Source: Leuconostoc rapi (lineage in GTDB: Bacteria; Bacillota; Bacilli; Lactobacillales; Lactobacillaceae). Taken from it: 64,000 nucleotides of DNA. The stretch is taken from positions 124,001-188,000 of the forward strand of contig NZ_JAFBEK010000001.1 in the NCBI RefSeq assembly GCF_016908715.1, read 5' to 3'. Below the pieces are notes generated by a model. The model saw only the letters and a program-made list of their open reading frames with translations. It was not told where the DNA came from and did not search any database. Shown here one piece after another: positions 1 to 64,000 of this stretch (position 1 is the first letter of the stretch; each line of letters opens with the position of its first letter). A program made the translations under genes and the position numbers.

Positions 1-2
1 TT

Positions 3-884
3 TACAACCATTTGGCAAAGTTAGGTGATTCATTACTTGTTATTAATGATGATGAGATTGTTAAGGTCCATGTTCATACTGAAGATCCTGGTGAAGTGAT
101 CCATTGGGGAACACACTTTGGTTCATTAGTTAAGGTTAAAGTCGATAATATGCGTGACCAACAACAAGCAGTTATTGACGAACAACGCGCTGAAGAAGCT
201 CACGTGTCCAAGATAGCCACAACGGTTTCAGACACGGCTGTGATTGCTATTGCTGCAGGTGATGGTGTGGCAGAGTTGTTTAAGAGTTTAGGTGTAAACG
301 CGATTATTTCTGGTGGACAAACGATGAACCCATCAACATCAGACATTGTTGATGCCATTAATGTTATTGGTGCCAAACAGGTTTTGATTTTACCAAACAA
401 TTCCAATATTTTCATGGCCGCAGATCAAGCTGTTGATCTTGTTGATATACCAGTTCGCGTTGTGAAAACACGCACGATTCAACAAGGACTCACGGCAATG
501 ATGGGATATAATCCAGAGGCAGATTTGTCAAGCAACGCTGAAGAGATGGCATCAATGATGCTTGAAGTGACATCTGCTCAAGTCACACAAGCTGTTCGTG
601 ATACGTCACTGGATGGTGTTGATATTCGACATGGTGACTGGTTGGGTATTATTGATGGCAAAATTGAAGTCGTCACAAAAAAGATGCAAAGTACAGCGAT
701 TGAAGCTGTTTCACAAATGATAGATAGTGATTCTGAAATTGTAACAGTCATTTTTGGAGAAGATGTGAAAGAAAAAGACGCTAAAAAACTCCAAGAGTCA
801 ATATTAGCAATTGATGATGCACTTGAAGTTGAAATTCATGATGGTAAGCAACCGCTGTATCCGTTCTTAATTTCAGTTGAATAG
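3..884 (+). CDS. fakA: FakA/YloV-like fatty acid kinase (DAK2 family), 3' part only
   Basis: The reading frame is open from the window edge (codons from base 3), so the N-terminal kinase half lies outside. What remains covers the end of the DhaL/DAK2-type domain (motif VHVHTEDPGEV near the visible start) and the middle and C-terminal domains of the YloV/FakA family. FakA phosphorylates fatty acids presented by a FakB (DegV-type) carrier so they can enter phospholipids. The visible 293 codons match the C-terminal half of a protein usually near 550 residues. The apparent TTG start at base 12 lies inside the conserved domain and is not the real start. A strong terminator follows. Family assignment is confident; the exact substrate is inferred. 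Confidence 0.85.
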   Translation, partial: YNHLAKLGDSLLVINDDEIVKVHVHTEDPGEVIHWGTHFGSLVKVKVDNMRDQQQAVIDEQRAEEAHVSKIATTVSDTAVIAIAAGDGVAELFKSLGVNAIISGGQTMNPSTSDIVDAINVIGAKQVLILPNNSNIFMAADQAVDLVDIPVRVVKTRTIQQGLTAMMGYNPEADLSSNAEEMASMMLEVTSAQVTQAVRDTSLDGVDIRHGDWLGIIDGKIEVVTKKMQSTAIEAVSQMIDSDSEIVTVIFGEDVKEKDAKKLQESILAIDDALEVEIHDGKQPLYPFLISVE

Positions 885-891
885 GTCAAAC

Positions 892-928
892 AAAAAGTCC
901 TGAGAAATCACATTTCTCAGGACTTTTT
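892..928. terminator. bidirectional terminator between fakA and a convergent small gene
   Basis: A perfect 17-bp inverted repeat (892-908 with 912-928, loop CAC) carries five A on the left and five T on the right. It can therefore stop transcription from both sides, which fits the convergent genes. Confidence 0.9.
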
Positions 929-940
929 GTACAAGTAATC

Positions 941-1147
941 TTAAAACCATCCTAGGGAACTGATAGCGGCATAGAAGACACCGCCAACGAGTAAAATAAT
1001 CATGACCCAAGACATAGTGAGTATCATCTTTTCAATGCGAGTACGTGATTTCTGCTTACTTTTTGGTACACGATGTTGATTTAATTTTGCGTCAATTTCT
1101 GCTTGTAATTTAGCATTAACAGGTCGCGAATGTTGTTCGTCTGTCAT
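941..1147 (-). CDS. small single-pass membrane protein, DUF4044-like
   Basis: This 68-residue protein has a charged, Lys/Arg-rich N-terminal half (PKSKQKSRTRIEK) followed by one hydrophobic helix at about residues 42-65 and a very short tail. That layout and length resemble the DUF4044 family of lactobacilli, small membrane proteins of unknown role. A GAGGTG ribosome binding site lies just upstream of the ATG. It faces fakA and shares its terminator. No function can be assigned from the sequence; the family match is by eye. Confidence 0.65.
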   Translation of the reverse strand: MTDEQHSRPVNAKLQAEIDAKLNQHRVPKSKQKSRTRIEKMILTMSWVMIILLVGGVFYAAISSLGWF

Positions 1148-1317
1148 GTTTCACCTCGTTATAATTCAAATTTAGTTTACCATATTAAGGGTTTGGTATG
1201 CAATTGTAATGTTATAATATATATTTGCCATTTTTAAAATTATCATATGAACAGAGAGGTTATTTGCCTTTTTGTCTGTATTTCGATATTGTTAGTAAAG
1301 TATAGTGAGGTAAAAGT

Positions 1318-1659
1318 ATGCAATGGTGGTTTGGCTCAATAGGAGCAATTGTTATTATTTTAATCATTTTTTTATTAAAAAAGTGGACACGACTACGTGA
1401 ATTTAAAATTAAAACGCTAGATATAAGTGTGATTCCCTTGTGGATCATATTACATTACACAATGGGGTATCGTTTTGGTGTGAGTTGGGTTTTATGGTTC
1501 ATCATTGTGTGGTGTCTTGTTGGGGCTACTTTGTCACTGTTTCTATTACAAAAAAAGTGGCATTGGCGTTCATTTTGGTATAAGTTTTGGGAATGGAGTG
1601 GGTTGTTAGGTGGCCTTTTGCTATTTATTGTTACAATTGTTGGTTTCACTACCCACTAA
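1318..1659 (+). CDS. DUF3397-like membrane protein
   Basis: The 113-residue protein is almost entirely hydrophobic, with about four membrane helices (roughly 3-20, 35-55, 57-77, 88-110) separated by basic loops. A DUF3397 protein directly upstream of mraZ is a common arrangement in lactobacilli, and both size and topology fit. GAGGT precedes the ATG. It is separated from mraZ by its own terminator, so it is not part of the dcw transcript. Its role is unknown. Confidence 0.65.
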   Translation: MQWWFGSIGAIVIILIIFLLKKWTRLREFKIKTLDISVIPLWIILHYTMGYRFGVSWVLWFIIVWCLVGATLSLFLLQKKWHWRSFWYKFWEWSGLLGGLLLFIVTIVGFTTH

Positions 1660-1672
1660 TCCCCACTTGAAT

Positions 1673-1705
1673 AAAAAGCTGTTATCTCTAAGATAGCAGC
1701 TTTTT
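1673..1705 (+). terminator. terminator after the DUF3397-like gene
   Basis: A 15-bp stem (1673-1687 with 1691-1705, one G-T pair, loop CTA) ends in TTTTT. It isolates the upstream gene from the dcw cluster. Confidence 0.85.
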
Positions 1706-1748
1706 ATGTGTACTAAAATTTACTAAATGATGACAAAATAATAATTAG

Positions 1749-1792
1749 GTGGAGGGAAGTGGTGAAATGTGGTAAATTAGTAGTATAGAATT
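1749..1792 (+). promoter_or_regulatory. MraZ operator and dcw promoter region
   Basis: GTGG occurs three times at exactly 10-bp spacing (1749, 1759, 1769), each within a short A/G-rich context, immediately before an AT-rich TATAGA-like -10 and the mraZ ribosome binding site. MraZ is known to bind direct GTGG/TGGGN repeats spaced one helical turn apart in front of its own gene and repress the cluster. The site is therefore assigned by pattern and position. Confidence 0.75.
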
Positions 1793-1811
1793 TTTAATGG
1801 AGGTGGTCCTG

Positions 1812-2243
1812 ATGTTTATGGGCGAATATTCACATACGCTCGATACAAAAGGGCGACTTATTATTCCAGCAAAATTTCGTAACCAGTTAGGCGATAAATT
1901 TATTGTGACGCGTTGGATGGAACATGCCTTGCGCGCTATGCCAATGCCAGTCTGGGAAAAATTAGAAGAACAACTGAACCAGTTACCATTAGGTAAAAAA
2001 GAAGCACGCCAATTTAAACGCTTTGTTTTGGCAGGCGCCATGGAAGCAGAAATTGATAAACAAGGGCGAATTATAATTCCGTCTAACTTGAAAGCATATG
2101 CTTCACTTGAAAAAAGTGTGACAGTTACAGGATCTGGCGACTCCTTTGAAATTTGGAGTTCCGAAAACTGGCATGATTACACACTTGCAACGGCTGAAGA
2201 TTTTGACGAAATTGCAGAGGGACTAGTTGACTTCGACTTCTAG
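1812..2243 (+). CDS. mraZ: transcriptional regulator MraZ
   Basis: This is a 143-residue protein of the AbrB/SpoVT-fold MraZ family with two swapped-hairpin repeats. The first begins at GEYSHTLDTKGRLIIPAKF (residues 3-21) and the second at AEIDKQGRIIIPSNL (about 79-93), each with the conserved D-x-x-GR-hydrophobic-IP core. I place the start at ATG 1812 (MFMGEYSH), as in homologues, because GGAGGTGG lies 6-13 bases upstream; a start at 1797 would precede the ribosome binding site. MraZ autoregulates the dcw cluster through the GTGG boxes just upstream. It is the first gene of the long division operon. Confidence 0.95.
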   Translation: MFMGEYSHTLDTKGRLIIPAKFRNQLGDKFIVTRWMEHALRAMPMPVWEKLEEQLNQLPLGKKEARQFKRFVLAGAMEAEIDKQGRIIIPSNLKAYASLEKSVTVTGSGDSFEIWSSENWHDYTLATAEDFDEIAEGLVDFDF

Positions 2244-2261
2244 TTAAAGGAAATAATTTTA

Positions 2262-3203
2262 ATGACTGAATTTGAACATGTCACAGTACTCTTACACGAA
2301 GCAGTTGCTTTGCTTGATATTAAACCCGATGGTCTCTACGTTGATGCTACATTGGGTGGCGGTGGGCATACTGGAGAAATTTTAAAACAATTAACATCTG
2401 GCACGTTATATAGTTTTGATCAGGATGATTTAGCTATTCGCTATAATCGCGAGCAGTTTGCTAATGAAATTCAAGCAGGCAAACTGGTACTCATTCATCA
2501 AAATTTTCGCACACTGACATCAGCTCTTGCTGAACATGGTGTCACGCAAGTTGATGGCATTATTTATGACTTAGGTGTTAGTTCGGTACAATTTGATGAT
2601 GGGCAACGTGGCTTTAGCTATAATTACGATGCTGATCTGGACATGCGCATGGATCAACGTCAGAGTTTAACGGCTAAAATAATTGTGAATGATTGGTCGT
2701 TTCATGAACTATTACGTATTCTTAGTCGCTATGGTGAAGATAGATTTCCTAAGCAAATTGCACGTAAGATTGAGCGCCATCGGGAAGAACAACCAATTAA
2801 TACAACGTTTGAATTAGTTGACATTATCAAGGAAGCCATTCCGGCGCCTGCCAGGCGTAAAGGCGGGCATCCGGCTAAGCGTACCTTCCAAGCTTTACGA
2901 ATTGCTGTTAACGATGAGTTAGGGGCATTGGAAGATTCATTAACACAAGCAATTGCTTTGCTTGCGCCCGGCGGTCGAATTAGTGCAATTACATTTCAAT
3001 CCCTAGAGGACCGTTTAGTTAAACAAATGTTCCGTGAAAAAACATCGACACCAGAATTGCCAGCGGGATTACCTGTTCTTCCAGGACAGTTTGAAGCAGA
3101 TTATACCTTGTTAACGCGTAAGCCTATTTTGCCAAGTGATGACGAGATGACAATAAATCATAGATCTGAATCCGCTAAATTACGCGGCATAGAACGCAAA
3201 TAA
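2262..3203 (+). CDS. rsmH: 16S rRNA (cytosine-1402-N4)-methyltransferase RsmH
   Basis: The 313-residue protein carries the SAM-binding motif [14 protein letters not shown] (about residues 28-41), the [10 protein letters not shown] motif (about 104-113), RMD (about 130) and the C-terminal [10 protein letters not shown] motif, in the order of the RsmH/MraW family. It methylates N4 of C1402 in the decoding centre of 16S rRNA. It lies 18 bases after mraZ with an AAAGGA site, in the usual position in the cluster. Confidence 0.97.
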
Positions 3204-3223
3204 AATTTAGGAGCACTTAAGTT

Positions 3224-3580
3224 ATGGCACAAAACGCATATCAATATTCAACAATTGCTGAATCAATACCCTTGGCACAACCTAAAACACGTATTAGATA
3301 TAAAACAGCGCGCTGGACACGAAAAGAGCGTATGATGGTTGCTTTTGTGTCAGCTGTTGTGATGGTATTGATGGTCGGCGTTGTTTTTTCAAGTATGCAA
3401 ACAAGTGCTGCCCGAGCAAATACGGCAAACATGCAATCAAAAACTGACGATACGAAGGAAGCAAACAATGTTTTGCGTAGTGACATACAGCGCAAAACAA
3501 GCAAAAAAAACTTGGATGAGGTTGCTAAAAAATATCATATGACGCTGTCAGACAGCAGTGTCCGAAATGTTAACCAATAA
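3224..3580 (+). CDS. ftsL: cell division protein FtsL
   Basis: This is a short (118 residue) bitopic protein. A basic cytoplasmic N-terminus (about 1-38) is followed by one membrane helix (about 39-58) and an extracytoplasmic part with heptad-like spacing, as in FtsL, which pairs with DivIB and DivIC at the septum. Sequence conservation of FtsL is poor, so the call rests on size, topology and the invariant position between rsmH and the septal transpeptidase gene. TTAGGAG lies ahead of the ATG. Confidence 0.85.
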   Translation: MAQNAYQYSTIAESIPLAQPKTRIRYKTARWTRKERMMVAFVSAVVMVLMVGVVFSSMQTSAARANTANMQSKTDDTKEANNVLRSDIQRKTSKKNLDEVAKKYHMTLSDSSVRNVNQ

Positions 3581-3582
3581 TT

Positions 3583-5763
3583 ATGAAAAATAAAGTGAGA
3601 CGAATGCCAAATAAAAAAGTCACGAAAAACGCCAAAATTTTTGGTGGCGTATTGTTGGGTGCAATTGTGCTTGTGACTTTAGGACTTGGTGTGCGTCTTT
3701 TTGTTATTGCCAGTGGCTCAATTGATGGTCACAATTTAAATGCTGCAACACGCCAAGCATTTATGGCAAATCAAATAGTGCCAGCTAATCGTGGCAAAAT
3801 ATATGATATGAATGGGCAAGTTCTAGCAGAAAACACAACAGTTTACGATATGTATGCTGTATTAGATAAGAAGGTGGTTCGTTCCAAAGATTCAAAAACA
3901 GGTAAATATGTCAACGGATCTGGGCATGTAGTTGATAAAGAATTAACGGCTGAGAAGCTGAGTAAAATTATCAATATGGACAAAAAAGAAATATTAGAGC
4001 GATTAGAAAAAAAAGCTTATCAAGTTGAATTTATTTCTAAAAAAGTACAGGCAAGTAAAAATTTGAGCATTGATCAGTATAAAAAAATTCAGGCTCTGAA
4101 TTTGCCTGGTATCAATTTCACCTCGCGTCCAGCACGTATATATCCTGATGGTAACACAGCTTCGCATCTGGTTGGTGCTATGAAAACGCACGAAGATAAA
4201 CAGACGGGTCAATCGGTACAAAATGGCTTGATGGGTATCGAAAAATCTGAAAATAATGTTTTGGCTGGTAAAAATGGCGTCAAAAAGTATGATGGTCAAG
4301 TAGAAAATGTACAGGGCAGTAAAACGGTAGAAAATGGTAACGATGTTTACCTAACGTTAGATACTTCACTTCAAAACACATTAGAAACTCGGATGGATGA
4401 TTTATTCAAAACAACTAAAGCCAAGTCTGCAGTAGGTGTTTTGATGGAGGCTAAAACAGGGCGTGTTGTAGCAGCAACACAGCGGCCCAACTATGATCCA
4501 AATGATAAGCCTGTTAATCCAGAATTGTGGACTAACCTATTAGATCAAGGGGCGTTTGAACCTGGGTCAACCATGAAAGCAATTACATTGTCAGCAGCCA
4601 TTGATACTGGCGAGTGGCGACCAAATGACACATATCAATCAGGAACACTATTGATTGATGGTAAGAAGGTCGTTGATGCTTTTGGGCAAGATCAGGGTAT
4701 GTTAAGTTATCGTGAAGGCTTTTGGCGTTCTTCAAACGTTGCCTTTGCGCGGACGCAACAAAAGCTTGGCGCGGCAGTTTGGCGTAAATATCTAGAAAAA
4801 TTTCATTTTTTACAGTCTACGAACGCAGGTCTGGCTGATGAAGAACGGGGTGATCTATCTTACGACTATCCTATTGATCAAGCAAACACGGCCTATGGTC
4901 AAGGTATTAGCGTGACACCTTTACAGATGATACAAGCTTTCTCGGCAATTGCAAATAATGGTCAAGAGATTAAACCATACTTCATTGATAAGGTCGTTAA
5001 TCCAGCCACCGGGGCAATTGTCAAGCAAGGAAAAACAGAAAATGTTGCTCGTCCTATTAAAGCAAGTACAGCAAAACAGGTTCGCAAATATATGATTGAT
5101 GTGGTTAACCAGGAGACCGGGACGGCAAGAGAATTTGATTTAAGGAAGTTTGGCTACCAGATTGCAGCCAAAACAGGGACAGCGCAAGTGTCTGAAAAGG
5201 GGCAATATCTTCAAGGATTAAATAATGCCATTCATTCTGTTATGGTCTTGGCACCAGAAAAAAATCCAAAATATATTTTTTACATGGCGCTTAAGCAACC
5301 GCAAGTATTTCCAGATGCTAGCATACAAGAAACAATGAATAAAGTATTTCAGCCTTTAATGCTTCAGGCTTTGAATAATAGTGATAGTGCGGTAAAATCA
5401 AAAACAACAAAACAAACTGTTCCCAATGTTGTCGGTCAATCGGTTCAGGAGGCCACTCAAACATTAAATAAAGCTGGTTTTAGATCAGCATTAGTGGGAT
5501 CAACTGGTAAAGTCACAGCACAGTCTTTATTACCTGAACAGAAATCACTCACAAACCAATTAGTTATTATAAAAACCAAGGGAAATACGCATTTACCTGA
5601 TATGACAGGGTGGAGTTTGACGGATGCACAAGCTTACGCACATGAGGCTGGTTTTAAGCTTGTTTGGTCAGGTTCTGGTTTTGTTGCGGGGCAAGATGTT
5701 GGCAAAAATCAACTTGTCGTTAAAACAAGTCAGGTTGGTGTTAGGTTGAAAGAGAAGAAGTAG
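3583..5763 (+). CDS. pbpX: septal class B penicillin-binding protein (PBP2x/FtsI) with two PASTA domains
   Basis: The 726-residue protein has a basic cytoplasmic start, one membrane helix (about 19-43), a PBP dimerisation domain, then the transpeptidase domain. The three active-site motifs are visible: STMK (in PGSTMKAIT), SSN (in WRSSNVAF) and KTGTAQ. Two C-terminal PASTA repeats follow, starting at VPNVVGQSVQEA and LPDMTGWSLTDA. This is the PBP2x layout of Lactobacillales; it cross-links septal peptidoglycan with FtsW. It starts two bases after ftsL, so the two are probably translated together. Confidence 0.95.
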   Translation: MKNKVRRMPNKKVTKNAKIFGGVLLGAIVLVTLGLGVRLFVIASGSIDGHNLNAATRQAFMANQIVPANRGKIYDMNGQVLAENTTVYDMYAVLDKKVVRSKDSKTGKYVNGSGHVVDKELTAEKLSKIINMDKKEILERLEKKAYQVEFISKKVQASKNLSIDQYKKIQALNLPGINFTSRPARIYPDGNTASHLVGAMKTHEDKQTGQSVQNGLMGIEKSENNVLAGKNGVKKYDGQVENVQGSKTVENGNDVYLTLDTSLQNTLETRMDDLFKTTKAKSAVGVLMEAKTGRVVAATQRPNYDPNDKPVNPELWTNLLDQGAFEPGSTMKAITLSAAIDTGEWRPNDTYQSGTLLIDGKKVVDAFGQDQGMLSYREGFWRSSNVAFARTQQKLGAAVWRKYLEKFHFLQSTNAGLADEERGDLSYDYPIDQANTAYGQGISVTPLQMIQAFSAIANNGQEIKPYFIDKVVNPATGAIVKQGKTENVARPIKASTAKQVRKYMIDVVNQETGTAREFDLRKFGYQIAAKTGTAQVSEKGQYLQGLNNAIHSVMVLAPEKNPKYIFYMALKQPQVFPDASIQETMNKVFQPLMLQALNNSDSAVKSKTTKQTVPNVVGQSVQEATQTLNKAGFRSALVGSTGKVTAQSLLPEQKSLTNQLVIIKTKGNTHLPDMTGWSLTDAQAYAHEAGFKLVWSGSGFVAGQDVGKNQLVVKTSQVGVRLKEKK

Positions 5764-5771
5764 GAAAAATT

Positions 5772-6734
5772 ATGTCAGAAAATTTATGGGCGTTAGCCCG
5801 AGCGTTTGTGGTCACTGTGTTGTTCATGCCAATACTCATTAAATTTCTAAAGCAATCCAAAGAACAAGCAGTCATTCGTAAACTTGGACCTGATCATCAA
5901 GCAAAATCTGGCACGCCAAGCATGGGTGGCGCACTTTTTGTTGTTGCAGCATCTCTTAGTGCTTTAATTGGTGGTGGGATAACTGATGGTTGGACCGGGC
6001 TTACGGCAATGATTTTACCGATAGTCGCCTTTTTAGCCTACGCTTTGATTGGGGGCATTGATGACGCGCTTAAGTTAATTAATCACGCTGATGATGGTTT
6101 TGCGTTCAAACCAAAGATTTTAGCACAAACAGCTAGCGCGATCGTTATTATGGTTTTGATGTGGTTTATGCATATACCATTTACACTCTATATACCACTT
6201 TTTGGTACTTTCTATCTTGGCATATTTTACTTTATTTTTCTCTGGTTTTGGTTAGTTGGTTGGTCCAATGCTACGAACCTCACAGATGGATTAGACGGAT
6301 TATTGACAGGCATTAGTATAATAGTTTATGGCGCTTACACGGTAATTGCCATGAATAATCATAACCAGACGATTGTTATTTTTAACTTTGCCATCTTGGG
6401 TGCTTTAATTGGTTTTTTGGTTTTCAACAAACCAAAGGCTAAAATCTTTATGGGTGACACGGGGTCACTGGCCCTAGGAGCGGGATTGGCTATCGAATCT
6501 ATTTTACTTGGTATACCATTTTCACTCATATGGTTTGGATTCGTTTTTGTCATTGAAACAGTGTCAGTTATCATACAAACAATCGGATTTCATTTTTGGC
6601 ACAAGCGTATTTTCCCCATGGCACCAATCCATCATTCCTTTGAAAAATTTGGGTGGAGTGAATGGCAAATAGACACGTTATTCTGGATTGTATCAGCTAT
6701 TCTAGCTGTTGCTGGTATATTCTATATGAATTAG
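5772..6734 (+). CDS. mraY: phospho-N-acetylmuramoyl-pentapeptide transferase MraY
   Basis: This is a polytopic membrane enzyme of 320 residues with about ten helices. It makes lipid I from UDP-MurNAc-pentapeptide and undecaprenyl phosphate. Conserved loops are visible: GTPSMGG (about 46), IDDALKL, NLTDGLDGL (about 168) and FMGDTGSLALG (about 227). The usual PIHHH motif near the C-terminus reads PIHHS here (about 279-283), followed by FEKFGWSEWQI. It lies 8 bases after pbpX, in the standard order before murD. Confidence 0.96.
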   Translation: MSENLWALARAFVVTVLFMPILIKFLKQSKEQAVIRKLGPDHQAKSGTPSMGGALFVVAASLSALIGGGITDGWTGLTAMILPIVAFLAYALIGGIDDALKLINHADDGFAFKPKILAQTASAIVIMVLMWFMHIPFTLYIPLFGTFYLGIFYFIFLWFWLVGWSNATNLTDGLDGLLTGISIIVYGAYTVIAMNNHNQTIVIFNFAILGALIGFLVFNKPKAKIFMGDTGSLALGAGLAIESILLGIPFSLIWFGFVFVIETVSVIIQTIGFHFWHKRIFPMAPIHHSFEKFGWSEWQIDTLFWIVSAILAVAGIFYMN

Positions 6735-6740
6735 TCATTA

Positions 6741-6768
6741 GGCGAGTTTACTCGCGTACATAAAATTT
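6741..6768 (+). repeat. short hairpin followed by GTACATAA (copy 1 of 2)
   Basis: In the mraY-murD gap, GCGAG (6742-6746) pairs with CTCGC (6751-6755) and is followed directly by GTACATAA. The same arrangement, with different but still paired stem bases, occurs at 36501-36523. The small element has no T-run, so it is unlikely to be a simple terminator. Its role is unknown. Confidence 0.4.
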
Positions 6769-6788
6769 CAGAAATCAGGTTATGGATC

Positions 6789-8135
6789 ATGGTAATACAA
6801 AATTTTAACAATAAAAAAGTCATGGTATTTGGTTGGGCACGCTCAGGTAAGGCAGCGGCTAAATATTTAACTACAATTGGCGCACAAGTGACAGTTGTTA
6901 ATGGGGGTGATTTTGATAATGATGATGTTTATCAAACATTACTGTCGGCCGGCGTTAAATTTATTAACCATGATGATGATCAATCACTAGACCAGTCGTT
7001 TGATTTTTTGGTCAAAAACCCGGGAATTAATTATCAAACAGACATCGTACAAAAAGCCCAAAAACTACGTATTCCTATTTTAACCGAAGTGGCGGTTGCG
7101 TTGAGTGTATTCAATGGGCGGTTGATAGCTGTAACAGGCTCAAATGGTAAAACAACGACAACATCGTTAATTCGAGATATGCTTCAGGCAGATGGGCAAC
7201 AAGTGACGACTGCTGGGAATATTGGGACACCAGTTAGTGAAGTTGTTGAAAACCTAACTGAAAAAGATACACTATTGCTTGAATTATCTAGTTTTCAATT
7301 ACTAGGGGCTCCTGATATTCGTCCAGATATTGCCCTGATTACCAATATTTTCGCTAACCACCTTGATTACCATGGCACACGCGATCACTATGTTGAAGCT
7401 AAATTTCAGATCACTAAAAATCAAACGGCTGATCAAATATTGGTGCTCAATGCGGAAGGTAAAGACACGCATAATTTGATTACAAGAACAAATGCAAAGG
7501 TAGTCGAGTTTTCGCGTAAGGACTCAGAATTCATGGTGACCGTAAATACAGATCATTTAATGATTTCCAATCGCCCTGTGATGCCATTAACAGCCATTAA
7601 ACTTGTAGGACCGCATAATTTGGAAAATATATTAGCAGCGACAACTGTTGCTAAATTGGCTGGTGTTCATGATTCTGCTATTCGTCAAGTGCTCGAAACA
7701 TTCGGTGGGGTAGCGCATCGATTACAATTTGTTTTGTCGGCTAATCAGATTAAATTTTACAATGATTCAAAAGCAACTGATATTGAGGCCACACAAACAG
7801 CCTTAAATAGCTTTGATCAACCGACAATTTGGCTGGCCGGTGGTCTTGATCGTGGCGATGATTTAATGCGACTAGTACCTAATTTAACGCATGTCAAGGT
7901 AGTCATTGCGTTTGGTGAAACACAACAAAAAATAGTCGCGGTCGCACGTGCTGCTAATAAACCGGTTATTACTGTCACAGACGTGACGCAAGCTGTACCT
8001 GTTGCAGTGAAATTAGCTGAAGCTGGCGATATTGTGCTACTCTCACCCGCTGCAGCTAGTTGGGATCAATACGATAATTTTGAAGAACGTGGCGAAGCAT
8101 ATGTTACTGAAGTAAAGAAAATAATGGGGGTATAG
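6789..8135 (+). CDS. murD: UDP-N-acetylmuramoylalanine--D-glutamate ligase MurD
   Basis: The 448-residue Mur ligase adds D-glutamate to UDP-MurNAc-L-alanine in the cytoplasm. Three domains are visible: an N-terminal UDP-binding Rossmann part (VFGWARSGKAAA, about 13-24), the central ATPase with P-loop GSNGKTTTT (about 117-125) and the NHLDYHGT motif (about 190), and a C-terminal domain with HRLQF and NDSKATD. The ATG at 6789 follows an AGG site. It is separated from mraY by 54 bases holding a small hairpin, and sits two bases before murG. Confidence 0.96.
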   Translation: MVIQNFNNKKVMVFGWARSGKAAAKYLTTIGAQVTVVNGGDFDNDDVYQTLLSAGVKFINHDDDQSLDQSFDFLVKNPGINYQTDIVQKAQKLRIPILTEVAVALSVFNGRLIAVTGSNGKTTTTSLIRDMLQADGQQVTTAGNIGTPVSEVVENLTEKDTLLLELSSFQLLGAPDIRPDIALITNIFANHLDYHGTRDHYVEAKFQITKNQTADQILVLNAEGKDTHNLITRTNAKVVEFSRKDSEFMVTVNTDHLMISNRPVMPLTAIKLVGPHNLENILAATTVAKLAGVHDSAIRQVLETFGGVAHRLQFVLSANQIKFYNDSKATDIEATQTALNSFDQPTIWLAGGLDRGDDLMRLVPNLTHVKVVIAFGETQQKIVAVARAANKPVITVTDVTQAVPVAVKLAEAGDIVLLSPAAASWDQYDNFEERGEAYVTEVKKIMGV

Positions 8136-8137
8136 TT

Positions 8138-9247
8138 ATGCGTGTGATTTTATCAGGTGGTGGTACTGGTGGCCATATTTATCCAGCGCTCGCACTCGCA
8201 GAAGTCATTAAACAACATGAACCAGAAGCAGAATTTTTATACGTTGGTTCAGAACGTGGTGTCGAGTCACATATCGTGCCAGCCACAGGTATGGCTTTTG
8301 AACAATTAACCGTACAAGGTTTTAAACGATCATTGTCATTGGACAATATTAAAACGGTCAACTTATTTTTAAAAGCAGTTAGGCAATCTAAGAAAATTAT
8401 CAAAGACTTTAAACCAGATGTTGTGGTGGGTACAGGTGGTTATGTTGCAGGGGCTGTTGTGTATGCTGCACAACGTATGCATATGCCAACAGTTATCCAC
8501 GAGCAAAATTCTGTCGCTGGTGTGACTAATAAATTTTTAGCACGTGGTGCAACGAAGATTGGTGTGGCTTTTGATGTTGCTAAACAGCAATTTCCAGCGG
8601 GAAAAGCGACATTGGTAGGCAATCCACGTGCACAACAGGTTGCACACATTAAGTCAACTTTTTCTTGGCAAAGTTTAGGCTTACGAGATGATAAAGCAAC
8701 TTTACTCATTTTTGGTGGTTCACAAGGTGCACCTGCTATTAACTTGGCAGTAATTGATGCCATAAATGAATTTAATTTGCGTCAATATCAAGTTGTGGTT
8801 GTTACTGGACCTAAGCGCTATGATAACGTATTAAACAAACTGAGTGAACAAAAAATTTCTGCGGCTGATAATGTTAGGATTGTACCTTATATTGACAACA
8901 TGCCAGAAGTTTTGGCAAAAACTGATGCGATTGTGTCACGGGCAGGAGCAACATCAATTGCAGAAATTACTGCTTTAGGGATTCCATCCATCTTAGTGCC
9001 TAGCCTTCATGTAACGGGTAATCACCAAACAAAAAATGCACAAAGCTTGGTGGATGATGGTGCGGCGCTTCTAGTGACAGAAACAGAGCTGACTGGTCAG
9101 TCACTCGTTGATGCTGCAGATAAATTATTGCTTAATGAAATTATAAGTGATAATATGGCTGCACAGGTTGTAAAAGTCGGTATGCCAGACGCAGGTGATC
9201 GGTTGTACCGCCTAATCCAAGATGCTATTTTAGAGAAGAAAGATTAA
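8138..9247 (+). CDS. murG: UDP-N-acetylglucosamine--lipid I N-acetylglucosaminyltransferase MurG
   Basis: This is a 369-residue GT28 enzyme that turns lipid I into lipid II at the inner face of the membrane. The family's glycine-rich loop GGGTGGHIYPALALAE (residues about 7-22), a second G-loop FGGSQGA (about 191-197) and the acceptor/donor motif SRAGATSIAE (about 267-276) are all visible. It is tightly coupled to murD (2-base gap) and followed at 4 bases by divIB. Confidence 0.97.
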   Translation: MRVILSGGGTGGHIYPALALAEVIKQHEPEAEFLYVGSERGVESHIVPATGMAFEQLTVQGFKRSLSLDNIKTVNLFLKAVRQSKKIIKDFKPDVVVGTGGYVAGAVVYAAQRMHMPTVIHEQNSVAGVTNKFLARGATKIGVAFDVAKQQFPAGKATLVGNPRAQQVAHIKSTFSWQSLGLRDDKATLLIFGGSQGAPAINLAVIDAINEFNLRQYQVVVVTGPKRYDNVLNKLSEQKISAADNVRIVPYIDNMPEVLAKTDAIVSRAGATSIAEITALGIPSILVPSLHVTGNHQTKNAQSLVDDGAALLVTETELTGQSLVDAADKLLLNEIISDNMAAQVVKVGMPDAGDRLYRLIQDAILEKKD

Positions 9248-9251
9248 TTTA

Positions 9252-10010
9252 TTGACTGTTGTAAGACACAATCAAATATTAAAAATTAAATGGCCGCTAC
9301 AACTTTGGATAAGTTTAGCAGTTTTTGTTGTGATTGCTTTAGGTACTTTATTGCTACTACAACCTTGGCAAACGATTAAAACAGTTGATGTCCAGTCAAC
9401 TTTAATACCATCTGAAAAAATTGAGCAGTATGCTGGTATTTATCCCAACACGCCATCATGGAAAGTGACGGGACAAACACAATTTATTGCGCAAAAGATT
9501 ATTAAACATGATGATAAAATAGACACAGCCAAAGTCACACAAGAAGGTCGTCAAGTGACAATTGACATTGTCGAAAAAGTGACAGCAGGCTATATTCAAA
9601 AAAATAAACAATGGTATGTTATTAACCGAAATGGTGTACAGAATAAAGTTCAGAGCCCTGAGGGAAATGCACCTATATATGCGGGATTCAGCAATCAAGC
9701 AGATGTTAAAATGGTGGTAGCAGAATTTGTAAAGTTAGAACTAACGTTGCGACAAAATATTAGTCAAATTAATTTTTCACCTAACAAGGATAATGCGAAT
9801 CGCTTATTAATTATTATGAATGATGGCAATACAGTTTATGCAACGTTAGGTACATTTGGAAAGAAAATTAGCTACTATCCTGGAATTGCTGCTCAAATGC
9901 CCAGTAAGGGTGTTGTTGATTTACAGTTTGGTGCTTATTCATATGCTTATGGCACATCACATGCAAATGTAACCAAAAAGAAAGCTGATAATAAAGCACA
10001 TCAGAAGTAA
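9252..10010 (+). CDS. divIB: cell division protein DivIB/FtsQ
   Basis: The 252-residue bitopic protein has a short cytoplasmic N-terminus, one membrane helix (about 19-39), then an extracytoplasmic POTRA-type domain (starting about KTVDVQSTLIPSEKI) and a basic tail (THANVTKKKADNK). It joins FtsL and DivIC in the septal complex. The start is a TTG at 9252 with a weak purine-rich site (AGAGAAG) upstream; no ATG lies nearby in frame. Its position between murG and ftsA is standard. Confidence 0.9.
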   Translation: MTVVRHNQILKIKWPLQLWISLAVFVVIALGTLLLLQPWQTIKTVDVQSTLIPSEKIEQYAGIYPNTPSWKVTGQTQFIAQKIIKHDDKIDTAKVTQEGRQVTIDIVEKVTAGYIQKNKQWYVINRNGVQNKVQSPEGNAPIYAGFSNQADVKMVVAEFVKLELTLRQNISQINFSPNKDNANRLLIIMNDGNTVYATLGTFGKKISYYPGIAAQMPSKGVVDLQFGAYSYAYGTSHANVTKKKADNKAHQK

Positions 10011-10098
10011 TAATTGGTAGCGTAATACACCTAATTTATGATATTATTATTGTTAGGTATATTTTATTAAAAAATAATTTTGTAAAGGGGCACGACGC

Positions 10099-11445
10099 AT
10101 GAATAATTCAGGCGTGACGGTCGGTTTAGATATTGGCACGACGTCCATCAAGGTGGTCATTGCGCAAACAACGGGTAATGAATTTAACGTGATTGGTGCA
10201 GGTAATGCACCGTCACATGGTTTGCGCAAGGGTGTCATTATAGACATTGATGCGACTGCTAACGCGATTCGCGAAGCGATTGCGCAAGCACAAGAAAAAG
10301 CAAATTTTCAAATTAATGAAGTTGTTGCAGGTATCTCTGCAAATCAAATTGAAATGATTCATGTTGAAGGCCTCGTTTCTATTGCTAATCAAAATAAACG
10401 AATTACTTATGCGGATGTGCAAAATGTTGCCCACCAAGCATTGTCTCATAGCGTATCAGCTGATCATGATGTGATTGAATTAATTGCTGATGAGTTTAGT
10501 GTTGATGGTTTTGATGGTATTCAAGATCCACACGAAATGATTGGTGTGCGCCTTGAAATGCGCGGTACGGCATATGTGGGTCCAACTAAAATTTTGGACA
10601 ACACTCGAATGGCTATTCAAAAAGCTGGGTTGTCCTTAAGAGAATTTGTACTTGCACCACTGGCTGTCGGTAAAAGTATTTTGAACGATGGGGAACAAGA
10701 TTTTGGTACAGTATTGATTGATCTTGGTGGCGGACAAACGACAACTTCCATTGTTCATGATCGGCAATTAAAATTTAATCATGTTGATTTAGAAGGTGGC
10801 GATAATGTCACCAAAGACATTTCGACAGTACTTGAAACATCTTATATACATGCAGAAAAGATTAAGCGTAGTTTTGGTTATGCTGATCCTAATCAAGCGA
10901 GTGCTGATAAAGAATTTCCGATCGCAGTTGTTGGGGATAATCAACCACATGTTAGCAATGAACGTTATTTATCCGAAATTATTGCAGCACGATTGGAACA
11001 AATATATAGGCGTGCCTTTGATCCGTTAAATACTGTTAATGGCTTAAACATGCCCGGTGGTTTTGTGTTAACGGGTGGTAATGCCGCATTACCAGGGACT
11101 GTAGATTTTGCTAAACAAATTCTAGGCGAAAATGTACGACTGTTTGTGCCAGATCAAATTGGTCTGAGACATCCATCTTACACAAGAGCGATGTCTTATG
11201 CTATGTTTGCTTCACGTGAAAATATGACGCAACAAGTTATCAAACAAGTGATCATGTCACGACGTGAAGATCATACTAATCCGGAAAATGTATCACAAAC
11301 AACAATTCAGGCAAAAGAGTATTCTGAACTGCCTGAATCAAATGCTCAAGCCATTCATTATAATGGCACGTCAGATGACCAACCTCAAAAAAGTTTATTT
11401 GGGCGATTGATTCAAATGATTAAGAACTTATTTAGCGAAGATTAA
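10099..11445 (+). CDS. ftsA: cell division protein FtsA
   Basis: This actin-like ATPase (448 residues) tethers FtsZ to the membrane. Phosphate-binding motifs GLDIGTTSIKVV (about 9-20) and LIDLGGGQTTTS (about 207-218) and an adenosine-motif-like GGFVLTGGNAALPG (about 318-331) are visible. The C-terminus ends in an amphipathic helix (SLFGRLIQMIKNLFSED), the membrane anchor of FtsA. An 88-base gap before it holds an inverted repeat (ACCTAA/TTAGGT) and AT-rich promoter-like sequence, so ftsA-ftsZ may also have their own promoter. Confidence 0.96.
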   Translation: MNNSGVTVGLDIGTTSIKVVIAQTTGNEFNVIGAGNAPSHGLRKGVIIDIDATANAIREAIAQAQEKANFQINEVVAGISANQIEMIHVEGLVSIANQNKRITYADVQNVAHQALSHSVSADHDVIELIADEFSVDGFDGIQDPHEMIGVRLEMRGTAYVGPTKILDNTRMAIQKAGLSLREFVLAPLAVGKSILNDGEQDFGTVLIDLGGGQTTTSIVHDRQLKFNHVDLEGGDNVTKDISTVLETSYIHAEKIKRSFGYADPNQASADKEFPIAVVGDNQPHVSNERYLSEIIAARLEQIYRRAFDPLNTVNGLNMPGGFVLTGGNAALPGTVDFAKQILGENVRLFVPDQIGLRHPSYTRAMSYAMFASRENMTQQVIKQVIMSRREDHTNPENVSQTTIQAKEYSELPESNAQAIHYNGTSDDQPQKSLFGRLIQMIKNLFSED

Positions 11446-11466
11446 TATAATTTAAGGAGATAACTC

Positions 11467-12771
11467 ATGGATTTTTCAATTGATGACGCCCAAGAGACTG
11501 GCGCAATCATTAAAGTTATTGGTGTTGGTGGCGGTGGTTCAAACGCTGTTAATCATATGATAGAAGAAGGTGTTAGTGGCGTTGAATTTATTGTTGCCAA
11601 TACCGATGTTCAAGCATTGGATAAGTCAAATGCTGACATTAAAATTCAAATTGGACCAAAACTCACAGGTGGATTAGGCGCAGGGTCTAATCCAGAACGT
11701 GGTACAAAAGCTGCTGAAGAATCATCTGAAGCTATTGCAACAGCAATTTCAGGTGCTGATATGGTTGTTATTACTGCCGGAATGGGTGGTGGTACAGGAA
11801 ATGGTGCAGCACCCGTTGTGGCACGTATTGCCAAAGAGCAAGGGGCATTGACTGTAGCTGTTGTAACACGACCATTTAAATGGGAAGGCCCAAAGCGTGG
11901 TCGATTTGCTGCTGAAGGCTTGCAAGCTTTGTCAGAATCTGTTGATTCTCTCATCGTGATTACCAACGAACGTTTAAAGGATCGTATTGATCTACGAACA
12001 CCTTTGTCAGAAGCATTCAAAGTTGTGGACGAAGTTGTGGCACAGGGTGTTCGTGGTATTTCAGAATTGATTACCAACCCAGGCTTTATTAACCTTGATT
12101 TTGCTGATGTCAAGACAGTGATGCAAGATGCTGGCCCTGCATTAATGGGTGTTGGCCAAGCAAATGGCGAAACACGTGCTGCTGATGCAACGAAACAAGC
12201 AATTTCATCACCATTACTTGAAGTAGATATGTCTGGTGCTGAGGATGTTTTGTTAAATATTACAGGTGGACTAGATATGTCTTTGTTCGAAGCGCAAACT
12301 GCATCAGAAGTGATTGCACAAGAAGCTGGACGAGAAGTTAACGTTATTTTTGGTACATCCATTGATGAAAACTTAGGTGATTCGATTCGTGTCACAGTGA
12401 TTGCAACGGGTTTGCAAAATGCGACAGTTGATCCAGCATCAACGAAGAGCGCAGCACCTAAAGCCAATGCAGCTAAAGTTTTTGGCACATCAAGCAGAGA
12501 TGCAACACAGCCTGCACAGAATACATCAATTTTTGAAAAGCCAGACTCAGAACCTGTTAAATCAACAGTTAACCCAACACAGAATGACCCATTTGCTGAT
12601 TGGAATATTAGTGGTGAATCGAAAGATGCATTTGCTGAAGATGGCCGCTTTGAAGGTGTCAAAAAACAATCTTTTGATGTATTTAATACACCAACATCAA
12701 ACACGACATCTGTTGATTTCTCAAACACTGACGATGATAACGAGCAACCACCATTTTTTAAGAAACGTTAA
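11467..12771 (+). CDS. ftsZ: cell division GTPase FtsZ
   Basis: This tubulin-like GTPase (434 residues) forms the Z ring. The nucleotide-binding loop [12 protein letters not shown] (about 20-31), the signature [13 protein letters not shown] (about 107-119), and the T7 loop [11 protein letters not shown] (about 207-217) are intact. After a long low-complexity Ser/Thr/Asn linker, the protein ends in a conserved C-terminal peptide (PPFFKKR) that would bind FtsA and SepF. It starts 21 bases after ftsA with AAGGAG. Confidence 0.98.
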
Positions 12772-12879
12772 AATACCGGTATAGGTTGAGGGCACCTTGA
12801 TTGTGTGATAAATCGATGAATTATGGTTAATTCATTGTTTGTACATAGCAATCACCAACCTGCGTGTTAAGGAGAAACT

Positions 12880-13338
12880 ATGGCATTAGGTGATACAATT
12901 AAACGCCTTTTCAGTAATGATGAAGACGATCTATATGAAGATGACTATGACAATAATAGTTATCAAGAACAACAACAATTTCAACAACCAATTCAACAAA
13001 ATTCACAACAAGCAACTTACTTTGGCCGTCAAGCATCTCAATCAACAATGACTGATCCAAGTAATGCGAATAGTAAAATTGCTTTATTTGAGCCTAAAGT
13101 TTATTCTGATTCCCGAGCGATTGCTTCTCAAATTTTAGGTGGTGAGGCTGTTATTGTTAACTTTACACAAATCGATGAAGCACAAGCTAAGCGCATTCTA
13201 GACTTCTTAGGTGGTGCAATTTACGCTGTAAATGGCGAAATCGAACGTATTGGTCAATCAATATTTTTGGTCACACCAGCAACATTTGAAATTTCTGGGA
13301 CGCTAACTGATAATTTAGAACCCAATACACGGTATTAA
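12880..13338 (+). CDS. sepF: cell division protein SepF
   Basis: The 152-residue protein has an amphipathic N-terminal membrane-binding helix (MALGDTIKRLFS), a glutamine-rich linker (about 25-60) and a C-terminal SepF domain (about 65-152; DSRAIASQILGGEAVIVNF). SepF bundles FtsZ filaments and helps anchor them. It follows ftsZ after 108 bases; the ylmD and ylmE genes that often lie here in other Firmicutes are absent. AAGGAG precedes the start. Confidence 0.93.
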   Translation: MALGDTIKRLFSNDEDDLYEDDYDNNSYQEQQQFQQPIQQNSQQATYFGRQASQSTMTDPSNANSKIALFEPKVYSDSRAIASQILGGEAVIVNFTQIDEAQAKRILDFLGGAIYAVNGEIERIGQSIFLVTPATFEISGTLTDNLEPNTRY

Positions 13339-13341
13339 TAT

Positions 13342-13605
13342 ATGATTGAAATTTTAAATTGGATTATCCGTATCGCACACTATTATGAATACGCTATTGT
13401 TATTTATGTTTTGATGTCTTGGTTGCCTGGTGCACAGCAATCAACATTAGGACGTTGGCTTCAGCGTATTGTTTCACCTTATTTGAATCTATTTAGAATC
13501 ATACCACCTATTGGGGGTATGATTGATATTTCTCCGATTGTGGCAATATTAGCATTGAATTTTGCAATTAGTGGTCTGACACATTTAGTGTTACTATTTG
13601 TGTAG
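13342..13605 (+). CDS. YggT family membrane protein
   Basis: This is a small (87 residue) protein with two hydrophobic segments (about 12-28 and 64-86) and the family motif P-Y-L-N-L-FR-I-IPP around residues 46-57. YggT proteins sit after sepF in many Firmicutes and are thought to assist division or membrane homeostasis; no activity is known. It begins 3 bases after sepF without a strong ribosome binding site of its own, which suggests translational coupling. Confidence 0.85.
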   Translation: MIEILNWIIRIAHYYEYAIVIYVLMSWLPGAQQSTLGRWLQRIVSPYLNLFRIIPPIGGMIDISPIVAILALNFAISGLTHLVLLFV

Positions 13606-13606
13606 T

Positions 13607-14401
13607 ATGGCAGAAAATAAAATTGCAGTAGTGCAACATTTTCGACCAGAAGAAGAAAAGTTTATACAACAAGTAAGCGATTGGATTCGTCAGAGTGAGG
13701 ATGAGTATCGTGGCATATTGACACGATTTTTAAACCCACGTGAGCAATACATTTTGCAAACATGCGTTAATCGGGCAAAAGATTTAGTTGTTCAATTTAA
13801 TGGTGTCGTGCCTAATGCTGAAAGCCAACGTGCTTTTATCGCACCTCGTTTTTACGAGATTAACTTATCAGATTTTGAGTTAGCGGTATTAGAAATTAAG
13901 TATCCAGTCAAATTTACCGAGTTACATCACGCAACAATACTCGGTTCATTTATGAGCGCGGGTATAGAACGTGCTGTTATTGGTGATATTTTATCTCATC
14001 AAGAGCAATGGCAAATTGTTGTTGATGCTAAAATGGTGGCGTATATCCAGCAAACGGTTGAAAAAATTGGCCGCGTAAAAGTCATGTTACTGGAACAAAA
14101 CTTAGATCATGCCTTTGTGACAGCACGTGATGATTGGGACGAAGTATTTTTACTACTTTCATCGTTACGCATTGATACTACTATTTCAGCTGCTTTTGAT
14201 ATACCACGACGTGTGGCAAAGTCATTAGTTGAACAAGAGCAAGTTCGTATTAATTGGACAACGATGCTTAAGCCAGATCATGTCATTGCTGTCGGTGATA
14301 TGGTGTCTGTGCGTCACTATGGTCGTTTACAACTGGCGATGATTGATGGCTTGAGTAAAAAAGATAAGATTAAAACAGTTGTAAATATTATTCGTCGTTA
14401 G
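13607..14401 (+). CDS. ylmH: YlmH family RNA-binding protein with S4 domain
   Basis: The 264-residue protein ends in an S4 RNA-binding domain (about 185-245, FDIPRRVAKSLVEQEQVRINW). The N-terminal part matches the YlmH family found between yggT and divIVA. YlmH has been linked to ribosome rescue or quality control in B. subtilis. I prefer the ATG at 13607, one base after the yggT stop; a TTG at 13598 is also open, and neither has a clear ribosome binding site. Confidence 0.88.
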   Translation: MAENKIAVVQHFRPEEEKFIQQVSDWIRQSEDEYRGILTRFLNPREQYILQTCVNRAKDLVVQFNGVVPNAESQRAFIAPRFYEINLSDFELAVLEIKYPVKFTELHHATILGSFMSAGIERAVIGDILSHQEQWQIVVDAKMVAYIQQTVEKIGRVKVMLLEQNLDHAFVTARDDWDEVFLLLSSLRIDTTISAAFDIPRRVAKSLVEQEQVRINWTTMLKPDHVIAVGDMVSVRHYGRLQLAMIDGLSKKDKIKTVVNIIRR

Positions 14402-14435
14402 CTTAACACGAAATATTTCAAAATTAAAAGGAGAT

Positions 14436-15131
14436 ATGATGTTATTAACACCTGATGAAATTTTGAACCACGAATTTACTAAAAAAGGTTCGCGTGCCTA
14501 TATTGCGTCGGAAGTCGATGCATTTCTCGATACTGTCAATAGTGATTATGAGACATTGATTGCTGAACGCGATAAATTACACAATGACAATAGTAGTTTA
14601 CAAGCTAGGGTAGACGAACTAGAGGCTAAGCGTGAACAAGTTAATCAATCTATCTTTGTTGCTCAAGAAGCGGCTGATCGTTTAAAACAAGAGGCTGATG
14701 TTGAAGTGAAAAAACAGCTGACGCACGCTCAAGAATCTGCCACTAAAATCATTAGTGACGCACGTACCAAGGCTGAGTCTGAGGCATCGAATTTAGCACA
14801 AGAAAATGCTGATTTGATTGATGAGCAGAATCAGCTACGAACAGAAGTTGAAAATTTCAAAAATTCTTTCTTGAAATTATTAACACTTCAGCGTAAACTA
14901 ATAGAAAATGATGAATTAGCTGAAGCGGTTCATCATTTACCGCTTGGCGAAGCTACTGCCAAACGTGTTGATCATGTCGCAACAAATGATGACGTGTTGC
15001 CTGATGTTGAAGACCAACAGCAGGTAGTTTCAGAAACGACAGATGATACGACAACTGAAGCAAAGCCGGCCTCAGGTCCAGTTGTGGTGTTTCCAGAATC
15101 AGAAGAAAATAGCAACGATAATAATAAATAG
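14436..15131 (+). CDS. divIVA: cell division initiation protein DivIVA
   Basis: This is a 231-residue coiled-coil protein. The N-terminal membrane-curvature-binding domain LTPDEILNHEFTKKGSRAY (about 3-21) and VDAFLDTVNSDYE are typical, followed by long heptad-rich segments (about 35-150) and an acidic, unstructured tail. DivIVA marks poles and septa and recruits partners. AAGGAG lies 7 bases ahead. It closes the dcw cluster and is followed by the ileS leader. Confidence 0.94.
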   Translation: MMLLTPDEILNHEFTKKGSRAYIASEVDAFLDTVNSDYETLIAERDKLHNDNSSLQARVDELEAKREQVNQSIFVAQEAADRLKQEADVEVKKQLTHAQESATKIISDARTKAESEASNLAQENADLIDEQNQLRTEVENFKNSFLKLLTLQRKLIENDELAEAVHHLPLGEATAKRVDHVATNDDVLPDVEDQQQVVSETTDDTTTEAKPASGPVVVFPESEENSNDNNK

Positions 15132-15138
15132 TAAAAAG

Positions 15139-15372
15139 CGTAACACAAAAAGATTGGCATACATACGCGCAGCGAGTCATGGTGGTTTGAGATGATCGTC
15201 ACTGTAGCCATTCAAATCAGTTACAAGTTTTGTTGAACTGAATTTTTTAGTAAGTTCAAACGGTGCAGTCCGTTAACACTGGTTTGAGGGTTATTTAATA
15301 TAACTAAACTTGGGTGGTACCACGCGAAAGTGTCCCTATGTCATTTTGACATAGGGACACTTTTTTATTTTA
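15139..15372 (+). promoter_or_regulatory. T-box leader (isoleucine) of ileS
   Basis: The 292-base gap before ileS contains the hallmark T-box sequence ACTTGGGTGGTACCACG (about 15308-15324). A perfect 16-bp terminator follows (15328-15343 with 15347-15362, then TTTTTT). The likely specifier codon is ATC (15195-15197, Ile) within the stem I region. Uncharged tRNA-Ile would stabilise the antiterminator and allow ileS expression. The T-box class is certain; the specifier position is inferred by eye. Confidence 0.9.
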
Positions 15373-15423
15373 ACACGACACAGTTTACTACTGAGAATAA
15401 AGATAAACGACGGGAGAAATTAA

Positions 15424-18219
15424 ATGAAGTATAAAGACACACTTAATCTAGGAAAAACTGATTTTCCAATGCGCGGTTCGTTACCAAAAACAGAGCCTGT
15501 TCGTCAACAAAAATGGTATGATACTAATTTGTATCAGCAAAGATTGACACAAAATGAAAATAAACCTCATTTCAATTTGCATGATGGACCACCATACGCC
15601 AATGGTAACATTCATTTAGGTCATGCTTTAAATAAAATTTCAAAAGATATTATTGTTCGTTATAAGAATATGGCTGGATTTTACGCACCCTATGTTCCGG
15701 GGTGGGATACACATGGTTTGCCAATTGAACAACAGTTGACAAAAGCTGGTTATGATCGTAAATCGATGAGAAAGGCAGATTGGCGTAATTTAGCAAAAGA
15801 TTTTGCTTTGGAACAGGTTGATAAGCAAAGAAATGATTTCAAGCGCTTGGGCATCATGGCTGATTGGCAAAATCCATATATTACCTTGCTACCTGAATTT
15901 GAAGCTGCACAAGTGCGTGTCTTTGGTGAGATGGCTGGTAAAGGCTATATATTCAAAGGATCAAAACCTGTTTACTGGTCATGGTCATCAGAGTCTGCGC
16001 TTGCAGAAGCGGAAATAGAATATCATGACATTGATTCTGTTTCATTGTACTATGCCAATCAGGTCAAGGATGGCAAAGGTGTTCTCGATAACGATACGTA
16101 TTTTGTTGTTTGGACAACAACGCCATTCACAGTAACAGCATCACGTGGTATTACGCTTGGTCCGGATATGACATATGCCGTTATTCAACCTGAGGGTGAA
16201 ACACGAAATTTTGTGATTGCAACTGGTCGTTTGGAAGCAATTGCCCCGCTATTTGGTTGGGAAAATTATAAAATTCTTGCAACTTATCAAGGACAAGAAC
16301 TAGATCGCATAACAGCGTACCATCCTTGGGATTCTGAAACTGAAGAATTAGTCATGAATGCGGATCATGTGACATTAGATTCCGGTACGGGGTTAGTGCA
16401 TACAGCCCCAGGTTTTGGTGAAGATGATTTTAATGTTGGTATGAAGTATGGTCTTGAGGCGTTTGTGACAGTGGACGAAAAGGGTTACATGACAAAAAAC
16501 GCCGGCCCTGATTTTGAAGGCAAGTTTTATGATGATGTTGTTGGTGTTGTCATTAATAAGTTAAAAGATGCACAGCTGTTTTTAGCAAAAGAAAAAATTA
16601 CACATTCTTATCCTTTTGATTGGCGTACAAAGAAACCAATTATCTGGCGTGCAGTGCCACAGTGGTTTGCATCTGTAGAAAAGTTCCGTCAAAATATATT
16701 AAACGAACTTGATCATGTGACTTTTTATCCTGAATGGGGCAAGAAGCGACTTTACAATATGATACGTGACCGTGGTGATTGGGTTATCTCACGTCAACGT
16801 GTGTGGGGTGTGCCGCTACCAATATTCTATGCGGAAGATCAAACACCGATTGTGGATCAAGAAATTATTAATCATGTGGCTGATTTATTTGAAGCGCATG
16901 GCTCAAATTACTGGTTTGAGCATGAGGCTAAAGACTTACTGCCTGATGGTTACACAAATGAGCATTCACCAAATGGTCAATTTACCAAAGAAGAAGACAT
17001 CATGGATGTTTGGTTCGACTCAGGGTCGTCTTGGGCCGGTGTTATGAATACACGTGACCATTTAGATTATCCTGCCGACCTGTATTTGGAAGGCTCGGAT
17101 CAGTATCGTGGGTGGTTTAACTCGTCCCTAATCACATCAGTCGCTGCTACTGGGCATGCACCTTACAAGAATGTATTATCACAAGGATTTACGTTAGATG
17201 GTAAAGGCAATAAGATGTCCAAATCACTTGGTAATACGATTTCACCACTTGATGTGGCTGATAAAATGGGTATTGAAATTTTGCGTTTGTGGACAATTTC
17301 TGTTGACACATCACAAGATATGCCAGTCTCAAATGAAATACTAAAACAAGTATCTGAAAGTTATCGTAAATTAAGAAACACATTACGTTTCCTAATGGCC
17401 AATACAACAGATTATAATGTCATAACTGATGCTGTGCCATTTGCTGATCGTGCTGGACATGATCAATATTTTTCTGTGTTACTAAATAACTTTATTAAAG
17501 ATATTCGTCAGTCTTATGACAACTATCAATTTAACGATATTTTCAAACGTGTGATTAATTTCGTTAACGTTGATTTATCAGCCTTTTATTTGGATATTGC
17601 CAAAGACGTGGTATATGTTGAAGCACCGACTGGACATGCACGACGTTCTATGCAAACAGTATTTTATGAAACACTGTTAGCATTAACAAAGCTCTTGTTG
17701 CCAATTTTGCCACATACAGCTGAAGAAGTTTGGGAATACTTGCCAAATGAAACGTTAGACTTTGCTTACTTATCAGAAATGCCAGAAGTACAAGATCTTG
17801 GAAACGTAACGCATTTGTTAGAGAATTGGTCAACATTCATGTCTCTACGTGATGCTGTGAATAAGGCGCTTGAAGAGGCACGTGGCGTTGAATTAATCGG
17901 TAAAAATGCCGAAGCAGCTTTGACGCTCTATGTTACTTCTGAACAAAAAGCATTATTACAGAATTTAAATGCAGATGTCAGGTTATTGCTTATGGTTTCT
18001 CAACTTTACATTGTTGATGCGAACACAGCCACAGCCGACGTTAAGTCATATGACGGTGTATTGATTGATGTTAAACATGCTGTTGGTGGAGTCTCACCAC
18101 GTGATCGCATGTTCCACGAGGATTTGGGTGCTGATGAAGCATTCCCAGAACTATCGCAACATGAAGCCGACATTGTACGCGAGTTTTATCCTGAAGCCCT
18201 AACAGAAGGGTTCGAATAA
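15424..18219 (+). CDS. ileS: isoleucyl-tRNA synthetase
   Basis: This is a class Ia synthetase of 931 residues. The ATP-binding motifs GNIHLGHAL (HIGH type, about 62-70) and NKMSKSLGN (KMSKS type, about 596-604) are present, as are the CP1 editing region (WTTTPFT, about 237) and the anticodon-binding C-terminal half. The C-terminal end aligns with the usual zinc ribbon, but all four expected cysteines are replaced ([14 protein letters not shown] and LSQHEAD), and the whole protein has no cysteine. It is controlled by the T-box upstream and ends at a strong terminator. Confidence 0.98.
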
Positions 18220-18241
18220 AAGTACGACGTGTTTGTTAAAT

Positions 18242-18282
18242 AAAAAATGTTATTGCACAGTTACCATGCAATAACATTTTTT
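18242..18282 (+). terminator. ileS terminator
   Basis: A perfect 16-bp stem (18242-18257 with 18267-18282, 9-base loop) runs into a T-rich tract. Confidence 0.9.
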
Positions 18283-18305
18283 ATTTTGCGTTTGTTTATT
18301 TAGAA

Positions 18306-18345
18306 AGAAAACGGTTACATGGCCAAAGAGAATTAGCGGTATAAT
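18306..18345 (+). promoter_or_regulatory. promoter with cre-like CcpA site
   Basis: AGAAAACGGTTACA (18306-18319) matches the cre consensus TGWAARCGYTWNCW at all but two positions. A TATAAT -10 box lies at 18340-18345, so the cre would overlap the -35 region and suggests catabolite repression of the following PTS IIB gene. It is a pattern match only. Confidence 0.55.
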
Positions 18346-18387
18346 AGAGGTAGGTAAGTATGCAAGACATTATAAGGAGAAAACATT

Positions 18388-18711
18388 ATGGCAACAAAAC
18401 GCATTATGTTAGTGTGTGCTGCTGGTATGTCAACATCACTTTTAGTGGCTAGTATGAAAAAATCAGCAGTTAATCAAGGAAAAGACTATGATATTTTTGC
18501 GATAGCTATTTCTGATCTCGCGGTAAAATTAAAGGATATGCAACCCGATATTGTGTTGTTAGGACCACAAGTTTCATATTTAAAAGATGAAATCAAGAAT
18601 CAAACTGATATTTACGGTATACCTATGGCTGTGATGGATATGATGGACTATGGTACGATGAAAGGCGCAAATATATTGAAAACGGCGGAAGCATTACTAA
18701 AACACAGCTGA
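18388..18711 (+). CDS. PTS IIB component, lactose/cellobiose family
   Basis: This 107-residue single-domain protein has the IIB phosphocysteine loop MLVCAAGMSTSLL near the N-terminus (Cys10), as in cellobiose/chitobiose-type IIB proteins. It would accept phosphate from a IIA and pass it to sugar bound by a IIC, but neither partner gene is adjacent. A ribosome binding site (AAGGAG) and a cre-like promoter precede it. The substrate cannot be told. Confidence 0.88.
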   Translation: MATKRIMLVCAAGMSTSLLVASMKKSAVNQGKDYDIFAIAISDLAVKLKDMQPDIVLLGPQVSYLKDEIKNQTDIYGIPMAVMDMMDYGTMKGANILKTAEALLKHS

Positions 18712-18856
18712 CCGTTGTTATCCATAAAATGACGCATCGAAGCTAGTAATCGCAATTGCCGTTTTTTGATTGTGTTTAACCTGCTTATTAAGATACAATA
18801 TAATTATCCCATAAGAGAGTCGGTTCTCATTATTGCGAGTGACCGGTATAAAGGCT

Positions 18857-19471
18857 ATGACAAATCGAAAAACAAAGTATTATATGATTACCACTTTATT
18901 TGTTGCCATTGTGTTAATACAAATGATTATACCGTGGCTTGGCGTTATGCCCCTTGGTGCGTTTGTTATTGGTGCTAGTGCAACGATTATCCAATTTACA
19001 GTGGCATTATCTGGCATTTTGCTTGGTCCAAAGTATGGCGCCATTGTTGGTTTCTTTTGGGGAACCATGTCATTCATTAATGCGCTGACACATCCGGGGA
19101 CTATTGGCTCGTTAATGTTTCAAAATCCAGTTACTGCCTTGTTGCCACGTATTTTAGTTGGTTTATTAATCGGTATCCTATTTAACATGTTTTTGCGTAA
19201 TCGATCAGCGACAGTTCAGACAGTGGGGTTGGGTATTTTGGGTGTGTTAGCTGCCTTAATTAATACGGTTGGTGTGGTTATCCTAACAGTTATTGGATTT
19301 ACGGTAATGCATACCAATTTTACAGGAATTCCTGATCACCATCTTTTGAATTGGTTAGTCGGTATTGTCTCGTTCAATGCCATTTTTGAAATGATTGTTG
19401 GATTTATATTGGTTACCGTTATAGGCAATATTTTACTGCCAGTTGCACAACGCTCAGGTATTAATGGTTGA
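18857..19471 (+). CDS. ECF transporter S component (paralogue 1)
   Basis: The 204-residue protein has about six membrane helices and the ECF_trnsprt-type core (PLGAFVIGASATIIQFTV, then LGPKYGAIVGFFWG). S components bind a vitamin or other micronutrient and dock onto a shared EcfAA'T module encoded elsewhere. I start at ATG 18857 because it aligns without gaps to the second copy at 19655 over the full length; an upstream TTG at 18833 adds eight residues. The ligand is unknown; pantothenate-type S components look broadly similar. Confidence 0.8.
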   Translation: MTNRKTKYYMITTLFVAIVLIQMIIPWLGVMPLGAFVIGASATIIQFTVALSGILLGPKYGAIVGFFWGTMSFINALTHPGTIGSLMFQNPVTALLPRILVGLLIGILFNMFLRNRSATVQTVGLGILGVLAALINTVGVVILTVIGFTVMHTNFTGIPDHHLLNWLVGIVSFNAIFEMIVGFILVTVIGNILLPVAQRSGING

Positions 19472-19491
19472 TAAGAAAAAAAGTCATATGA

Positions 19492-19564
<73 letters not shown>

Positions 19565-19654
19565 GAACTATTTTATTATACCGTAAATTAAATTAAAAAC
19601 AAACTATAACGCGACTGGTTAATGTAGTCGCTATTCTGGATAAGGAAATCTACG

Positions 19655-20269
19655 ATGACAAATAATCGAACAAAATATTTAGTACTGACAATTTTTTTCA
19701 TGGCTATTGTGATAATACAAGTTGTTATCCCATGGTTAGGTTATATTCCACTAGGTGCCTTTGTTGTCGGTGCAGCACCAACAATTATTCAATTTACAGT
19801 GGCTATTGCAGCAATTATTTTAGGCGCGCGCTGGGGCGCTTTTATTGGCGCATTTTGGGGAATAATAACATTGTGGCAAGCATGGTCAACACCAGGAACT
19901 ATTGGTTCTCTCATATTTCAAAATCCAATTACAGCAATCGTACCACGTCTTTTAATGGGATTTTTAATTGGTTGGTTATTTAATCAATTATTGCGCGAGA
20001 AAAGTGCGAGAATACAAGTTGTTGGATTAGCTTTCTTGGGTGCATTAGCTGCTTTGATTAATACTGTTGGTGTTGTCTTGTCAACGGCGGTTGGTTTTAA
20101 GGTTATGCACACCAATTTTACAGGTGTACCAACAGATAATATTTTAGGCTGGCTAGTTAGTATTGTTGCTTTTAACGGTATATTTGAAGTGATTACAGGG
20201 GCCATTTTAGTCACGATTATTGGTAAAATATTAGTTCCTTTAGCCGAGAAGTCAGGAATTAAGGGATGA
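19655..20269 (+). CDS. ECF transporter S component (paralogue 2)
   Basis: The protein has 204 residues and aligns without gaps to the S component at 18857, with more than half of positions identical by eye, including PLGAF, TIIQFTVA, PGTIGSL, FQNP, AALINTVGVV and MHTNFTG. About six helices are predicted. It was probably made by duplication, with the tRNA-Arg caught between the copies. ATAAGGAA precedes the start. A GCGACT/AGTCGC hairpin lies just upstream. Ligand unknown. Confidence 0.8.
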   Translation: MTNNRTKYLVLTIFFMAIVIIQVVIPWLGYIPLGAFVVGAAPTIIQFTVAIAAIILGARWGAFIGAFWGIITLWQAWSTPGTIGSLIFQNPITAIVPRLLMGFLIGWLFNQLLREKSARIQVVGLAFLGALAALINTVGVVLSTAVGFKVMHTNFTGVPTDNILGWLVSIVAFNGIFEVITGAILVTIIGKILVPLAEKSGIKG

Positions 20270-20294
20270 TTAATTCTGTGATTTAAATTAAATA

Positions 20295-20323
20295 TTGACA
20301 ACTATTAATTAGTATGTTTTAAT
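20295..20323 (+). promoter_or_regulatory. promoter of the brnQ leader
   Basis: TTGACA (20295-20300), a 17-base spacer and TTTAAT (20318-20323) form a good sigma-A promoter directly ahead of the leader peptide. Confidence 0.75.
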
Positions 20324-20353
20324 AAATGTATTAAATAAAAAAGAGATAAACAA

Positions 20354-20413
20354 ATGACAACATCAGTTAACACAACAACACAAATTATTATCAGCATTAT
20401 CATTATTTCGTGA
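20354..20413 (+). CDS. isoleucine-rich leader peptide of the brnQ operon
   Basis: A 19-residue ORF, MTTSVNTTTQIIISIIIIS, has seven isoleucine codons in nine positions and stops just before a set of alternative hairpins. AAGAGA lies upstream as a ribosome binding site. It lies between a strong promoter and a terminator upstream of a branched-chain amino-acid transporter, which marks it as an attenuator leader peptide: ribosomes stall here when charged tRNA-Ile is scarce. Confidence 0.85.
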   Translation: MTTSVNTTTQIIISIIIIS

Positions 20414-20509
20414 TAGGTGCTGATAATTTTTGGTGCCTATCAATCAATTGATAGGCAGCTGATAAATGTCAAAGAGACAAGCTGCTTTTTACAAGCAACT
20501 TGTCTCTTT
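20387..20509 (+). promoter_or_regulatory. isoleucine transcription attenuator
   Basis: Overlapping complementary blocks form a ladder: ATTATCAGC (20387-20395, inside the Ile codons) with GCTGATAAT (20419-20427); TGATAGG (20411-20417) with CCTATCA (20436-20442); GCCTATCA (20435-20442) with TGATAGGC (20449-20456); GCAGCT (20455-20460) with AGCTGC (20480-20485). The last block is the start of the terminator stem (20471-20481 with 20499-20509, then T-run). Stalling on Ile codons frees the second block and leads to antitermination; translation to the stop covers it and gives termination. Confidence 0.8.
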
Positions 20510-20535
20510 TTTGTTTCATTTCGTAGGAGAGTATT

Positions 20536-21327
20536 ATGACATTAACATTAGAACAGCAAAAACTTGCAAAACATTTGTTTGAGGCATTTAAAGATAATGT
20601 CCCATTAGATCAGAACGATTACGTTAATGTCGTACATGATTTTGACACGGCATATGAGGTACAAGACGCAGTTATGGCATTGAAAAATGAACCAACAGCA
20701 GGCTATAAAGTATCGCTGACTTCTCCTGAAACGCAGCATATGTTTGCATCAGATTCACCATTATATGGCGCACAAGTGGCTAATCGTTTCGTGAAATCAC
20801 CGTATGTGTTAGACTTAGCGTCATATAATGAACCACTAGTTGAAGTGGAGTTGCTATTTACCGCTAAAGTAGATTTGACACCTGATATGTCAAAAGAAAC
20901 GTTACTAAAAAATACGACAGTGGCACCAGCTTTAGAAGTCCCTGATGCACGTTTCAAGTCGTGGTTTCCAAAATTAGACAAGTACTTAGTGTTAAGTGAT
21001 ACAGCTGTCGGTGGGGCAGTCGTTTCAGGTAAGTCTCTAGATGGGAGCACGCTGACTGTTGGCGAATTAGCAGACGTCAGTGCCACGTTAACACACAATG
21101 GCAAGCAAGTTGGGCAGGGGAAAGGCAGTGAAGTGTTGGGAAACCCCGTAGCATCATTAGAGTGGTTGGTAACGAAATTAGCAGACCAAGGCAAGACGTT
21201 TGTGGCAGGGACGCAAGCGTCTACAGGGACGTTCTTATTGCCACCGCGTTTAAGTTCAGGAGAGTGGCGTGTGGATTTCACAGGAGAATTTGGTACAGTC
21301 GTTCTCCAAGTTAAGGAGAATAACTAA
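20536..21327 (+). CDS. 2-keto-4-pentenoate hydratase/decarboxylase family protein
   Basis: The 263-residue protein resembles the MhpD/4-oxalocrotonate decarboxylase family (fumarylacetoacetase-like fold). Visible are EVELLFTAKVDL (about 97-108) with the metal-binding ExE pair and the GxGSEVLGNPVASLEWL segment (about 197-213). Known members hydrate or decarboxylate short 2-oxo-enoates. It is translationally coupled to brnQ (TAATG overlap) and lies behind the isoleucine attenuator, so a role in branched-chain or related 2-oxo-acid metabolism is likely but not shown. Confidence 0.75.
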   Translation: MTLTLEQQKLAKHLFEAFKDNVPLDQNDYVNVVHDFDTAYEVQDAVMALKNEPTAGYKVSLTSPETQHMFASDSPLYGAQVANRFVKSPYVLDLASYNEPLVEVELLFTAKVDLTPDMSKETLLKNTTVAPALEVPDARFKSWFPKLDKYLVLSDTAVGGAVVSGKSLDGSTLTVGELADVSATLTHNGKQVGQGKGSEVLGNPVASLEWLVTKLADQGKTFVAGTQASTGTFLLPPRLSSGEWRVDFTGEFGTVVLQVKENN

Positions 21328-22715
21328 TGGTCGATAAAAAACTGACATGGCGTCAATTACTTCTGATAGCATCGTTAATTTTTGGTATGTTTTTCGGTGC
21401 TGGAAATTTGATTTTTCCAGTGCAGTTAGGTCAAATGTCCGGTGGAAACTGGCTTCCTGCAACTTTAGGATTCTTAGTCACGGGTACTATTGTACCGTTT
21501 CTAGCTATGTTAGCTGTTAGCCTCACTCATAGTCGAAGTGTATACGATGTGGCAAAACCCGTTGGACATTGGTTTGGTTTATTATTCTTAGTCGCGATTC
21601 ATCTCACGATTGGACCATTTTTTGGTACACCTCGTACAGCAGCAACAGCATTTTCAATGGGTGTGGCACCATTTTTATCTGCAGATCATCAACAGGTAGG
21701 TATGCTAATATTTTCTGCTTTATTCTTTGGATTGGCTTACTTTTTAACAGTCAAACAAGCAGAACTGACTAAACGTATTGGTAAATATTTAAATCCTTTG
21801 TTTATTGGTTTATTGGTTGTTGTATTACTTGTAGCACTCTTTATACCAATGGGCGGCACACATCAAGTGGTCAATACAGCATACCAAAGTAATTCTGGTT
21901 TACAAGGTGTTTTAGATGGTTATAATACGATGGATGGCTTAGCTTTGCTTGCACTGGCTGTATCTGTTGTATACGCTGTAAGAGGGCTTGGTTTTGGAGA
22001 GCATCAAGTATCAAAAGTATTGGCTAAAGCCGGCTTATTGAGTATCGTTATAGAAGGTTTTTTTTATACGAGTCTAGTTTTATTGGGTGTTTCAAGTTTA
22101 GGGAAATTCAAACCTGCAGCGAATGGTGGTGACGCGTTTGCACAAATCATCGCTCACTATGCAGGTAATTTTGGCACTGCTTTAACGGGTGTATTGGTGA
22201 CGCTGGCTGTATTTACGACAGCAATGGGGTTGTTCGTTTCTTTCGCACAGGACCTGCATTTAGCTTTTCCTAAAGTGAGTTATCTTTGGTTTTTGCGTTT
22301 GATTGCTTTTGGCTCTTTTGTCACTGCAAATGCGGGTTTGACTAACATTGTAGCTTGGTCGGTCCCTGTGTTAATGTTATTATATCCGTTTGCTTTGGTG
22401 CTCATTTTGTTGTCGCTTTTTTCTAACTATTTTAATCGTTCAAGCACGATATACCGTAGTGCTGTGGCAGGTGTTGTGTTACCCGCAATATTGGATGCTT
22501 TTGCCAATTCACCATTCATGGGTAATCAGACTGTTCAGGGAATCGTAACAATGTATCATCAATATATACCATTTTCAGCGTTGGGATTTGGTTGGTTAGT
22601 ACCGGCTTTAGTGGGTACGTTAATTGGTTGTGGCCTTTACGTTTTTTCAAATGCAACTCAAAACCAACATAATCGTGTTAAATCTGAAATATCTGTTAAT
22701 ACATCACGCGATTGA
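21327..22715 (+). CDS. brnQ: branched-chain amino acid transporter BrnQ
   Basis: This is a polytopic protein of 462 residues with about twelve helices in the LIVCS/BrnQ family. The N-terminal signature FGMFFGAGNLIFPVQLGQ (about 18-35) is conserved, as is FGTPRTAATAFSMG (about 98-111). BrnQ imports Ile, Leu and Val with Na+ or H+. Its start overlaps the hydratase stop. Expression is controlled by the Ile leader peptide, which fits the substrate. Confidence 0.94.
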   Translation: MVDKKLTWRQLLLIASLIFGMFFGAGNLIFPVQLGQMSGGNWLPATLGFLVTGTIVPFLAMLAVSLTHSRSVYDVAKPVGHWFGLLFLVAIHLTIGPFFGTPRTAATAFSMGVAPFLSADHQQVGMLIFSALFFGLAYFLTVKQAELTKRIGKYLNPLFIGLLVVVLLVALFIPMGGTHQVVNTAYQSNSGLQGVLDGYNTMDGLALLALAVSVVYAVRGLGFGEHQVSKVLAKAGLLSIVIEGFFYTSLVLLGVSSLGKFKPAANGGDAFAQIIAHYAGNFGTALTGVLVTLAVFTTAMGLFVSFAQDLHLAFPKVSYLWFLRLIAFGSFVTANAGLTNIVAWSVPVLMLLYPFALVLILLSLFSNYFNRSSTIYRSAVAGVVLPAILDAFANSPFMGNQTVQGIVTMYHQYIPFSALGFGWLVPALVGTLIGCGLYVFSNATQNQHNRVKSEISVNTSRD

Positions 22716-22722
22716 TTGTCAG

Positions 22723-22748
22723 ATGCGCCCCTTGCAGGGCGCATTTTT
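22723..22748 (+). terminator. brnQ terminator
   Basis: A GC-rich 8-bp stem (22723-22730 with 22737-22744) is followed by a T-run. Confidence 0.85.
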
Positions 22749-22845
22749 GATATAATGATGTTAGTAAAATTGAAAGGAAATATACTTGATAACCTGCTGA
22801 TGAACTTAAGATAGTCGCCTCTTGTCAAATATAATCTATAATATC

Positions 22846-23475
22846 ATGGGAAAATTTGTTGAAATGGATCATCCATTGATTCAGCATAAGCTGACAATGA
22901 TTCGCAATAAAAAAGTAGGTACCAAAGATTTTCGTGCTTTGGTAGATGAAATCGCTATGTTAATGACTTATGAAGCCAGTCGCGATTTGCAGTTAGAAGA
23001 TGTTGTTGTAGAAACGCCTGTTGCGACAACAACTAAAAAACAGTTGGCTGGTAAAAAATTAGCTGTTGTGCCAATCTTACGTGCAGGGTTGGGCATGGTA
23101 GACGGCATTGTGCAATTGATTCCAGCTGCTAAAATTGGTCACATTGGGATGTACCGTGATGAAGAAACGCTTGAACCCGTAGAGTATTTTATTAAATTAC
23201 CAGAAGATATCGATCAGCGTGATGTTTTATTAGTAGACCCAATGTTAGCAACTGGTGGATCAGCAAAAGATGCGATTTCTGCACTTAAAAAACGTGGTGC
23301 CAAACATATCAAGTTGATTACACTTGTTTCGGCTCCTGAGGGTGTGAAAGCTGTTCAAGAGGCACATCCGGATGTTGATATTTATACTGGTTCATTAGAT
23401 GAAAAGTTAAATGAGCATGGTTATATTGTGCCTGGTTTGGGGGACGCCGGCGATCGCTTATTTGGTACCATGTAA
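22846..23475 (+). CDS. upp: uracil phosphoribosyltransferase
   Basis: With the start at ATG 22846 the protein has 209 residues, the family norm, beginning [20 protein letters not shown]. The PRPP-binding motif [15 protein letters not shown] (about 131-145) and the uracil-binding end ([16 protein letters not shown]) are intact. It salvages uracil to UMP. There is no recognisable ribosome binding site before this ATG; upstream, AAAGGA precedes two tiny overlapping reading frames (about 22785-22813). A TATAAT lies at 22752-22757. Confidence 0.95.
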
Positions 23476-23516
23476 ATAATTAGAAAAAAATCATTAAAAT
23501 TAGTTTTATAAAAGTA

Positions 23517-23545
23517 TTGACATTTTTTGTTAACCTGTGTATAGT
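23517..23545 (+). promoter_or_regulatory. promoter of the liv leader
   Basis: TTGACA (23517-23522), a 17-base spacer and TATAGT (23540-23545) form a strong sigma-A promoter that precedes the Leu leader peptide. Confidence 0.8.
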
Positions 23546-23595
23546 TTTAATCATTAAGAAACAAGCAAGTAATTGCTCAAACAAGGAGAGTCATC

Positions 23596-23661
23596 ATGAC
23601 TAAAATGTATTTTAAACAAGTTAATAACACACGTCTCCTCCTCAACCTTCTTCTCATCTGA
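23596..23661 (+). CDS. leucine-rich leader peptide of the liv operon
   Basis: A 21-residue ORF with AAGGAG nine bases ahead of its ATG ends in RLLLNLLLI, with six Leu codons (CTC, CTC, CTC, CTT, CTT, CTC) in eight positions before the stop. It is followed by alternative hairpins and a terminator in front of a branched-chain amino-acid ABC transporter operon, so it is read as a leucine-sensing attenuator peptide. Confidence 0.87.
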   Translation: MTKMYFKQVNNTRLLLNLLLI

Positions 23662-23773
23662 GTCTAGTTGGTTGTTATTTGAGCAGGATCAGCTACTAGA
23701 CTTTTAAAGGGATAGTGGCTGGTTAGGAAAAATGCGTATAAAGCGCCCTAACGAGCAATCGTTAGGGCGCTTT
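23623..23773 (+). promoter_or_regulatory. leucine transcription attenuator
   Basis: The ladder of exclusive pairings is: AATAA plus CAACC (23623-23627, 23643-23647) with GGTTG plus TTATT (23670-23679); AGTCTAGT (23661-23668) with ACTAGACT (23695-23702); AGCTACTA (23691-23698) with TAGTGGCT (23713-23720, one G-T); GTTAGG (23722-23727) with CCTAAC (23747-23752). The last block lies in the 14-bp terminator (23740-23753 with 23760-23773). Ribosome stalling on Leu codons should favour the antiterminator, as in the Ile leader. Confidence 0.75.
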
Positions 23774-23833
23774 ATTGTACTCTAATGATTGCACTGCTTA
23801 ATTTGGAGATGTAATCAAAAGGAGATTAGGATT

Positions 23834-24976
23834 ATGGCACAGAATGCAATTAATAAGGAAGCGCAAATCAATAAAGAAGTCATCCAAGAAAAAGTTGGTG
23901 AGGCTGAGGAATCTATCCGTGATATTGTTTATAAAACATCGGCAGCAGTTTCAAATGCCATCTTAGTTACATTAGGAATGGGATTGTTATTGCAAACCAT
24001 TGCCGGATTTATTAATTGGGCACCAATGGTACAGATGGGGGCTATCACAAAAATTATGTTGCCTGCTGCCTTTGGTGCAGCAGTCGCCTCGCAAATGAAG
24101 ACGAATACGATGGTCATGTTTAGCGCGATGGCTGCTTCTACAGTTGGTGCTAATGCTGTATTCTTTAGTAATAATGCTGTCCAAGGTGTGACTGCGACTG
24201 GTTATGCTGGCACACAAGCTGCTGGTTCAGCAATTATCACAACAGGACAGCCAATATCAGCTGTTATGGCAGCCATTATTGCAGTATTGTTTGGTAAATG
24301 GTTGAGTGGTAAAACGCCATTAGATATGGTTATTGTACCAGCTGCAACAACAATTGTTGGTACGGTGAGTGGTTATTACTTGGCGATGATTACGACACCT
24401 GCCTTAGTAGCGGTTGGCCAATTTATTGCTTCAAGTGTTTCAGTTAACCCGATTATTGGGACAGCAATTGTTGCCATGGTATTTGGTGCATTAACAATGA
24501 CACCTGCATCTGCGGCAGCATTAGCTGTTGCTATTGGTGCAACAGGTGTGACGTCACCGCAAGCTGCTGGTGCGATATTAATTGGTACAACGGCTGTGTT
24601 TGTTGGCTTTCCAGCTATGTCGTTTCAAGAAAATAAAATTGGTGCAACGATTGCACAAGGTATTGTGACGCCAAAAATTCAATTTCCAAATTTGACTAAA
24701 AATCCAGCATTGATTATCCCACCAATGATTGGTGCAGCCATTGCAGCACCAATTGCCACAATAGCATTTCATGTGACAGCACCATTTGCTATGGCGGGTA
24801 TTGGATTTAATTCGTTTATCGTACCTTTGGCTTTGGCGGGATCAAATCCAGTTGCTTTTGCCGCTTATATGGGCATTGGTGTTGTCGTGCCAATTATTGT
24901 GTCATTTGTGGGTTACCGTGTGATGCGCAAAATGGGTTGGGCAAAACCAGAACAGTTGCATTTGGAAATGATTTAA
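23834..24976 (+). CDS. PTS_EIIC_2-type membrane protein in the liv operon
   Basis: The 380-residue protein is very rich in Ala, Gly, Ile and Val, with about nine or ten membrane helices after a charged N-terminal 30 residues. It resembles the PTS_EIIC_2 (DUF-like) group of IIC-type proteins that occur without IIA/IIB partners. The start at ATG 23834 follows GGAGATTAGG. It is the first gene after the leucine attenuator and 33 bases before livJ, so it is more likely linked to amino-acid or 2-oxo-acid traffic than to sugar uptake. That is inference. Confidence 0.7.
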   Translation: MAQNAINKEAQINKEVIQEKVGEAEESIRDIVYKTSAAVSNAILVTLGMGLLLQTIAGFINWAPMVQMGAITKIMLPAAFGAAVASQMKTNTMVMFSAMAASTVGANAVFFSNNAVQGVTATGYAGTQAAGSAIITTGQPISAVMAAIIAVLFGKWLSGKTPLDMVIVPAATTIVGTVSGYYLAMITTPALVAVGQFIASSVSVNPIIGTAIVAMVFGALTMTPASAAALAVAIGATGVTSPQAAGAILIGTTAVFVGFPAMSFQENKIGATIAQGIVTPKIQFPNLTKNPALIIPPMIGAAIAAPIATIAFHVTAPFAMAGIGFNSFIVPLALAGSNPVAFAAYMGIGVVVPIIVSFVGYRVMRKMGWAKPEQLHLEMI

Positions 24977-25009
24977 TGTGTTTGCTTAATTAAAATTTGG
25001 AGAGAAATT

Positions 25010-26182
25010 ATGAAAAAAATTATTGCTATAGTTGTTGCCTTCGTTGTTGTCATTGGGGGAGTTATTGGTTTTGGTATGATGAAGAAAACAGGCAATAAAA
25101 CAGCTAATATTGTCAAAATTGGTGGTGTGTTTGACACTTCTGGTAATGTTTCGGCTTATGGTCAAGCTGAACAAAAGGGTGCTAATTTTGCAGTTAAGCA
25201 TATTAATGCTGCTGGTGGCGTTAAAGTCGATGGTAAAACTTACAAATTCAAGATGGTTAATAAGGATAGTAAATCAGATAATACGGAGGCGGCATCTGTT
25301 ACCACAAATTTGATTAATAATAATCAAGTCAATGCTATTGTAGGGCCAGTGGTGACTTCTGCTGTTCAAGCTGCTATTCCATCAGCAACAAAAGGGAAAA
25401 CACCAGTGATATCACCTACAGCTGGTGCTGATAGTATTACAGTACAAAAAAATGGGACGGTTCAACCTTATATTTTCCGTGCACAATTTAAAAATTCATA
25501 TTTAGGTACAAAGATGGCAAAATTTGCTACAGATACGATTAAAGCTAGAAATGTTATTGTTTTTCAAGATAATTCCTCAGATTATGGGACAGGTATCACT
25601 GCAGCGTTTAAAAAAGCATATACAGGTAATATCGTTGAAACTGATTCATATCAAGCTGGGGATACAGATTTTCAGGCAATGTTAACAAAGATTAAGAATA
25701 AAAAGTTTGATGCCATTGTCATTAATGGTTACTATACTGAAGCTGGAGCTATTTTAAAGCAGGCGCGTGATATGGGAATTGCAGTTCCTGTTATTGGACC
25801 AGATGGGTTAGGTGATCCAAAATTGGCTGAAATTGCTGGTAATAAAAATACAAGTAATGTTTATTACGCAGCGCATTTCTCAACAAAAGCGTTATCTACT
25901 GATGCAGCCAAGACCTTTGTTAAGTCTTATCGTAAAGACTATCAACAGGAGCCATCACAATTTACAGCATTGTCATACGATGCTGTTTACATGATTAAGC
26001 AAGCGATTGAAGATGAAAAATCAATTGATAAAGCTAAAATTACAGCAGGTTTAGCTAAAATTAAGAATTTTGAAGGCACAACAGGTAAAATGACAATGGA
26101 CAAATTCCATAATCCGAAAAAATCAATTGTTATGGTTGGCGTTCAAAATGGAAAAGACACAACTGCTACAGTTGTGAAATAA
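25010..26182 (+). CDS. livJ: branched-chain amino acid ABC transporter, substrate-binding protein
   Basis: This is a 390-residue periplasmic-binding-protein type I (Leu/Ile/Val) protein: IVKIGGVFDTSGNVSAYGQAE at the start of the domain, then VNAIVGPVVTSAVQAA and VIGPDGLGDPKL. The N-terminal hydrophobic helix (about 3-25) is not followed by a lipobox cysteine, and the mature part has no cysteine, so it is probably held by an uncleaved or peptidase I-type signal anchor. It lies first in livJHMGF. Confidence 0.93.
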   Translation: MKKIIAIVVAFVVVIGGVIGFGMMKKTGNKTANIVKIGGVFDTSGNVSAYGQAEQKGANFAVKHINAAGGVKVDGKTYKFKMVNKDSKSDNTEAASVTTNLINNNQVNAIVGPVVTSAVQAAIPSATKGKTPVISPTAGADSITVQKNGTVQPYIFRAQFKNSYLGTKMAKFATDTIKARNVIVFQDNSSDYGTGITAAFKKAYTGNIVETDSYQAGDTDFQAMLTKIKNKKFDAIVINGYYTEAGAILKQARDMGIAVPVIGPDGLGDPKLAEIAGNKNTSNVYYAAHFSTKALSTDAAKTFVKSYRKDYQQEPSQFTALSYDAVYMIKQAIEDEKSIDKAKITAGLAKIKNFEGTTGKMTMDKFHNPKKSIVMVGVQNGKDTTATVVK

Positions 26183-26194
26183 CAGGTGACTATC

Positions 26195-27073
26195 TTGTCA
26201 ATGATAATTCAACAATTAATCAATGGTATGATCCTGGGAAGCGTTTATGCACTATTGGCACTGGGATATACGATGGTGTATGGCATCATTAAATTAATTA
26301 ATTTCGCGCATGGTGATATTTATATGCTGGGAGCTTATTTTGGCTATTTTTTCCTTCGTGTGCTTCATCTAAATTTCTTTATTGCCTTAATTTTTTCTAT
26401 GGCAATTTGTGCAGTATTAGGTATGTTAATTGAGTTTATTGCTTATCGTCCTTTGCGCCATTCACCAAGAATTGCTGTCCTGATTTCGGCATTGGGTGTA
26501 TCATTTTTGCTTGAAAATGGTATGAGTTATCTTTTTGGATCTGATAAAAGATCGTTTCCACAAGCAATTAAAACAATACAATATCATTTTGGTAGTTTAC
26601 AAATTTCTAACATTCAAATCATTATTATAACAACTGCGATTATTTTGATGATTTTATTAAATATAATCGTTAAGAAAACAAAAATGGGGCGTGCCATGCG
26701 CGCCGTCTCTGCTGATGAAGAAGCAGCTATATTAATGGGTATTAATGTTAATCGTACAATTTCATTTACTTTTGCAATTGGCTCAGCGTTAGCTGCTGCC
26801 GGCGGGATGCTCATTGGCTTGTACTACAATAATATTGATCCATTGATGGGGATGACACCTGGGATTAAAGCTTTTGTAGCTGCAGTTTTGGGTGGTATTG
26901 GTATTATTCCTGGGGCAGCATTAGGCGGTTGGTTAATTGGTATTTTAGAAACTATGACACAAGCAGTTGGTTTGTCAAATTATAAAGATGCCGTTGTTTA
27001 TGCGATTTTGATTATTATTTTGTTATTAAAACCTACTGGTATTTTAGGTAAAAACAAACGGGAAAAGGTGTAA
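26195..27073 (+). CDS. livH: branched-chain amino acid ABC transporter, permease LivH
   Basis: This is a polytopic permease of about 292 residues with the LivH signature LINGMILGSVYALLALGYTM and LINFAHGDIYMLGAY. It forms the channel with LivM. The start is uncertain: AGGTG (26184-26188) suits a TTG at 26195, an ATG lies at 26201, and a GTG at 26186 overlaps the site itself. It follows livJ closely and precedes livM by 4 bases. Confidence 0.92.
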   Translation: MSMIIQQLINGMILGSVYALLALGYTMVYGIIKLINFAHGDIYMLGAYFGYFFLRVLHLNFFIALIFSMAICAVLGMLIEFIAYRPLRHSPRIAVLISALGVSFLLENGMSYLFGSDKRSFPQAIKTIQYHFGSLQISNIQIIIITTAIILMILLNIIVKKTKMGRAMRAVSADEEAAILMGINVNRTISFTFAIGSALAAAGGMLIGLYYNNIDPLMGMTPGIKAFVAAVLGGIGIIPGAALGGWLIGILETMTQAVGLSNYKDAVVYAILIIILLLKPTGILGKNKREKV

Positions 27074-27077
27074 GTTC

Positions 27078-28052
27078 ATGGATAAAGCGCATATAAAATA
27101 TACGTTGAGCTGGGCCACATTAACGTTAATGATTATCATCCTAATCTTTGTAATGACTATGTTTGGTATTATCGGACCCTATGGTATGACAACTATTGTA
27201 TTAATTGGCATTAATCTTATTGCAGCGGTTGGCTTGAATTTAGTTATCGGTATGTCAGGGCAATTCTCATTAGGCCACGCAGGATTTATGGCTATTGGCG
27301 CTTATGCCACAGCTTTAATTGTAACTTCAGTACCCACCATTTTTGGTTTTATTATTAGTCTTTTTGTGGGCGCTATATTGAGTGGTATTGTGGCGTTAAT
27401 TGTCGGTATTCCGACGTTGCGCTTGCGTGGTGATTATTTAGCAATTGCCACGTTAGGTGTATCAGAAATTATTAGAATTTTAATTATGAACTTTAAAATC
27501 ACACGTGGACCCGCAGGTATTTTTGCAATTCCCGCCTTTGTTAATTGGCAAGTTGTTTTTGGGCTTGGTGTGCTATCGATTATTATTGTGGTGAATTTAG
27601 TTAGAAGTCCTACAGGTCGAGCCATTATTGCTGTTCGTGATAATGAGATTGCCGCAGAATCATTAGGAATTAATACAACCAAGTATAAAGTTATTGCCTT
27701 TGTTCTTGGTGCGATATTAGCGGCAATTGCGGGTGGACTACGTGCCAGTTTCATTCAATCTGTGTCACCACAAGACTTTACTTTTATGCAAAGCATTACT
27801 ATTCTAATCATCGTTGTACTAGGTGGCATTGGTTCAATAAGTGGCACAGTACTGACCGCTGTTGCATTAGGTATTTTAGATGTTGTCTTACAAAATTTTG
27901 GTTCATTGCGGATGGTTGTTTATGCTGTGGTATTAATTATCGTAATGTTATTTAGACCGCAAGGTTTGTTGGGTAGATCAGAATTTTCATTGAAAAAAAT
28001 GTTGTTCGATTCAGGAGGAGACCATGACAAAGGCCGTTCTAAAGACGCGTGA
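27078..28052 (+). CDS. livM: branched-chain amino acid ABC transporter, permease LivM
   Basis: This 324-residue polytopic permease has LivM features NLVIGMSGQFSLGHAGFMAIGAY (in pieces about residues 55-77) and LRLRGDYLAIATLG (about 115-128), the latter contacting the ATPase. The last 29 bases overlap livG in another frame, a sign of coupled translation. Confidence 0.93.
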   Translation: MDKAHIKYTLSWATLTLMIIILIFVMTMFGIIGPYGMTTIVLIGINLIAAVGLNLVIGMSGQFSLGHAGFMAIGAYATALIVTSVPTIFGFIISLFVGAILSGIVALIVGIPTLRLRGDYLAIATLGVSEIIRILIMNFKITRGPAGIFAIPAFVNWQVVFGLGVLSIIIVVNLVRSPTGRAIIAVRDNEIAAESLGINTTKYKVIAFVLGAILAAIAGGLRASFIQSVSPQDFTFMQSITILIIVVLGGIGSISGTVLTAVALGILDVVLQNFGSLRMVVYAVVLIIVMLFRPQGLLGRSEFSLKKMLFDSGGDHDKGRSKDA

Positions 28053-28806
28053 ACTAAGTGTTAAATTTGGTGGGGTCACGGCAGTAAATAAAGTAACCAT
28101 AGAAGCACACGAAAATGAACTCGTGGGTCTAATTGGACCCAATGGTGCGGGCAAAACAACGCTATTTAATTTATTAACTGGCGTTTATAAACCTACGTCA
28201 GGCGAGGTAGTTATTGACGATGGTGACCAATTAGTTAATATTAATCAATTACCACCCTATAAGCGTGCGCAATTAGGTATTGCACGCACTTTTCAAAATA
28301 TTAGGTTATTCAAGAGTAGGACTGTAGTAGAAAATGTGTTGATTGCCATGACAGCTAAAAATAGACCATATGTTGTTCAAGCCATGTTACGTACACCAAG
28401 TTTTTACAAAAAAGAAGCACAAAACCGAGAAAAAGCACTGTCGTTATTAGAAATTTTTGGTATGACAAATGTTGCTGATGAGCTAGCTAATAATCTACCC
28501 TATGGTCAACAGCGTCGATTAGAGATTGTTCGTGCCTTGGCGACGACACCTAAAATTTTATTTTTAGATGAGCCTGCTGCCGGTATGAATCCACAAGAAA
28601 CACAAGCATTGACTGAACTGATTAAACAAATTCAAGTACAATTTAAAATAACAATTGTATTGATTGAACATGATATGAATTTGGTTATGGCAGTTAGTGA
28701 ACGTTTGTATGTTTTAGAGTATGGGAAAGTCTTGGCAACTGGTACACCAAAAGAAATTCAAAATAATCCAGCAGTCATTAAAGCGTATTTAGGGGAAGAG
28801 GGTTGA
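28024..28806 (+). CDS. livG: branched-chain amino acid ABC transporter, ATPase LivG
   Basis: This is a 260-residue ABC ATPase: Walker A GPNGAGKTTLFN (about 38-49), signature-region LPYGQQRRLEIVRAL (about 160-174), Walker B ILFLDEPAAGMN (about 179-190) and the LivG/BraF-type C-terminus ending in a short YLGEEG tail. GGAGGA lies 6 bases ahead of the ATG. It energises LivHM together with LivF. Confidence 0.94.
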   Translation: MTKAVLKTRELSVKFGGVTAVNKVTIEAHENELVGLIGPNGAGKTTLFNLLTGVYKPTSGEVVIDDGDQLVNINQLPPYKRAQLGIARTFQNIRLFKSRTVVENVLIAMTAKNRPYVVQAMLRTPSFYKKEAQNREKALSLLEIFGMTNVADELANNLPYGQQRRLEIVRALATTPKILFLDEPAAGMNPQETQALTELIKQIQVQFKITIVLIEHDMNLVMAVSERLYVLEYGKVLATGTPKEIQNNPAVIKAYLGEEG

Positions 28807-28809
28807 TTA

Positions 28810-29526
28810 ATGGCTGAAACGTTATTAAAAGTAGAAAGGCTAAGCGTTAACTATGGCGCAATCAAAGCAGTCCGTAGTGTTGATTTCCACGTCAATCGTG
28901 GAGAAATTGTCACGTTAATCGGTGCAAATGGTGCCGGGAAAAGTACGATTTTGCGGACAATATCTGGATTAGAAAAAGTCGTAGCAGGTAATATTTCTCT
29001 AAATAATCTGGTTTTAAATCATATGTCCTCTGAAAGGCGAGTGCGCAGTGGTATCGTACAAGTACCTGAAGGCCGACGTGTATTTCCTGGCATGACGGTG
29101 CAAGAAAATTTACAACTCGGCGCTTATACAATTTCAAGAAAATCACAAAATAAAACGGCCTATGAAAGTGTTTATGAGCAATTTCCAATCTTGAAGGATC
29201 GCCGTAATCAAGACGCGGCTACGCTATCGGGTGGCGAACAACAAATGTTAGCCATAGGTCGAGCCTTAATGGCACAGCCAAAAATGATATTGTTGGACGA
29301 ACCATCAATGGGTCTGGCACCACTGTATATTCAAAAGATATTTGATATTATTCAAAAAATTAGAGATACTGGCGTGACAGTACTTGTAATCGAACAGAAT
29401 GCCAATCAAGCTTTAAAGATAGCCGATCGAGGGTATGTCCTAGAAGGTGGGCGAATTATTGCCACTGGCACAGGCGATGCATTATTAGCATCCAATGATG
29501 TTCGAGAAGCCTATTTAGGTGGATAA
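28810..29526 (+). CDS. livF: branched-chain amino acid ABC transporter, ATPase LivF
   Basis: This is a 238-residue ABC ATPase with Walker A GANGAGKSTILR (about 37-48), the signature LSGGEQQMLAIGRAL (about 138-152), Walker B MILLDEPSMGLAP and EQNANQAL typical of LivF/BraG. It is the last gene of the leucine-controlled operon. No clear terminator follows before the next promoter. Confidence 0.94.
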   Translation: MAETLLKVERLSVNYGAIKAVRSVDFHVNRGEIVTLIGANGAGKSTILRTISGLEKVVAGNISLNNLVLNHMSSERRVRSGIVQVPEGRRVFPGMTVQENLQLGAYTISRKSQNKTAYESVYEQFPILKDRRNQDAATLSGGEQQMLAIGRALMAQPKMILLDEPSMGLAPLYIQKIFDIIQKIRDTGVTVLVIEQNANQALKIADRGYVLEGGRIIATGTGDALLASNDVREAYLGG

Positions 29527-29548
29527 ATGCTTGAAAATAAAAAATAAT

Positions 29549-29577
29549 TTGACATATTTTGATAAAGTTGTTATTAT
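29549..29577 (+). promoter_or_regulatory. promoter of the mmuP T-box leader
   Basis: TTGACA (29549-29554), a 17-base spacer and TATTAT (29572-29577) lie just before the T-box leader. Confidence 0.75.
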
Positions 29578-29587
29578 ATTCTCAACA

Positions 29588-29865
29588 GTGAAGAGATAAG
29601 TAATATGTTGAGCGCACTTAGAGAGTCTATGTTTGGTGAAAGTAGATTGCGTGATGATATGAAAATGGTCTTGGAGAGACACGTCATGGTGAGCATACGC
29701 TTATGCGTTGTGAGCAATGACCGGGTGAGCCCGTTATAGCAACAACAATTCCCGTTTTTAAAGTACGGCGATTGAATAAGGTATGTTTTTTAACATACAA
29801 ATACCGGGTGGTAACACGATAATTCGTCCCGCAGTTTGATTAGGTTCAAACTGCGGGATTTTTTT
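29588..29865 (+). promoter_or_regulatory. T-box leader (methionine) of mmuP-mmuM
   Basis: The leader opens with GAAGAGATAAGTA, has AGAGAGTC and TTTGGTGAAAGTAGA elements of stem I, the T-box core ACCGGGTGGTAACACG (29803-29818), and a terminator stem 29828-29837 with 29848-29857 followed by a T-run. The block GAAAATGGTCTTGGAG (29661-29676) is shared exactly with the leader at 33464, and its ATG (29665-29667) is the likely Met specifier. This fits the genes it controls. Confidence 0.88.
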
Positions 29866-29923
29866 GGCTTTATTAGCCTAGCGTCGTTGCGGATGATTAA
29901 ATAAATGTAATCGAGGAAATATA

Positions 29924-31327
29924 ATGGCAGGAAAATTAAAACGTGCGATGACGGCACGACAAATACAAATGATTGGCTTAGCTAGCGGAATTGGCACAGG
30001 CCTTTTTCTATCATCAGCCTACACCATTCATACTGCAGGGGCTTTTGGCACTATATTAGCTTATAGCATCGGTGCAATTTTAGTTTATCTCGTCATGTTG
30101 AGCGTGGCTGAATTATCGATTGCAATGCCGCAAACAGGTGCATTTCATTACCATGCACAAAAATTGATTGGTCCAGCTACTGGCTTTTTTGTTGCCATTT
30201 CTTATTGGCTAACATGGACAGTGGCATTGGGGTCTGAATTTACAGCATCAGGAATCATCATGCAAAGATGGTTTCCAAATGTACCGGTTTGGGCATTTTC
30301 TGGTTTATTTATTGTTATTATTTTATTAAGTAATATATTCTCAGTTAAAATATTTGGTGAAAGTGAGTATTGGTTAGCTGCAATTAAGGTTGTTGCTATT
30401 ATTGCCTTTTTGGTTATTGGTGTTTTGATTTTGACAGGTGTTTTGCATTCTAGTCAAACACAAAACGTTGGATTTCAAAATGTTTTTAGCCATGGCCTTT
30501 TTCCAAATGGTATAGGTGCCGTATTTACAACGATGTTAGCGGTAAATTTTGCGTTCAGTGGAACTGAATTAATGGCTATTACTGCTGGTGAGGCCGCGGA
30601 TCCAACTCATGCAATAGCTAAAGCAGTTAAGGCTGTTTGGTGGCGCCAAGTGATATTTTTTATTGGCAGCATTACCATATTAGCTGCAATTATTCCTTAC
30701 GAGAAAGCTGGTGTCACACAGAGTCCATTTGTAACGGTATTTAGCATGATAGGGATTCCATATGCAGCAGACATCATGAATTTTGTTATTTTAACTGGCA
30801 TTATTTCGATGGCTAATTCAGGTTTATATGCATCAACACGTATGTTGTGGTCCTTAAGTCACGAGGGCTTGATTTCTGCCAAATTCGAAAAAGTTAACCA
30901 AAATGGCATTCCAATTCGAGCGCTTTTGGCAAGTTTAGTAGGTGCTTTATTAGCTTTGGGTTCGAGCTTTATGGCTGCGGGGTCGCTATACTTGATATTA
31001 GTCGAGGTTTCTGGTTTAGCAGTTGTATTTGTATGGGTAGCAATCAGTTGGTCACATTATAAGTATTATCAACTGTTGACACGAGAAAAGCGGACACAAG
31101 ATTTGCGATATCCAAAATGGGCATACCCACTGTTACCGTTAGCTGGATTTATTGGATCATCATTGTCAATTATTTTAGTTGTTTTTGATCCCGAACAACT
31201 TGGTGCACTGCTCTGGTCAATACCTTTTATAATCATTGTCTATGGGTATTATTATTTGCGATTTAAGTGGTGGCCAAAACATCATTTAACAGCAGTTAAG
31301 GCATCCAAACAAACTGTAGGAGAGTAA
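29924..31327 (+). CDS. mmuP: amino acid permease, probable S-methylmethionine permease
   Basis: This is a 467-residue APC-superfamily permease with about twelve helices and the family start GLASGIGTGLFLSSAYTIHTAG (residues about 18-39). It lies 2 bases before mmuM and behind a Met T-box. The S-methylmethionine assignment therefore rests on context; the sequence alone shows only an amino-acid/polyamine permease of the AAT type. GAGGA precedes the ATG. Confidence 0.82.
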   Translation: MAGKLKRAMTARQIQMIGLASGIGTGLFLSSAYTIHTAGAFGTILAYSIGAILVYLVMLSVAELSIAMPQTGAFHYHAQKLIGPATGFFVAISYWLTWTVALGSEFTASGIIMQRWFPNVPVWAFSGLFIVIILLSNIFSVKIFGESEYWLAAIKVVAIIAFLVIGVLILTGVLHSSQTQNVGFQNVFSHGLFPNGIGAVFTTMLAVNFAFSGTELMAITAGEAADPTHAIAKAVKAVWWRQVIFFIGSITILAAIIPYEKAGVTQSPFVTVFSMIGIPYAADIMNFVILTGIISMANSGLYASTRMLWSLSHEGLISAKFEKVNQNGIPIRALLASLVGALLALGSSFMAAGSLYLILVEVSGLAVVFVWVAISWSHYKYYQLLTREKRTQDLRYPKWAYPLLPLAGFIGSSLSIILVVFDPEQLGALLWSIPFIIIVYGYYYLRFKWWPKHHLTAVKASKQTVGE

Positions 31328-31329
31328 TC

Positions 31330-32250
31330 ATGACAAAATTTGAAACATATATCGCGTCAGGAACAGTCATATTAGATGGTGGTATGGGCAGTGAACTTGA
31401 AAAACGGCATATTGATGTGAATAATATTTGGTGGTCAGCATCAGCGTTGATCCAGTCACCAGATGATATTCGAGATATTCACAAAAATTATTTTAATTCA
31501 GGGGCTGCCTTGGCCATTACTGATACCTACCAAGCACACGTAAAATCTTTTACCGACCAAGGTTTAAGTGAGACAAAGGCTTATGAATTGATCGATTCTG
31601 CTGTCGCATTAGCTAAAAGTGGTCTCGAGAAATCTCATCGAAACAATGGGCTAATTGCTGGTTCTGTAGGACCTTATGGGGCTTATCTTGCAAATGGCGC
31701 AGAATATACAGGTCGTTATCATCTGACAGAACAGGCGTATCAGAATTTTCACCGGCCGCGTATAGCACGGTTGATCGCGGATGGCGTAGATATACTGGCC
31801 TTGGAAACAATGCCAAATTTTGAGGAAACCAAAGCGATAGGACATTTATTACAACAAGAGTTCCCAACAGTTGAAGCCTATTTATCTTTTGCTACGGAAG
31901 ATGGCGATCATTTGTGGGATGGCACGCCATTGGCAGGCGCTGTTGCTTACTTTGAAACGGTTGTTCAAATTAAAGCGATTGGTGTGAATTGCACATCACC
32001 TCAAAATATTTTACCGGCTTTAGAAAAGATTGCCCCAAATACAAGCAAAAAAATTGTTGTCTATCCCAATGCAGGGGACGAGTACGACCCGAAAACTAAA
32101 CGTTGGGTTAGTCAGCATGGCCCCATTAATTGGGCTGAATTAGTGCCATTGTGGCAAGCTGCTGGTGCTAGTTTAATTGGTGGTTGCTGTCGAACAAGTC
32201 CTGATGACATTCAGGAAATTGCTCAGGCCGTTATAGCTACTGAAAAATAA
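31330..32250 (+). CDS. mmuM: homocysteine S-methyltransferase
   Basis: This 306-residue TIM-barrel enzyme transfers a methyl group from S-methylmethionine (or SAM) to homocysteine, forming methionine. The start VILDGGMGSELEKR, the first zinc cysteine in GVNCTSP (about 220-226) and the GGCCRTSPDDI motif (about 284-294) with the other two zinc cysteines are intact. It is coupled to the permease upstream and belongs to the Met T-box operon. Confidence 0.95.
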   Translation: MTKFETYIASGTVILDGGMGSELEKRHIDVNNIWWSASALIQSPDDIRDIHKNYFNSGAALAITDTYQAHVKSFTDQGLSETKAYELIDSAVALAKSGLEKSHRNNGLIAGSVGPYGAYLANGAEYTGRYHLTEQAYQNFHRPRIARLIADGVDILALETMPNFEETKAIGHLLQQEFPTVEAYLSFATEDGDHLWDGTPLAGAVAYFETVVQIKAIGVNCTSPQNILPALEKIAPNTSKKIVVYPNAGDEYDPKTKRWVSQHGPINWAELVPLWQAAGASLIGGCCRTSPDDIQEIAQAVIATEK

Positions 32251-32310
32251 GTTTTACTTAGGGTGCCAAAACCAAATCACCGTAAGATTAAATAATTAAG
32301 AAGGCCAGCG

Positions 32311-32421
32311 ATGATCACCAATCTAAAAATATACTATTTGCATAGTGACAAAATTACAACAAGTGTCTTTTTAAAAGGTTGCGGCGCAGTGGATGATATT
32401 ATGTTCTATTTGGCGATTTGA
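32311..32421 (+). CDS. conserved short ORF before metF (leader peptide candidate)
   Basis: A 36-codon ORF has AGAAGG 7 bases ahead of its ATG. Its core follows the pattern YYLHSxKIxTxVFLxGxGA, which recurs in the ORF before metE at 36545. Most matching codons differ at the third base (for example TAC/TAT, TTG/CTT, CAT/CAC, GGT/GGC), so selection appears to act on the peptide. The tail FYLAI is extra here. It ends 25 bases before metF. It has no run of Met codons. Function unknown. Confidence 0.65.
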   Translation: MITNLKIYYLHSDKITTSVFLKGCGAVDDIMFYLAI

Positions 32422-32446
32422 AAATAACAACAATAAGGACGAGAAG

Positions 32447-33334
32447 ATGACTAAAATATCTGAAATATATCATACCAAACCAACACCAGTACTATCATTT
32501 GAAATTTTTCCACCAAAAAAAGAAGGTGGCATCGAATCACTTTATCGAACATTAGATGAAGTCAATCCACAAAAATTAGGGGTTGATTTTATCAGTGTGA
32601 CATATGGTGCTGGTGGTTCAGGTGATAATACCATGACACGAGATTTAGCACAATATATACAAACGCATTTCGGTGTTACGGCGCTTCACCACTTAACAGG
32701 GGTAAATCAAACACCAGAAAGCTTACGAGATAATTTGGAAAAAATTAAGCAAGTAGGGATCGAAAATATTCTTGCGTTGCGCGGTGATTTACCAGATAAA
32801 GACTATGTCAATGCTAACTATCCATATGCTAAAGACTTAATTTGTGATATTAAAGCGTTTAGTGGCTTTAACGTAGGAGCAGCAATTTATCCAGAAGGAC
32901 ATGTGGACAATCCTATTACTGGCATTAGCGTCGCTGGAGTTAAAGAAAAAATTACGAGTGGCACTGATTTTTTAATTTCTCAATTTTTCTTTGAAAATGA
33001 TGTTTATTATCATATGCAAGAAGTTTTGAAAAATAATTATATTAAAGTGCCGGTATCTGCTGGTGTCATGCCGATAATTAGTAAGGCCCAGGTGGAACGT
33101 ATGACCTATATGATCGGATCATCCTTACCGGCACGATTAGTTAAACTGATCCATAAATATGAAAATAATCCGGAAGATTTAAAAAAAGCTGGTATAGACT
33201 ATGCACTCGAACAAATTCAAGATTTGTTAGATCATGGTGTTGATGGGATTCATTTATATGCTATGAATCGGCCAAGCGTACTGAAAAGTATGTTACCTAT
33301 CATTAATCAAGAAATTGCAGCCAAACATTTTTAA
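32447..33334 (+). CDS. metF: methylenetetrahydrofolate reductase
   Basis: This is a 295-residue TIM-barrel flavoprotein of the MetF family. Visible are SFEIFPPKKEGG near the N-terminus (Glu is catalytic in the family), DFISVTYGAGGSG (about 46-58), NILALRGDLP (about 106-115) and the FAD/folate region ending DGIHLYAMNRP. It makes 5-methyltetrahydrofolate for MetE. The start is ATG 32447 with AAGGA upstream; earlier in-frame codons belong to the leader. It follows mmuM and the short conserved ORF. Confidence 0.94.
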   Translation: MTKISEIYHTKPTPVLSFEIFPPKKEGGIESLYRTLDEVNPQKLGVDFISVTYGAGGSGDNTMTRDLAQYIQTHFGVTALHHLTGVNQTPESLRDNLEKIKQVGIENILALRGDLPDKDYVNANYPYAKDLICDIKAFSGFNVGAAIYPEGHVDNPITGISVAGVKEKITSGTDFLISQFFFENDVYYHMQEVLKNNYIKVPVSAGVMPIISKAQVERMTYMIGSSLPARLVKLIHKYENNPEDLKKAGIDYALEQIQDLLDHGVDGIHLYAMNRPSVLKSMLPIINQEIAAKHF

Positions 33335-33350
33335 AATTTGTGAGATTTGG

Positions 33351-33379
33351 TTGACAAAATAATGAATGTTTGATAACAT
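33351..33379 (+). promoter_or_regulatory. promoter of the second Met T-box leader
   Basis: TTGACA (33351-33356), a 17-base spacer and TAACAT (33374-33379, a weaker -10) lie just ahead of the T-box leader. Confidence 0.6.
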
Positions 33380-33390
33380 AATTATAACGT

Positions 33391-33709
33391 TGAAGAGATA
33401 AGTATTAATTTAACACGCGAAGAGAGTTTACGGTTGGTGAGAGTAAATGGTGGGCAGATTAAGAAAATGGTCTTGGAGTTATCGTATGGCGAGTGTGAAT
33501 CGACCTCAGTCGGTAGACACATAAACCATACTCGGGAGAGCCCGTTACAGCGACATCGGTTCCTTGAAAGTGTGTGGCATGGAGATGCCAACATACTGAT
33601 AGCGACTGATAAGAGGTGTGCTTTTGTAATGATTTAGGCACATAAATACCGGGTGGTAACACGAGATTTCGTCCCGCAGATTAATTTTTTTAGTCTGCGG
33701 GATTTTTTA
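33391..33709 (+). promoter_or_regulatory. T-box leader (methionine) of the SsuABC-like operon
   Basis: The 406-base gap after metF holds a second T-box: the opening GAAGAGATAAGTA, TTGGTGAGAGTAAA, the block GAAAATGGTCTTGGAG with probable Met specifier ATG (33467-33469), core ACCGGGTGGTAACACGAG and a terminator from CCCGCAGA...TCTGCGGG into a T-run. It is longer than the mmuP leader in the region between stem I and the antiterminator (about 33540-33640). Confidence 0.87.
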
Positions 33710-33741
33710 TTTGCCATACTTTTAGAAAGAAGGGGAGCAAG

Positions 33742-34695
33742 TTGAGTAATAATAGTCTGCTACGCAATTGGAGTAGTGTGATATTGATTGGTGTTGTACT
33801 GTTGGTGCATAACTTAGTACCAAACAGCGTGACAAATTTTGAGAAACCACAACCTTATTTTAATATTTTACTGATTATCGTTTTTATTTTGAGTTTATTA
33901 CTGGCGATTGCTAACACAATAACTAAAAAAATAAAGGTATTTCAGTACAATTCGCCCAGAATCGGGGTTGCCTTTGCTTTAATTGGTATCTACGATTTAG
34001 CAACAGCAAAGTTTGGTTGGATAAATACGTTATTCTTTCCGAATCCTGATAAAATTTTTGGCGCTTTGGTTAATAATTCAGCGTTATTAGTTAAATGTTT
34101 AGGTTATTCCGTCTGGTTGCTTATTATTGGCTGGGTTATTGGTGGTATTTTGGGCGTTATAACTGGGGTATTGATTGGTTGGAGTACAAATTGGCATTAC
34201 TGGTTAGACCCTTTTGTTAAATTTCTAGGGCCAATTCCACCAACTGTTTTGATTCCGATTGCTTTGTCTGCTTTTCCAACAAGTTTTGCAGCGAGTGCAT
34301 TTTTATTAGCTTTGTCAATGTGGTTTCCGGTCACAATACTGACGAATTCAGGCGTTGCTAGTGTTCGAATTGATTATCTAGAAGTTGCTGATACGATGGG
34401 TGCTAGTACAATTCAAAAAATATTTAAAGTTGCTTTGCCTGCATCATTGCCAAGTATTTTTGTCGGATTATTTAACGGCATATGCGCATCCTTTATTACG
34501 TTAATGGTGGCAGAAATGTTAGGTGTGAAGTATGGCCTTGGTTGGTATATCAACTGGCAACGAGAAATTATGGGATATGCTAACGTTTACGCGGGGCTGA
34601 TTGTGTTGGCAATTGCATTTTCATTAATCATTACAATTTTATTTAGAATACGTGATCACTTCTTAAAGTGGCAAGAGGGCTTGATTAAATGGTAG
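33742..34695 (+). CDS. ABC transporter permease, SsuC/TauC type
   Basis: This is a 317-residue polytopic protein with two extra N-terminal helices and a BPD_transp_1 core containing the EAA-type loop LEVADTMGASTIQKIFKVALPASLPSIF. That is typical for nitrate/sulfonate/taurine/thiamine-precursor importers. The start is TTG 33742 with GGGGAG upstream. It is controlled by a Met T-box, so the cargo is probably a sulfur compound that yields or spares methionine; the exact substrate is not visible. Confidence 0.85.
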   Translation: MSNNSLLRNWSSVILIGVVLLVHNLVPNSVTNFEKPQPYFNILLIIVFILSLLLAIANTITKKIKVFQYNSPRIGVAFALIGIYDLATAKFGWINTLFFPNPDKIFGALVNNSALLVKCLGYSVWLLIIGWVIGGILGVITGVLIGWSTNWHYWLDPFVKFLGPIPPTVLIPIALSAFPTSFAASAFLLALSMWFPVTILTNSGVASVRIDYLEVADTMGASTIQKIFKVALPASLPSIFVGLFNGICASFITLMVAEMLGVKYGLGWYINWQREIMGYANVYAGLIVLAIAFSLIITILFRIRDHFLKWQEGLIKW

Positions 34696-35462
34696 CGAGA
34701 ACAGAAGAAATTAGGGTAGAAAATTTAAGAAAAGTATTTCCGAGTCGTGATCTGAATAAACCTGATGTGGTGGCATTGGATCACGTTGATGCTAAAATCA
34801 TGCCGGGAGAATTTGTCAGTCTAATTGGTCCATCTGGTTGTGGTAAAACCACGTGGTTACGATTAATATCAGGACTTGAAGTACCAACAGATGGCGCGAT
34901 TTACGTCGGTGATAAGAAAATAACGGCACCTGGTCGAGAGCGCGGACTAGTTTTTCAGGATCCAAATTTGTTTCCATGGTTGACAGTACAAGAAAATATA
35001 GCTTTTGGTCTAAAAATCAAAGGCAAACTAACGCAAGAAGATCATGAAAATATTGCTGAATTAATTACTTTAGTGGGTTTAACTGGGTTTGAAAAGTCTT
35101 ATCCTTATCAACTTTCTGGAGGTATGGCACATCGTGCAGCAATTGCGCGTGCCTTGGTAAATAATCCCGAAGTGTTATTGTTTGATGAACCTTTCGGGGC
35201 GCTCGATGCTTTTACACGTATGAAATTGCAAAATGATGTGCTAAGAATATGGCACGAAAGAAAGACAACAATGATTTTGGTGACACATGATGTGGAGGAA
35301 GCTATATTTTTAGGACAACGTGTGTTTGCAATGACACCACGGCCGGCACGTGTCAAAAAAATCATCAATATTAAGTTAGATTACCCAAGAAAAAGAGACG
35401 ATCAGACATTTATCGCGCTCAAAGAAGAAGTTTTGAGTGTGCTAGATTTTCATAATATTTGA
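34689..35462 (+). CDS. ABC transporter ATPase, SsuB/TauB type
   Basis: This is a 257-residue ABC ATPase: Walker A GPSGCGKTTWLR (about 48-59), LVFQDPNLFPWLTVQENI (the FPW motif is typical of the nitrate/sulfonate/taurine group), signature LSGGMAHRAAIARAL (about 139-153) and Walker B VLLFDEPFGALDAFTR. It overlaps the permease gene by 7 bases. Confidence 0.9.
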   Translation: MVARTEEIRVENLRKVFPSRDLNKPDVVALDHVDAKIMPGEFVSLIGPSGCGKTTWLRLISGLEVPTDGAIYVGDKKITAPGRERGLVFQDPNLFPWLTVQENIAFGLKIKGKLTQEDHENIAELITLVGLTGFEKSYPYQLSGGMAHRAAIARALVNNPEVLLFDEPFGALDAFTRMKLQNDVLRIWHERKTTMILVTHDVEEAIFLGQRVFAMTPRPARVKKIINIKLDYPRKRDDQTFIALKEEVLSVLDFHNI

Positions 35463-35472
35463 GGAATGAAAA

Positions 35473-36492
35473 ATGAAGAGAAAATATATTTATTCTGGAA
35501 TTGTCGCATTGGTTCTAGTATTTGTAACTGTTGTGTTGTTTCTGACAACAGGTCAACACAAAACGGTTGCCAATGATAGTTCAGACAAAAACTTTGTTTT
35601 AAAAATAGCGGAAAATAACGATTTATGTGGCGCGCCACAGCAGTTGGCCATAGCTAAGGGCTACTTTAAAGAGGAAGGATTAAAAATTAAAGTAGTTAAG
35701 CTTGGATCAGATACAACCAATTTTGAAGGTGTCAATTCAGGTAAAATAGATGCGTCTAACTCCATGATGGGGAGTTTAGTTCAACCATTAGCAAACGGAG
35801 CAAAAATTAAAATTACTACCGGTTTGCATACTGGGTGTTTACAAATTTTAGTTAAAAAAGGGAGCACAATTAAATCTGCTAAAGATCTTATCGGCAAAAA
35901 GGTGGGCGTAGGTGATATTGCGGGTTCGGCTGCTACTTATGTCAGACGTTACTTAGGACATTATGGTGTAGACGTGTCAGCCCAACATTCACAAGTACAG
36001 TTAGCTGCTTACTCAGCATCAGAATTGCCTATTGTGTTACAAAAAGGACAAGTTGATGCTATTGCACTAGGTGATCCAGATACTGAAATTGATAAAGCAA
36101 AGTATAATTTGATAACATTAAGTGCCTCAGCAACTGATCCAGCATTTAAAGATGAGTACTGCTGTGTGGCATATGTTTCAGACGATATTGCAAAAAACCA
36201 TCCGGCAGTTGCAGCCAAATATACACTAGCCTTACAAAAGGGTGCTAAATGGGCAGAAGAACATCCAGAAGAAACAGTAGCGATTCAAACAAGTCAGCAT
36301 TATATAGATGGGGATAAAAAGTTGAATACTAAAATGTTGAAATCTTATCAGTTTAAGCCTTCTTATTCCGGTGCAAAGAAAGCCTTTACTAAAGTTGGTG
36401 GAGATTTGCAAAAGTTAAATGTGGTCGATAAAAATGTTGATTTAAAAGCACTCAGACAAGCATCATTCTTTAAAACAACAGCTTCAAATTAA
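35473..36492 (+). CDS. ABC transporter substrate-binding protein, NMT1/SsuA type
   Basis: The 339-residue protein has an N-terminal hydrophobic helix (about 6-26) and an NMT1-like type II binding fold (ENNDLCGAPQQLAIAKGYFKEEGL; GVNSGKIDASN; GKKVGVGDIAGSA). There is no lipobox cysteine, so it is probably membrane-anchored by its N-terminal helix. Unusually for an exported protein it has four cysteines (about 51, 123, and an adjacent pair near 232-233). Last gene of the Met T-box operon. Confidence 0.85.
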   Translation: MKRKYIYSGIVALVLVFVTVVLFLTTGQHKTVANDSSDKNFVLKIAENNDLCGAPQQLAIAKGYFKEEGLKIKVVKLGSDTTNFEGVNSGKIDASNSMMGSLVQPLANGAKIKITTGLHTGCLQILVKKGSTIKSAKDLIGKKVGVGDIAGSAATYVRRYLGHYGVDVSAQHSQVQLAAYSASELPIVLQKGQVDAIALGDPDTEIDKAKYNLITLSASATDPAFKDEYCCVAYVSDDIAKNHPAVAAKYTLALQKGAKWAEEHPEETVAIQTSQHYIDGDKKLNTKMLKSYQFKPSYSGAKKAFTKVGGDLQKLNVVDKNVDLKALRQASFFKTTASN

Positions 36493-36500
36493 TACATTTA

Positions 36501-36523
36501 GGCGATTATGTCGCCGTACATAA
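36501..36523 (+). repeat. short hairpin followed by GTACATAA (copy 2 of 2)
   Basis: GGCGA (36501-36505) pairs with TCGCC (36511-36515), followed by GTACATAA, as in the mraY-murD gap. It lies just ahead of the ribosome binding site of the short ORF before metE. Role unknown. Confidence 0.4.
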
Positions 36524-36544
36524 GAAAATTGAAAGGAGTTCGTC

Positions 36545-36640
36545 ATGCAAGTCAATAATGCGACAGTTTATTATCTTCACAGTAACAAAATCCTAACAGT
36601 CGTATTTTTAAATGGCAGCGGGGCTATGAATACTGTGTAA
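36545..36640 (+). CDS. conserved short ORF before metE (leader peptide candidate)
   Basis: A 31-codon ORF with a strong AAAGGAG site 7 bases before its ATG. It shares YYLHSxKIxTxVFLxGxGA with the ORF before metF, at similar length and position. A 7-bp stem (TGGCAGC 36613-36619 with GCTGCCA 36648-36654) spans its 3' end and stop. It ends 56 bases before metE; no intrinsic terminator is visible. Probably a leader peptide acting on metE expression; this is inference. Confidence 0.68.
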   Translation: MQVNNATVYYLHSNKILTVVFLNGSGAMNTV

Positions 36641-36696
36641 TTGATAAGCTGCCAGGTTAATTGTTTCAGAACAGGTTGATTATATAGGAGAAAAAT

Positions 36697-38994
36697 ATGA
36701 CTACAGTAAAATCATCAAATCTTGGTTACCCACGATTGGGCGAACAACGTGAATGGAAAAAGCTTTTAGAATCATTTTGGAAAGAAGATATTGATGTCTT
36801 GACATTTGAAAAAACGGCAAAAGCATTACGCTTAACTAATTTGAAAAAACAAATTGATGCAGGTATTGACATCGTTCCTGTTGCTGATAACTCAAACTAT
36901 GATCATGTTTTAGACACAGCTACAGCATTTAATCTAATTCCGACTCGCTTTGGAAGTTATGACAGACCACTGACTTTGAATGAATATTACGATATAGCAC
37001 GAGGGAACAAAGAAAATGTCGCCGCTGACATGACCAAATGGTTTAATATTAATTATCATTACACGGTGACGGAATTTGATAATACAACGCCCAGACTGTT
37101 AGAAAATCGTTGGTTAAAGTATTGGCAAGAAGCTAATGATGAATTAGGTATTAACGGTAAGCCAGTTATTGTTGGACCAGTGACACTCATAAAATTAGGT
37201 AAATTAAATGGTGATTATGTTTCAAGCGAAAGTGACATCAATAAATTGCTTGATGTGATTTTGCCACTGTACCAACAAGTATTTACAGAATTACAACAAG
37301 CAGGTGTGAATTGGGTACAACTTGATGAGCCTACTTTGGTGAAACTTGAAGATGAAGCAGGTGTGGCGCCATATCGCCGTGTAGTTGAAGCATTAAGAGA
37401 AGCTGCGCCATCATTGAATATCGAATTACAGACATACTTTGATTCAATTGATCCTTACCAAGCAGTGACGCAATTACCTGTTCAAGCTATTGGCCTTGAT
37501 TTCGTTCATGGACATGGCGAAAATCTAGCACATGTTCGTGAGTTTGGCTTTCCAAAAGATAAAGTTTTGGCTGCTGGTGTCATTGATGGTCATAATGTTT
37601 GGACAGCTGATTTGTCAAAGAAGCTACAATTGGTTCGTGAGTTACAAGATGCAGCTTCTGAGTTATGGATCCAGCCCTCAAATACCTTACTTCACGTACC
37701 AATTACAACTAAGTACGAAACAGCGGCTGGTCCAGAACTACTGGGTGGCTTGGCGTTTGCTGATGAAAAGTTACAAGAAATTGTCACATTGACACAAACG
37801 TTAAATGGCCAAGATACCCGTGCGGCTTTGGCTAAAAACACTGCAGCATTAAAAGCATTGAATGAATCAAAAGCACGTAATAATGCATCAGTGCAAACTG
37901 CAATCAAGCATTTGGGTGATACAGTATTTGAACGTCAAGGCAAGTATGTTGATCGTGCTATTGCACAACAAGATCGATTACAATTACCTAAATTACCTAC
38001 GACAACAATTGGGTCGTTCCCACAATCTTCTGAAGTGCGTGCAAAGCGTGCCGCATGGCGTAAAGGACGTTTGTCAGATGAAGCATATCAGGCATTTATC
38101 GAATCAGAAACTAAGCGCTGGTTGAAAATACAAGAAGATATTGGTTTAGATGTACTTGTTCACGGCGAATTTGAACGAACAGACATGGTTGAATACTTTG
38201 GACAAAAGTTAGACGGCTTTTATGCAACACAAAATGGTTGGGTTCAATCATATGGTTCACGAGGGGTTCGACCACCAGTTATTTTCGGGGATGTTGATTA
38301 CACCGAACCAATTACTGTTGCAGCTTCACAATTTGCACAATCACAAACTAAAAAAATCGTTAAGGGTATGTTGACGGCACCATTAACAATTATTAATTGG
38401 TCATTTGTACGTGACGATATTGATCGTGCGGATGTTCAAAATCAAATTGCTTTGGCATTACGTCAAGAAGTGTTGAATTTAGAGAAGGCAGGCATTAAAA
38501 TTATACAGGTTGATGAGCCTGCTTTACGAGAAGGTTTGCCACTTAAACAACGTTCTTGGCAAGATTATTTAGATGAAGCAGTTTATTCATTTAAAATAAC
38601 AACGTCTGGTGTTGGTAATGAGACGCAAATTCATACGCATATGTGTTATTCTGATTTTGAAGATATCATTGATACGATTTCAGCGTTAGACGCGGATGTT
38701 ATTTCAATTGAAACATCACGTTCTCATGGCGAAATTATCTCTGCATTTGAAGATGCCGACTATGACAAACAAATTGGTTTGGGTGTCTACGATATTCACT
38801 CACCACGTATACCAACTGTTGATGAAATTGCTGATAATATTCGACGTGGCTTGAAAGTTATTGATGAAAAACAGTTTTGGGTTAACCCTGATTGCGGTTT
38901 GAAAACACGTACCGAAGATCAAACTAAGACGGCTTTGACGAATCTGGAAAAAGCACGTAATATTGTACTCAAGGAGTTAGTAGCAGAAGCTTAA
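36697..38994 (+). CDS. metE: cobalamin-independent methionine synthase MetE
   Basis: This is a 765-residue double-barrel enzyme that transfers the methyl group of 5-methyltetrahydropteroyl-polyglutamate to homocysteine. The zinc ligands sit in THMCYSDF (His and Cys) and NPDCGLKTR (Cys) near the C-terminus, and the substrate motif [12 protein letters not shown] is intact. The N-terminal barrel starts [21 protein letters not shown] precedes the ATG. Its partner metF lies 3.4 kb upstream, with a related short ORF before each gene. Confidence 0.97.
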
Positions 38995-39044
38995 AAAGTA
39001 ACTAATGGGACAATGATTTAAATTATTATTAGTAATACAATTTC

Positions 39045-39075
39045 GTTCTTAAAATAAGTTTTTTATTTTAAGAAC
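39045..39075. promoter_or_regulatory. 13-bp perfect inverted repeat before the lyase operon
   Basis: GTTCTTAAAATAA (39045-39057) and its complement (39063-39075) are separated by 5 bases. The repeat is AT-rich with no T-run after it, so it looks more like a repressor-binding palindrome than a terminator, although weak termination of metE is possible. It is followed by GTACATAA and the ribosome binding site of the lyase gene. Confidence 0.5.
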
Positions 39076-39104
39076 AGTACATAAATTTTAAAACGAGGTA
39101 AATT

Positions 39105-40451
39105 ATGGCGACATTAAATAACGGCTCACATCCTATTGATTATGCGGTTACAGGAGGTAATTTTGGAACAGCGGATATGCGTGATATTTGGTCAGAAAAA
39201 AACCGTCTAAAGCAACAATTTGTCATTGAACAGGCTTTAGCAAAAGTTGAGGGTGAGGAGAAAGTCATTCCGCAGCTTGCTGCTGAAGCAATTGATAAAA
39301 TCAAATTTGAAGATATTAATTTTGACAATGTGATTACTGTGAGTCATGCAAAGCAGCATTCATTGTTAGGCTTAATACAAGAACTGCAACGGTTGGCTGG
39401 TCACAATGGGGAATTCATTCATTATGGCGCAACGACGCAGGATATTGTAGATACTGGTTTGGTTTTACAAATTCGTTCTTCTATTGAACTGATTGAATTA
39501 AGGTTAGAAAAGATTATCGCAACCTTAACGCAATTGACCAAAAAGTATGCTCAAACGCCTTACATGGCGCATACACATGGTGTGCAGGCAGTTCCTATTA
39601 CGCTAGGTTTTAAATTTGCCCGATATGTTGACGAATTTAAACGTCATTTACAAAGGCTAGAGCAGACTAAAAGTGATGTTTTGACTGGTAATTTTGCAGG
39701 GGCAGTAGGATCACATTCGGCTTTAGGTGAGCAAGGACTTGTGATAGAGCATCGGCTATTGGATGAATTACAACTTAATACACCTAAAGTAGCCTGGCAC
39801 ACGGCACCAGATAGAATTGTAAATTATACAAGCATTTTGACATTGATTGGTGCTACGGCTGGTAAATTAGGCAAAGAATTATTTCATGCAGCAGGGAACG
39901 AAATTAATGAAATAACTGAACCTTTTCTGGGACAAGTTGGTTCGTCAACTATGCCTCATAAACGTAATCCGGAAAATTTTGAGGGGATTTGGGCGCTTGT
40001 TGAACCAATATTTCAATCGCAAAATTTATTACAACACAGTTTGTTAAGTTTAGGTGAACGGGATGCTAGTAGCTGGAAAATATTATGGTTGGCATTACCA
40101 GAAATTCATAATTATTTAGATGTACAGTTAAACACGTTAGTTAATATTTTACCAAATATTGAAATTCACACAAAAAAAATCGCTGAGAATGCAGCAATAT
40201 TAGGACCATTAGTCTATGCTGAAAAATTAATGATTGATTTAGGGAAAACAATCGGTAAACAAACAGCGCATGAAGTAATTTACGAAGCAGCTATGGCAAC
40301 ATTGTCCCAGCCAGAAAAATTTTTACAACGCATTGCCGATAATTCATTGGTTAATTTATCTGAAACAGAACTAGAAACAATTGTGGCGCAACAAGATGTC
40401 ACGATTGCGATTCCAACAATTATTCAAAACATTTTAGGAGAAAAAATATGA
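39105..40451 (+). CDS. fumarase/aspartase-superfamily lyase (adenylosuccinate lyase-like)
   Basis: This is a 448-residue lyase with the superfamily signature GSSTMPHKRNPENFE (about 286-300), YGATTQDIVDTG (about 106-117) and THGVQAVPITLG. Members cleave C-N or C-S bonds to release fumarate. It is not in a purine context: it starts a five-gene operon with a polar amino-acid ABC transporter and an MmgE/PrpD protein. That context suggests a succinylated amino acid such as S-(2-succino)cysteine or iminodisuccinate as substrate. The reaction is inferred. Confidence 0.82.
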   Translation: MATLNNGSHPIDYAVTGGNFGTADMRDIWSEKNRLKQQFVIEQALAKVEGEEKVIPQLAAEAIDKIKFEDINFDNVITVSHAKQHSLLGLIQELQRLAGHNGEFIHYGATTQDIVDTGLVLQIRSSIELIELRLEKIIATLTQLTKKYAQTPYMAHTHGVQAVPITLGFKFARYVDEFKRHLQRLEQTKSDVLTGNFAGAVGSHSALGEQGLVIEHRLLDELQLNTPKVAWHTAPDRIVNYTSILTLIGATAGKLGKELFHAAGNEINEITEPFLGQVGSSTMPHKRNPENFEGIWALVEPIFQSQNLLQHSLLSLGERDASSWKILWLALPEIHNYLDVQLNTLVNILPNIEIHTKKIAENAAILGPLVYAEKLMIDLGKTIGKQTAHEVIYEAAMATLSQPEKFLQRIADNSLVNLSETELETIVAQQDVTIAIPTIIQNILGEKI

Positions 40452-41266
40452 GTACAAAAAGTCAGTTTATTATTGGTGGCATTATAGCAGTTGTTGTCGT
40501 AGGTGGGGGATTTTTGATTGTTAAAAATAACGCATCACATGAAAAGAAAACGACGGCCACTAATAAAGTAACTAAGACTATCACATTGGGATCAACAGGC
40601 GCATCGTTTCCATCATCATATAAATCAGGGGATAAATTAGTTGGTTTTGATGTTGAAGTTGCTCAAAAAGCTGCTAAATTAGCAGGTTACCGTGTCAAAT
40701 GGGTGAATGCTGATTTTGATGGTTTATGGGGACAGTTAGATACTGATCGCATCCAAGGAATTGCCAATGCTGTCTCGTTTACACCGGAACGTCAAGCCAA
40801 GTATCAATTTACTGATGCTTATTACAATGATGAAGCTAAGGTTGCTGTTCCAACAGACAGTAAGGCTAAAAAACTTTCTGATTTAGATGATCAAAAAGTA
40901 GCCGGCGTCGCTGGTTCCAACAACATTACAGCATTGCAATCAGCCAATAAATCAATCATCGTGTCGCCGTTTGAAAATCGTGACAGCGCCACACAGGCTG
41001 TGCTGTCTGACAAAGTTGCAGGCGTTGTTAATTCTGGACCAATTTTATCGGCGACAATCAAAAAGAATCATTTGAAGTTACGATTATTGCCTGATACAAT
41101 TCAGAAGACAAAGGTGGGGATTGCTTTTAAAAAGAATGATGCGGGTAAAAAGTACGCCAAGTCATTTAATAAGGCGTTTGTAGAATTAGCTAAGCAAGGT
41201 GAGATTGAAAAGCTATCAAAGCAATATTTTGGCTATGACGTTTCTAACCAGGACTTAGCAAAGTAA
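40448..41266 (+). CDS. polar amino acid ABC transporter, substrate-binding protein
   Basis: The 272-residue protein has an N-terminal hydrophobic helix (about 7-25) without lipobox cysteine and a type II (SBP_bac_3) domain: GDKLVGFDVEVAQKAAKLAG, DFDGLWGQLDTDRIQGIAN and FTPERQAKYQFTDAYY. The start overlaps the lyase stop by 4 bases (ATGA). It resembles cystine/YxeM-type binding proteins; the ligand is inferred from the operon. Confidence 0.88.
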   Translation: MSTKSQFIIGGIIAVVVVGGGFLIVKNNASHEKKTTATNKVTKTITLGSTGASFPSSYKSGDKLVGFDVEVAQKAAKLAGYRVKWVNADFDGLWGQLDTDRIQGIANAVSFTPERQAKYQFTDAYYNDEAKVAVPTDSKAKKLSDLDDQKVAGVAGSNNITALQSANKSIIVSPFENRDSATQAVLSDKVAGVVNSGPILSATIKKNHLKLRLLPDTIQKTKVGIAFKKNDAGKKYAKSFNKAFVELAKQGEIEKLSKQYFGYDVSNQDLAK

Positions 41267-41274
41267 GGTGAATT

Positions 41275-41943
41275 ATGACATTTGATTGGCACTATTTTTT
41301 TCATGTCTTTCCATTATTAATTAAGGCATTACCATTAACTTTGTATTTAGCAGTCGGTATTGTGATTGTATCACTCATTGTTGGCGGCGTTATAAGCTAC
41401 TTAGGGTTACAATCTTTTAGACCGTTGCGTTGGTTTGCTAGCATATATGTGTCCGGGTTTCGTGCTGTACCGGCTGTTGTTCAAATATTTTTGGCGTATT
41501 ATGGGTTACCAGAATTAATCCCTGCATTGAAAACAGTGTCACCACAGACAATTATTATTTTTGCTTTGGGATTTAAATATGCTGCTTATATGGCAGAGAC
41601 TTTTCGTTCGGCCATTCATTCAGTTGATTATGGACAACAAGAAGCAGCTAAAGCACTACATATTAAGCAGTCGCAATATGTACTACGTGTGTTGTGGCCA
41701 CAGGCTGCAGTGAATGCGTTACCAACGGTAGGAAACTATATTATTGGTATTTTAAAAGAGACTTCTCTAGTTTTTGTCATAGGTGTTTCTGAAATGTTTG
41801 GTGAAGGAAAACTTTTGGCTGGTGCCAGTTTTAAATATTTAGAAGTTTACGTTGCAGTTGGATTGATCTATTGGGCATTGGTTGTTGCCTATAGTAGTTT
41901 GCAGCGTGCTGTTGAATGGCGTTTTAAGAGATTTGAGGTGTAA
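41275..41943 (+). CDS. polar amino acid ABC transporter, permease
   Basis: This is a 222-residue HisM/YxeN-type permease with about five helices and the EAA loop QQEAAKALHIKQSQYVLRVL (about 122-141). FRAVPAVVQIFLAYYGLP is typical of this family. It begins 8 bases after the binding-protein gene and ends one base before the ATPase ATG. Confidence 0.9.
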   Translation: MTFDWHYFFHVFPLLIKALPLTLYLAVGIVIVSLIVGGVISYLGLQSFRPLRWFASIYVSGFRAVPAVVQIFLAYYGLPELIPALKTVSPQTIIIFALGFKYAAYMAETFRSAIHSVDYGQQEAAKALHIKQSQYVLRVLWPQAAVNALPTVGNYIIGILKETSLVFVIGVSEMFGEGKLLAGASFKYLEVYVAVGLIYWALVVAYSSLQRAVEWRFKRFEV

Positions 41944-41944
41944 T

Positions 41945-42685
41945 ATGACAAAAACAATAATTGAAGTGAATGACTTAAGTGTCAGTATTAACGGGAAAAG
42001 CATTTTAAAAGACATTCAATTTAAAGCAGAAAAAGGCCAAGTGCTCACACTTCTTGGACCATCAGGGGCGGGTAAATCAACTCTTATTCGGACGTTAAAT
42101 GGATTACAAGATTTATCTTCTGGAGAAATATTGTTTTATGATGATATTAGTAAAGGTCATTTGGCTCAGCACAGTGGCATGGTTTTTCAACATTTTAACC
42201 TGTTCAAGAATTTGACGGCTATTGAAAATGTGGCTAGTCCTGCATGGCTATCTGGTGAATTAACTAAAAAAGAGGCGTTAACTAAGGCACATGTGTTGTT
42301 GAAACAATTAAATGTTGATCAACAAGCGCAACAATATCCAGCGTCCCTCTCTGGCGGACAAAAGCAACGCGTTGGGATTGCGCGCGCCCTAATGACAAAT
42401 GCGCCCATCTTATTATTAGATGAACCGACATCAGCGTTAGATCCAGAAAGTATTCAAGAAGTCTTATTAGCGATTGCTGATATTATTAAGGCAACTGATA
42501 AAACTGTTATTTTAGTTACGCATGAGTTGCGTTTTGCAAAACAAATTTCAGACAAAATTATTTTTATGTATGATGGCCAAATTATTGCAAATGAAACCAC
42601 GAATGCGTTTTTTGGTGCACAAACAAATCAACATATACAAAACTTTTTGCAATCGGAAAACGCAGAAAATATACGTTATGCTTAA
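41945..42685 (+). CDS. polar amino acid ABC transporter, ATPase
   Basis: This is a 246-residue ATPase with Walker A GPSGAGKSTLIR (about 36-47), VFQHFNLFKNLTAIENV, signature LSGGQKQRVGIARAL (about 135-149), and Walker B ILLLDEPTSALDPES. The start is ATG 41945 with GAGGTG upstream; an upstream in-frame ATG lies within the permease gene. It overlaps the MmgE/PrpD gene by 8 bases. Confidence 0.92.
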   Translation: MTKTIIEVNDLSVSINGKSILKDIQFKAEKGQVLTLLGPSGAGKSTLIRTLNGLQDLSSGEILFYDDISKGHLAQHSGMVFQHFNLFKNLTAIENVASPAWLSGELTKKEALTKAHVLLKQLNVDQQAQQYPASLSGGQKQRVGIARALMTNAPILLLDEPTSALDPESIQEVLLAIADIIKATDKTVILVTHELRFAKQISDKIIFMYDGQIIANETTNAFFGAQTNQHIQNFLQSENAENIRYA

Positions 42686-43934
42686 AACAACCGACATTGC
42701 TTCATGGGCGCTATCTCAGAGGCCAACAGGCAATAAAAAAATTTATAACTTAGCAAAAATGGCCTTGTTAGATTATATTGCAGTTGTCTCTCTTGGTCAA
42801 AAAGAGCCTGCGTATCACTCACTCAAACAAGCTTTTACATCGACTGATTCAGGAACAAAGGCATTAAAATTAGGTTTTGCGGCGCATTTGTTAGATTTGG
42901 ATGATATGCAAGATGACTTAAGAGGGCATCCAGGTGCTGTTATTTTTTCGAGTATTTTTGCTTTAAACGACTCAGTGACGATTGATGAAGTTCTCGATGC
43001 CTATGTCATTGGTTTGGAAATTGCAGCGCGTATTGGTGATCTCGTTAATCCGAATTTGTACGAAACGGGACATCATGCCAGTTCACATTTAGGACAAATT
43101 GGAGCGGCTGTTGCGTTAAGCTATCTTCGACATGATAATGAAGTTATGATGGCAAAAGTCATTGGTTTAGCTATTACAGCGGCACAAGGCGCATTATTTC
43201 AATTTGGATCGGATGTTAAATCTTTTCATATTGGCTTATCTGCAAGAGCTGCGATTGATGCGATTATGTTTACAAAAACTGATCTTACCGGTCAATTGAA
43301 TGGGTTATTTGTTGAGAAGAGTATTATTGATCAATATCATGCGTTGGATACTATAGAGTTAGAAAATTGGTTTCAAGCGTTTGGAAAATCATGGAAAATT
43401 GAAAAACTGTGGTTTAAGCAGTATCCTTTCTGTTCGGCGGCTTATCGCGCTGTTGATGCGTTGTTGACAATTAAAAGAAATCATCATTTAACACGGGACG
43501 ATGTAGTAGGTATGACAGTATCTTTTGGCATTGGACGTGATGCTGCATTGCGTTATAAACGGCCTAAAACGGGCATAGAAGGTCGTTTTTCAATAGAATA
43601 CATCTTATGGCAGACTTTAAATGATATGAGTCCATTGAGTAGAAGCCCCTATCAATTGGAGGTGTTATCTCAACCACCACGAGATTTTATTACGCGAGTA
43701 TACGAGACACAAAAGGCAACAAATTTGTCAAGCGAGGTATCGTTAACTTTGACAAATGGGCAACAATTATCAGCACGTATTTTTGACCCTGTTGGATCGC
43801 CCAAAAATCCATTGGTGCTGACACAAGTTTTAGAAAAACTAGTGCTTAGTTTTTCTAAAACGCAAGTGCAACACATGCTAGATGATTTACAACAAAATAA
43901 TTGGCATGATCTGAAACAATTTGTTGTCATATAA
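42678..43934 (+). CDS. MmgE/PrpD family protein
   Basis: The 418-residue protein has the PrpD fold: LDYIAVVSLGQ near the N-terminus, LDLDDMQDDLRGHPGAVIFSS (in parts about 73-93) with the conserved D-D/GHPG, and WKIEKLWFKQYPFCSAAYRAVDA. Family members include 2-methylcitrate dehydratase, aconitate decarboxylase and iminodisuccinate epimerase; B. subtilis YxeQ sits in an S-(2-succino)cysteine-use operon. Here an epimerase or racemase role ahead of the lyase is the best guess. The start is ATG 42678, overlapping the ATPase stop. Confidence 0.85.
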   Translation: MLKTTDIASWALSQRPTGNKKIYNLAKMALLDYIAVVSLGQKEPAYHSLKQAFTSTDSGTKALKLGFAAHLLDLDDMQDDLRGHPGAVIFSSIFALNDSVTIDEVLDAYVIGLEIAARIGDLVNPNLYETGHHASSHLGQIGAAVALSYLRHDNEVMMAKVIGLAITAAQGALFQFGSDVKSFHIGLSARAAIDAIMFTKTDLTGQLNGLFVEKSIIDQYHALDTIELENWFQAFGKSWKIEKLWFKQYPFCSAAYRAVDALLTIKRNHHLTRDDVVGMTVSFGIGRDAALRYKRPKTGIEGRFSIEYILWQTLNDMSPLSRSPYQLEVLSQPPRDFITRVYETQKATNLSSEVSLTLTNGQQLSARIFDPVGSPKNPLVLTQVLEKLVLSFSKTQVQHMLDDLQQNNWHDLKQFVVI

Positions 43935-43973
43935 GAAAGGCCCCAAAAAATCACAATTTTTGGGGCCTTTCTT
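43933..43973. terminator. bidirectional terminator of the lyase operon
   Basis: A perfect 17-bp stem (43933-43949 with 43957-43973) overlaps the last stop codon. A-rich and T-rich flanks serve both this operon and the convergent LURP-one-related gene. Confidence 0.9.
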
Positions 43974-43991
43974 AGGTAAAAATGATTGTTA

Positions 43992-44522
43992 TTATGAAGT
44001 TAATTCGTATTGGTTACCTTGTCCGGGCAACCATTTTAATTTTATTAATGGGTTTGATTTCGTGCCCCATATGTCAAGTAATGCAGCGATAGCAATGTGA
44101 ACAGGCGCTTGCGTATCAAAAGTAACTATTAATTTGTTATAAATGCCATCAGGTCGCATATCAGGCTTGACACTGAGTAATTTTTTGGTATTATGGGTAA
44201 TGAAATAGCGGCCAGCAATAAAATTACCAGAAATTAACCAATTGAGATGGCGGACGTACACAATATCACCAAGATGTCCCAAAGTAAGACTAATTGAACC
44301 AACAACGTGCCCGCGATATTTTAATATAAATCTGGGTAGGATACCAAATGAGGTTTGTTGAATACGCACGAGGACAGTACCAGACATGTCTTGTACATGA
44401 ATTTCATCGTTTTTTTTACCACTACGCCCTGAAACCAAGTAGCTAGCCTGAAAGTTTTCATCAAATACAATGTTGACGCCATCGTCGACACTATGTCGTT
44501 GTCTTAAGTAATATTTTGTCAT
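43992..44522 (-). CDS. LURP-one-related family protein
   Basis: The 176-residue protein has the Tubby-C2-like LURP-one pattern: YYLRQRH at the N-terminus, then IVFDENFQASYLVSGRSGKKNDEIHV (in pieces), DMSGTVLVRIQQ and ILPRFILKYRG. Bacterial members have no settled function. GAGG is 7 bases ahead of ATG 44522; the earlier ATG (44528) abuts that site and is unlikely to be used. It is monocistronic, convergent with the lyase operon. Confidence 0.75.
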   Translation of the reverse strand: MTKYYLRQRHSVDDGVNIVFDENFQASYLVSGRSGKKNDEIHVQDMSGTVLVRIQQTSFGILPRFILKYRGHVVGSISLTLGHLGDIVYVRHLNWLISGNFIAGRYFITHNTKKLLSVKPDMRPDGIYNKLIVTFDTQAPVHIAIAALLDIWGTKSNPLIKLKWLPGQGNQYELTS

Positions 44523-44567
44523 GGCCATTCCTCTTTACAACAATTCTAACACGAAAGCAGATTAAAT

Positions 44568-45227
44568 ATGCCATTATCACATACATCATGGGCACCAGAT
44601 GTTAAGAAAAAATTAACATCAGATCAAATAGAGACTATCAGAAATTTTTTGGAGACTGCCTACCAAAATGAAGTCGTTTTTCCACCGAAAGATAAGGTGT
44701 TTGCGGCACTTGTAGCCACAACGCTTCAAAATACTAAAGTTGTGATCATGGGGCAGGATCCATACCATGAGTTGGGACAAGCACAAGGATTAAGTTTTTC
44801 TGTGCCGAATGATGTACCAGCACCACCGTCACTACGTAATATACTAACTGAATTGGCCGATGATGTTGGTACACGCTCTTCGCATGATCTGACATCTTGG
44901 GCAACGCAGGGTGTTTTATTGTTGAATGCCGTTTTAACTGTGCCAGAGGGTCATGCTAATGGTCATGCTAAGGGTGTTTGGGAACCGCTAACTGATGCTA
45001 TTATTCAAATTGCTTCTGAAGATCACCAGCCAAAAGTTTTTATTCTATGGGGTAAGTATGCACAATCAAAGCGTCAATTGATTGATGAAACAAAAAACCT
45101 TGTGATTACCTCAGCGCATCCAAGCCCTTTGTCTGCTTATCGCGGCTTTTTTGGTAGTCGACCATTTTCAAGAGCCAATGAATTCTTAATTAAAAATGAC
45201 CGAAAGCCAATAAAATGGTTAGATTGA
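44568..45227 (+). CDS. ung: uracil-DNA glycosylase
   Basis: This 219-residue family 1 UDG has GQDPYHELGQAQGLSFSV (catalytic Asp, about 62-79), LLLNAVLTV (about 121-129) and the HPSPLSAYRGFFGSRPFS loop (catalytic His, about 184-201). It removes uracil from DNA. It is divergent from the LURP-one gene over a 45-base gap and precedes pta by about 110 bases. Confidence 0.97.
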   Translation: MPLSHTSWAPDVKKKLTSDQIETIRNFLETAYQNEVVFPPKDKVFAALVATTLQNTKVVIMGQDPYHELGQAQGLSFSVPNDVPAPPSLRNILTELADDVGTRSSHDLTSWATQGVLLLNAVLTVPEGHANGHAKGVWEPLTDAIIQIASEDHQPKVFILWGKYAQSKRQLIDETKNLVITSAHPSPLSAYRGFFGSRPFSRANEFLIKNDRKPIKWLD

Positions 45228-45336
45228 GTGAAAAAATTCACAAATATGTTGAAAATAAAAGACAATCATTACTGCTTCTGTTACAATAAAGTTGTAAAGC
45301 AAAAGTATTAGTCACTAAAAAAGTTGAGGAATGATA

Positions 45337-46326
45337 ATGGTTGAATTATTTGAACAATTAAAACACAAAATTAATGGTAAGAACAAGCGCATCGTTTTTC
45401 CAGAAGGCACAGATAAGCGTATTCAAGGAGCAGCTATTCGTTTAGCCAATGAAAAGCTTATGACGCCCATTTTATTAGGGGATGAGAAGGCCATAGCTCA
45501 GACTGCTGCAGCGCAAAAATTTGATTTATCAGGAGTGGAAATCATTGACCCCAAGCGTTATGGTGAAAAGGCGTTGGCAGAATTAAATGCAGCTTTAGTT
45601 GAACGTCGTAAAGGGAAGACAGATGCAGAGACCGCCGCTAAATGGTTACAAGATGTCAACTATTTTGGTACAATGTTAGTTTATGTTGGCAAAGCTGATG
45701 GTATGGTTTCGGGTGCCACTCACCCAACAGGTGATACTGTTAGACCAGCACTACAAATCATTAAAACTGCACCAGGTTCATCACGTATTTCAGGTGCATT
45801 TATTATGCAAAAGGACGATGAACGCTACGTCTTTTCAGACGCTGCAATTAACATTGATATTGACGCTGAAACAATGGCTGAAATTGCTGTGCAATCAGCT
45901 CAAACTGCTAAAGTTTTTGATATTGAACCAAGGGTTGCCATGCTATCATTTTCGACAAAAGGGTCGGCTAAGTCACCACTAGTTGATAAAGTTGTCGAGG
46001 CGACAACTTTAGCTAAAAAAATGGCGCCGGAATTAGCACATCAAATTGATGGCGAATTACAGTTTGATGCTGCTTTTGTTGAAGCGGTTGCTGAAGCAAA
46101 GGCGCCTGATTCTCAGGTTGCTGGTCATGCAAACACATTTATTTTCCCTAGTCTTGAGTCAGGAAATATTGGTTACAAGATCGCACAACGATTGGGCGGC
46201 TATGAAGCCATTGGACCCATTTTGCAGGGATTGGCAAAACCGGTTTCTGATTTATCACGTGGCGCCAATGAAGAAGATGTGTATAAGGTAGCTATTATTA
46301 CAGCTGCGCAGGCTTTAGTACTTTAA
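45337..46326 (+). CDS. pta: phosphate acetyltransferase
   Basis: This 329-residue single-domain PTA converts acetyl phosphate and CoA to acetyl-CoA and phosphate. RIVFPEGTDKRIQGAA (about 18-33), VSGATHPTGDTVRPALQII (about 124-142) and SFSTKGSAKSP (about 206-216) are typical. I start at ATG 45337 because GAGG then lies 7 bases upstream; ATG 45331 is too close to it. In a heterofermentative organism, it links phosphoketolase-derived acetyl phosphate to acetyl-CoA and ethanol formation. Confidence 0.96.
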   Translation: MVELFEQLKHKINGKNKRIVFPEGTDKRIQGAAIRLANEKLMTPILLGDEKAIAQTAAAQKFDLSGVEIIDPKRYGEKALAELNAALVERRKGKTDAETAAKWLQDVNYFGTMLVYVGKADGMVSGATHPTGDTVRPALQIIKTAPGSSRISGAFIMQKDDERYVFSDAAINIDIDAETMAEIAVQSAQTAKVFDIEPRVAMLSFSTKGSAKSPLVDKVVEATTLAKKMAPELAHQIDGELQFDAAFVEAVAEAKAPDSQVAGHANTFIFPSLESGNIGYKIAQRLGGYEAIGPILQGLAKPVSDLSRGANEEDVYKVAIITAAQALVL

Positions 46327-46345
46327 TAATTGTTTATGATTTAGT

Positions 46346-46380
46346 GATGGGCATGCCTTTTGTAGGATGCCCATCTTTTT
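46346..46380 (+). terminator. pta terminator
   Basis: A 9-bp stem, GATGGGCAT (46346-46354) with ATGCCCATC (46367-46375), is followed by TTTTT. Confidence 0.85.
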
Positions 46381-46407
46381 GTATGTAACGGCTTTTATTC
46401 TGGGTAT

Positions 46408-46641
46408 TTATGATGATGATATTTGTGTTAATTTAATAGCAGGATATCCGTTTTTACTGGTGATTACTGCTGATGTTTCGGTTTTTAATTGTTCAATCAA
46501 ATCTTCTGCAACAGATTGATTGAGATTTAAATGCCAATCGTTTATGGTTAAGATGTAACGATCTGCCATATCATAAAATTGTAACTTTGCGGTATGTGCA
46601 TGATGTGTTGCCATCAGATCAAATAGTTCTTTATTTGTCAT
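46408..46641 (-). CDS. small hypothetical protein downstream of the ABC exporter
   Basis: The 77-residue soluble protein (MTNKELFDLMATHHAHTAKL...) has no family I recognise. It contains an alternating beta/alpha pattern and a central DRYILTINDWHLNLN stretch. The ATG at 46641 is 4 bases after the exporter's stop, so it is probably the last gene of that operon and translated by coupling; its own ribosome binding site is weak. Longer forms reading into the exporter gene in another frame are rejected. Confidence 0.6.
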   Translation of the reverse strand: MTNKELFDLMATHHAHTAKLQFYDMADRYILTINDWHLNLNQSVAEDLIEQLKTETSAVITSKNGYPAIKLTQISSS

Positions 46642-46645
46642 AGTA

Positions 46646-48442
46646 TTATTCAAATTGTGCGTCATATAGACGCTTATAAATGCCTGCTTTTCTGAGCAGT
46701 GTGTCGTGTGTGCCAACCTCAGAGACCAAGCCATTATTCATCACGATGATTTGATCGGCCTTGTGTATCGTGCTTAATCGATGAGCAATCACAATTGCTG
46801 TTTTGGCGACCATTAGATTGTCTAGTGCATGTTGAATGGCTTTTTCGGATTCATTATCTAGTGCTGCGGTTGCTTCGTCTAAAATAACAATTGGCGCATC
46901 CTTAAGCAACGCACGAGCGATTGATAAGCGTTGCTTTTGACCCCCTGATAACTTGACACCACGTTCGCCAACTGCAGTGTCGAGTTGATCGGGTAACTGG
47001 CGGATGAAGTCTGCAATATCAGCCCGTTCAGCGGCCTGCCAAATGCTAGCTTGTGTAACATTATTCGCACCGTAGCTAATATTATCAGCTATTGTACCAT
47101 CAACAATTGTGACATCTTGACTGACTACAGATATATTATGACGTAGGTCAGTCAGCCTAAACGATTGCACATCTTGATTATCGAAGGTGATTATGCCACT
47201 CGTGCGATCATACATGCGTGTCAAAAGTTTGATAATAGTAGATTTTCCGGAACCAGAACGCCCGACCAGTGCCGTTGTTTTACCAGCCGGTATAGTCAAT
47301 GAAATACCTTTAAGCGCAGCATTTGTGCCCGCTCCATAATCAAAAACAACATGTTCAAAATGAATACTTTTTTGTAAAGGATTTGGAAAATCAAGGGGTT
47401 GAGACACTTCAAGAATTGTAGGCTGATAGCTTAAAATGTTTTTAATTCGGTCATAAGATACTTGCGCGGTCTGGAAAACATTCATCAACATTGAAAAAGA
47501 TCGAATAGGGTCTTGTAACATGGCAACATAAGCCAAGTAGGCAACTAAGTCGCCGACACTCATTTTACCATTCATGACAAATAGAGAACCCAGTAACAAA
47601 ACAATGGCAGTACCAAGTGTATTAATAAGCGTGACAAGTGGTTGGAAAATGGCTTGCCACTTCGTTGCAGACAGTGAATAACCGTTTGATTCATTAGCGA
47701 GATCCTCAAATTTTTGAGTTTCACTATGCTCTGTCGTGTATGATTTGATGAGCTCGATTTCTGTTAAAGTAGATTGCAATTGGTTATTGATTTTACTTTG
47801 GGCATAACGTACATTTGAAAATGACTCACGAATGTGTCCACGAAAAAAGCGAATGGTAATAAATAAAATTGGGAAAGTTAAGGCGACTAATAATGCTAGC
47901 AGCCAATTTTGATAAAATAGAAAGCCAAGAACACCAATAAAGGTAAAAATATTACCTATGATGCCAAAAGTGTTTGCGCTAATTAACATTTGTAAGTTGC
48001 TAATATCACTGGTTAAACGAACCATCAAATCACCAGTTTTGGTGTCTTGAAAAAAAGCAAAGTCTTGTTTTAATATAAAATTATAGGTATCAATGCGCAG
48101 ATCTGTAATTGCACGTTGTGAGAGCATTTGCATCATATAAGTGGAAGCAAAATTGACGATTCCTAGGATAATGGTCGTGCTAATGAGCCAAATAATATTT
48201 TGATAAAGAATTGTCTTATTAGCAGTCATTAGAGCGTGGTCAATAATATTTTTTGTGAATTGTGGCACCATGAAATTTAGAATAGCCATGAGCGTCAATA
48301 GCGCCATATTTAAAATAACGAGTCCACGGCGCTTCAAAACAGATCCAAAAACAAATTGGATCATCTCGCCGATTGTTGTATCAGACTGCGCTAATTGTGT
48401 TTTGATTTCTGAGGGACTCATACGTCTATTTACATTATTCAT
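46646..48442 (-). CDS. ABC exporter, fused permease and ATPase
   Basis: This is a 598-residue half-transporter with six membrane helices (about 38-320) and a C-terminal ATPase: Walker A GRSGSGKSTIIK (about 390-401), signature LSGGQKQRLSIARALL (about 493-508), Walker B IVILDEATAALD, and H-loop AHRLST. It resembles BmrA/LmrA/MsbA-type multidrug or lipid exporters; the cargo cannot be told. It is followed by a small coupled gene. Confidence 0.92.
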   Translation of the reverse strand: MNNVNRRMSPSEIKTQLAQSDTTIGEMIQFVFGSVLKRRGLVILNMALLTLMAILNFMVPQFTKNIIDHALMTANKTILYQNIIWLISTTIILGIVNFASTYMMQMLSQRAITDLRIDTYNFILKQDFAFFQDTKTGDLMVRLTSDISNLQMLISANTFGIIGNIFTFIGVLGFLFYQNWLLALLVALTFPILFITIRFFRGHIRESFSNVRYAQSKINNQLQSTLTEIELIKSYTTEHSETQKFEDLANESNGYSLSATKWQAIFQPLVTLINTLGTAIVLLLGSLFVMNGKMSVGDLVAYLAYVAMLQDPIRSFSMLMNVFQTAQVSYDRIKNILSYQPTILEVSQPLDFPNPLQKSIHFEHVVFDYGAGTNAALKGISLTIPAGKTTALVGRSGSGKSTIIKLLTRMYDRTSGIITFDNQDVQSFRLTDLRHNISVVSQDVTIVDGTIADNISYGANNVTQASIWQAAERADIADFIRQLPDQLDTAVGERGVKLSGGQKQRLSIARALLKDAPIVILDEATAALDNESEKAIQHALDNLMVAKTAIVIAHRLSTIHKADQIIVMNNGLVSEVGTHDTLLRKAGIYKRLYDAQFE

Positions 48443-48491
48443 AATGCTTTATTATACGCCAAATAGGTTATTTTTGGTAAGTATAGCAACA

Positions 48492-48608
48492 TTAGCGTGG
48501 TAAGCTTATTAAAATAATATAAATGCCATAAACGAGTAACCCAATGAGATATGACCACACAATAGTACGCCACCATTTCATATGAAATTGTCGATGAAAT
48601 CGCTGCAT
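48492..48608 (-). CDS. 38-residue single-pass membrane protein
   Basis: Minus-strand ORF MQRFHRQFHMKWWRTIVWSY followed by a hydrophobic helix (about 20-35: LIGLLVYGIYIILISL) and PR. It has a basic N-terminus and AGGT ahead of the ATG. It fills the gap between the exporter and the next membrane-protein gene. Short, positively charged and single-pass, it fits a small membrane protein, but there is no family match. Confidence 0.5.
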   Translation of the reverse strand: MQRFHRQFHMKWWRTIVWSYLIGLLVYGIYIILISLPR

Positions 48609-48715
48609 ATGGTTTACCTGTTTATTATTTAATTTTAATATAACGTGATTGTATGACGAATATGTAACAATTAATCTTTGTTTAGAAAAAAATATATTTT
48701 TTTATGAATTCTTAC

Positions 48716-48748
48716 AAAAAAGCGTATTGATTATCAAAATCAATACGC
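48716..48748 (-). terminator. terminator of the membrane protein gene at 48771-49274
   Basis: Read on the minus strand: GCGTATTGAT, loop, ATCAATACGC (48722-48731 with 48739-48748) then six T. Confidence 0.85.
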
Positions 48749-48770
48749 AGTGACTAACAATTGCTAGTTG

Positions 48771-49274
48771 TTATAATTCATCTACAACCTTTAGCAAAGG
48801 ATATTTAATTTTCAAATGATTGAATATATAAATCAGAGTTGGACGGACAATAAGGAAAAATACGGGGACAGCTACGAAAAACGTTTTGACCCAATTATCA
48901 AAGTAGCTAGGGAAGAAACTAGGATACAGTTGACGATGCATTTCAGTAAACAAGACCATCATGATTGAAACATTAAATGCAATCACAAGCAACGTGACAG
49001 AAATATGCTTAGGTATGCGCTTTGTTATCACGCTTGGAAAATATTGGTGAAGTTTAAGTGCGATAGGGAGTGTGACATAAGCTCTGAGGTAGTAAATAAA
49101 AGCTACAATGATTGGATACACAATTATCACGCGCATGAACATTTTTTCAGATAAGCCATAGCGAATGATTGTATTGTAGCTTGCCATGATAGCGACCATC
49201 GTGCTAATTAAAACCCAAGGTAGCGTGTTCGGATGATGGAGTATTTTGTGAAAAAAAGTTTTCAGTGATGTCAT
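48771..49274 (-). CDS. four-helix membrane protein, DUF2798-like
   Basis: The 167-residue protein has about four membrane helices (about 19-37, 46-65, 90-110, 128-150) arranged as two helix pairs. Each pair contains a small-residue helix followed by a VRP- or ALKL-type end (IVRPTLIYIF near the C-terminus). That resembles the DUF2798 repeat, of unknown function. It has no partner gene and ends at its own terminator. Confidence 0.6.
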   Translation of the reverse strand: MTSLKTFFHKILHHPNTLPWVLISTMVAIMASYNTIIRYGLSEKMFMRVIIVYPIIVAFIYYLRAYVTLPIALKLHQYFPSVITKRIPKHISVTLLVIAFNVSIMMVLFTEMHRQLYPSFFPSYFDNWVKTFFVAVPVFFLIVRPTLIYIFNHLKIKYPLLKVVDEL

Positions 49275-49392
49275 ATGGTTATATTTTCCTTATATGTTCT
49301 GCAATATGGGTTAATCGTACATTAATTAAATATAACCTTATCCTTGATGTAAATCAATTATGAATGATTATTTTTTAAGGCAATTCTCACGT

Positions 49393-49426
49393 AAAAACCG
49401 CCTTACCGTATTTTCCGGTAAGGCGG
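49393..49426 (-). terminator. terminator of tRNA-Leu
   Basis: The minus-strand stem CCGCCTTACCG/CGGTAAGGCGG (49398-49408 with 49416-49426) is followed by five T, just after the tRNA 3' end. Confidence 0.88.
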
Positions 49427-49432
49427 CTAAAA

Positions 49433-49516
49433 TGCCGCTGACAGGAATCGAACCTGCACGAGATTACTCTCATATCGACCTGAACGATACGCGTCTGCCA
49501 GTTCCGCCACAGCGGC
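49433..49516 (-). tRNA. tRNA-Leu (anticodon CAG)
   Basis: This is a class II tRNA with acceptor GCCGCTG/CAGCGGC and discriminator A. The anticodon stem-loop is TATCG-TTCAGGT-CGATA with anticodon CAG, the long variable arm is GAGAGTAATCTC, and the T arm is GCAGG-TTCGATT-CCTGT. It has its own terminator. Confidence 0.94.
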
Positions 49517-49773
49517 ATTACATGTTACATTATACTAAATTTTTGGATGAAATAAAAGATTGACTTTCGACACCGATATAGTAAGATATAAAATAATGGC
49601 ATGAGTTAGCTGAATGTTAAGAATTATTACTGTTTAATTGTGCTTTTGTCATACGAATCTTTTTATATAACGAACTTTAATGACTAATTGTAGTTGTCGG
49701 TTCGTTAAAAAATATACTAACTATGAAAACATCAGATTTTATATTGGAGGATGTGCACTAGCACAAGAACGCG
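49517..49773 (+). promoter_or_regulatory. serC leader with inverted repeat and a hairpin between ribosome binding site and start
   Basis: The gap holds an inverted repeat TAACGAAC (49668-49675) with GTTCGTTA (49700-49707) followed by A-rich sequence. Nearer the gene, GGAGG (49746-49750) lies 23 bases before the serC ATG, much too far, but GTGC-ACTA-GCAC (49753-49764) can fold between them and bring the site to a usable distance. A serine- or sulfur-responsive role is possible but not shown. Confidence 0.5.
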
Positions 49774-50859
49774 ATGAAAACGTACAATTTTTCTGCTGGA
49801 CCAGGCGTCATGCCAGAAGAAGTCATAACAACGATCAAACGAGAATTTGAAAATAACGAACGATCTCATATGAGTATTATTGAAATATCTCATCGTTCAA
49901 AAAAATTTCAACATATTATCACAAGTGCTGAACAAAAATTGCGTCAGTTGATGCAGATTCCTGATGATTATGCCGTTGTGTTCTTACAAGGTGGCGGATC
50001 AATGCAATTTGAAATGATGCCACTAAATTTGGCGACAAAACAGCGAAACATTGCAGTACTCGATTCAGGTAATTTTTCTAAAAAAGCTGAAGAAGCAGCC
50101 CGCCAAGTTGGTAAAAACACGGCTATATTGGATAGCACAAAAGACCAACATTATCAAAAACTACCGGTTGTGCCATCAAACTTTAATGCTAGTGTGTTTG
50201 ATTATCTACATATTGTTACAAATAGTACGATTGAAGGTGCTGCTTTTCATCAAAATAATTTACCTCAAACAACAGGTAGACTCATTGCAGACATGAGTTC
50301 AAATATATTGGCAGAACCGTATAATATCTCAGATTTTGATGCTGTTTTTGCTGGTGGTCAAAAGAATCTTGGGCCTGCTGGTGTTACCGTGGCCATTATT
50401 AAAAAAGATTGGTTAGCTGACCAAGATTTAACAGGTGTTGGACCAATGATGCGTTATCAAAATCATATTGATAAACAATCCATGTATAATACATCACCAG
50501 TCTTTTCAATATATGCGCTAGACTTAGTCCTTGCATGGGTACTTGATCAAGGAGGGGTGACTGAAATGTATCGTCGAAATTTGGAAAAATCAGGGAAATT
50601 ATATGCCTATCTTGATCAGTCAAACTTTTATACAGCGCCTGTTGAAAAATCGGCGCGGTCGATAACAAATATTGTTTTTACGACCGGTGACATCCAACGT
50701 GACAAAGTCATTGCTCAACAGGCTGAAGCAGCGGGGTTGTTTAATCTTGCGGGTCACAGATCAGTTGGTGGATTTAGAGCATCACTTTATAACGCTCAAC
50801 CTACTGATGCAGTAGACGCGTTAATTGCATTCTTGCAGAAAGTAGAACAGAACGCATGA
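49774..50859 (+). CDS. serC: phosphoserine aminotransferase
   Basis: This 361-residue PLP enzyme converts 3-phosphohydroxypyruvate and glutamate to phosphoserine. The start YNFSAGPGVMPEEV, FLQGGGSMQFEMMPLNL (about 70-86) and the PLP-lysine region FAGGQKNLGPAGVTV (about 190-204) match SerC. It overlaps serA by 4 bases. The start codon is set by homology since the ribosome binding site lies unusually far upstream. Confidence 0.96.
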   Translation: MKTYNFSAGPGVMPEEVITTIKREFENNERSHMSIIEISHRSKKFQHIITSAEQKLRQLMQIPDDYAVVFLQGGGSMQFEMMPLNLATKQRNIAVLDSGNFSKKAEEAARQVGKNTAILDSTKDQHYQKLPVVPSNFNASVFDYLHIVTNSTIEGAAFHQNNLPQTTGRLIADMSSNILAEPYNISDFDAVFAGGQKNLGPAGVTVAIIKKDWLADQDLTGVGPMMRYQNHIDKQSMYNTSPVFSIYALDLVLAWVLDQGGVTEMYRRNLEKSGKLYAYLDQSNFYTAPVEKSARSITNIVFTTGDIQRDKVIAQQAEAAGLFNLAGHRSVGGFRASLYNAQPTDAVDALIAFLQKVEQNA

Positions 50860-52034
50860 CGACAATTAAAACTTATAATGCCATTAGTGCTACAGGATTA
50901 GATTATTTAAAGCAGCATCATTATGACATTAATATCGGCGAGTCACCTAAAGGCATACTTGTTCGCTCTCAAAATTTACATCACGAGTTTATTCCTGACA
51001 GCGTCCGTGCTATTGTTCGTGCTGGTGCGGGGTTTAATAACATTCCAATTGATGAACTATCAAAACGTGGGGTTGTTGTTTTCAATACACCAGGAGGTAA
51101 TGCCAATGCGGTTAAAGAGTTAACCATTGCATCTTTAATTCTAGCTGCCCGCCCAGTTATTGGTGCAATCGGTTTTGCCAATGAGACGCGTGGTGGCGAT
51201 GTATCATTGCGTACTGAGGTTAATAAAGGTGGTTATAGGGGAACAGAGCTTGCTGGGAAAACACTGGGTGTTATCGGTTTGGGAAATGTCGGCTCAAAGG
51301 TAGCCAATACAGCGCTAGCGTTAGATATGGATGTTATTGGTTACGACCCAGGTTTGAATGCTAATACGGCATGGCGTATTGATCGGCATATCGCACATGC
51401 AAAAAGTGTCGCAGAAGTATTGCGCCAGGCTGACTATGTCACTGTTCATATCCCATTAACTGAAGACAATAAGTTTTTCATTGATACCAAAAGCCTCGCA
51501 CTCATGAAGCCAAATGCCGCTTTATTGAACTTATCACGTGGTGGCATCGTTGATGACTTGGCAGCTAAAGAGGCGTTAGATAGCGACAATTTACGAGTGT
51601 ATATTACAGATTTTGCTGACGAAGCGTTATTTGATCATCCAAAAGTTATTATCACACCGCATATAGGTGGTTCAACAATTGAAGCTGAAGATACTAGTGC
51701 ATTAATGGCAGCTCGAGAATTAGACACTTACTTAACAACAGGTAATATTATTAATTCGGTTAACTACCCAGATATTGATGAGCCGTTTACGACTAAGTAC
51801 CGAATTGGGATTATTCATGAGAATGTACCGAACATGATTAGTCAAATTTCTAAATTCTTTGGAGATAATGACATCAATATCGAACAATTGAGCAATCGTG
51901 CTGTAGGTGCGTACGCTTATACTTTAGTAGCGATTAATGAATTTAACGAAATTCAACAAGCATACGTTAAAACGGCACTAGATGAGATACCACATGTGAT
52001 CTTGACGCGTCGTTACGTTAATGCAAACATATGA
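50856..52034 (+). CDS. serA: D-3-phosphoglycerate dehydrogenase with C-terminal ACT domain
   Basis: The 392-residue protein opens the serine pathway. It has the NAD-binding motif GVIGLGNVGSKVA (about 137-149), catalytic residues within NLSRGGIVDD and HIGGSTIEAED (His about 269), and a C-terminal ACT domain (about 315-392; GIIHENVPNMISQISKFFGD) for feedback by serine. The start ATG overlaps the serC stop (ATGA). Confidence 0.95.
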   Translation: MTTIKTYNAISATGLDYLKQHHYDINIGESPKGILVRSQNLHHEFIPDSVRAIVRAGAGFNNIPIDELSKRGVVVFNTPGGNANAVKELTIASLILAARPVIGAIGFANETRGGDVSLRTEVNKGGYRGTELAGKTLGVIGLGNVGSKVANTALALDMDVIGYDPGLNANTAWRIDRHIAHAKSVAEVLRQADYVTVHIPLTEDNKFFIDTKSLALMKPNAALLNLSRGGIVDDLAAKEALDSDNLRVYITDFADEALFDHPKVIITPHIGGSTIEAEDTSALMAARELDTYLTTGNIINSVNYPDIDEPFTTKYRIGIIHENVPNMISQISKFFGDNDINIEQLSNRAVGAYAYTLVAINEFNEIQQAYVKTALDEIPHVILTRRYVNANI

Positions 52035-52048
52035 AGGGCGAGTAAATA

Positions 52049-52534
52049 ATGAAGGATTTACAAGAAGCAGCAATTGCTAAATTATCTGAACGTGGTGTGC
52101 ATCGTCATGATATTGCAGAAGGTACGCGTATTTTCCTAGTAGAAAAATATAAAGATGCTATTGATGAAACCATATTAATACAAGCAATCACACGCGTTTT
52201 GCATAAAGACGAGGTAGCTGATATCATTTTAACGGCCTTATATTTAGATGAACAGGCAGAAAAAATGCCTGATAGTCAACCGCTCAAAGCACGACTACAA
52301 CGTGATGCGAACGGTCATAATGTCGATGAAATTTTAGCCATTGCGTTAACACAACAATTCTCAGCTGCAGCAACTGTACACTATGGTTTGCTGGATGATT
52401 TAAAACCAGGGCTCATTGGCGTCATTAATGACAAGACTGACAGTATCAATGTGTATTTGGATGATATATTAGCAGCGCTAATAGCCAGTTCAGCGATGTT
52501 ATATCTGGAATTATTAGGTGGTAATAGCTATTAA
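52049..52534 (+). CDS. pgpA: PgpA/YutG family protein in the serine operon
   Basis: The 161-residue protein resembles YutG-type phosphatidylglycerophosphatase A: LSERGVHRHDIAE, NVDEILAIALTQQFSAAATVHYGLLDDLKPG and a C-terminal INVYLDDILAALIAS with the acidic residues expected for the active site. It lacks the long membrane segments of E. coli PgpA. It begins 14 bases after serA, in the slot where serB often lies, so a role in dephosphorylating phosphoserine is worth testing; its known family role is phospholipid synthesis. Confidence 0.75.
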   Translation: MKDLQEAAIAKLSERGVHRHDIAEGTRIFLVEKYKDAIDETILIQAITRVLHKDEVADIILTALYLDEQAEKMPDSQPLKARLQRDANGHNVDEILAIALTQQFSAAATVHYGLLDDLKPGLIGVINDKTDSINVYLDDILAALIASSAMLYLELLGGNSY

Positions 52535-52656
52535 ATGTTATGAAACTGTACTATTTTGAAAGGCATGATACCAATAAGCTATGGTTTAAAGCTGGTAAGG
52601 TCTGTCTTTTTTTGTTAAAATTGCTAGTACAGTAATAATTTCAAGGAGATGTTATA

Positions 52657-53379
52657 ATGTCAGGACATAGTAAGTGGCATAACATCCAAGGCCGTAAAAA
52701 CGCCCAAGATGCTAAGCGTGGTAAAATTTTTCAAAAATTGGCACATGATTTATATGTTGCTGCAAAAGCAGGTGGTGCGGAACCAGATTTAAACGCTTCA
52801 TTGCGTTTAGTTATTGAAAAAGCAAAATCTGCTAATATGCCAAAAGATAATATCCAACGCGCGCTGGATAAGGCTTCAGGCGCAGGTGGCAAAAAGTTTG
52901 AAGAAGTGACCTATGAGGGATATGGTACTGCTGGTGTTGCGGTATTAGTCGAAACATCAACTGATAATATCAATCGAACGGTATCAAGTATTCGCAATTC
53001 GTTTAAACATTTTGGCGGTGCTCTGGGAACCGCAGGTTCGGTTGCTTTTCAGTTTGATCGTAAGGGGTATTTAGCGATTGATCGAGAAGCCTTTCCTGAA
53101 TTAGATGAGGATAGGCTTTTAGAGGATGCCTTAGAAGCTGGTGCTGATGATGTCCAAACACAAGATGAAGTTTTTGAAATCTTTACGCAACCAGGTGATT
53201 TTCAAAATGTTGAAGGTACACTGACTGAAGCAGGCTACGTGTTTGATGATTCTGAAATTACAATGATTGCACAAAATCCGATGACTATTTCAGACGAGAA
53301 TCGTGAAAAACTGGATAAATTAGTAGATGAATTAGAAGAAAACGATGACGTCTTAGCTGTATACACAACGGCTGATTAA
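52657..53379 (+). CDS. yebC: YebC/PmpR family protein
   Basis: The 240-residue protein has the family opening MSGHSKWHNIQGRKNAQDAKRG (in parts), three domains and the conserved NMPKDNIQRALDKASG segment (about 66-81). Members have been described as transcriptional regulators and, for some, as helpers of translation at proline runs. AAGGAG precedes the ATG; it stands alone with its own terminator. Confidence 0.93.
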   Translation: MSGHSKWHNIQGRKNAQDAKRGKIFQKLAHDLYVAAKAGGAEPDLNASLRLVIEKAKSANMPKDNIQRALDKASGAGGKKFEEVTYEGYGTAGVAVLVETSTDNINRTVSSIRNSFKHFGGALGTAGSVAFQFDRKGYLAIDREAFPELDEDRLLEDALEAGADDVQTQDEVFEIFTQPGDFQNVEGTLTEAGYVFDDSEITMIAQNPMTISDENREKLDKLVDELEENDDVLAVYTTAD

Positions 53380-53388
53380 AAATTTCAA

Positions 53389-53434
53389 CATGAAAAAGCA
53401 CCATGATGTTTAGGCATCATGGTGCTTTTTCATG
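53389..53434. terminator. bidirectional terminator between yebC and flavodoxin
   Basis: A perfect 20-bp stem (53389-53408 with 53415-53434) with A-run and T-run serves both convergent genes. Confidence 0.92.
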
Positions 53435-53884
53435 TTAGCGAGCTTGCGCAGCTTGAATCAATTTTGCTACGAATTCAGTTAGCACAACTGTATCTTGTGC
53501 ATCGGGACGTAAATTTATTTTGACACCAGTTGCCCCCTTAATTGCGTTGGTTTTAGCAAATTGCGCTTCAAATTTTGGCACAGCAAGACAAAAATCAGAC
53601 ATATAATAAGTATCCCCTGAGCCAGCCACACCATATATGACATCAGTTAAATTAGCATCAGATAAATCTTCAAAAAAGTCTAATCCTTCGTCTGGTAGGG
53701 AGCCATTATCATATGTGTAGGGAACAACGACGGCAATATCAGTATTTTCAAACTCATCAACTTCAGTTTGAGAAATTTCTGTTTTTTTGACGTTGATACT
53801 AGCGTCTTCTAGTGCTTTGATAATAACGTCAGCGACCTCTTCATTATTGCCAGTAATTGTAGCGTATACGACATGTGCATTCAT
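53435..53884 (-). CDS. flavodoxin
   Basis: The 149-residue flavodoxin has the FMN phosphate loop ATITGNNEEVADVI near the N-terminus, and VVPYTYDNGSLPDEGLDFFEDL and VAGSGDTYYMSDFC in place of the two ring-binding loops. It carries electrons as FMN semiquinone/hydroquinone. The start is ATG 53884 (MNAHVVY), 10 residues inside the longest frame, since the longer form puts extra residues before the first beta-strand. The partner reductase is not in the window. Confidence 0.9.
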   Translation of the reverse strand: MNAHVVYATITGNNEEVADVIIKALEDASINVKKTEISQTEVDEFENTDIAVVVPYTYDNGSLPDEGLDFFEDLSDANLTDVIYGVAGSGDTYYMSDFCLAVPKFEAQFAKTNAIKGATGVKINLRPDAQDTVVLTEFVAKLIQAAQAR

Positions 53885-54135
53885 AAGTAAGTAATATCCC
53901 TGTGCAAACAGCACACTTTCTCCAGTTAATTTTAATAGTTATAATTATAAATCATTTTTAACCAAAAGCCTAATTCAGGTTTACTTCGTGAACGATTACA
54001 CGAAATATGACGGTTTGTTGACAAAACGCGTCATGGGCTTTACAGCGCTTGTGACAGGCCTTATTATTAATGGATAGTATAATAATAAAATACCGCGACT
54101 TCTTGACAGATTTGCGACCACTTAGGAGATTACAA

Positions 54136-54855
54136 ATGATACACCAGTTGTTGGCTGAATTCATGGGGACTGCGCTCATGATTATTTTTGGTGTCGGCGT
54201 ACATGCCGATGAAGTATTGAACCGTACAAAGTACCATGGTTCCGGACACATTTTTTCTATTACAACATGGGGCTTTGGTATCTCAATTGTATTATTTGTT
54301 TTTGGAAATGTTTATATTAATCCAGCGATGGCTCTAGCGCAGCTCATACTAGGAAAAATTGATATCACTTATTTTTTAATTGTTAGTCTAGTTGAGGTGC
54401 TTGGTGGCGTAATGGGATCTCTCATTGTGTATATTATGTATGCTGATCAGTTCAAACTTTCTGAAAAAGATATTGACCCAGTTATTGTGCGTAATATTTT
54501 TTCAACCGCACCAGCCATCCGTAATTTACCACGTAATTTTTTTGTCGAGGCTTTTGCAACTTTTGTCTTTTTGACTAGTATTATGGCAATTTCGGTGCGT
54601 GCTGAAAACGTGCCAGGTATGACACCGTTAGCTGTTGGTTTCTTAGTTTGGGCTGTTGGTATGGGGATGGGCGGCACAACTGGTTTTGCTATGAATTTAG
54701 CTCGAGATATGGGACCACGGATCGCTTACGCCATATTACCTTGGAAAAATAGAGCAAATGCTGATTTTAAATATGGTATATTGGTTCCAGGAATTGCGCC
54801 ATTTGTGGGTGCAATACTGGCAGCGCTATTTTCGAAATATTATTTAGGTATCTAA
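54136..54855 (+). CDS. MIP family channel (glycerol/water facilitator)
   Basis: This is a 239-residue six-helix channel. The first pore motif is INPAMALAQ (about 63-71); the second reads MNLARDMGPR (about 187-196), with NLA in place of NPA, as in several lactobacillal glycerol facilitators. Asp and Arg after it fit an aquaglyceroporin. The start is ATG 54136 with TAGGAG upstream; an upstream in-frame ATG (54070) lacks a site. Confidence 0.9.
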   Translation: MIHQLLAEFMGTALMIIFGVGVHADEVLNRTKYHGSGHIFSITTWGFGISIVLFVFGNVYINPAMALAQLILGKIDITYFLIVSLVEVLGGVMGSLIVYIMYADQFKLSEKDIDPVIVRNIFSTAPAIRNLPRNFFVEAFATFVFLTSIMAISVRAENVPGMTPLAVGFLVWAVGMGMGGTTGFAMNLARDMGPRIAYAILPWKNRANADFKYGILVPGIAPFVGAILAALFSKYYLGI

Positions 54856-54883
54856 TCTAACATATGCTCATTTTATATGTGAC

Positions 54884-54911
54884 TTGTAATTGATACACGC
54901 TTGGTTATAAT
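54884..54911 (+). promoter_or_regulatory. promoter of the 40-residue ORF
   Basis: TTGTAA (54884-54889), a 16-base spacer and TATAAT (54906-54911). Confidence 0.6.
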
Positions 54912-54940
54912 AAAAGTATTAAGTTTGAAGGAGAAAAATG

Positions 54941-55063
54941 ATGACGCTAACTAAACAACAATATAACGCTTTAAAAATGGCTTTTGATAATGGCATTTTA
55001 GATCATGACGATACTGCAAAAGAAGCACTCGACATTTTACTTACTGATCAATTATCAAAGTGA
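54941..55063 (+). CDS. small hypothetical protein of 40 residues
   Basis: MTLTKQQYNALKMAFDNGIL and a further 20 acidic residues (DHDDTAKEALDILLTDQLSK). It has AAGGAG 7 bases before this ATG (another ATG lies directly before it) and its own promoter. It looks like a soluble two-helix protein. It sits just before the thrS T-box. No family recognised. Confidence 0.6.
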   Translation: MTLTKQQYNALKMAFDNGILDHDDTAKEALDILLTDQLSK

Positions 55064-55066
55064 AAC

Positions 55067-55095
55067 TTGCACAAACGCTAAAATAGTGATAATAT
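55067..55095 (+). promoter_or_regulatory. promoter of the thrS leader
   Basis: TTGCAC (55067-55072), a 17-base spacer and TAATAT (55090-55095). The -35 begins just after the preceding small ORF. Confidence 0.65.
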
Positions 55096-55101
55096 TATTT
55101 T

Positions 55102-55337
55102 CAATAACGTTGATAAGGACAACTTGATTGTAACAAATCTTAAGAGAACCCATATTTGGTGAAAATGGGTGGTTTGTGAATGAGAGACTACCTTTGAGTG
55201 ATGTCTAGTAATTTTTTGAAAAACATTCGGGTGACACCGTTAGCTGTCATTTAAGTAGCACATATCTCGTGCTGAACTTGGGTGGTACCACGGTGAAACG
55301 TCCCTTTAAGCTTACTAGCTTAGAGGGACGTTTTTAT
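55102..55337 (+). promoter_or_regulatory. T-box leader (threonine) of thrS
   Basis: The leader has AAGAGAACCC, TTTGGTGAAAATGGGT, the T-box GAACTTGGGTGGTACCACGG (55274-55293) and a terminator 55298-55311 with 55318-55331 followed by T-run. The likely specifier is ACC (55190-55192, Thr). Uncharged tRNA-Thr would allow thrS expression. Confidence 0.9.
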
Positions 55338-55394
55338 TTTTATTAATGTCATTATTATTAAAATCACAATACGAGCTATGAAAGGAATAGTACA

Positions 55395-57350
55395 ATGTCA
55401 GAACTTAAGCTTACATTTCCAGACGGTGCAGTAAAAAACTTTGCCGAGGGCACAAAACCATTAGAGGTTGCTGAAAGCATTTCAAAATCATTGGCAAAAA
55501 AATCAGTCTCCGCTAAATTAAACGGCGACTACGTTGGCATGAATGATAGTATTCAAGCATCTGGTGATTTCCAATTGATTACCACAGGCGATGACGAGGC
55601 ATTGTCGCTTTTGCGGCACTCAGCATCACATCTATTGGCACAGGCGCTCAAACGGATACCAAAATTTTCAGGAATGCATTTTGGTGTTGGTCCATTTATT
55701 GATAATGGTTTTTATTACGATACAGATAATGGTGCAGGTAACCAAGTGTCAGTAGAAGATTTCCCTGAAATCGAAGCCATGATGCATAAAATTGTTAAAG
55801 AAGATTTGCCAATTGTTTCACGCCAAATTACACGTGAAGAAGCATTAGAGATGTTTGCATCAGATCCGTATAAGGTCGAATTGATTACAGACTTACCTGT
55901 GGATGAAAAAATAACAATTGCTATTCAAGGCGATCACATTGAGTTAGACAAGGGTGGTTTAGTTCCCTCAACGCGTTGGGTCAAAAACTTTAAATTAACA
56001 TCTGTTGCGGGTGCATACTGGCGTGGTAAGTCATCAAATCCCATGATGCAGCGTATCTATGGTATTGCTGAATGGAAGCAAGCAGATGTTGAGGCTGAAG
56101 TGCAGCGCCGTGAAGAAGCTAAGGAACGCGATCACCGTACAATTGGTCGCGATCTAGATTTGTTCTTTACAAGTCAAGAGGTTGGTTCTGGTTTGCCAGT
56201 TTGGTTACCAAACGGTGCAACAATTCGTCGTCAAGTTGAACGTTATATTACTGATAAAGAATTAGCCAATGGCTATCAACATGTCTATACGCCTGTATTA
56301 TCGAATTTGAATTTGTATAAAACTTCTGGGCATTGGGACCATTATCGTGAAGATATGTTCCCACCAATGGATATGGGAGATGGCGAATTCTTAGAACTAC
56401 GTCCAATGAATTGCCCATCTCATATCATGGTCTTTAAGCATAAGCCACGTTCATATCGTGAATTACCAATTCGAATTGCTGAACTTGGCATGATGCACCG
56501 TTATGAAAAATCCGGTGCGTTAACTGGTTTATCACGTGTTCGTGAAATGACATTAAACGATGGGCACACATTCGTTGAACCTGAAAAATTAGAAGAAGAA
56601 TTTAAATCAATTTTGACCATGATGATGGAAGTTTATCGTGACTTTAATATCACTGACTATCGCTTTCGTTTATCATATCGTGATCCTAAAAATACGGAAA
56701 AATATTTTGATGATGATGATATGTGGGAAAAGTCTCAAGCACAGTTGAAACGCGCAATGGATGATCTTGAATTGAACTATTATGAAGCAGAAGGCGAGGC
56801 AGCTTTCTATGGCCCAAAGCTTGATGTTCAAACTAAAACGGCCTTGGGTGGTGAGGAAACAATGTCAACTATTCAATTAGATTTCTTGTTACCTGAACGT
56901 TTTGATTTGACTTATATTGGTGCGGATGGTCAAGATAATCATCGACCAGTAATGTTGCATCGTGGCATTGTTGGGACTATGGAACGTTTTACTGCTTACC
57001 TAATCGAAATGTACAAAGGGGCATTTCCAACATGGTTATCACCACTTCAAGTTCAAATTATTCCTGTTAACCTCGGTGCTCATGGTGACTATGCCAATCT
57101 TGTAAAAGAGCAGTTGCAAGCTGCTGGTTTACGCGTTAATCTTGAAAAGAAAGATGCAAAGATGGGGTATTTAATCCGTGAAGCACAAACTAATAAAATT
57201 CCATATACTTTGGTGATTGGTGATTCCGAAGTCAATGATCAAACTGTAACAGTACGAAAGTACGGCGAAGAAATCACACAAACAATATCATTGGCAGGTT
57301 TCCAAAATGAAATCTTGGCAGATGTTGCAAACTATTCTCGTAAAAATTAA
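55395..57350 (+). CDS. thrS: threonyl-tRNA synthetase
   Basis: This is a 651-residue class II synthetase: TGS domain (about 1-62), editing domain with [11 protein letters not shown] (about 74-84), the catalytic core with zinc Cys in RPMNCPSH and His in NDGHTFV, motif 3 region GIVGTMERF, then the anticodon domain (VQIIPVN...). It starts with a good AAAGGA site behind a Thr T-box. Confidence 0.98.
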
Positions 57351-57440
57351 ACAGAGCGATTAAGCCATCGTAATGATGAAAACATTTTAGGTTTTTTGTA
57401 CATACGAAACCGTGTGTATTGACAAGGGGGACAAATTTTC

Positions 57441-58814
57441 ATGACCGAAACAAAGGAAGACAGCAATAAACCACCAAAACGTGGCTTACAAAATAGACAC
57501 GTACAACTCATAGCTATTGGTGGTACCATTGGTACTGGTTTGTTTATGGGAGCGGGAAATTCGATACATTTTGCAGGACCTGCTATTTTATTAGTTTATT
57601 TAATTATTGGTTTATTTATGTTTGTAATGATGCGAACAATTGGTGAAATGTTGTACTCTGATCCAAAACAGCATACATTTATAACTTTTATTACCAGATA
57701 TGCGGGAAATCGTGCAGGCTTTTTCGCACGTTGGTCGTACTGGTTAACAGTTGTGTTTATGGGTATGGCAGAATTAACGGCGGTGGCAAAATACATTCAG
57801 TATTGGATACCCAGTATGCCAGGTTGGTTAATACAAATTATCATGTTGGTGCTATTAACTTGTGTTAATTTAGTAGCTGTTGCACTATACGGTGAAACAG
57901 AATTTTGGTTTTCAATGATTAAAATCGTCGCTATTTTGGCATTAATAGTGACCGGAATTATGATGGCTGTCACAGGATTTAAAACCCCTGTTGGGGATGT
58001 CTCATTTAGCAACGTTTTCAATCATTTTTCCTTATTTCCAAATGGATTTGGGAATTTTATTAATGCATTTCAAATGGTTATGTTTGCTTTTGTGGGAATG
58101 GAATTTATTGGTATGACAGCTGCCGAAACGGAAAATCCACGCGAGGTCTTGCCAAAAGCAATCAATCAAATTCCTTGGCGTATATTGTTTTTCTATCTTG
58201 GCGCGCTGTTTATCATTATGACTATCTATCCTTGGCAGAAAATACCGGCTAATCAAAGTCCATTTGTGATGGTTTTTGAGTTAGTAGGGATTAAATGGGC
58301 AGCAGCATTGATTAATTTTGTTGTTTTAACAAGTGCGGCTTCAGCATTGAATTCAGTTTTGTTTAGCGCCAGTCGTAATTTTTATGCCTTGGCATTTCAG
58401 TCGAAAGCTCAGTTTTTACAACCTTTTCGCAAGATGTCGAAAACACAACTGCCCGTTAATGCTGTCTTATTTACATCATTAATGATTGCAATATCTGCAG
58501 TTATCTCAGTCGTTCCCGCTGTTACAAATGCATTTAGCTTTGTAACTAGTGCTTCGACAGATTTATTCTTGATGATTTACATTTTGGTGTTAATTGCTTA
58601 TATTAACTACCGCAAATCAGATGATTATTTGACAGATGGTTTCTTAGTGATTGCGCCCAAGGTCGTTGTACCATTGGCAATCGTTTTCTTCATGTTTGTA
58701 TATATTACGCTATTTTTCAATCCAGAATCACGTATACCAGCCATTGGATCCACAATTTGGCTAATTATTTTTGGCTTCATTGCTTCACGGCAACCAAAAA
58801 AAGCACTAAAATAA
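57441..58814 (+). CDS. amino acid permease (AAT family)
   Basis: The 457-residue permease has about twelve helices. The family signature IAIGGTIGTGLFMGAGNSIHFAGP (about 25-48) and MTAAETENPREVLPKAI (about 229-245) place it with CycA/AroP/GabP-type transporters. The substrate is not certain; D-alanine/glycine/serine or aromatic acids are possible. It ends in a strong terminator and has AGGGGG ahead of the ATG. Confidence 0.88.
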   Translation: MTETKEDSNKPPKRGLQNRHVQLIAIGGTIGTGLFMGAGNSIHFAGPAILLVYLIIGLFMFVMMRTIGEMLYSDPKQHTFITFITRYAGNRAGFFARWSYWLTVVFMGMAELTAVAKYIQYWIPSMPGWLIQIIMLVLLTCVNLVAVALYGETEFWFSMIKIVAILALIVTGIMMAVTGFKTPVGDVSFSNVFNHFSLFPNGFGNFINAFQMVMFAFVGMEFIGMTAAETENPREVLPKAINQIPWRILFFYLGALFIIMTIYPWQKIPANQSPFVMVFELVGIKWAAALINFVVLTSAASALNSVLFSASRNFYALAFQSKAQFLQPFRKMSKTQLPVNAVLFTSLMIAISAVISVVPAVTNAFSFVTSASTDLFLMIYILVLIAYINYRKSDDYLTDGFLVIAPKVVVPLAIVFFMFVYITLFFNPESRIPAIGSTIWLIIFGFIASRQPKKALK

Positions 58815-58820
58815 AAATAT

Positions 58821-58855
58821 AAAGACTGTTTAATCTAAAAGATTGAACAGTCTTT
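58821..58855 (+). terminator. permease terminator
   Basis: A 16-bp stem (58821-58836 with 58840-58855, one G-T pair, short AAA loop) ends in TTT. Confidence 0.8.
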
Positions 58856-58901
58856 ATTGCTTATGTTACACTATAAATACTGTAAAAAAGGGGCGTGACG
58901 T

Positions 58902-59537
58902 ATGCAAAAAAAAATTTTGAACATAGCTGTTGTTCATATCATGGTATTTTTGTTTTTCGTGTTTGTTTATATAACACCAACGCGCTTCACTTTTTTAAAC
59001 TGGAATGTATTTTTGGCGCTGCTCCCTTTTGATTTTGCGCTCGTAGTAGCAGCAACCCAGTTAAAGTCTATTAAGGCAGTTTTTAGCGGGCTTTGGCTGT
59101 TGTTTTTTCCAAATACCATGTATATGATGACTGATTTTATTCATCTTTACGCTATTGGAACGGATCTCGATCAACCGACACAATATTTTAATTATGCGAT
59201 TTTAGCAACAGGCATATTTATTGGTGTCGGGTTGGGTATCTTAAGTTTAGAAATAGAAACACGTACGATCTTTCAGAAACACACGCATCTGGTTTATTTC
59301 ACGATCACGGCTATTGTGTCACTCTTATCGTCCTTTGGTATTTATCTCGGTCGTTATCTAAGATTAAATTCTTGGGATATATTTACCAACTTTGGTGAGG
59401 TAATTGAAAATATAATTTTCTCTATGAGCTTTCATATGATTGCTTTTGTGATTTTGTTTGCTGCAACACAATTTGCCGTTCTGGTTGTTTTTCATTATGG
59501 GATTCGCCTGATTAATAGCGATCAAAAAAGTGCTTGA
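58902..59537 (+). CDS. DUF1361 family membrane protein
   Basis: The 211-residue protein has about six helices and the DUF1361 hallmark LWLLFFPNTMYMMTDFIHL (about 66-84). YLGRYLRLNSWDIF (about 149-162) is also typical. Function unknown. The last codons overlap the -35 region of the infC promoter. Confidence 0.82.
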   Translation: MQKKILNIAVVHIMVFLFFVFVYITPTRFTFLNWNVFLALLPFDFALVVAATQLKSIKAVFSGLWLLFFPNTMYMMTDFIHLYAIGTDLDQPTQYFNYAILATGIFIGVGLGILSLEIETRTIFQKHTHLVYFTITAIVSLLSSFGIYLGRYLRLNSWDIFTNFGEVIENIIFSMSFHMIAFVILFAATQFAVLVVFHYGIRLINSDQKSA

Positions 59538-59562
59538 CAGTGACTACCGAATACGGTAGAAT
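59534..59562 (+). promoter_or_regulatory. promoter of infC-rpmI-rplT
   Basis: TTGACA (59534-59539), a 17-base spacer and TAGAAT (59557-59562). It overlaps the end of the DUF1361 gene. Confidence 0.8.
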
Positions 59563-59568
59563 TATATA

Positions 59569-59691
59569 TGTTGAACAAGTAGAAGCGCCCGCTTCTCGCC
59601 AAGTGACAATGTTTCTTGGCAGATACAGTTATCCGTAAGGATTGCAAGTGTTGAAGTGGGTGAAGATTAGGTTCTTTACCCACTTTTTTCT
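59569..59691 (+). promoter_or_regulatory. L20-type autoregulatory leader of infC-rpmI-rplT
   Basis: The leader contains AGAAGCGCCCGCTTCT and the paired GCCAAG/CTTGGC, as in L20 leaders of Firmicutes. A terminator AAGTGGGT/ACCCACTT (59654-59661 with 59678-59685) follows with a T-run. Excess L20 would bind the leader and favour termination. Class assigned by position and pattern. Confidence 0.75.
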
Positions 59692-59727
59692 GCTTGATTC
59701 GCAAAATAAATTTGGAGGTGCCTGACA

Positions 59728-60249
59728 ATAGCACGTCAACCACGACAAGTTGATTTAATCAACGATAATATTCGTGCACCTCGCGTATTGCTTATCCATG
59801 ACGGTAAGCAAACAGAAATGTCTACGCGAGATGCACAACAAATTGCTAACGATTCAAACCAAGATTTAGTATTGGTGCAAGCTAACGCTGAACCACCAGT
59901 TGCTAAAATCATGGATTGGGGAAAAGCTAAGTTCGAAGCACAAAAGAAACAAAAAGAACAACGCAAAAACCAAAAAATCGTTCAACTTAAAGAAGTTCGT
60001 ATGTCACCGGTCATTGATTCAGGCGATTTCGAAACGCGTAAGAAAGCTGCTATCAAGTTCCTTGGACAAGGGAATAAGGTTAAGCTTAACTTACGTTTCC
60101 GTGGTCGTATGATTACGCACCAAGACATCGGACGGCAAGTATTAGACCGTATGGCTGCAGAACTTGACGATATTGCCAAGGTTGAGCAACGTGCCAAAAT
60201 GGACGGCCGCCAAATGTTTTTGGTCTTGGCACCTAAAGATGCCAAGTAA
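59728..60249 (+). CDS. infC: translation initiation factor IF-3, AUA start
   Basis: Reading from ATA 59728 gives a 173-residue IF-3 ([19 protein letters not shown]... then [35 protein letters not shown] and the C-terminal domain [19 protein letters not shown]), the normal length. GGAGG (59714-59718) is 9 bases upstream of the ATA. The first ATG (59788) would delete 20 conserved residues. Rare start codons in infC are known to let IF-3 regulate itself by rejecting them. Confidence 0.93.
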
Positions 60250-60311
60250 TTAAAGGTTTATCAGTTTGTTTGCAAGCTTAAACAAAATCACACAGTAGGA
60301 GAATTAGTCAC

Positions 60312-60509
60312 ATGCCAAAGATGAAGACACACCGCGCATCAGCAAAGCGCTTTAAAAAGACAGCAAACGGTGGCTTGAAGTCAGCTTCAGCCTATACTTC
60401 ACACCGTTTCCATGGTAAGACAAAGAAACAACGTCGCCAATTGCGTGGTACACGTATGATGGATTCAACGACTGTTAAAACATACGCTAAGATGTTGTCA
60501 AATATCTAA
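60312..60509 (+). CDS. rpmI: ribosomal protein L35 (bL35)
   Basis: The 65-residue, strongly basic protein reads [20 protein letters not shown] at the start, matching L35 throughout. It lies 62 bases after infC with TAGGAG. Part of the infC-rpmI-rplT operon. Confidence 0.97.
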
Positions 60510-60592
60510 TTCGCGTTGCGATAGTTCAGCTATCTATATTTTAGATTTGAAATTCAGTAAGTTATTTTTTAGAATTCTAGGAGGAATTACCC

Positions 60593-61012
60593 ATGCGAGT
60601 TAAGGGTGGTACAGTTTCACGCGCACGTCGTAAAAAAATTGTTAAGTTGGCCAAGGGTTACCGTGGACAACGTCGTATTAATTTTAAGGTTGCTAAGCAA
60701 CAAGTATGGAAGTCATACTTGTATGCCTACCGTGACCGTAAGAACACAAAGCGTAACTTTCGTAAGTTATGGATTGCTCGTATCAACGCAGCAGCCCGTA
60801 TGAATGGTTTGTCATATTCAAAGTTGATGCATGGTTTGACACTTGCAGGTGTAGAGCTTAACCGTAAAATGTTAGCTGAAATTGCTGTAACTGATTTTGA
60901 TACTTTTTCAAAGTTAGCTGACCAAGCGAAGGCTGCTTTAGCATCAGATAACGTCTTAGTACAAGAACGTGTTGCTGCAACGTTGGAAACAACTGTTAAA
61001 GTTGATCGTTAA
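60593..61012 (+). CDS. rplT: ribosomal protein L20 (bL20) with C-terminal extension
   Basis: [20 protein letters not shown] starts a typical L20 (conserved [21 protein letters not shown] about 62-82). The usual protein ends near residue 118 ([10 protein letters not shown]); here about 21 further residues follow ([20 protein letters not shown] and two more). L20 binds 23S rRNA and, through the leader, represses its own operon. GGAGGA precedes the ATG. Confidence 0.96.
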
Positions 61013-61024
61013 TATTTAAACTAT

Positions 61025-61062
61025 AAAAAATGGTGATCGATTAATTCGATCACCATTTTTTT
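61025..61062. terminator. terminator after rplT
   Basis: A perfect 16-bp stem (61025-61040 with 61046-61061, loop TTAAT) with A-run and T-run; it can serve rplT and the convergent gene. Confidence 0.9.
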
Positions 61063-61063
61063 G

Positions 61064-61741
61064 TTATTGTAAACCACTTTGAGATTTACTACTAGCAACG
61101 AGTTTTAAATTATTAGCATCACCTGTCGGTGTGAAAACAATCGAGACCTTAGCACCACTGGTACTCTGCCAGATAGCGTATACTTGATCACTTGCTGTTA
61201 AATATGTCGGATTACCATAAGTTGCGCGTACTTCATCATATGTCACTGTTCCTATGGCAACGGCATTATATGTTGAAGCGGACCAATTGCCAAAGCTTGC
61301 AGGGGAAGCGCTTGAACTCGAACTGTCGGGTTGTTGAATCTGACTTGAAGAAGTTGCCTCAGAATTAGTATGAGATGAGGGCGTTGAGGCGCTACTTTCT
61401 ACAGTGGTATTATCAGTAATTGGTGTCTGTGTAGCATCATTTGTGACTATGCTAATGGCTGATGACACGGCTGAACTGGCTGTCACGGGTGCTTCAGCAA
61501 CACTAGTCGATTCACTGGCTGAAGTCGTTGATGAACTAGATTTAGACTGAGTTATCTTGGACTTAGCGTGTTTCGTTTTTGACGTGACAGTTGATTTACC
61601 TTGCTCATTCTTATGTGCTGATTGCTGGTTATGACCTACTATGGCAAAAATAGTAAATACTACGAGTATAACAACTAGAACAGCAATAACGATGTTACGT
61701 GCGCGATGCGACTTTTTAAATGGTTTACGTTGCATAATCAT
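61064..61741 (-). CDS. membrane-anchored protein with Ser/Thr-rich stalk and C-terminal BLIP/SmpA-like domain
   Basis: The 225-residue protein has a basic cytoplasmic start (MIMQRKPFKKSHRARN), one helix (about 17-38), a long low-complexity Ser/Thr/Lys stalk (about 40-150) and a small folded C-terminus (about 152-225: YNAVAIGTVTYDEVRATYGNP, YAIWQSTSGAKVSIVFT). The end resembles the helix-strand repeats of BLIP or SmpA/DUF3862 proteins. Function unknown. Its ATG overlaps the stop of a six-codon ORF (61741-61761) that has the better ribosome binding site. Confidence 0.7.
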   Translation of the reverse strand: MIMQRKPFKKSHRARNIVIAVLVVILVVFTIFAIVGHNQQSAHKNEQGKSTVTSKTKHAKSKITQSKSSSSTTSASESTSVAEAPVTASSAVSSAISIVTNDATQTPITDNTTVESSASTPSSHTNSEATSSSQIQQPDSSSSSASPASFGNWSASTYNAVAIGTVTYDEVRATYGNPTYLTASDQVYAIWQSTSGAKVSIVFTPTGDANNLKLVASSKSQSGLQ

Positions 61742-61761
61742 TATATATAGACAAACAGCAT
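61741..61761 (-). CDS. six-codon upstream ORF coupled to the membrane protein
   Basis: ATG CTG TTT GTC TAT ATA TAA on the minus strand (MLFVYI) follows GAGGAAAGG at 8 bases, and its stop shares a base with the ATG of the next gene (TAATG). The downstream ATG has no site of its own, so re-initiation is plausible. No other evidence for translation. Confidence 0.35.
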   Translation of the reverse strand: MLFVYI

Positions 61762-61944
61762 CTATACATTCCTTTCCTCACATAATGATAACAGAAAAGC
61801 GTCAAAGTGTGTTAAAATAGATATAATTACGTATCGAGACAAAAAATAGGACCACCTCAGCGTTTTAGAAACCAGTAGTGTCCGCTTGTTATATTTACGA
61901 AAAATGACGACTTATAATATAAGTTTATTTATAAAGGAAAAAAC

Positions 61945-63753
61945 ATGACAGATTTAAGTATTATTCCGTTTGGCGGCGTGCGCGAAAACGGTAAGAACAT
62001 GTATGCCGTTACGGTGGCAGACGAAATTTTTATTTTTGATGCTGGATTAAAATATCCAGAAACGGACCAACTTGGGATCGATGTTGTTGTACCGGATTTT
62101 GAGTATTTCATTAAAAATAGTGATAAGATTGCGGGTGTCTTTTTAACACATGGGCACGCGGATGCAATAGGAGCGCTGCCTTACTTTCTCCAGCAAGTTC
62201 AAGCGCCTATTTTTGGTTCAGAATTGACAATTGAGCTAGCAAAATTAGCGATAAAAGAACAAGAAGCATTAAAAGATTATAAAGATTATCATATTATCAA
62301 CGAAAAAACAGAAATTGATTTTGGAAAGGTAACGGTATCATTTTTTAATACCACGCATTCTATACCAGATTCATTGGGTATTGTGTTAGGAACACCTTAT
62401 GGGCAAGTCGTCTATACTGGTGATTTTAAGTTTGACCAGACTTCAGATGCAGGTTACGAAACAGACATATCACGCTTGGTGGAAGTTGGACAAGGAAAAG
62501 TACTTGCCTTGTTAGCTGATGCCGCTGGAACAGGAAATGATTTAGATTCTGTTAATGAATCTAAGATTAGCGAGTATATCTTGGAGACTTTCCGAGAAAA
62601 TAAACAAAAAAGAATCATTGTGGCAGCAGTTGCATCGAATATTCAGCGTATTCAACAAGTCATTGATGCTACTGTAGCCACAAAACGACAACTTGTTTTG
62701 TCTGGTAATGATATTGAAAATGTCGTTCGAACAGCTATTCGTCTGCGTAAACTTAATTTACCCATTCCTGAAAGTAAGTTATTTGTTAATTTGAAAAATG
62801 CTAAAAACTTGCCTATTTCAGAGACTGTCATCCTCGAAACTGGGCGAATGGGAGAACCAATTAAACATTTAAATCGTATGGCTAACGGAGAAGATCCGTA
62901 TATTCACATTGGTGTAGATGATTTGGTATTTATTACAACAACGCCCTCAACAGCGATGGAGAGTGTTGTTGCTAAGACGCGTGATATGCTCTTCAAAAGA
63001 GGGGCAGATGTGAAACAAATAAGCAGCGATTTGCGTTCTAGTGGGCATGCATCACGTAATGATTTACAGATGATGATTAACCTGTTAAAGCCACAGTATT
63101 TCATGCCTGTTCAAGGTGAGTATCGCGTAATGACATCTGCCAAAGCAGCTGCTGAAGAAGTCCACATTTCAGAAGATCACATCATGATGGCTATGAAAGG
63201 TGATCAATTCAAATGGCTGAGTGATCATTTTGAATTGCAGGATTCCTTTACTGTCGGTGAAACACTGATTGATGGTGCAGGTATTGGTGATATTGGTAAC
63301 GTTGTTTTGCGAGATCGCCGAATCTTATCAGAAGATGGTATTTTTGTCTCTGTTGTCACGATTGATCGCAAAAAACGACAAGTCGTTTCTAAGCCGAAAT
63401 TGACATCACGCGGTTTTGTTTACGTCAAAGCAAATCGTGATTTGATGAAAGAAGCTTCTGAAATAACGGTTAAACAAATTGAAACATATCTCACGACAAC
63501 TAAAAGCTTTGATTGGAACGAGCTAAAAAATGGGGTGCGCGAGGTCTTGTCACGCTTTTTGTTTGAGCAAACACGTCGGCGCCCTATGGTCATGCCTGTT
63601 GTCATGGAAGTGAATCAAAATCGGCGCCCTATGGCGCACAAATCTTTGCAGACACGTCCGCGTCAAGAGGTGAAAAATGAGAAGAGCACGCCAAACACAG
63701 CAAAATCATCTAAAAAGCGCGGTAAAAAGACGATTATAAAAGCTGCAGATTAA
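61945..63753 (+). CDS. rnjB: RNase J2-type ribonuclease J family protein
   Basis: The 602-residue metallo-beta-lactamase/beta-CASP protein starts IIPFGGVRENGKNMYAV. The metal motif normally HxHxDH reads HGHADA (about 70-75) and the C-terminal PVHGE reads PVQGE (about 391-395), while HSIPDS and SSGHAS are kept. This pattern is typical of RNase J2 of lactobacilli, thought weakly active and a partner of J1. It has a basic Lys/Arg-rich tail. AAAGGA precedes the ATG. Confidence 0.92.
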   Translation: MTDLSIIPFGGVRENGKNMYAVTVADEIFIFDAGLKYPETDQLGIDVVVPDFEYFIKNSDKIAGVFLTHGHADAIGALPYFLQQVQAPIFGSELTIELAKLAIKEQEALKDYKDYHIINEKTEIDFGKVTVSFFNTTHSIPDSLGIVLGTPYGQVVYTGDFKFDQTSDAGYETDISRLVEVGQGKVLALLADAAGTGNDLDSVNESKISEYILETFRENKQKRIIVAAVASNIQRIQQVIDATVATKRQLVLSGNDIENVVRTAIRLRKLNLPIPESKLFVNLKNAKNLPISETVILETGRMGEPIKHLNRMANGEDPYIHIGVDDLVFITTTPSTAMESVVAKTRDMLFKRGADVKQISSDLRSSGHASRNDLQMMINLLKPQYFMPVQGEYRVMTSAKAAAEEVHISEDHIMMAMKGDQFKWLSDHFELQDSFTVGETLIDGAGIGDIGNVVLRDRRILSEDGIFVSVVTIDRKKRQVVSKPKLTSRGFVYVKANRDLMKEASEITVKQIETYLTTTKSFDWNELKNGVREVLSRFLFEQTRRRPMVMPVVMEVNQNRRPMAHKSLQTRPRQEVKNEKSTPNTAKSSKKRGKKTIIKAAD

Positions 63754-63859
63754 CATTGAATTTAGGGGCAGTTTATCAAAAAATCAAGGTTTTTTATTAT
63801 GGACCTAGGAAGGTAATGCGCTAATGTCTTGATTGTTTTGGCATTATCACAAATATTTT

Positions 63860-64000
63860 ATGACCTCAGAAAATAATGTAACACCTGAAATACAAGCAAT
63901 GATTACGCGAGCGCATACTGAAATGGCGCAAGAAAATTGGCATGATGCATCAGAAACATTAGGAGAATTATATAGTTCGGTAGCAACTTATGAGGTGAAT
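63860..64000 (+). CDS. start of an unidentified soluble protein, cut by the window end
   Basis: The open frame MTSENNVTPEIQAMITRAHT continues to the window edge (47 codons) with helical character (AHTEMAQENWHDASETLGELY), compatible with a tetratricopeptide-type start. There is no clear ribosome binding site at this ATG; an in-frame TTG at 63833 follows a stop directly. The family cannot be settled from this fragment. Confidence 0.45.
   Translation, partial: MTSENNVTPEIQAMITRAHTEMAQENWHDASETLGELYSSVATYEVN

Follow-up and report, generated by a model that had tools for sequence, protein, structure and literature searches.

The window analyzed here, a stretch of 64,000 nucleotides from Leuconostoc rapi, carries two neighboring operons on the plus strand (Table 1), the first in the order T-box, permease, mmuM, mini-ORF 1, metF and the second in the order T-box, ABC transporter genes, mini-ORF 2, metE. 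Both T-boxes display an AUG specifier, read by eye from the alignment, and are therefore assigned to methionine. In each operon the T-box and the mini-ORF would lie on a shared transcript; a simple consensus scan found neither a terminator-like nor a plus-strand promoter-like site from the upstream gene through the mini-ORF to metF or metE.

Table 1. Features of the two operons in the window
Feature	Position	Strand	Evidence and remarks
T-box leader, AUG (Met) specifier	29579..29834	+	Rfam RF00230, 90.4 bits (slightly under the gathering score of 93 bits), E=2.6e-19; promoter-like site 29549-29577, terminator-like site 29826-29859
Amino-acid permease, nearest S-methylmethionine permease (MmuP-like)	29924..31327	+	NF008484 E=5e-147, under curated cut-off
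mmuM, homocysteine S-methyltransferase	31330..32250	+	NF007020 E=6e-119, over cut-off; PF02574
Mini-ORF 1, predicted leader peptide upstream of metF	32311..32421	+	MITNLKIYYLHSDKITTSVFLKGCGAVDDIMFYLAI, 36 aa; invariant His is codon 11; AUG at codon 20 after His, 32401-32403
metF, methylenetetrahydrofolate reductase	32447..33334	+	PF02219 E=6e-70; best NCBIfam TIGR00676, under cut-off
T-box leader, AUG (Met) specifier	33381..33679	+	RF00230, 100.7 bits; promoter-like site 33351-33379, terminator-like site 33671-33703
ABC transporter permease	33742..34695	+	PF00528
ABC transporter ATPase	34689..35462	+	PF00005
ABC transporter substrate-binding protein (NMT1/SsuA-like)	35473..36492	+	PF09084; TIGR01728, under cut-off
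Mini-ORF 2, predicted leader peptide upstream of metE	36545..36640	+	MQVNNATVYYLHSNKILTVVFLNGSGAMNTV, 31 aa; stop codon (36638-36640) at codon 20 after invariant His
Candidate 12-bp pairing arm in mini-ORF 2	36598..36609	+	With metE start region 36691-36702
metE, cobalamin-independent methionine synthase	36697..38994	+	TIGR01371 and NF003556, over cut-off

The two mini-ORFs that a first-pass annotation had proposed are indeed present, each with a Shine-Dalgarno-like sequence, and their peptides have in common the pattern YYLHSxKIxTxVFLxGxGA, with different codons at 8 of the 14 identical residues of the shared core. The similarity is above chance, as the metE peptide used as a query against its own 1.92-Mb genome retrieves the metF copy with E=4.2e-6 and a third copy, on another contig, with E=7.0e-6. 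This third copy precedes a gene for a core-MetE methionine synthase. The claim that neither mini-ORF is followed by an intrinsic terminator also held in a simple consensus scan of the window, which found no terminator-like site between either mini-ORF and metF or metE and led us to reject transcription attenuation of the trpL type. The earlier reading had missed the third copy, as well as the Met T-boxes, the AUG or stop at codon 20 and the complementarity to the main start region described below.

When 397 Lactobacillaceae genomes, a sample of that family, were searched with a profile, 54 copies came up in 34 genomes at E<=1e-3, each with metE, metF or core-metE as its next sizeable ORF. A further, degenerate copy (G016), the 55th, which exceeded the threshold only in the first profile search, precedes metF and was kept, giving n=55. 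Two weak matches to the first profile (G215, E=0.008; G112:C1, E=0.003) do not stand before a met gene, were absent from the second search at E<=1e-3, and were dropped before any counts were made. Among 106 Bacilli genomes searched, there was no match except the window's own. Some genomes carry three or four copies; one of them (G328) has four, each ahead of its own met gene, one of which is broken, and this arrangement fits action in cis. The downstream gene appears short or split in 3 of the 55 cases (G042, G282 and the fourth copy of G328). The mini-ORFs have a median length of 32 residues and end a median of 54 nt before the main start (n=55), with a spacer exceeding 100 nt in four copies and reaching 535 nt. 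Linkage to T-boxes is frequent: among 22 mini-ORFs examined, 14 have a T-box about 60 to 410 nt upstream and no recognised gene on that strand in the interval, another 5 stand behind a T-box with one to three genes intervening, and in the other 3 a T-box is unclear or none was seen (the T-boxes of L104 and L109-L112 score 79.7 to 92.4 bits, under the gathering score of 93, with E<=1.2e-15). The family explains short conserved ORFs that curated databases do not cover: none of 32 peptides matched Pfam or NCBIfam at E<=0.1, and Rfam gave no match at the window's two mini-ORFs. A literature search found no report of this mini-ORF family and, in print, no arrest-type leader peptide for bacterial methionine synthesis. 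For Leuconostoc mesenteroides, 6 Met T-boxes have been predicted (PMC3771891), and the phrase "leader peptide" is absent from the main text of that paper.

The family consensus is KIYYLHxNKIxTAxFLxGxG. In the register anchored on the His, the 55 copies keep Y at position -2 in 54, L at -1 in 54, H at 0 in 53, K at 3 in 51, T at 6 in 53, L at 10 in 55, G at 12 in 53 and G at 14 in 54, and beyond this constant core the C-terminal tail is variable, the stop falling anywhere from column 20 to column 36. In six of seven groups dN is 0.11 to 0.29 against a dS of 1.4 to 2.2, which gives a dN/dS of about 0.07 to 0.19 and demonstrates purifying selection. A peptide conserved in fixed register while its synonymous sites are mostly free is the pattern expected of an arrest peptide. 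Breaks in the frame were found only in G085 and G338, Leuconostoc genomes that are near-identical to each other; probably one event caused them, and full-length metE was not detected in either genome. The homologues before methionine genes, the low dN/dS and the retention of the frame together support the earlier proposal of a new leader-peptide family on these genes.

Of the 55 copies, 36 have AUG at codon 20 after the invariant His, 8 have a stop there and 11 another codon. Past the start codon, 10 copies have no Met codon, 32 have one, 12 have two and 1 has three, and no run of Met codons in the leader was found among the 55. A Met-rich starvation attenuator was thus rejected as a general account, since starvation for Met codons cannot explain the 10 copies that lack an internal one. 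Where codon 19 encodes Val, it is GUC in 27 of 35 copies against 5.7 expected. Strict covariation of this GUC with a main start in AUGAC was also rejected, because GUC occurs as well at three loci whose main start is ATGAA or ATGGC.

The first-pass annotation had placed selection on the peptide rather than on the RNA. This stands for the core; across the family, codons 18 to 24 are constrained at the RNA level too. In sliding windows, complementarity to the main start peaks at these codons, with a negative mean z in 10 of 10 genus-by-gene groups, although the loci share ancestry and the codon position was picked once the data had been seen, so that the tests are not independent. Against recodings that preserve the peptide, z at codon 19 is -1.21 overall, -1.45 in the class with AUG at codon 20 and -0.31 in the remaining copies; codons 18 to 24 of the AUG-20 class fit the main start region better than such recodings do, and the 19 copies without Met at codon 20 gave no clear pairing at codons 18 to 19 by this control. 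L015 and L035 are examples of AUG-20 members in which the predicted pairing is strong. When the comparison set is 23 start regions that share the ATGAC opening, the AUG-20 class reaches a median rank of only 0.22. A second, weaker dip at codons 5 to 7 (z of -0.58 to -0.38 by the recoding control; p<=0.1 in 24 to 25% of loci, equal to codons 17 to 18) means that the complementarity signal is not limited to the 3' end. Removal of codons 16 to 23 makes the start region easier to open by 3.3 kcal/mol on average (mean z of 1.25 against shuffled arms; p<=0.05 in 18 of 55), and in the genus g20 the shift in start accessibility is at most 0.5 kcal/mol in 8 of 11 metE copies. A first duplex test, with the mini-ORF cut near codon 21, had given a mean z of -0.35 and p<=0.05 in 6 of 55; the later sliding tests used windows that extend further. 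When the mini-ORF and start region were folded whole and compared with shuffles, there was no uniform signal among the loci listed.

At metF and metE of the window itself, the pairing lock is weak. The start-opening effect has p of 0.17 for metF and 0.04 for metE, and the third copy does not show it; when other gene starts serve as the comparison, the three loci rank at 0.47, 0.27 and 0.60, respectively. The whole-ORF duplex of mini-ORF 2 reaches -14.8 kcal/mol (z of -3.2), with none of 200 synonymous recodings as good, and its 12-bp pairing arm was not found in the homologues L036 and L095.

These patterns suggest that the mini-ORFs are cis-acting leader peptides that serve as a translational arrest switch on the next met gene, usually behind a Met T-box, a reading to which we give slightly better than an even chance. 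We infer the occurrence, site and trigger of arrest and the direction of the switch as follows. Once the T-box lets polymerase through, a ribosome would translate the mini-ORF, and the nascent chain YYLHxNKIxTAxFLxGxG would slow or arrest it at about codon 19 to 20 after the invariant His, with the AUG or stop codon in its A site. The held ribosome would occupy the end of the mini-ORF; with no ribosome there, in many members, that end (often GUCAUGUG) would pair with the main start region, at CAUGAC or the Shine-Dalgarno sequence, and shut the start. Arrest would turn metE or metF on, most simply under shortage of Met-tRNA, and completion of the mini-ORF would close the lock.

The spacing of the genes would also suit plain translational coupling, in which ribosomes supplied by the mini-ORF unfold the main start or re-initiate there and no arrest is regulated: 21 of the 55 mini-ORFs begin 24 to 64 nt after a same-strand upstream ORF, the gap to the main start is a median of 54 nt, and one mini-ORF (G136) overlaps the start of metF. 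Coupling, however, requires no conserved peptide, yet the dN/dS is low and the core is kept, and it is the stop position that varies while the core does not; we regard this account as improbable. A trans-acting small protein, one that binds MetE or MetF for instance, would show strong peptide conservation and low dN/dS. Such a protein would not need synonymous constraint near codons 18 to 19 relative to the main start, nor does it sit well with a variable C-terminal tail or with copies that all precede a met gene, up to four paralogues per genome and one per gene. The data favor ribosome-based control in cis over this possibility, which we hold to be very improbable.

A conserved chain of about 20 residues goes well beyond the needs of a starvation attenuator, and this, along with the copies that have no Met codon past the start, raises the possibility that the chain in the exit tunnel binds SAM, homocysteine, methionine or folate, so that a ligand, and not a shortage of Met-tRNA, would trigger or relieve the arrest. 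Because the T-box already reads Met-tRNA, a second sensor would be most useful if it read something else. On the other hand, AUG at codon 20 in most copies points to Met-tRNA, and to open the start, a stall would have to sense low product, unlike most known ligand-induced arrests; ligand-triggered arrest is, in our estimate, rather unlikely. More broadly, and tentatively, the nascent chain may be a sensor of a methionine-cycle metabolite that three methionine enzymes share, with the T-box and the peptide giving independent readings. If this is true, one operon would combine the level of tRNA charging, through the T-box, with the level of a metabolite, through the arrest peptide. With the arrest switch proposed above, the question is why a cell should put a ribosome-based switch behind an RNA-based one when the latter already reads methionine. 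The system lends itself to direct tests of this because it is compact, broken versions exist in nature, several copies can share a genome and T-boxes usually precede it.

To our knowledge, few conserved leader peptides regulate by ribosome arrest. In the rtpA/yczA (anti-TRAP) leader of Bacillus subtilis, ribosome stalling in the rtpLP leader peptide controls translation, and, as with the met mini-ORFs, a T-box and a leader ORF stand in tandem before one gene; the amino acid is tryptophan there and methionine here. rtpLP has 10 residues, three of them encoded by Trp codons, and is not known to carry a conserved nascent chain, whereas the mini-ORFs encode a longer, conserved chain in which no more than one Met codon is conserved. 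Erm-type translational attenuators and metabolite-sensing arrest peptides, namely ErmCL, TnaC and SpeFL, resemble the mini-ORFs in combining a short ORF, a conserved chain, an expected stall and a predicted RNA rearrangement at the downstream gene, and differ from them in that the targets here are methionine synthesis genes and the 3' end of many mini-ORFs matches the main start. Met T-box control of metICFE in Staphylococcus aureus concerns the same pathway, to which the mini-ORFs described here add an extra layer.

The first-pass annotation had described two mini-ORFs with a shared peptide in front of metF and metE, and both are present as it stated. With the metE peptide as a query against its own genome, the metF copy was recovered (E = 4.2e-6) and a third copy was found on another contig (L004; E = 7.0e-6), between an O-acetylhomoserine sulfhydrylase gene, which ends 46 nt upstream of it, and a core-MetE methionine synthase gene, which begins 96 nt downstream. 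Genes of the latter type are labeled yxjH, after a B. subtilis homolog.

Coordinates of features in the window and at two further loci
Feature	Location	Remark
Mini-ORF 1	window 32311-32421	before metF; 60 nt downstream of the preceding gene
metF	window 32447-33334	
Mini-ORF 2	window 36545-36640	before metE; 52 nt downstream of the preceding gene
Codons 6-10 of mini-ORF 2	window 36598-36609	12-bp complementarity to metE start region, z -3.2
metE start region	window 36691-36702	
metE	window 36697-38994	
Third mini-ORF copy	L004:6297-6395	peptide MIVNCQNVYYLHADKLVTAVFLKSSGAVDEVG
Further T-box	window 55101-55308	Rfam
L20 ribosomal protein leader	window 59571-59695	Rfam
Second core-metE of genome G328	L096:1643-2856	split into two ORFs

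The searches covered even samples of genomes, not all genomes. A three-row profile matched 29 of 301 Lactobacillaceae genomes (E ≤ 0.01), and a 32-row profile gave 54 matches in 34 of 397 Lactobacillaceae genomes, representing 6 of 40 genera (E ≤ 1e-3). The latter profile matched 6 of 395 Lactobacillales genomes, all Lactobacillaceae, and among 106 Bacilli genomes only that of the window itself. A single-pattern scan of named genomes, which is not a census, found nine loci in Leuconostoc (L. miyukkimchii, L. falkenbergense, L. pseudomesenteroides, L. holzapfelii, and L. inhae) and Paucilactobacillus (P. vaccinostercus, twice, P. kaifaensis, and P. wasatchensis). Homologous ORFs lie before metE or metF in relatives: the first ORF of 100 aa or more after the mini-ORF, assigned by BLAST to the window genes and those of L004, is metE, metF, or core-metE in 54 of 54 matches and likewise behind a degenerate copy in genome G016. 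This gene looks short or split in three genomes (G042 core-metE, 300 aa; G282 metE; G328 second core-metE). Among 19 sampled Leuconostoc genomes, 16 harbor metF, preceded by the mini-ORF in 12 (the degenerate copy counted). Full-length metE occurs in 12, with the mini-ORF directly in front in 9; in the other three (G112, G251, and G266) the mini-ORF precedes metF, which is followed by metE. G235, G293, and G318, in which neither metF nor full-length metE was detected, keep a copy before core-metE.

The conserved residues of all 55 distinct copies (the 54 matches and the degenerate copy) align in ungapped register on an invariant His, from which codons are numbered below; by eye, one copy (G114) departs from this register by one position close to the 3' end. 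The mini-ORFs encode 28 to 46 aa (median, 32) and start with ATG (43 copies) or GTG (12 copies); a Shine-Dalgarno match of four bases accompanies 47 of the 55. Selection on the peptide, proposed from the window pair, was borne out by dN of 0.11 to 0.29 against dS of 1.4 to 2.2 in six of seven groups; the seventh, a two-member Leuconostoc yxjH1 pair, gave 0.42 and 0.98. No Pfam or NCBIfam model matched any of 32 peptides scanned. The gap to the main start, that of the downstream met gene, ranges from -4 to 535 nt (median, 54). In three Paucilactobacillus genomes, spacers of 171 to 535 nt before core-metE contain repeated hairpin-forming elements, by eye very roughly 130 to 190 nt long and beginning near TTGCTGAAACGTG.

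Both window transcripts open with a promoter-like site followed by a T-box whose specifier position reads AUG; Met T-boxes have already been predicted in Leuconostoc (PMC3771891). Across 18 longer loci, 14 of 22 mini-ORFs lie about 60 to 410 nt behind a T-box with no recognized same-strand gene between. In five (L102 metF, L104 metE, L108, L117, and L115 metE), one to three genes intervene, an order partly inferred from that of the window. Linkage is ambiguous or absent for the remaining three (L107, L115 metF, and L116), L107 and L115 having been scanned at gathering score only.

The linkage in cis, the presence of one paralog per gene, and the conservation of the chain point to control in cis by the nascent peptide. 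Codon 20 is AUG in 36 copies, a stop in 8, and another codon in 11, and because AUG or a stop thus sits at a fixed distance from the His in 44 of 55 copies, the data argue for a ribosome that would stall while codons 19 and 20 occupy the P and A sites, respectively. The 3' end of the mini-ORF would act as an RNA lock on the main start, a lock that the stalled ribosome would hold open; we infer both the sequence of events and the triggering signal. Copies that lack Met at codon 20 must use another mechanism or depend on termination. Repeated regulated codons, which characterize the rtpLP leader of the B. subtilis anti-TRAP system, are missing from the met mini-ORFs, which are therefore not classed here as members of that type of tandem. 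In layout, the anti-TRAP T-box and leader-peptide tandem (PMC11255114) is nonetheless alike and the nearest architecture.

Several observations at the RNA level give strong hints of complementarity between the 3' end of the mini-ORF and the main start, hints rather than proof since neither the loci nor the windows are independent of one another and the codon position was picked after inspection. Where codon 19 specifies Val, 27 of 35 copies use GUC, against 5.7 expected; no other codon bias in the mini-ORF is as strong. GUCAU is complementary to AUGAC, with which most main genes start. Complementarity to the main start region in a sliding window peaks at codons 18 to 24 (mean z, -1.30; 10 of 10 genus-by-gene groups negative; P ≤ 0.05 in 33% of loci). 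When codons were resampled with the peptide fixed, z at codon 19 was -1.21 overall, -1.45 in the 36 copies with AUG at codon 20, and -0.31 in the other 19, which gave -1.16 at codon 20, where few have a testable window. This control also shows a second, weaker dip at codons 5 to 7 (z, -0.58 to -0.38), where the number of loci at P ≤ 0.1 equals that at codons 17 and 18. For whole-ORF recoding, the mean z was -1.05 in the AUG class, with 9 of 36 copies at P ≤ 0.05, and -0.26 in the rest, with 1 of 19. Against 91 other gene starts, with the tested segment beginning at codon 18, the own start had a median rank of 0.20 and 0.60, respectively. Removal of codons 16 to 23, mimicking a stalled ribosome, eased opening of the start region by a mean of 3.3 kcal/mol (mean z against shuffled arms, 1.25; P ≤ 0.05 in 18 of 55 and P ≥ 0.95 in 0 of 55). 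For metF and metE of the window and the third copy, the difference was 4.2 kcal/mol (P = 0.17), 1.9 kcal/mol (P = 0.04), and 0, with own-start ranks of 0.47, 0.27, and 0.60. The separate 12-bp match of mini-ORF 2 was not found in the homologs L036 and L095. In metE loci of genus g20 (e.g., L029, L030, and L032), a local hairpin CAGG...CCUG around GUCAUG (codons 18 to 23; by eye) could form as an alternative to pairing between this stretch and the main start.

Natural breakage was also found. The metF mini-ORF of G085 and G338 is interrupted by an in-frame stop inside YYLH and is damaged further; the two genomes look identical at this site, and the breakage is therefore probably a single event. 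The degenerate copy of G016 likewise precedes metF. Full-length metE was not found in G085 or G016, and a methionine synthase domain search gave no match in G338. metF is still open in G085 and matches in two pieces in G338, whose assembly is fragmented and 89% complete. The leader of the split core-metE in G328 is the most diverged of the 54 matches (E = 1.2e-6), and the two may be undergoing joint decay. In Leuconostoc miyukkimchii (G280; L107 and L123), metF contains an in-frame TGA and no mini-ORF was seen before it; mini-ORFs are kept before metE and two core-metE genes.
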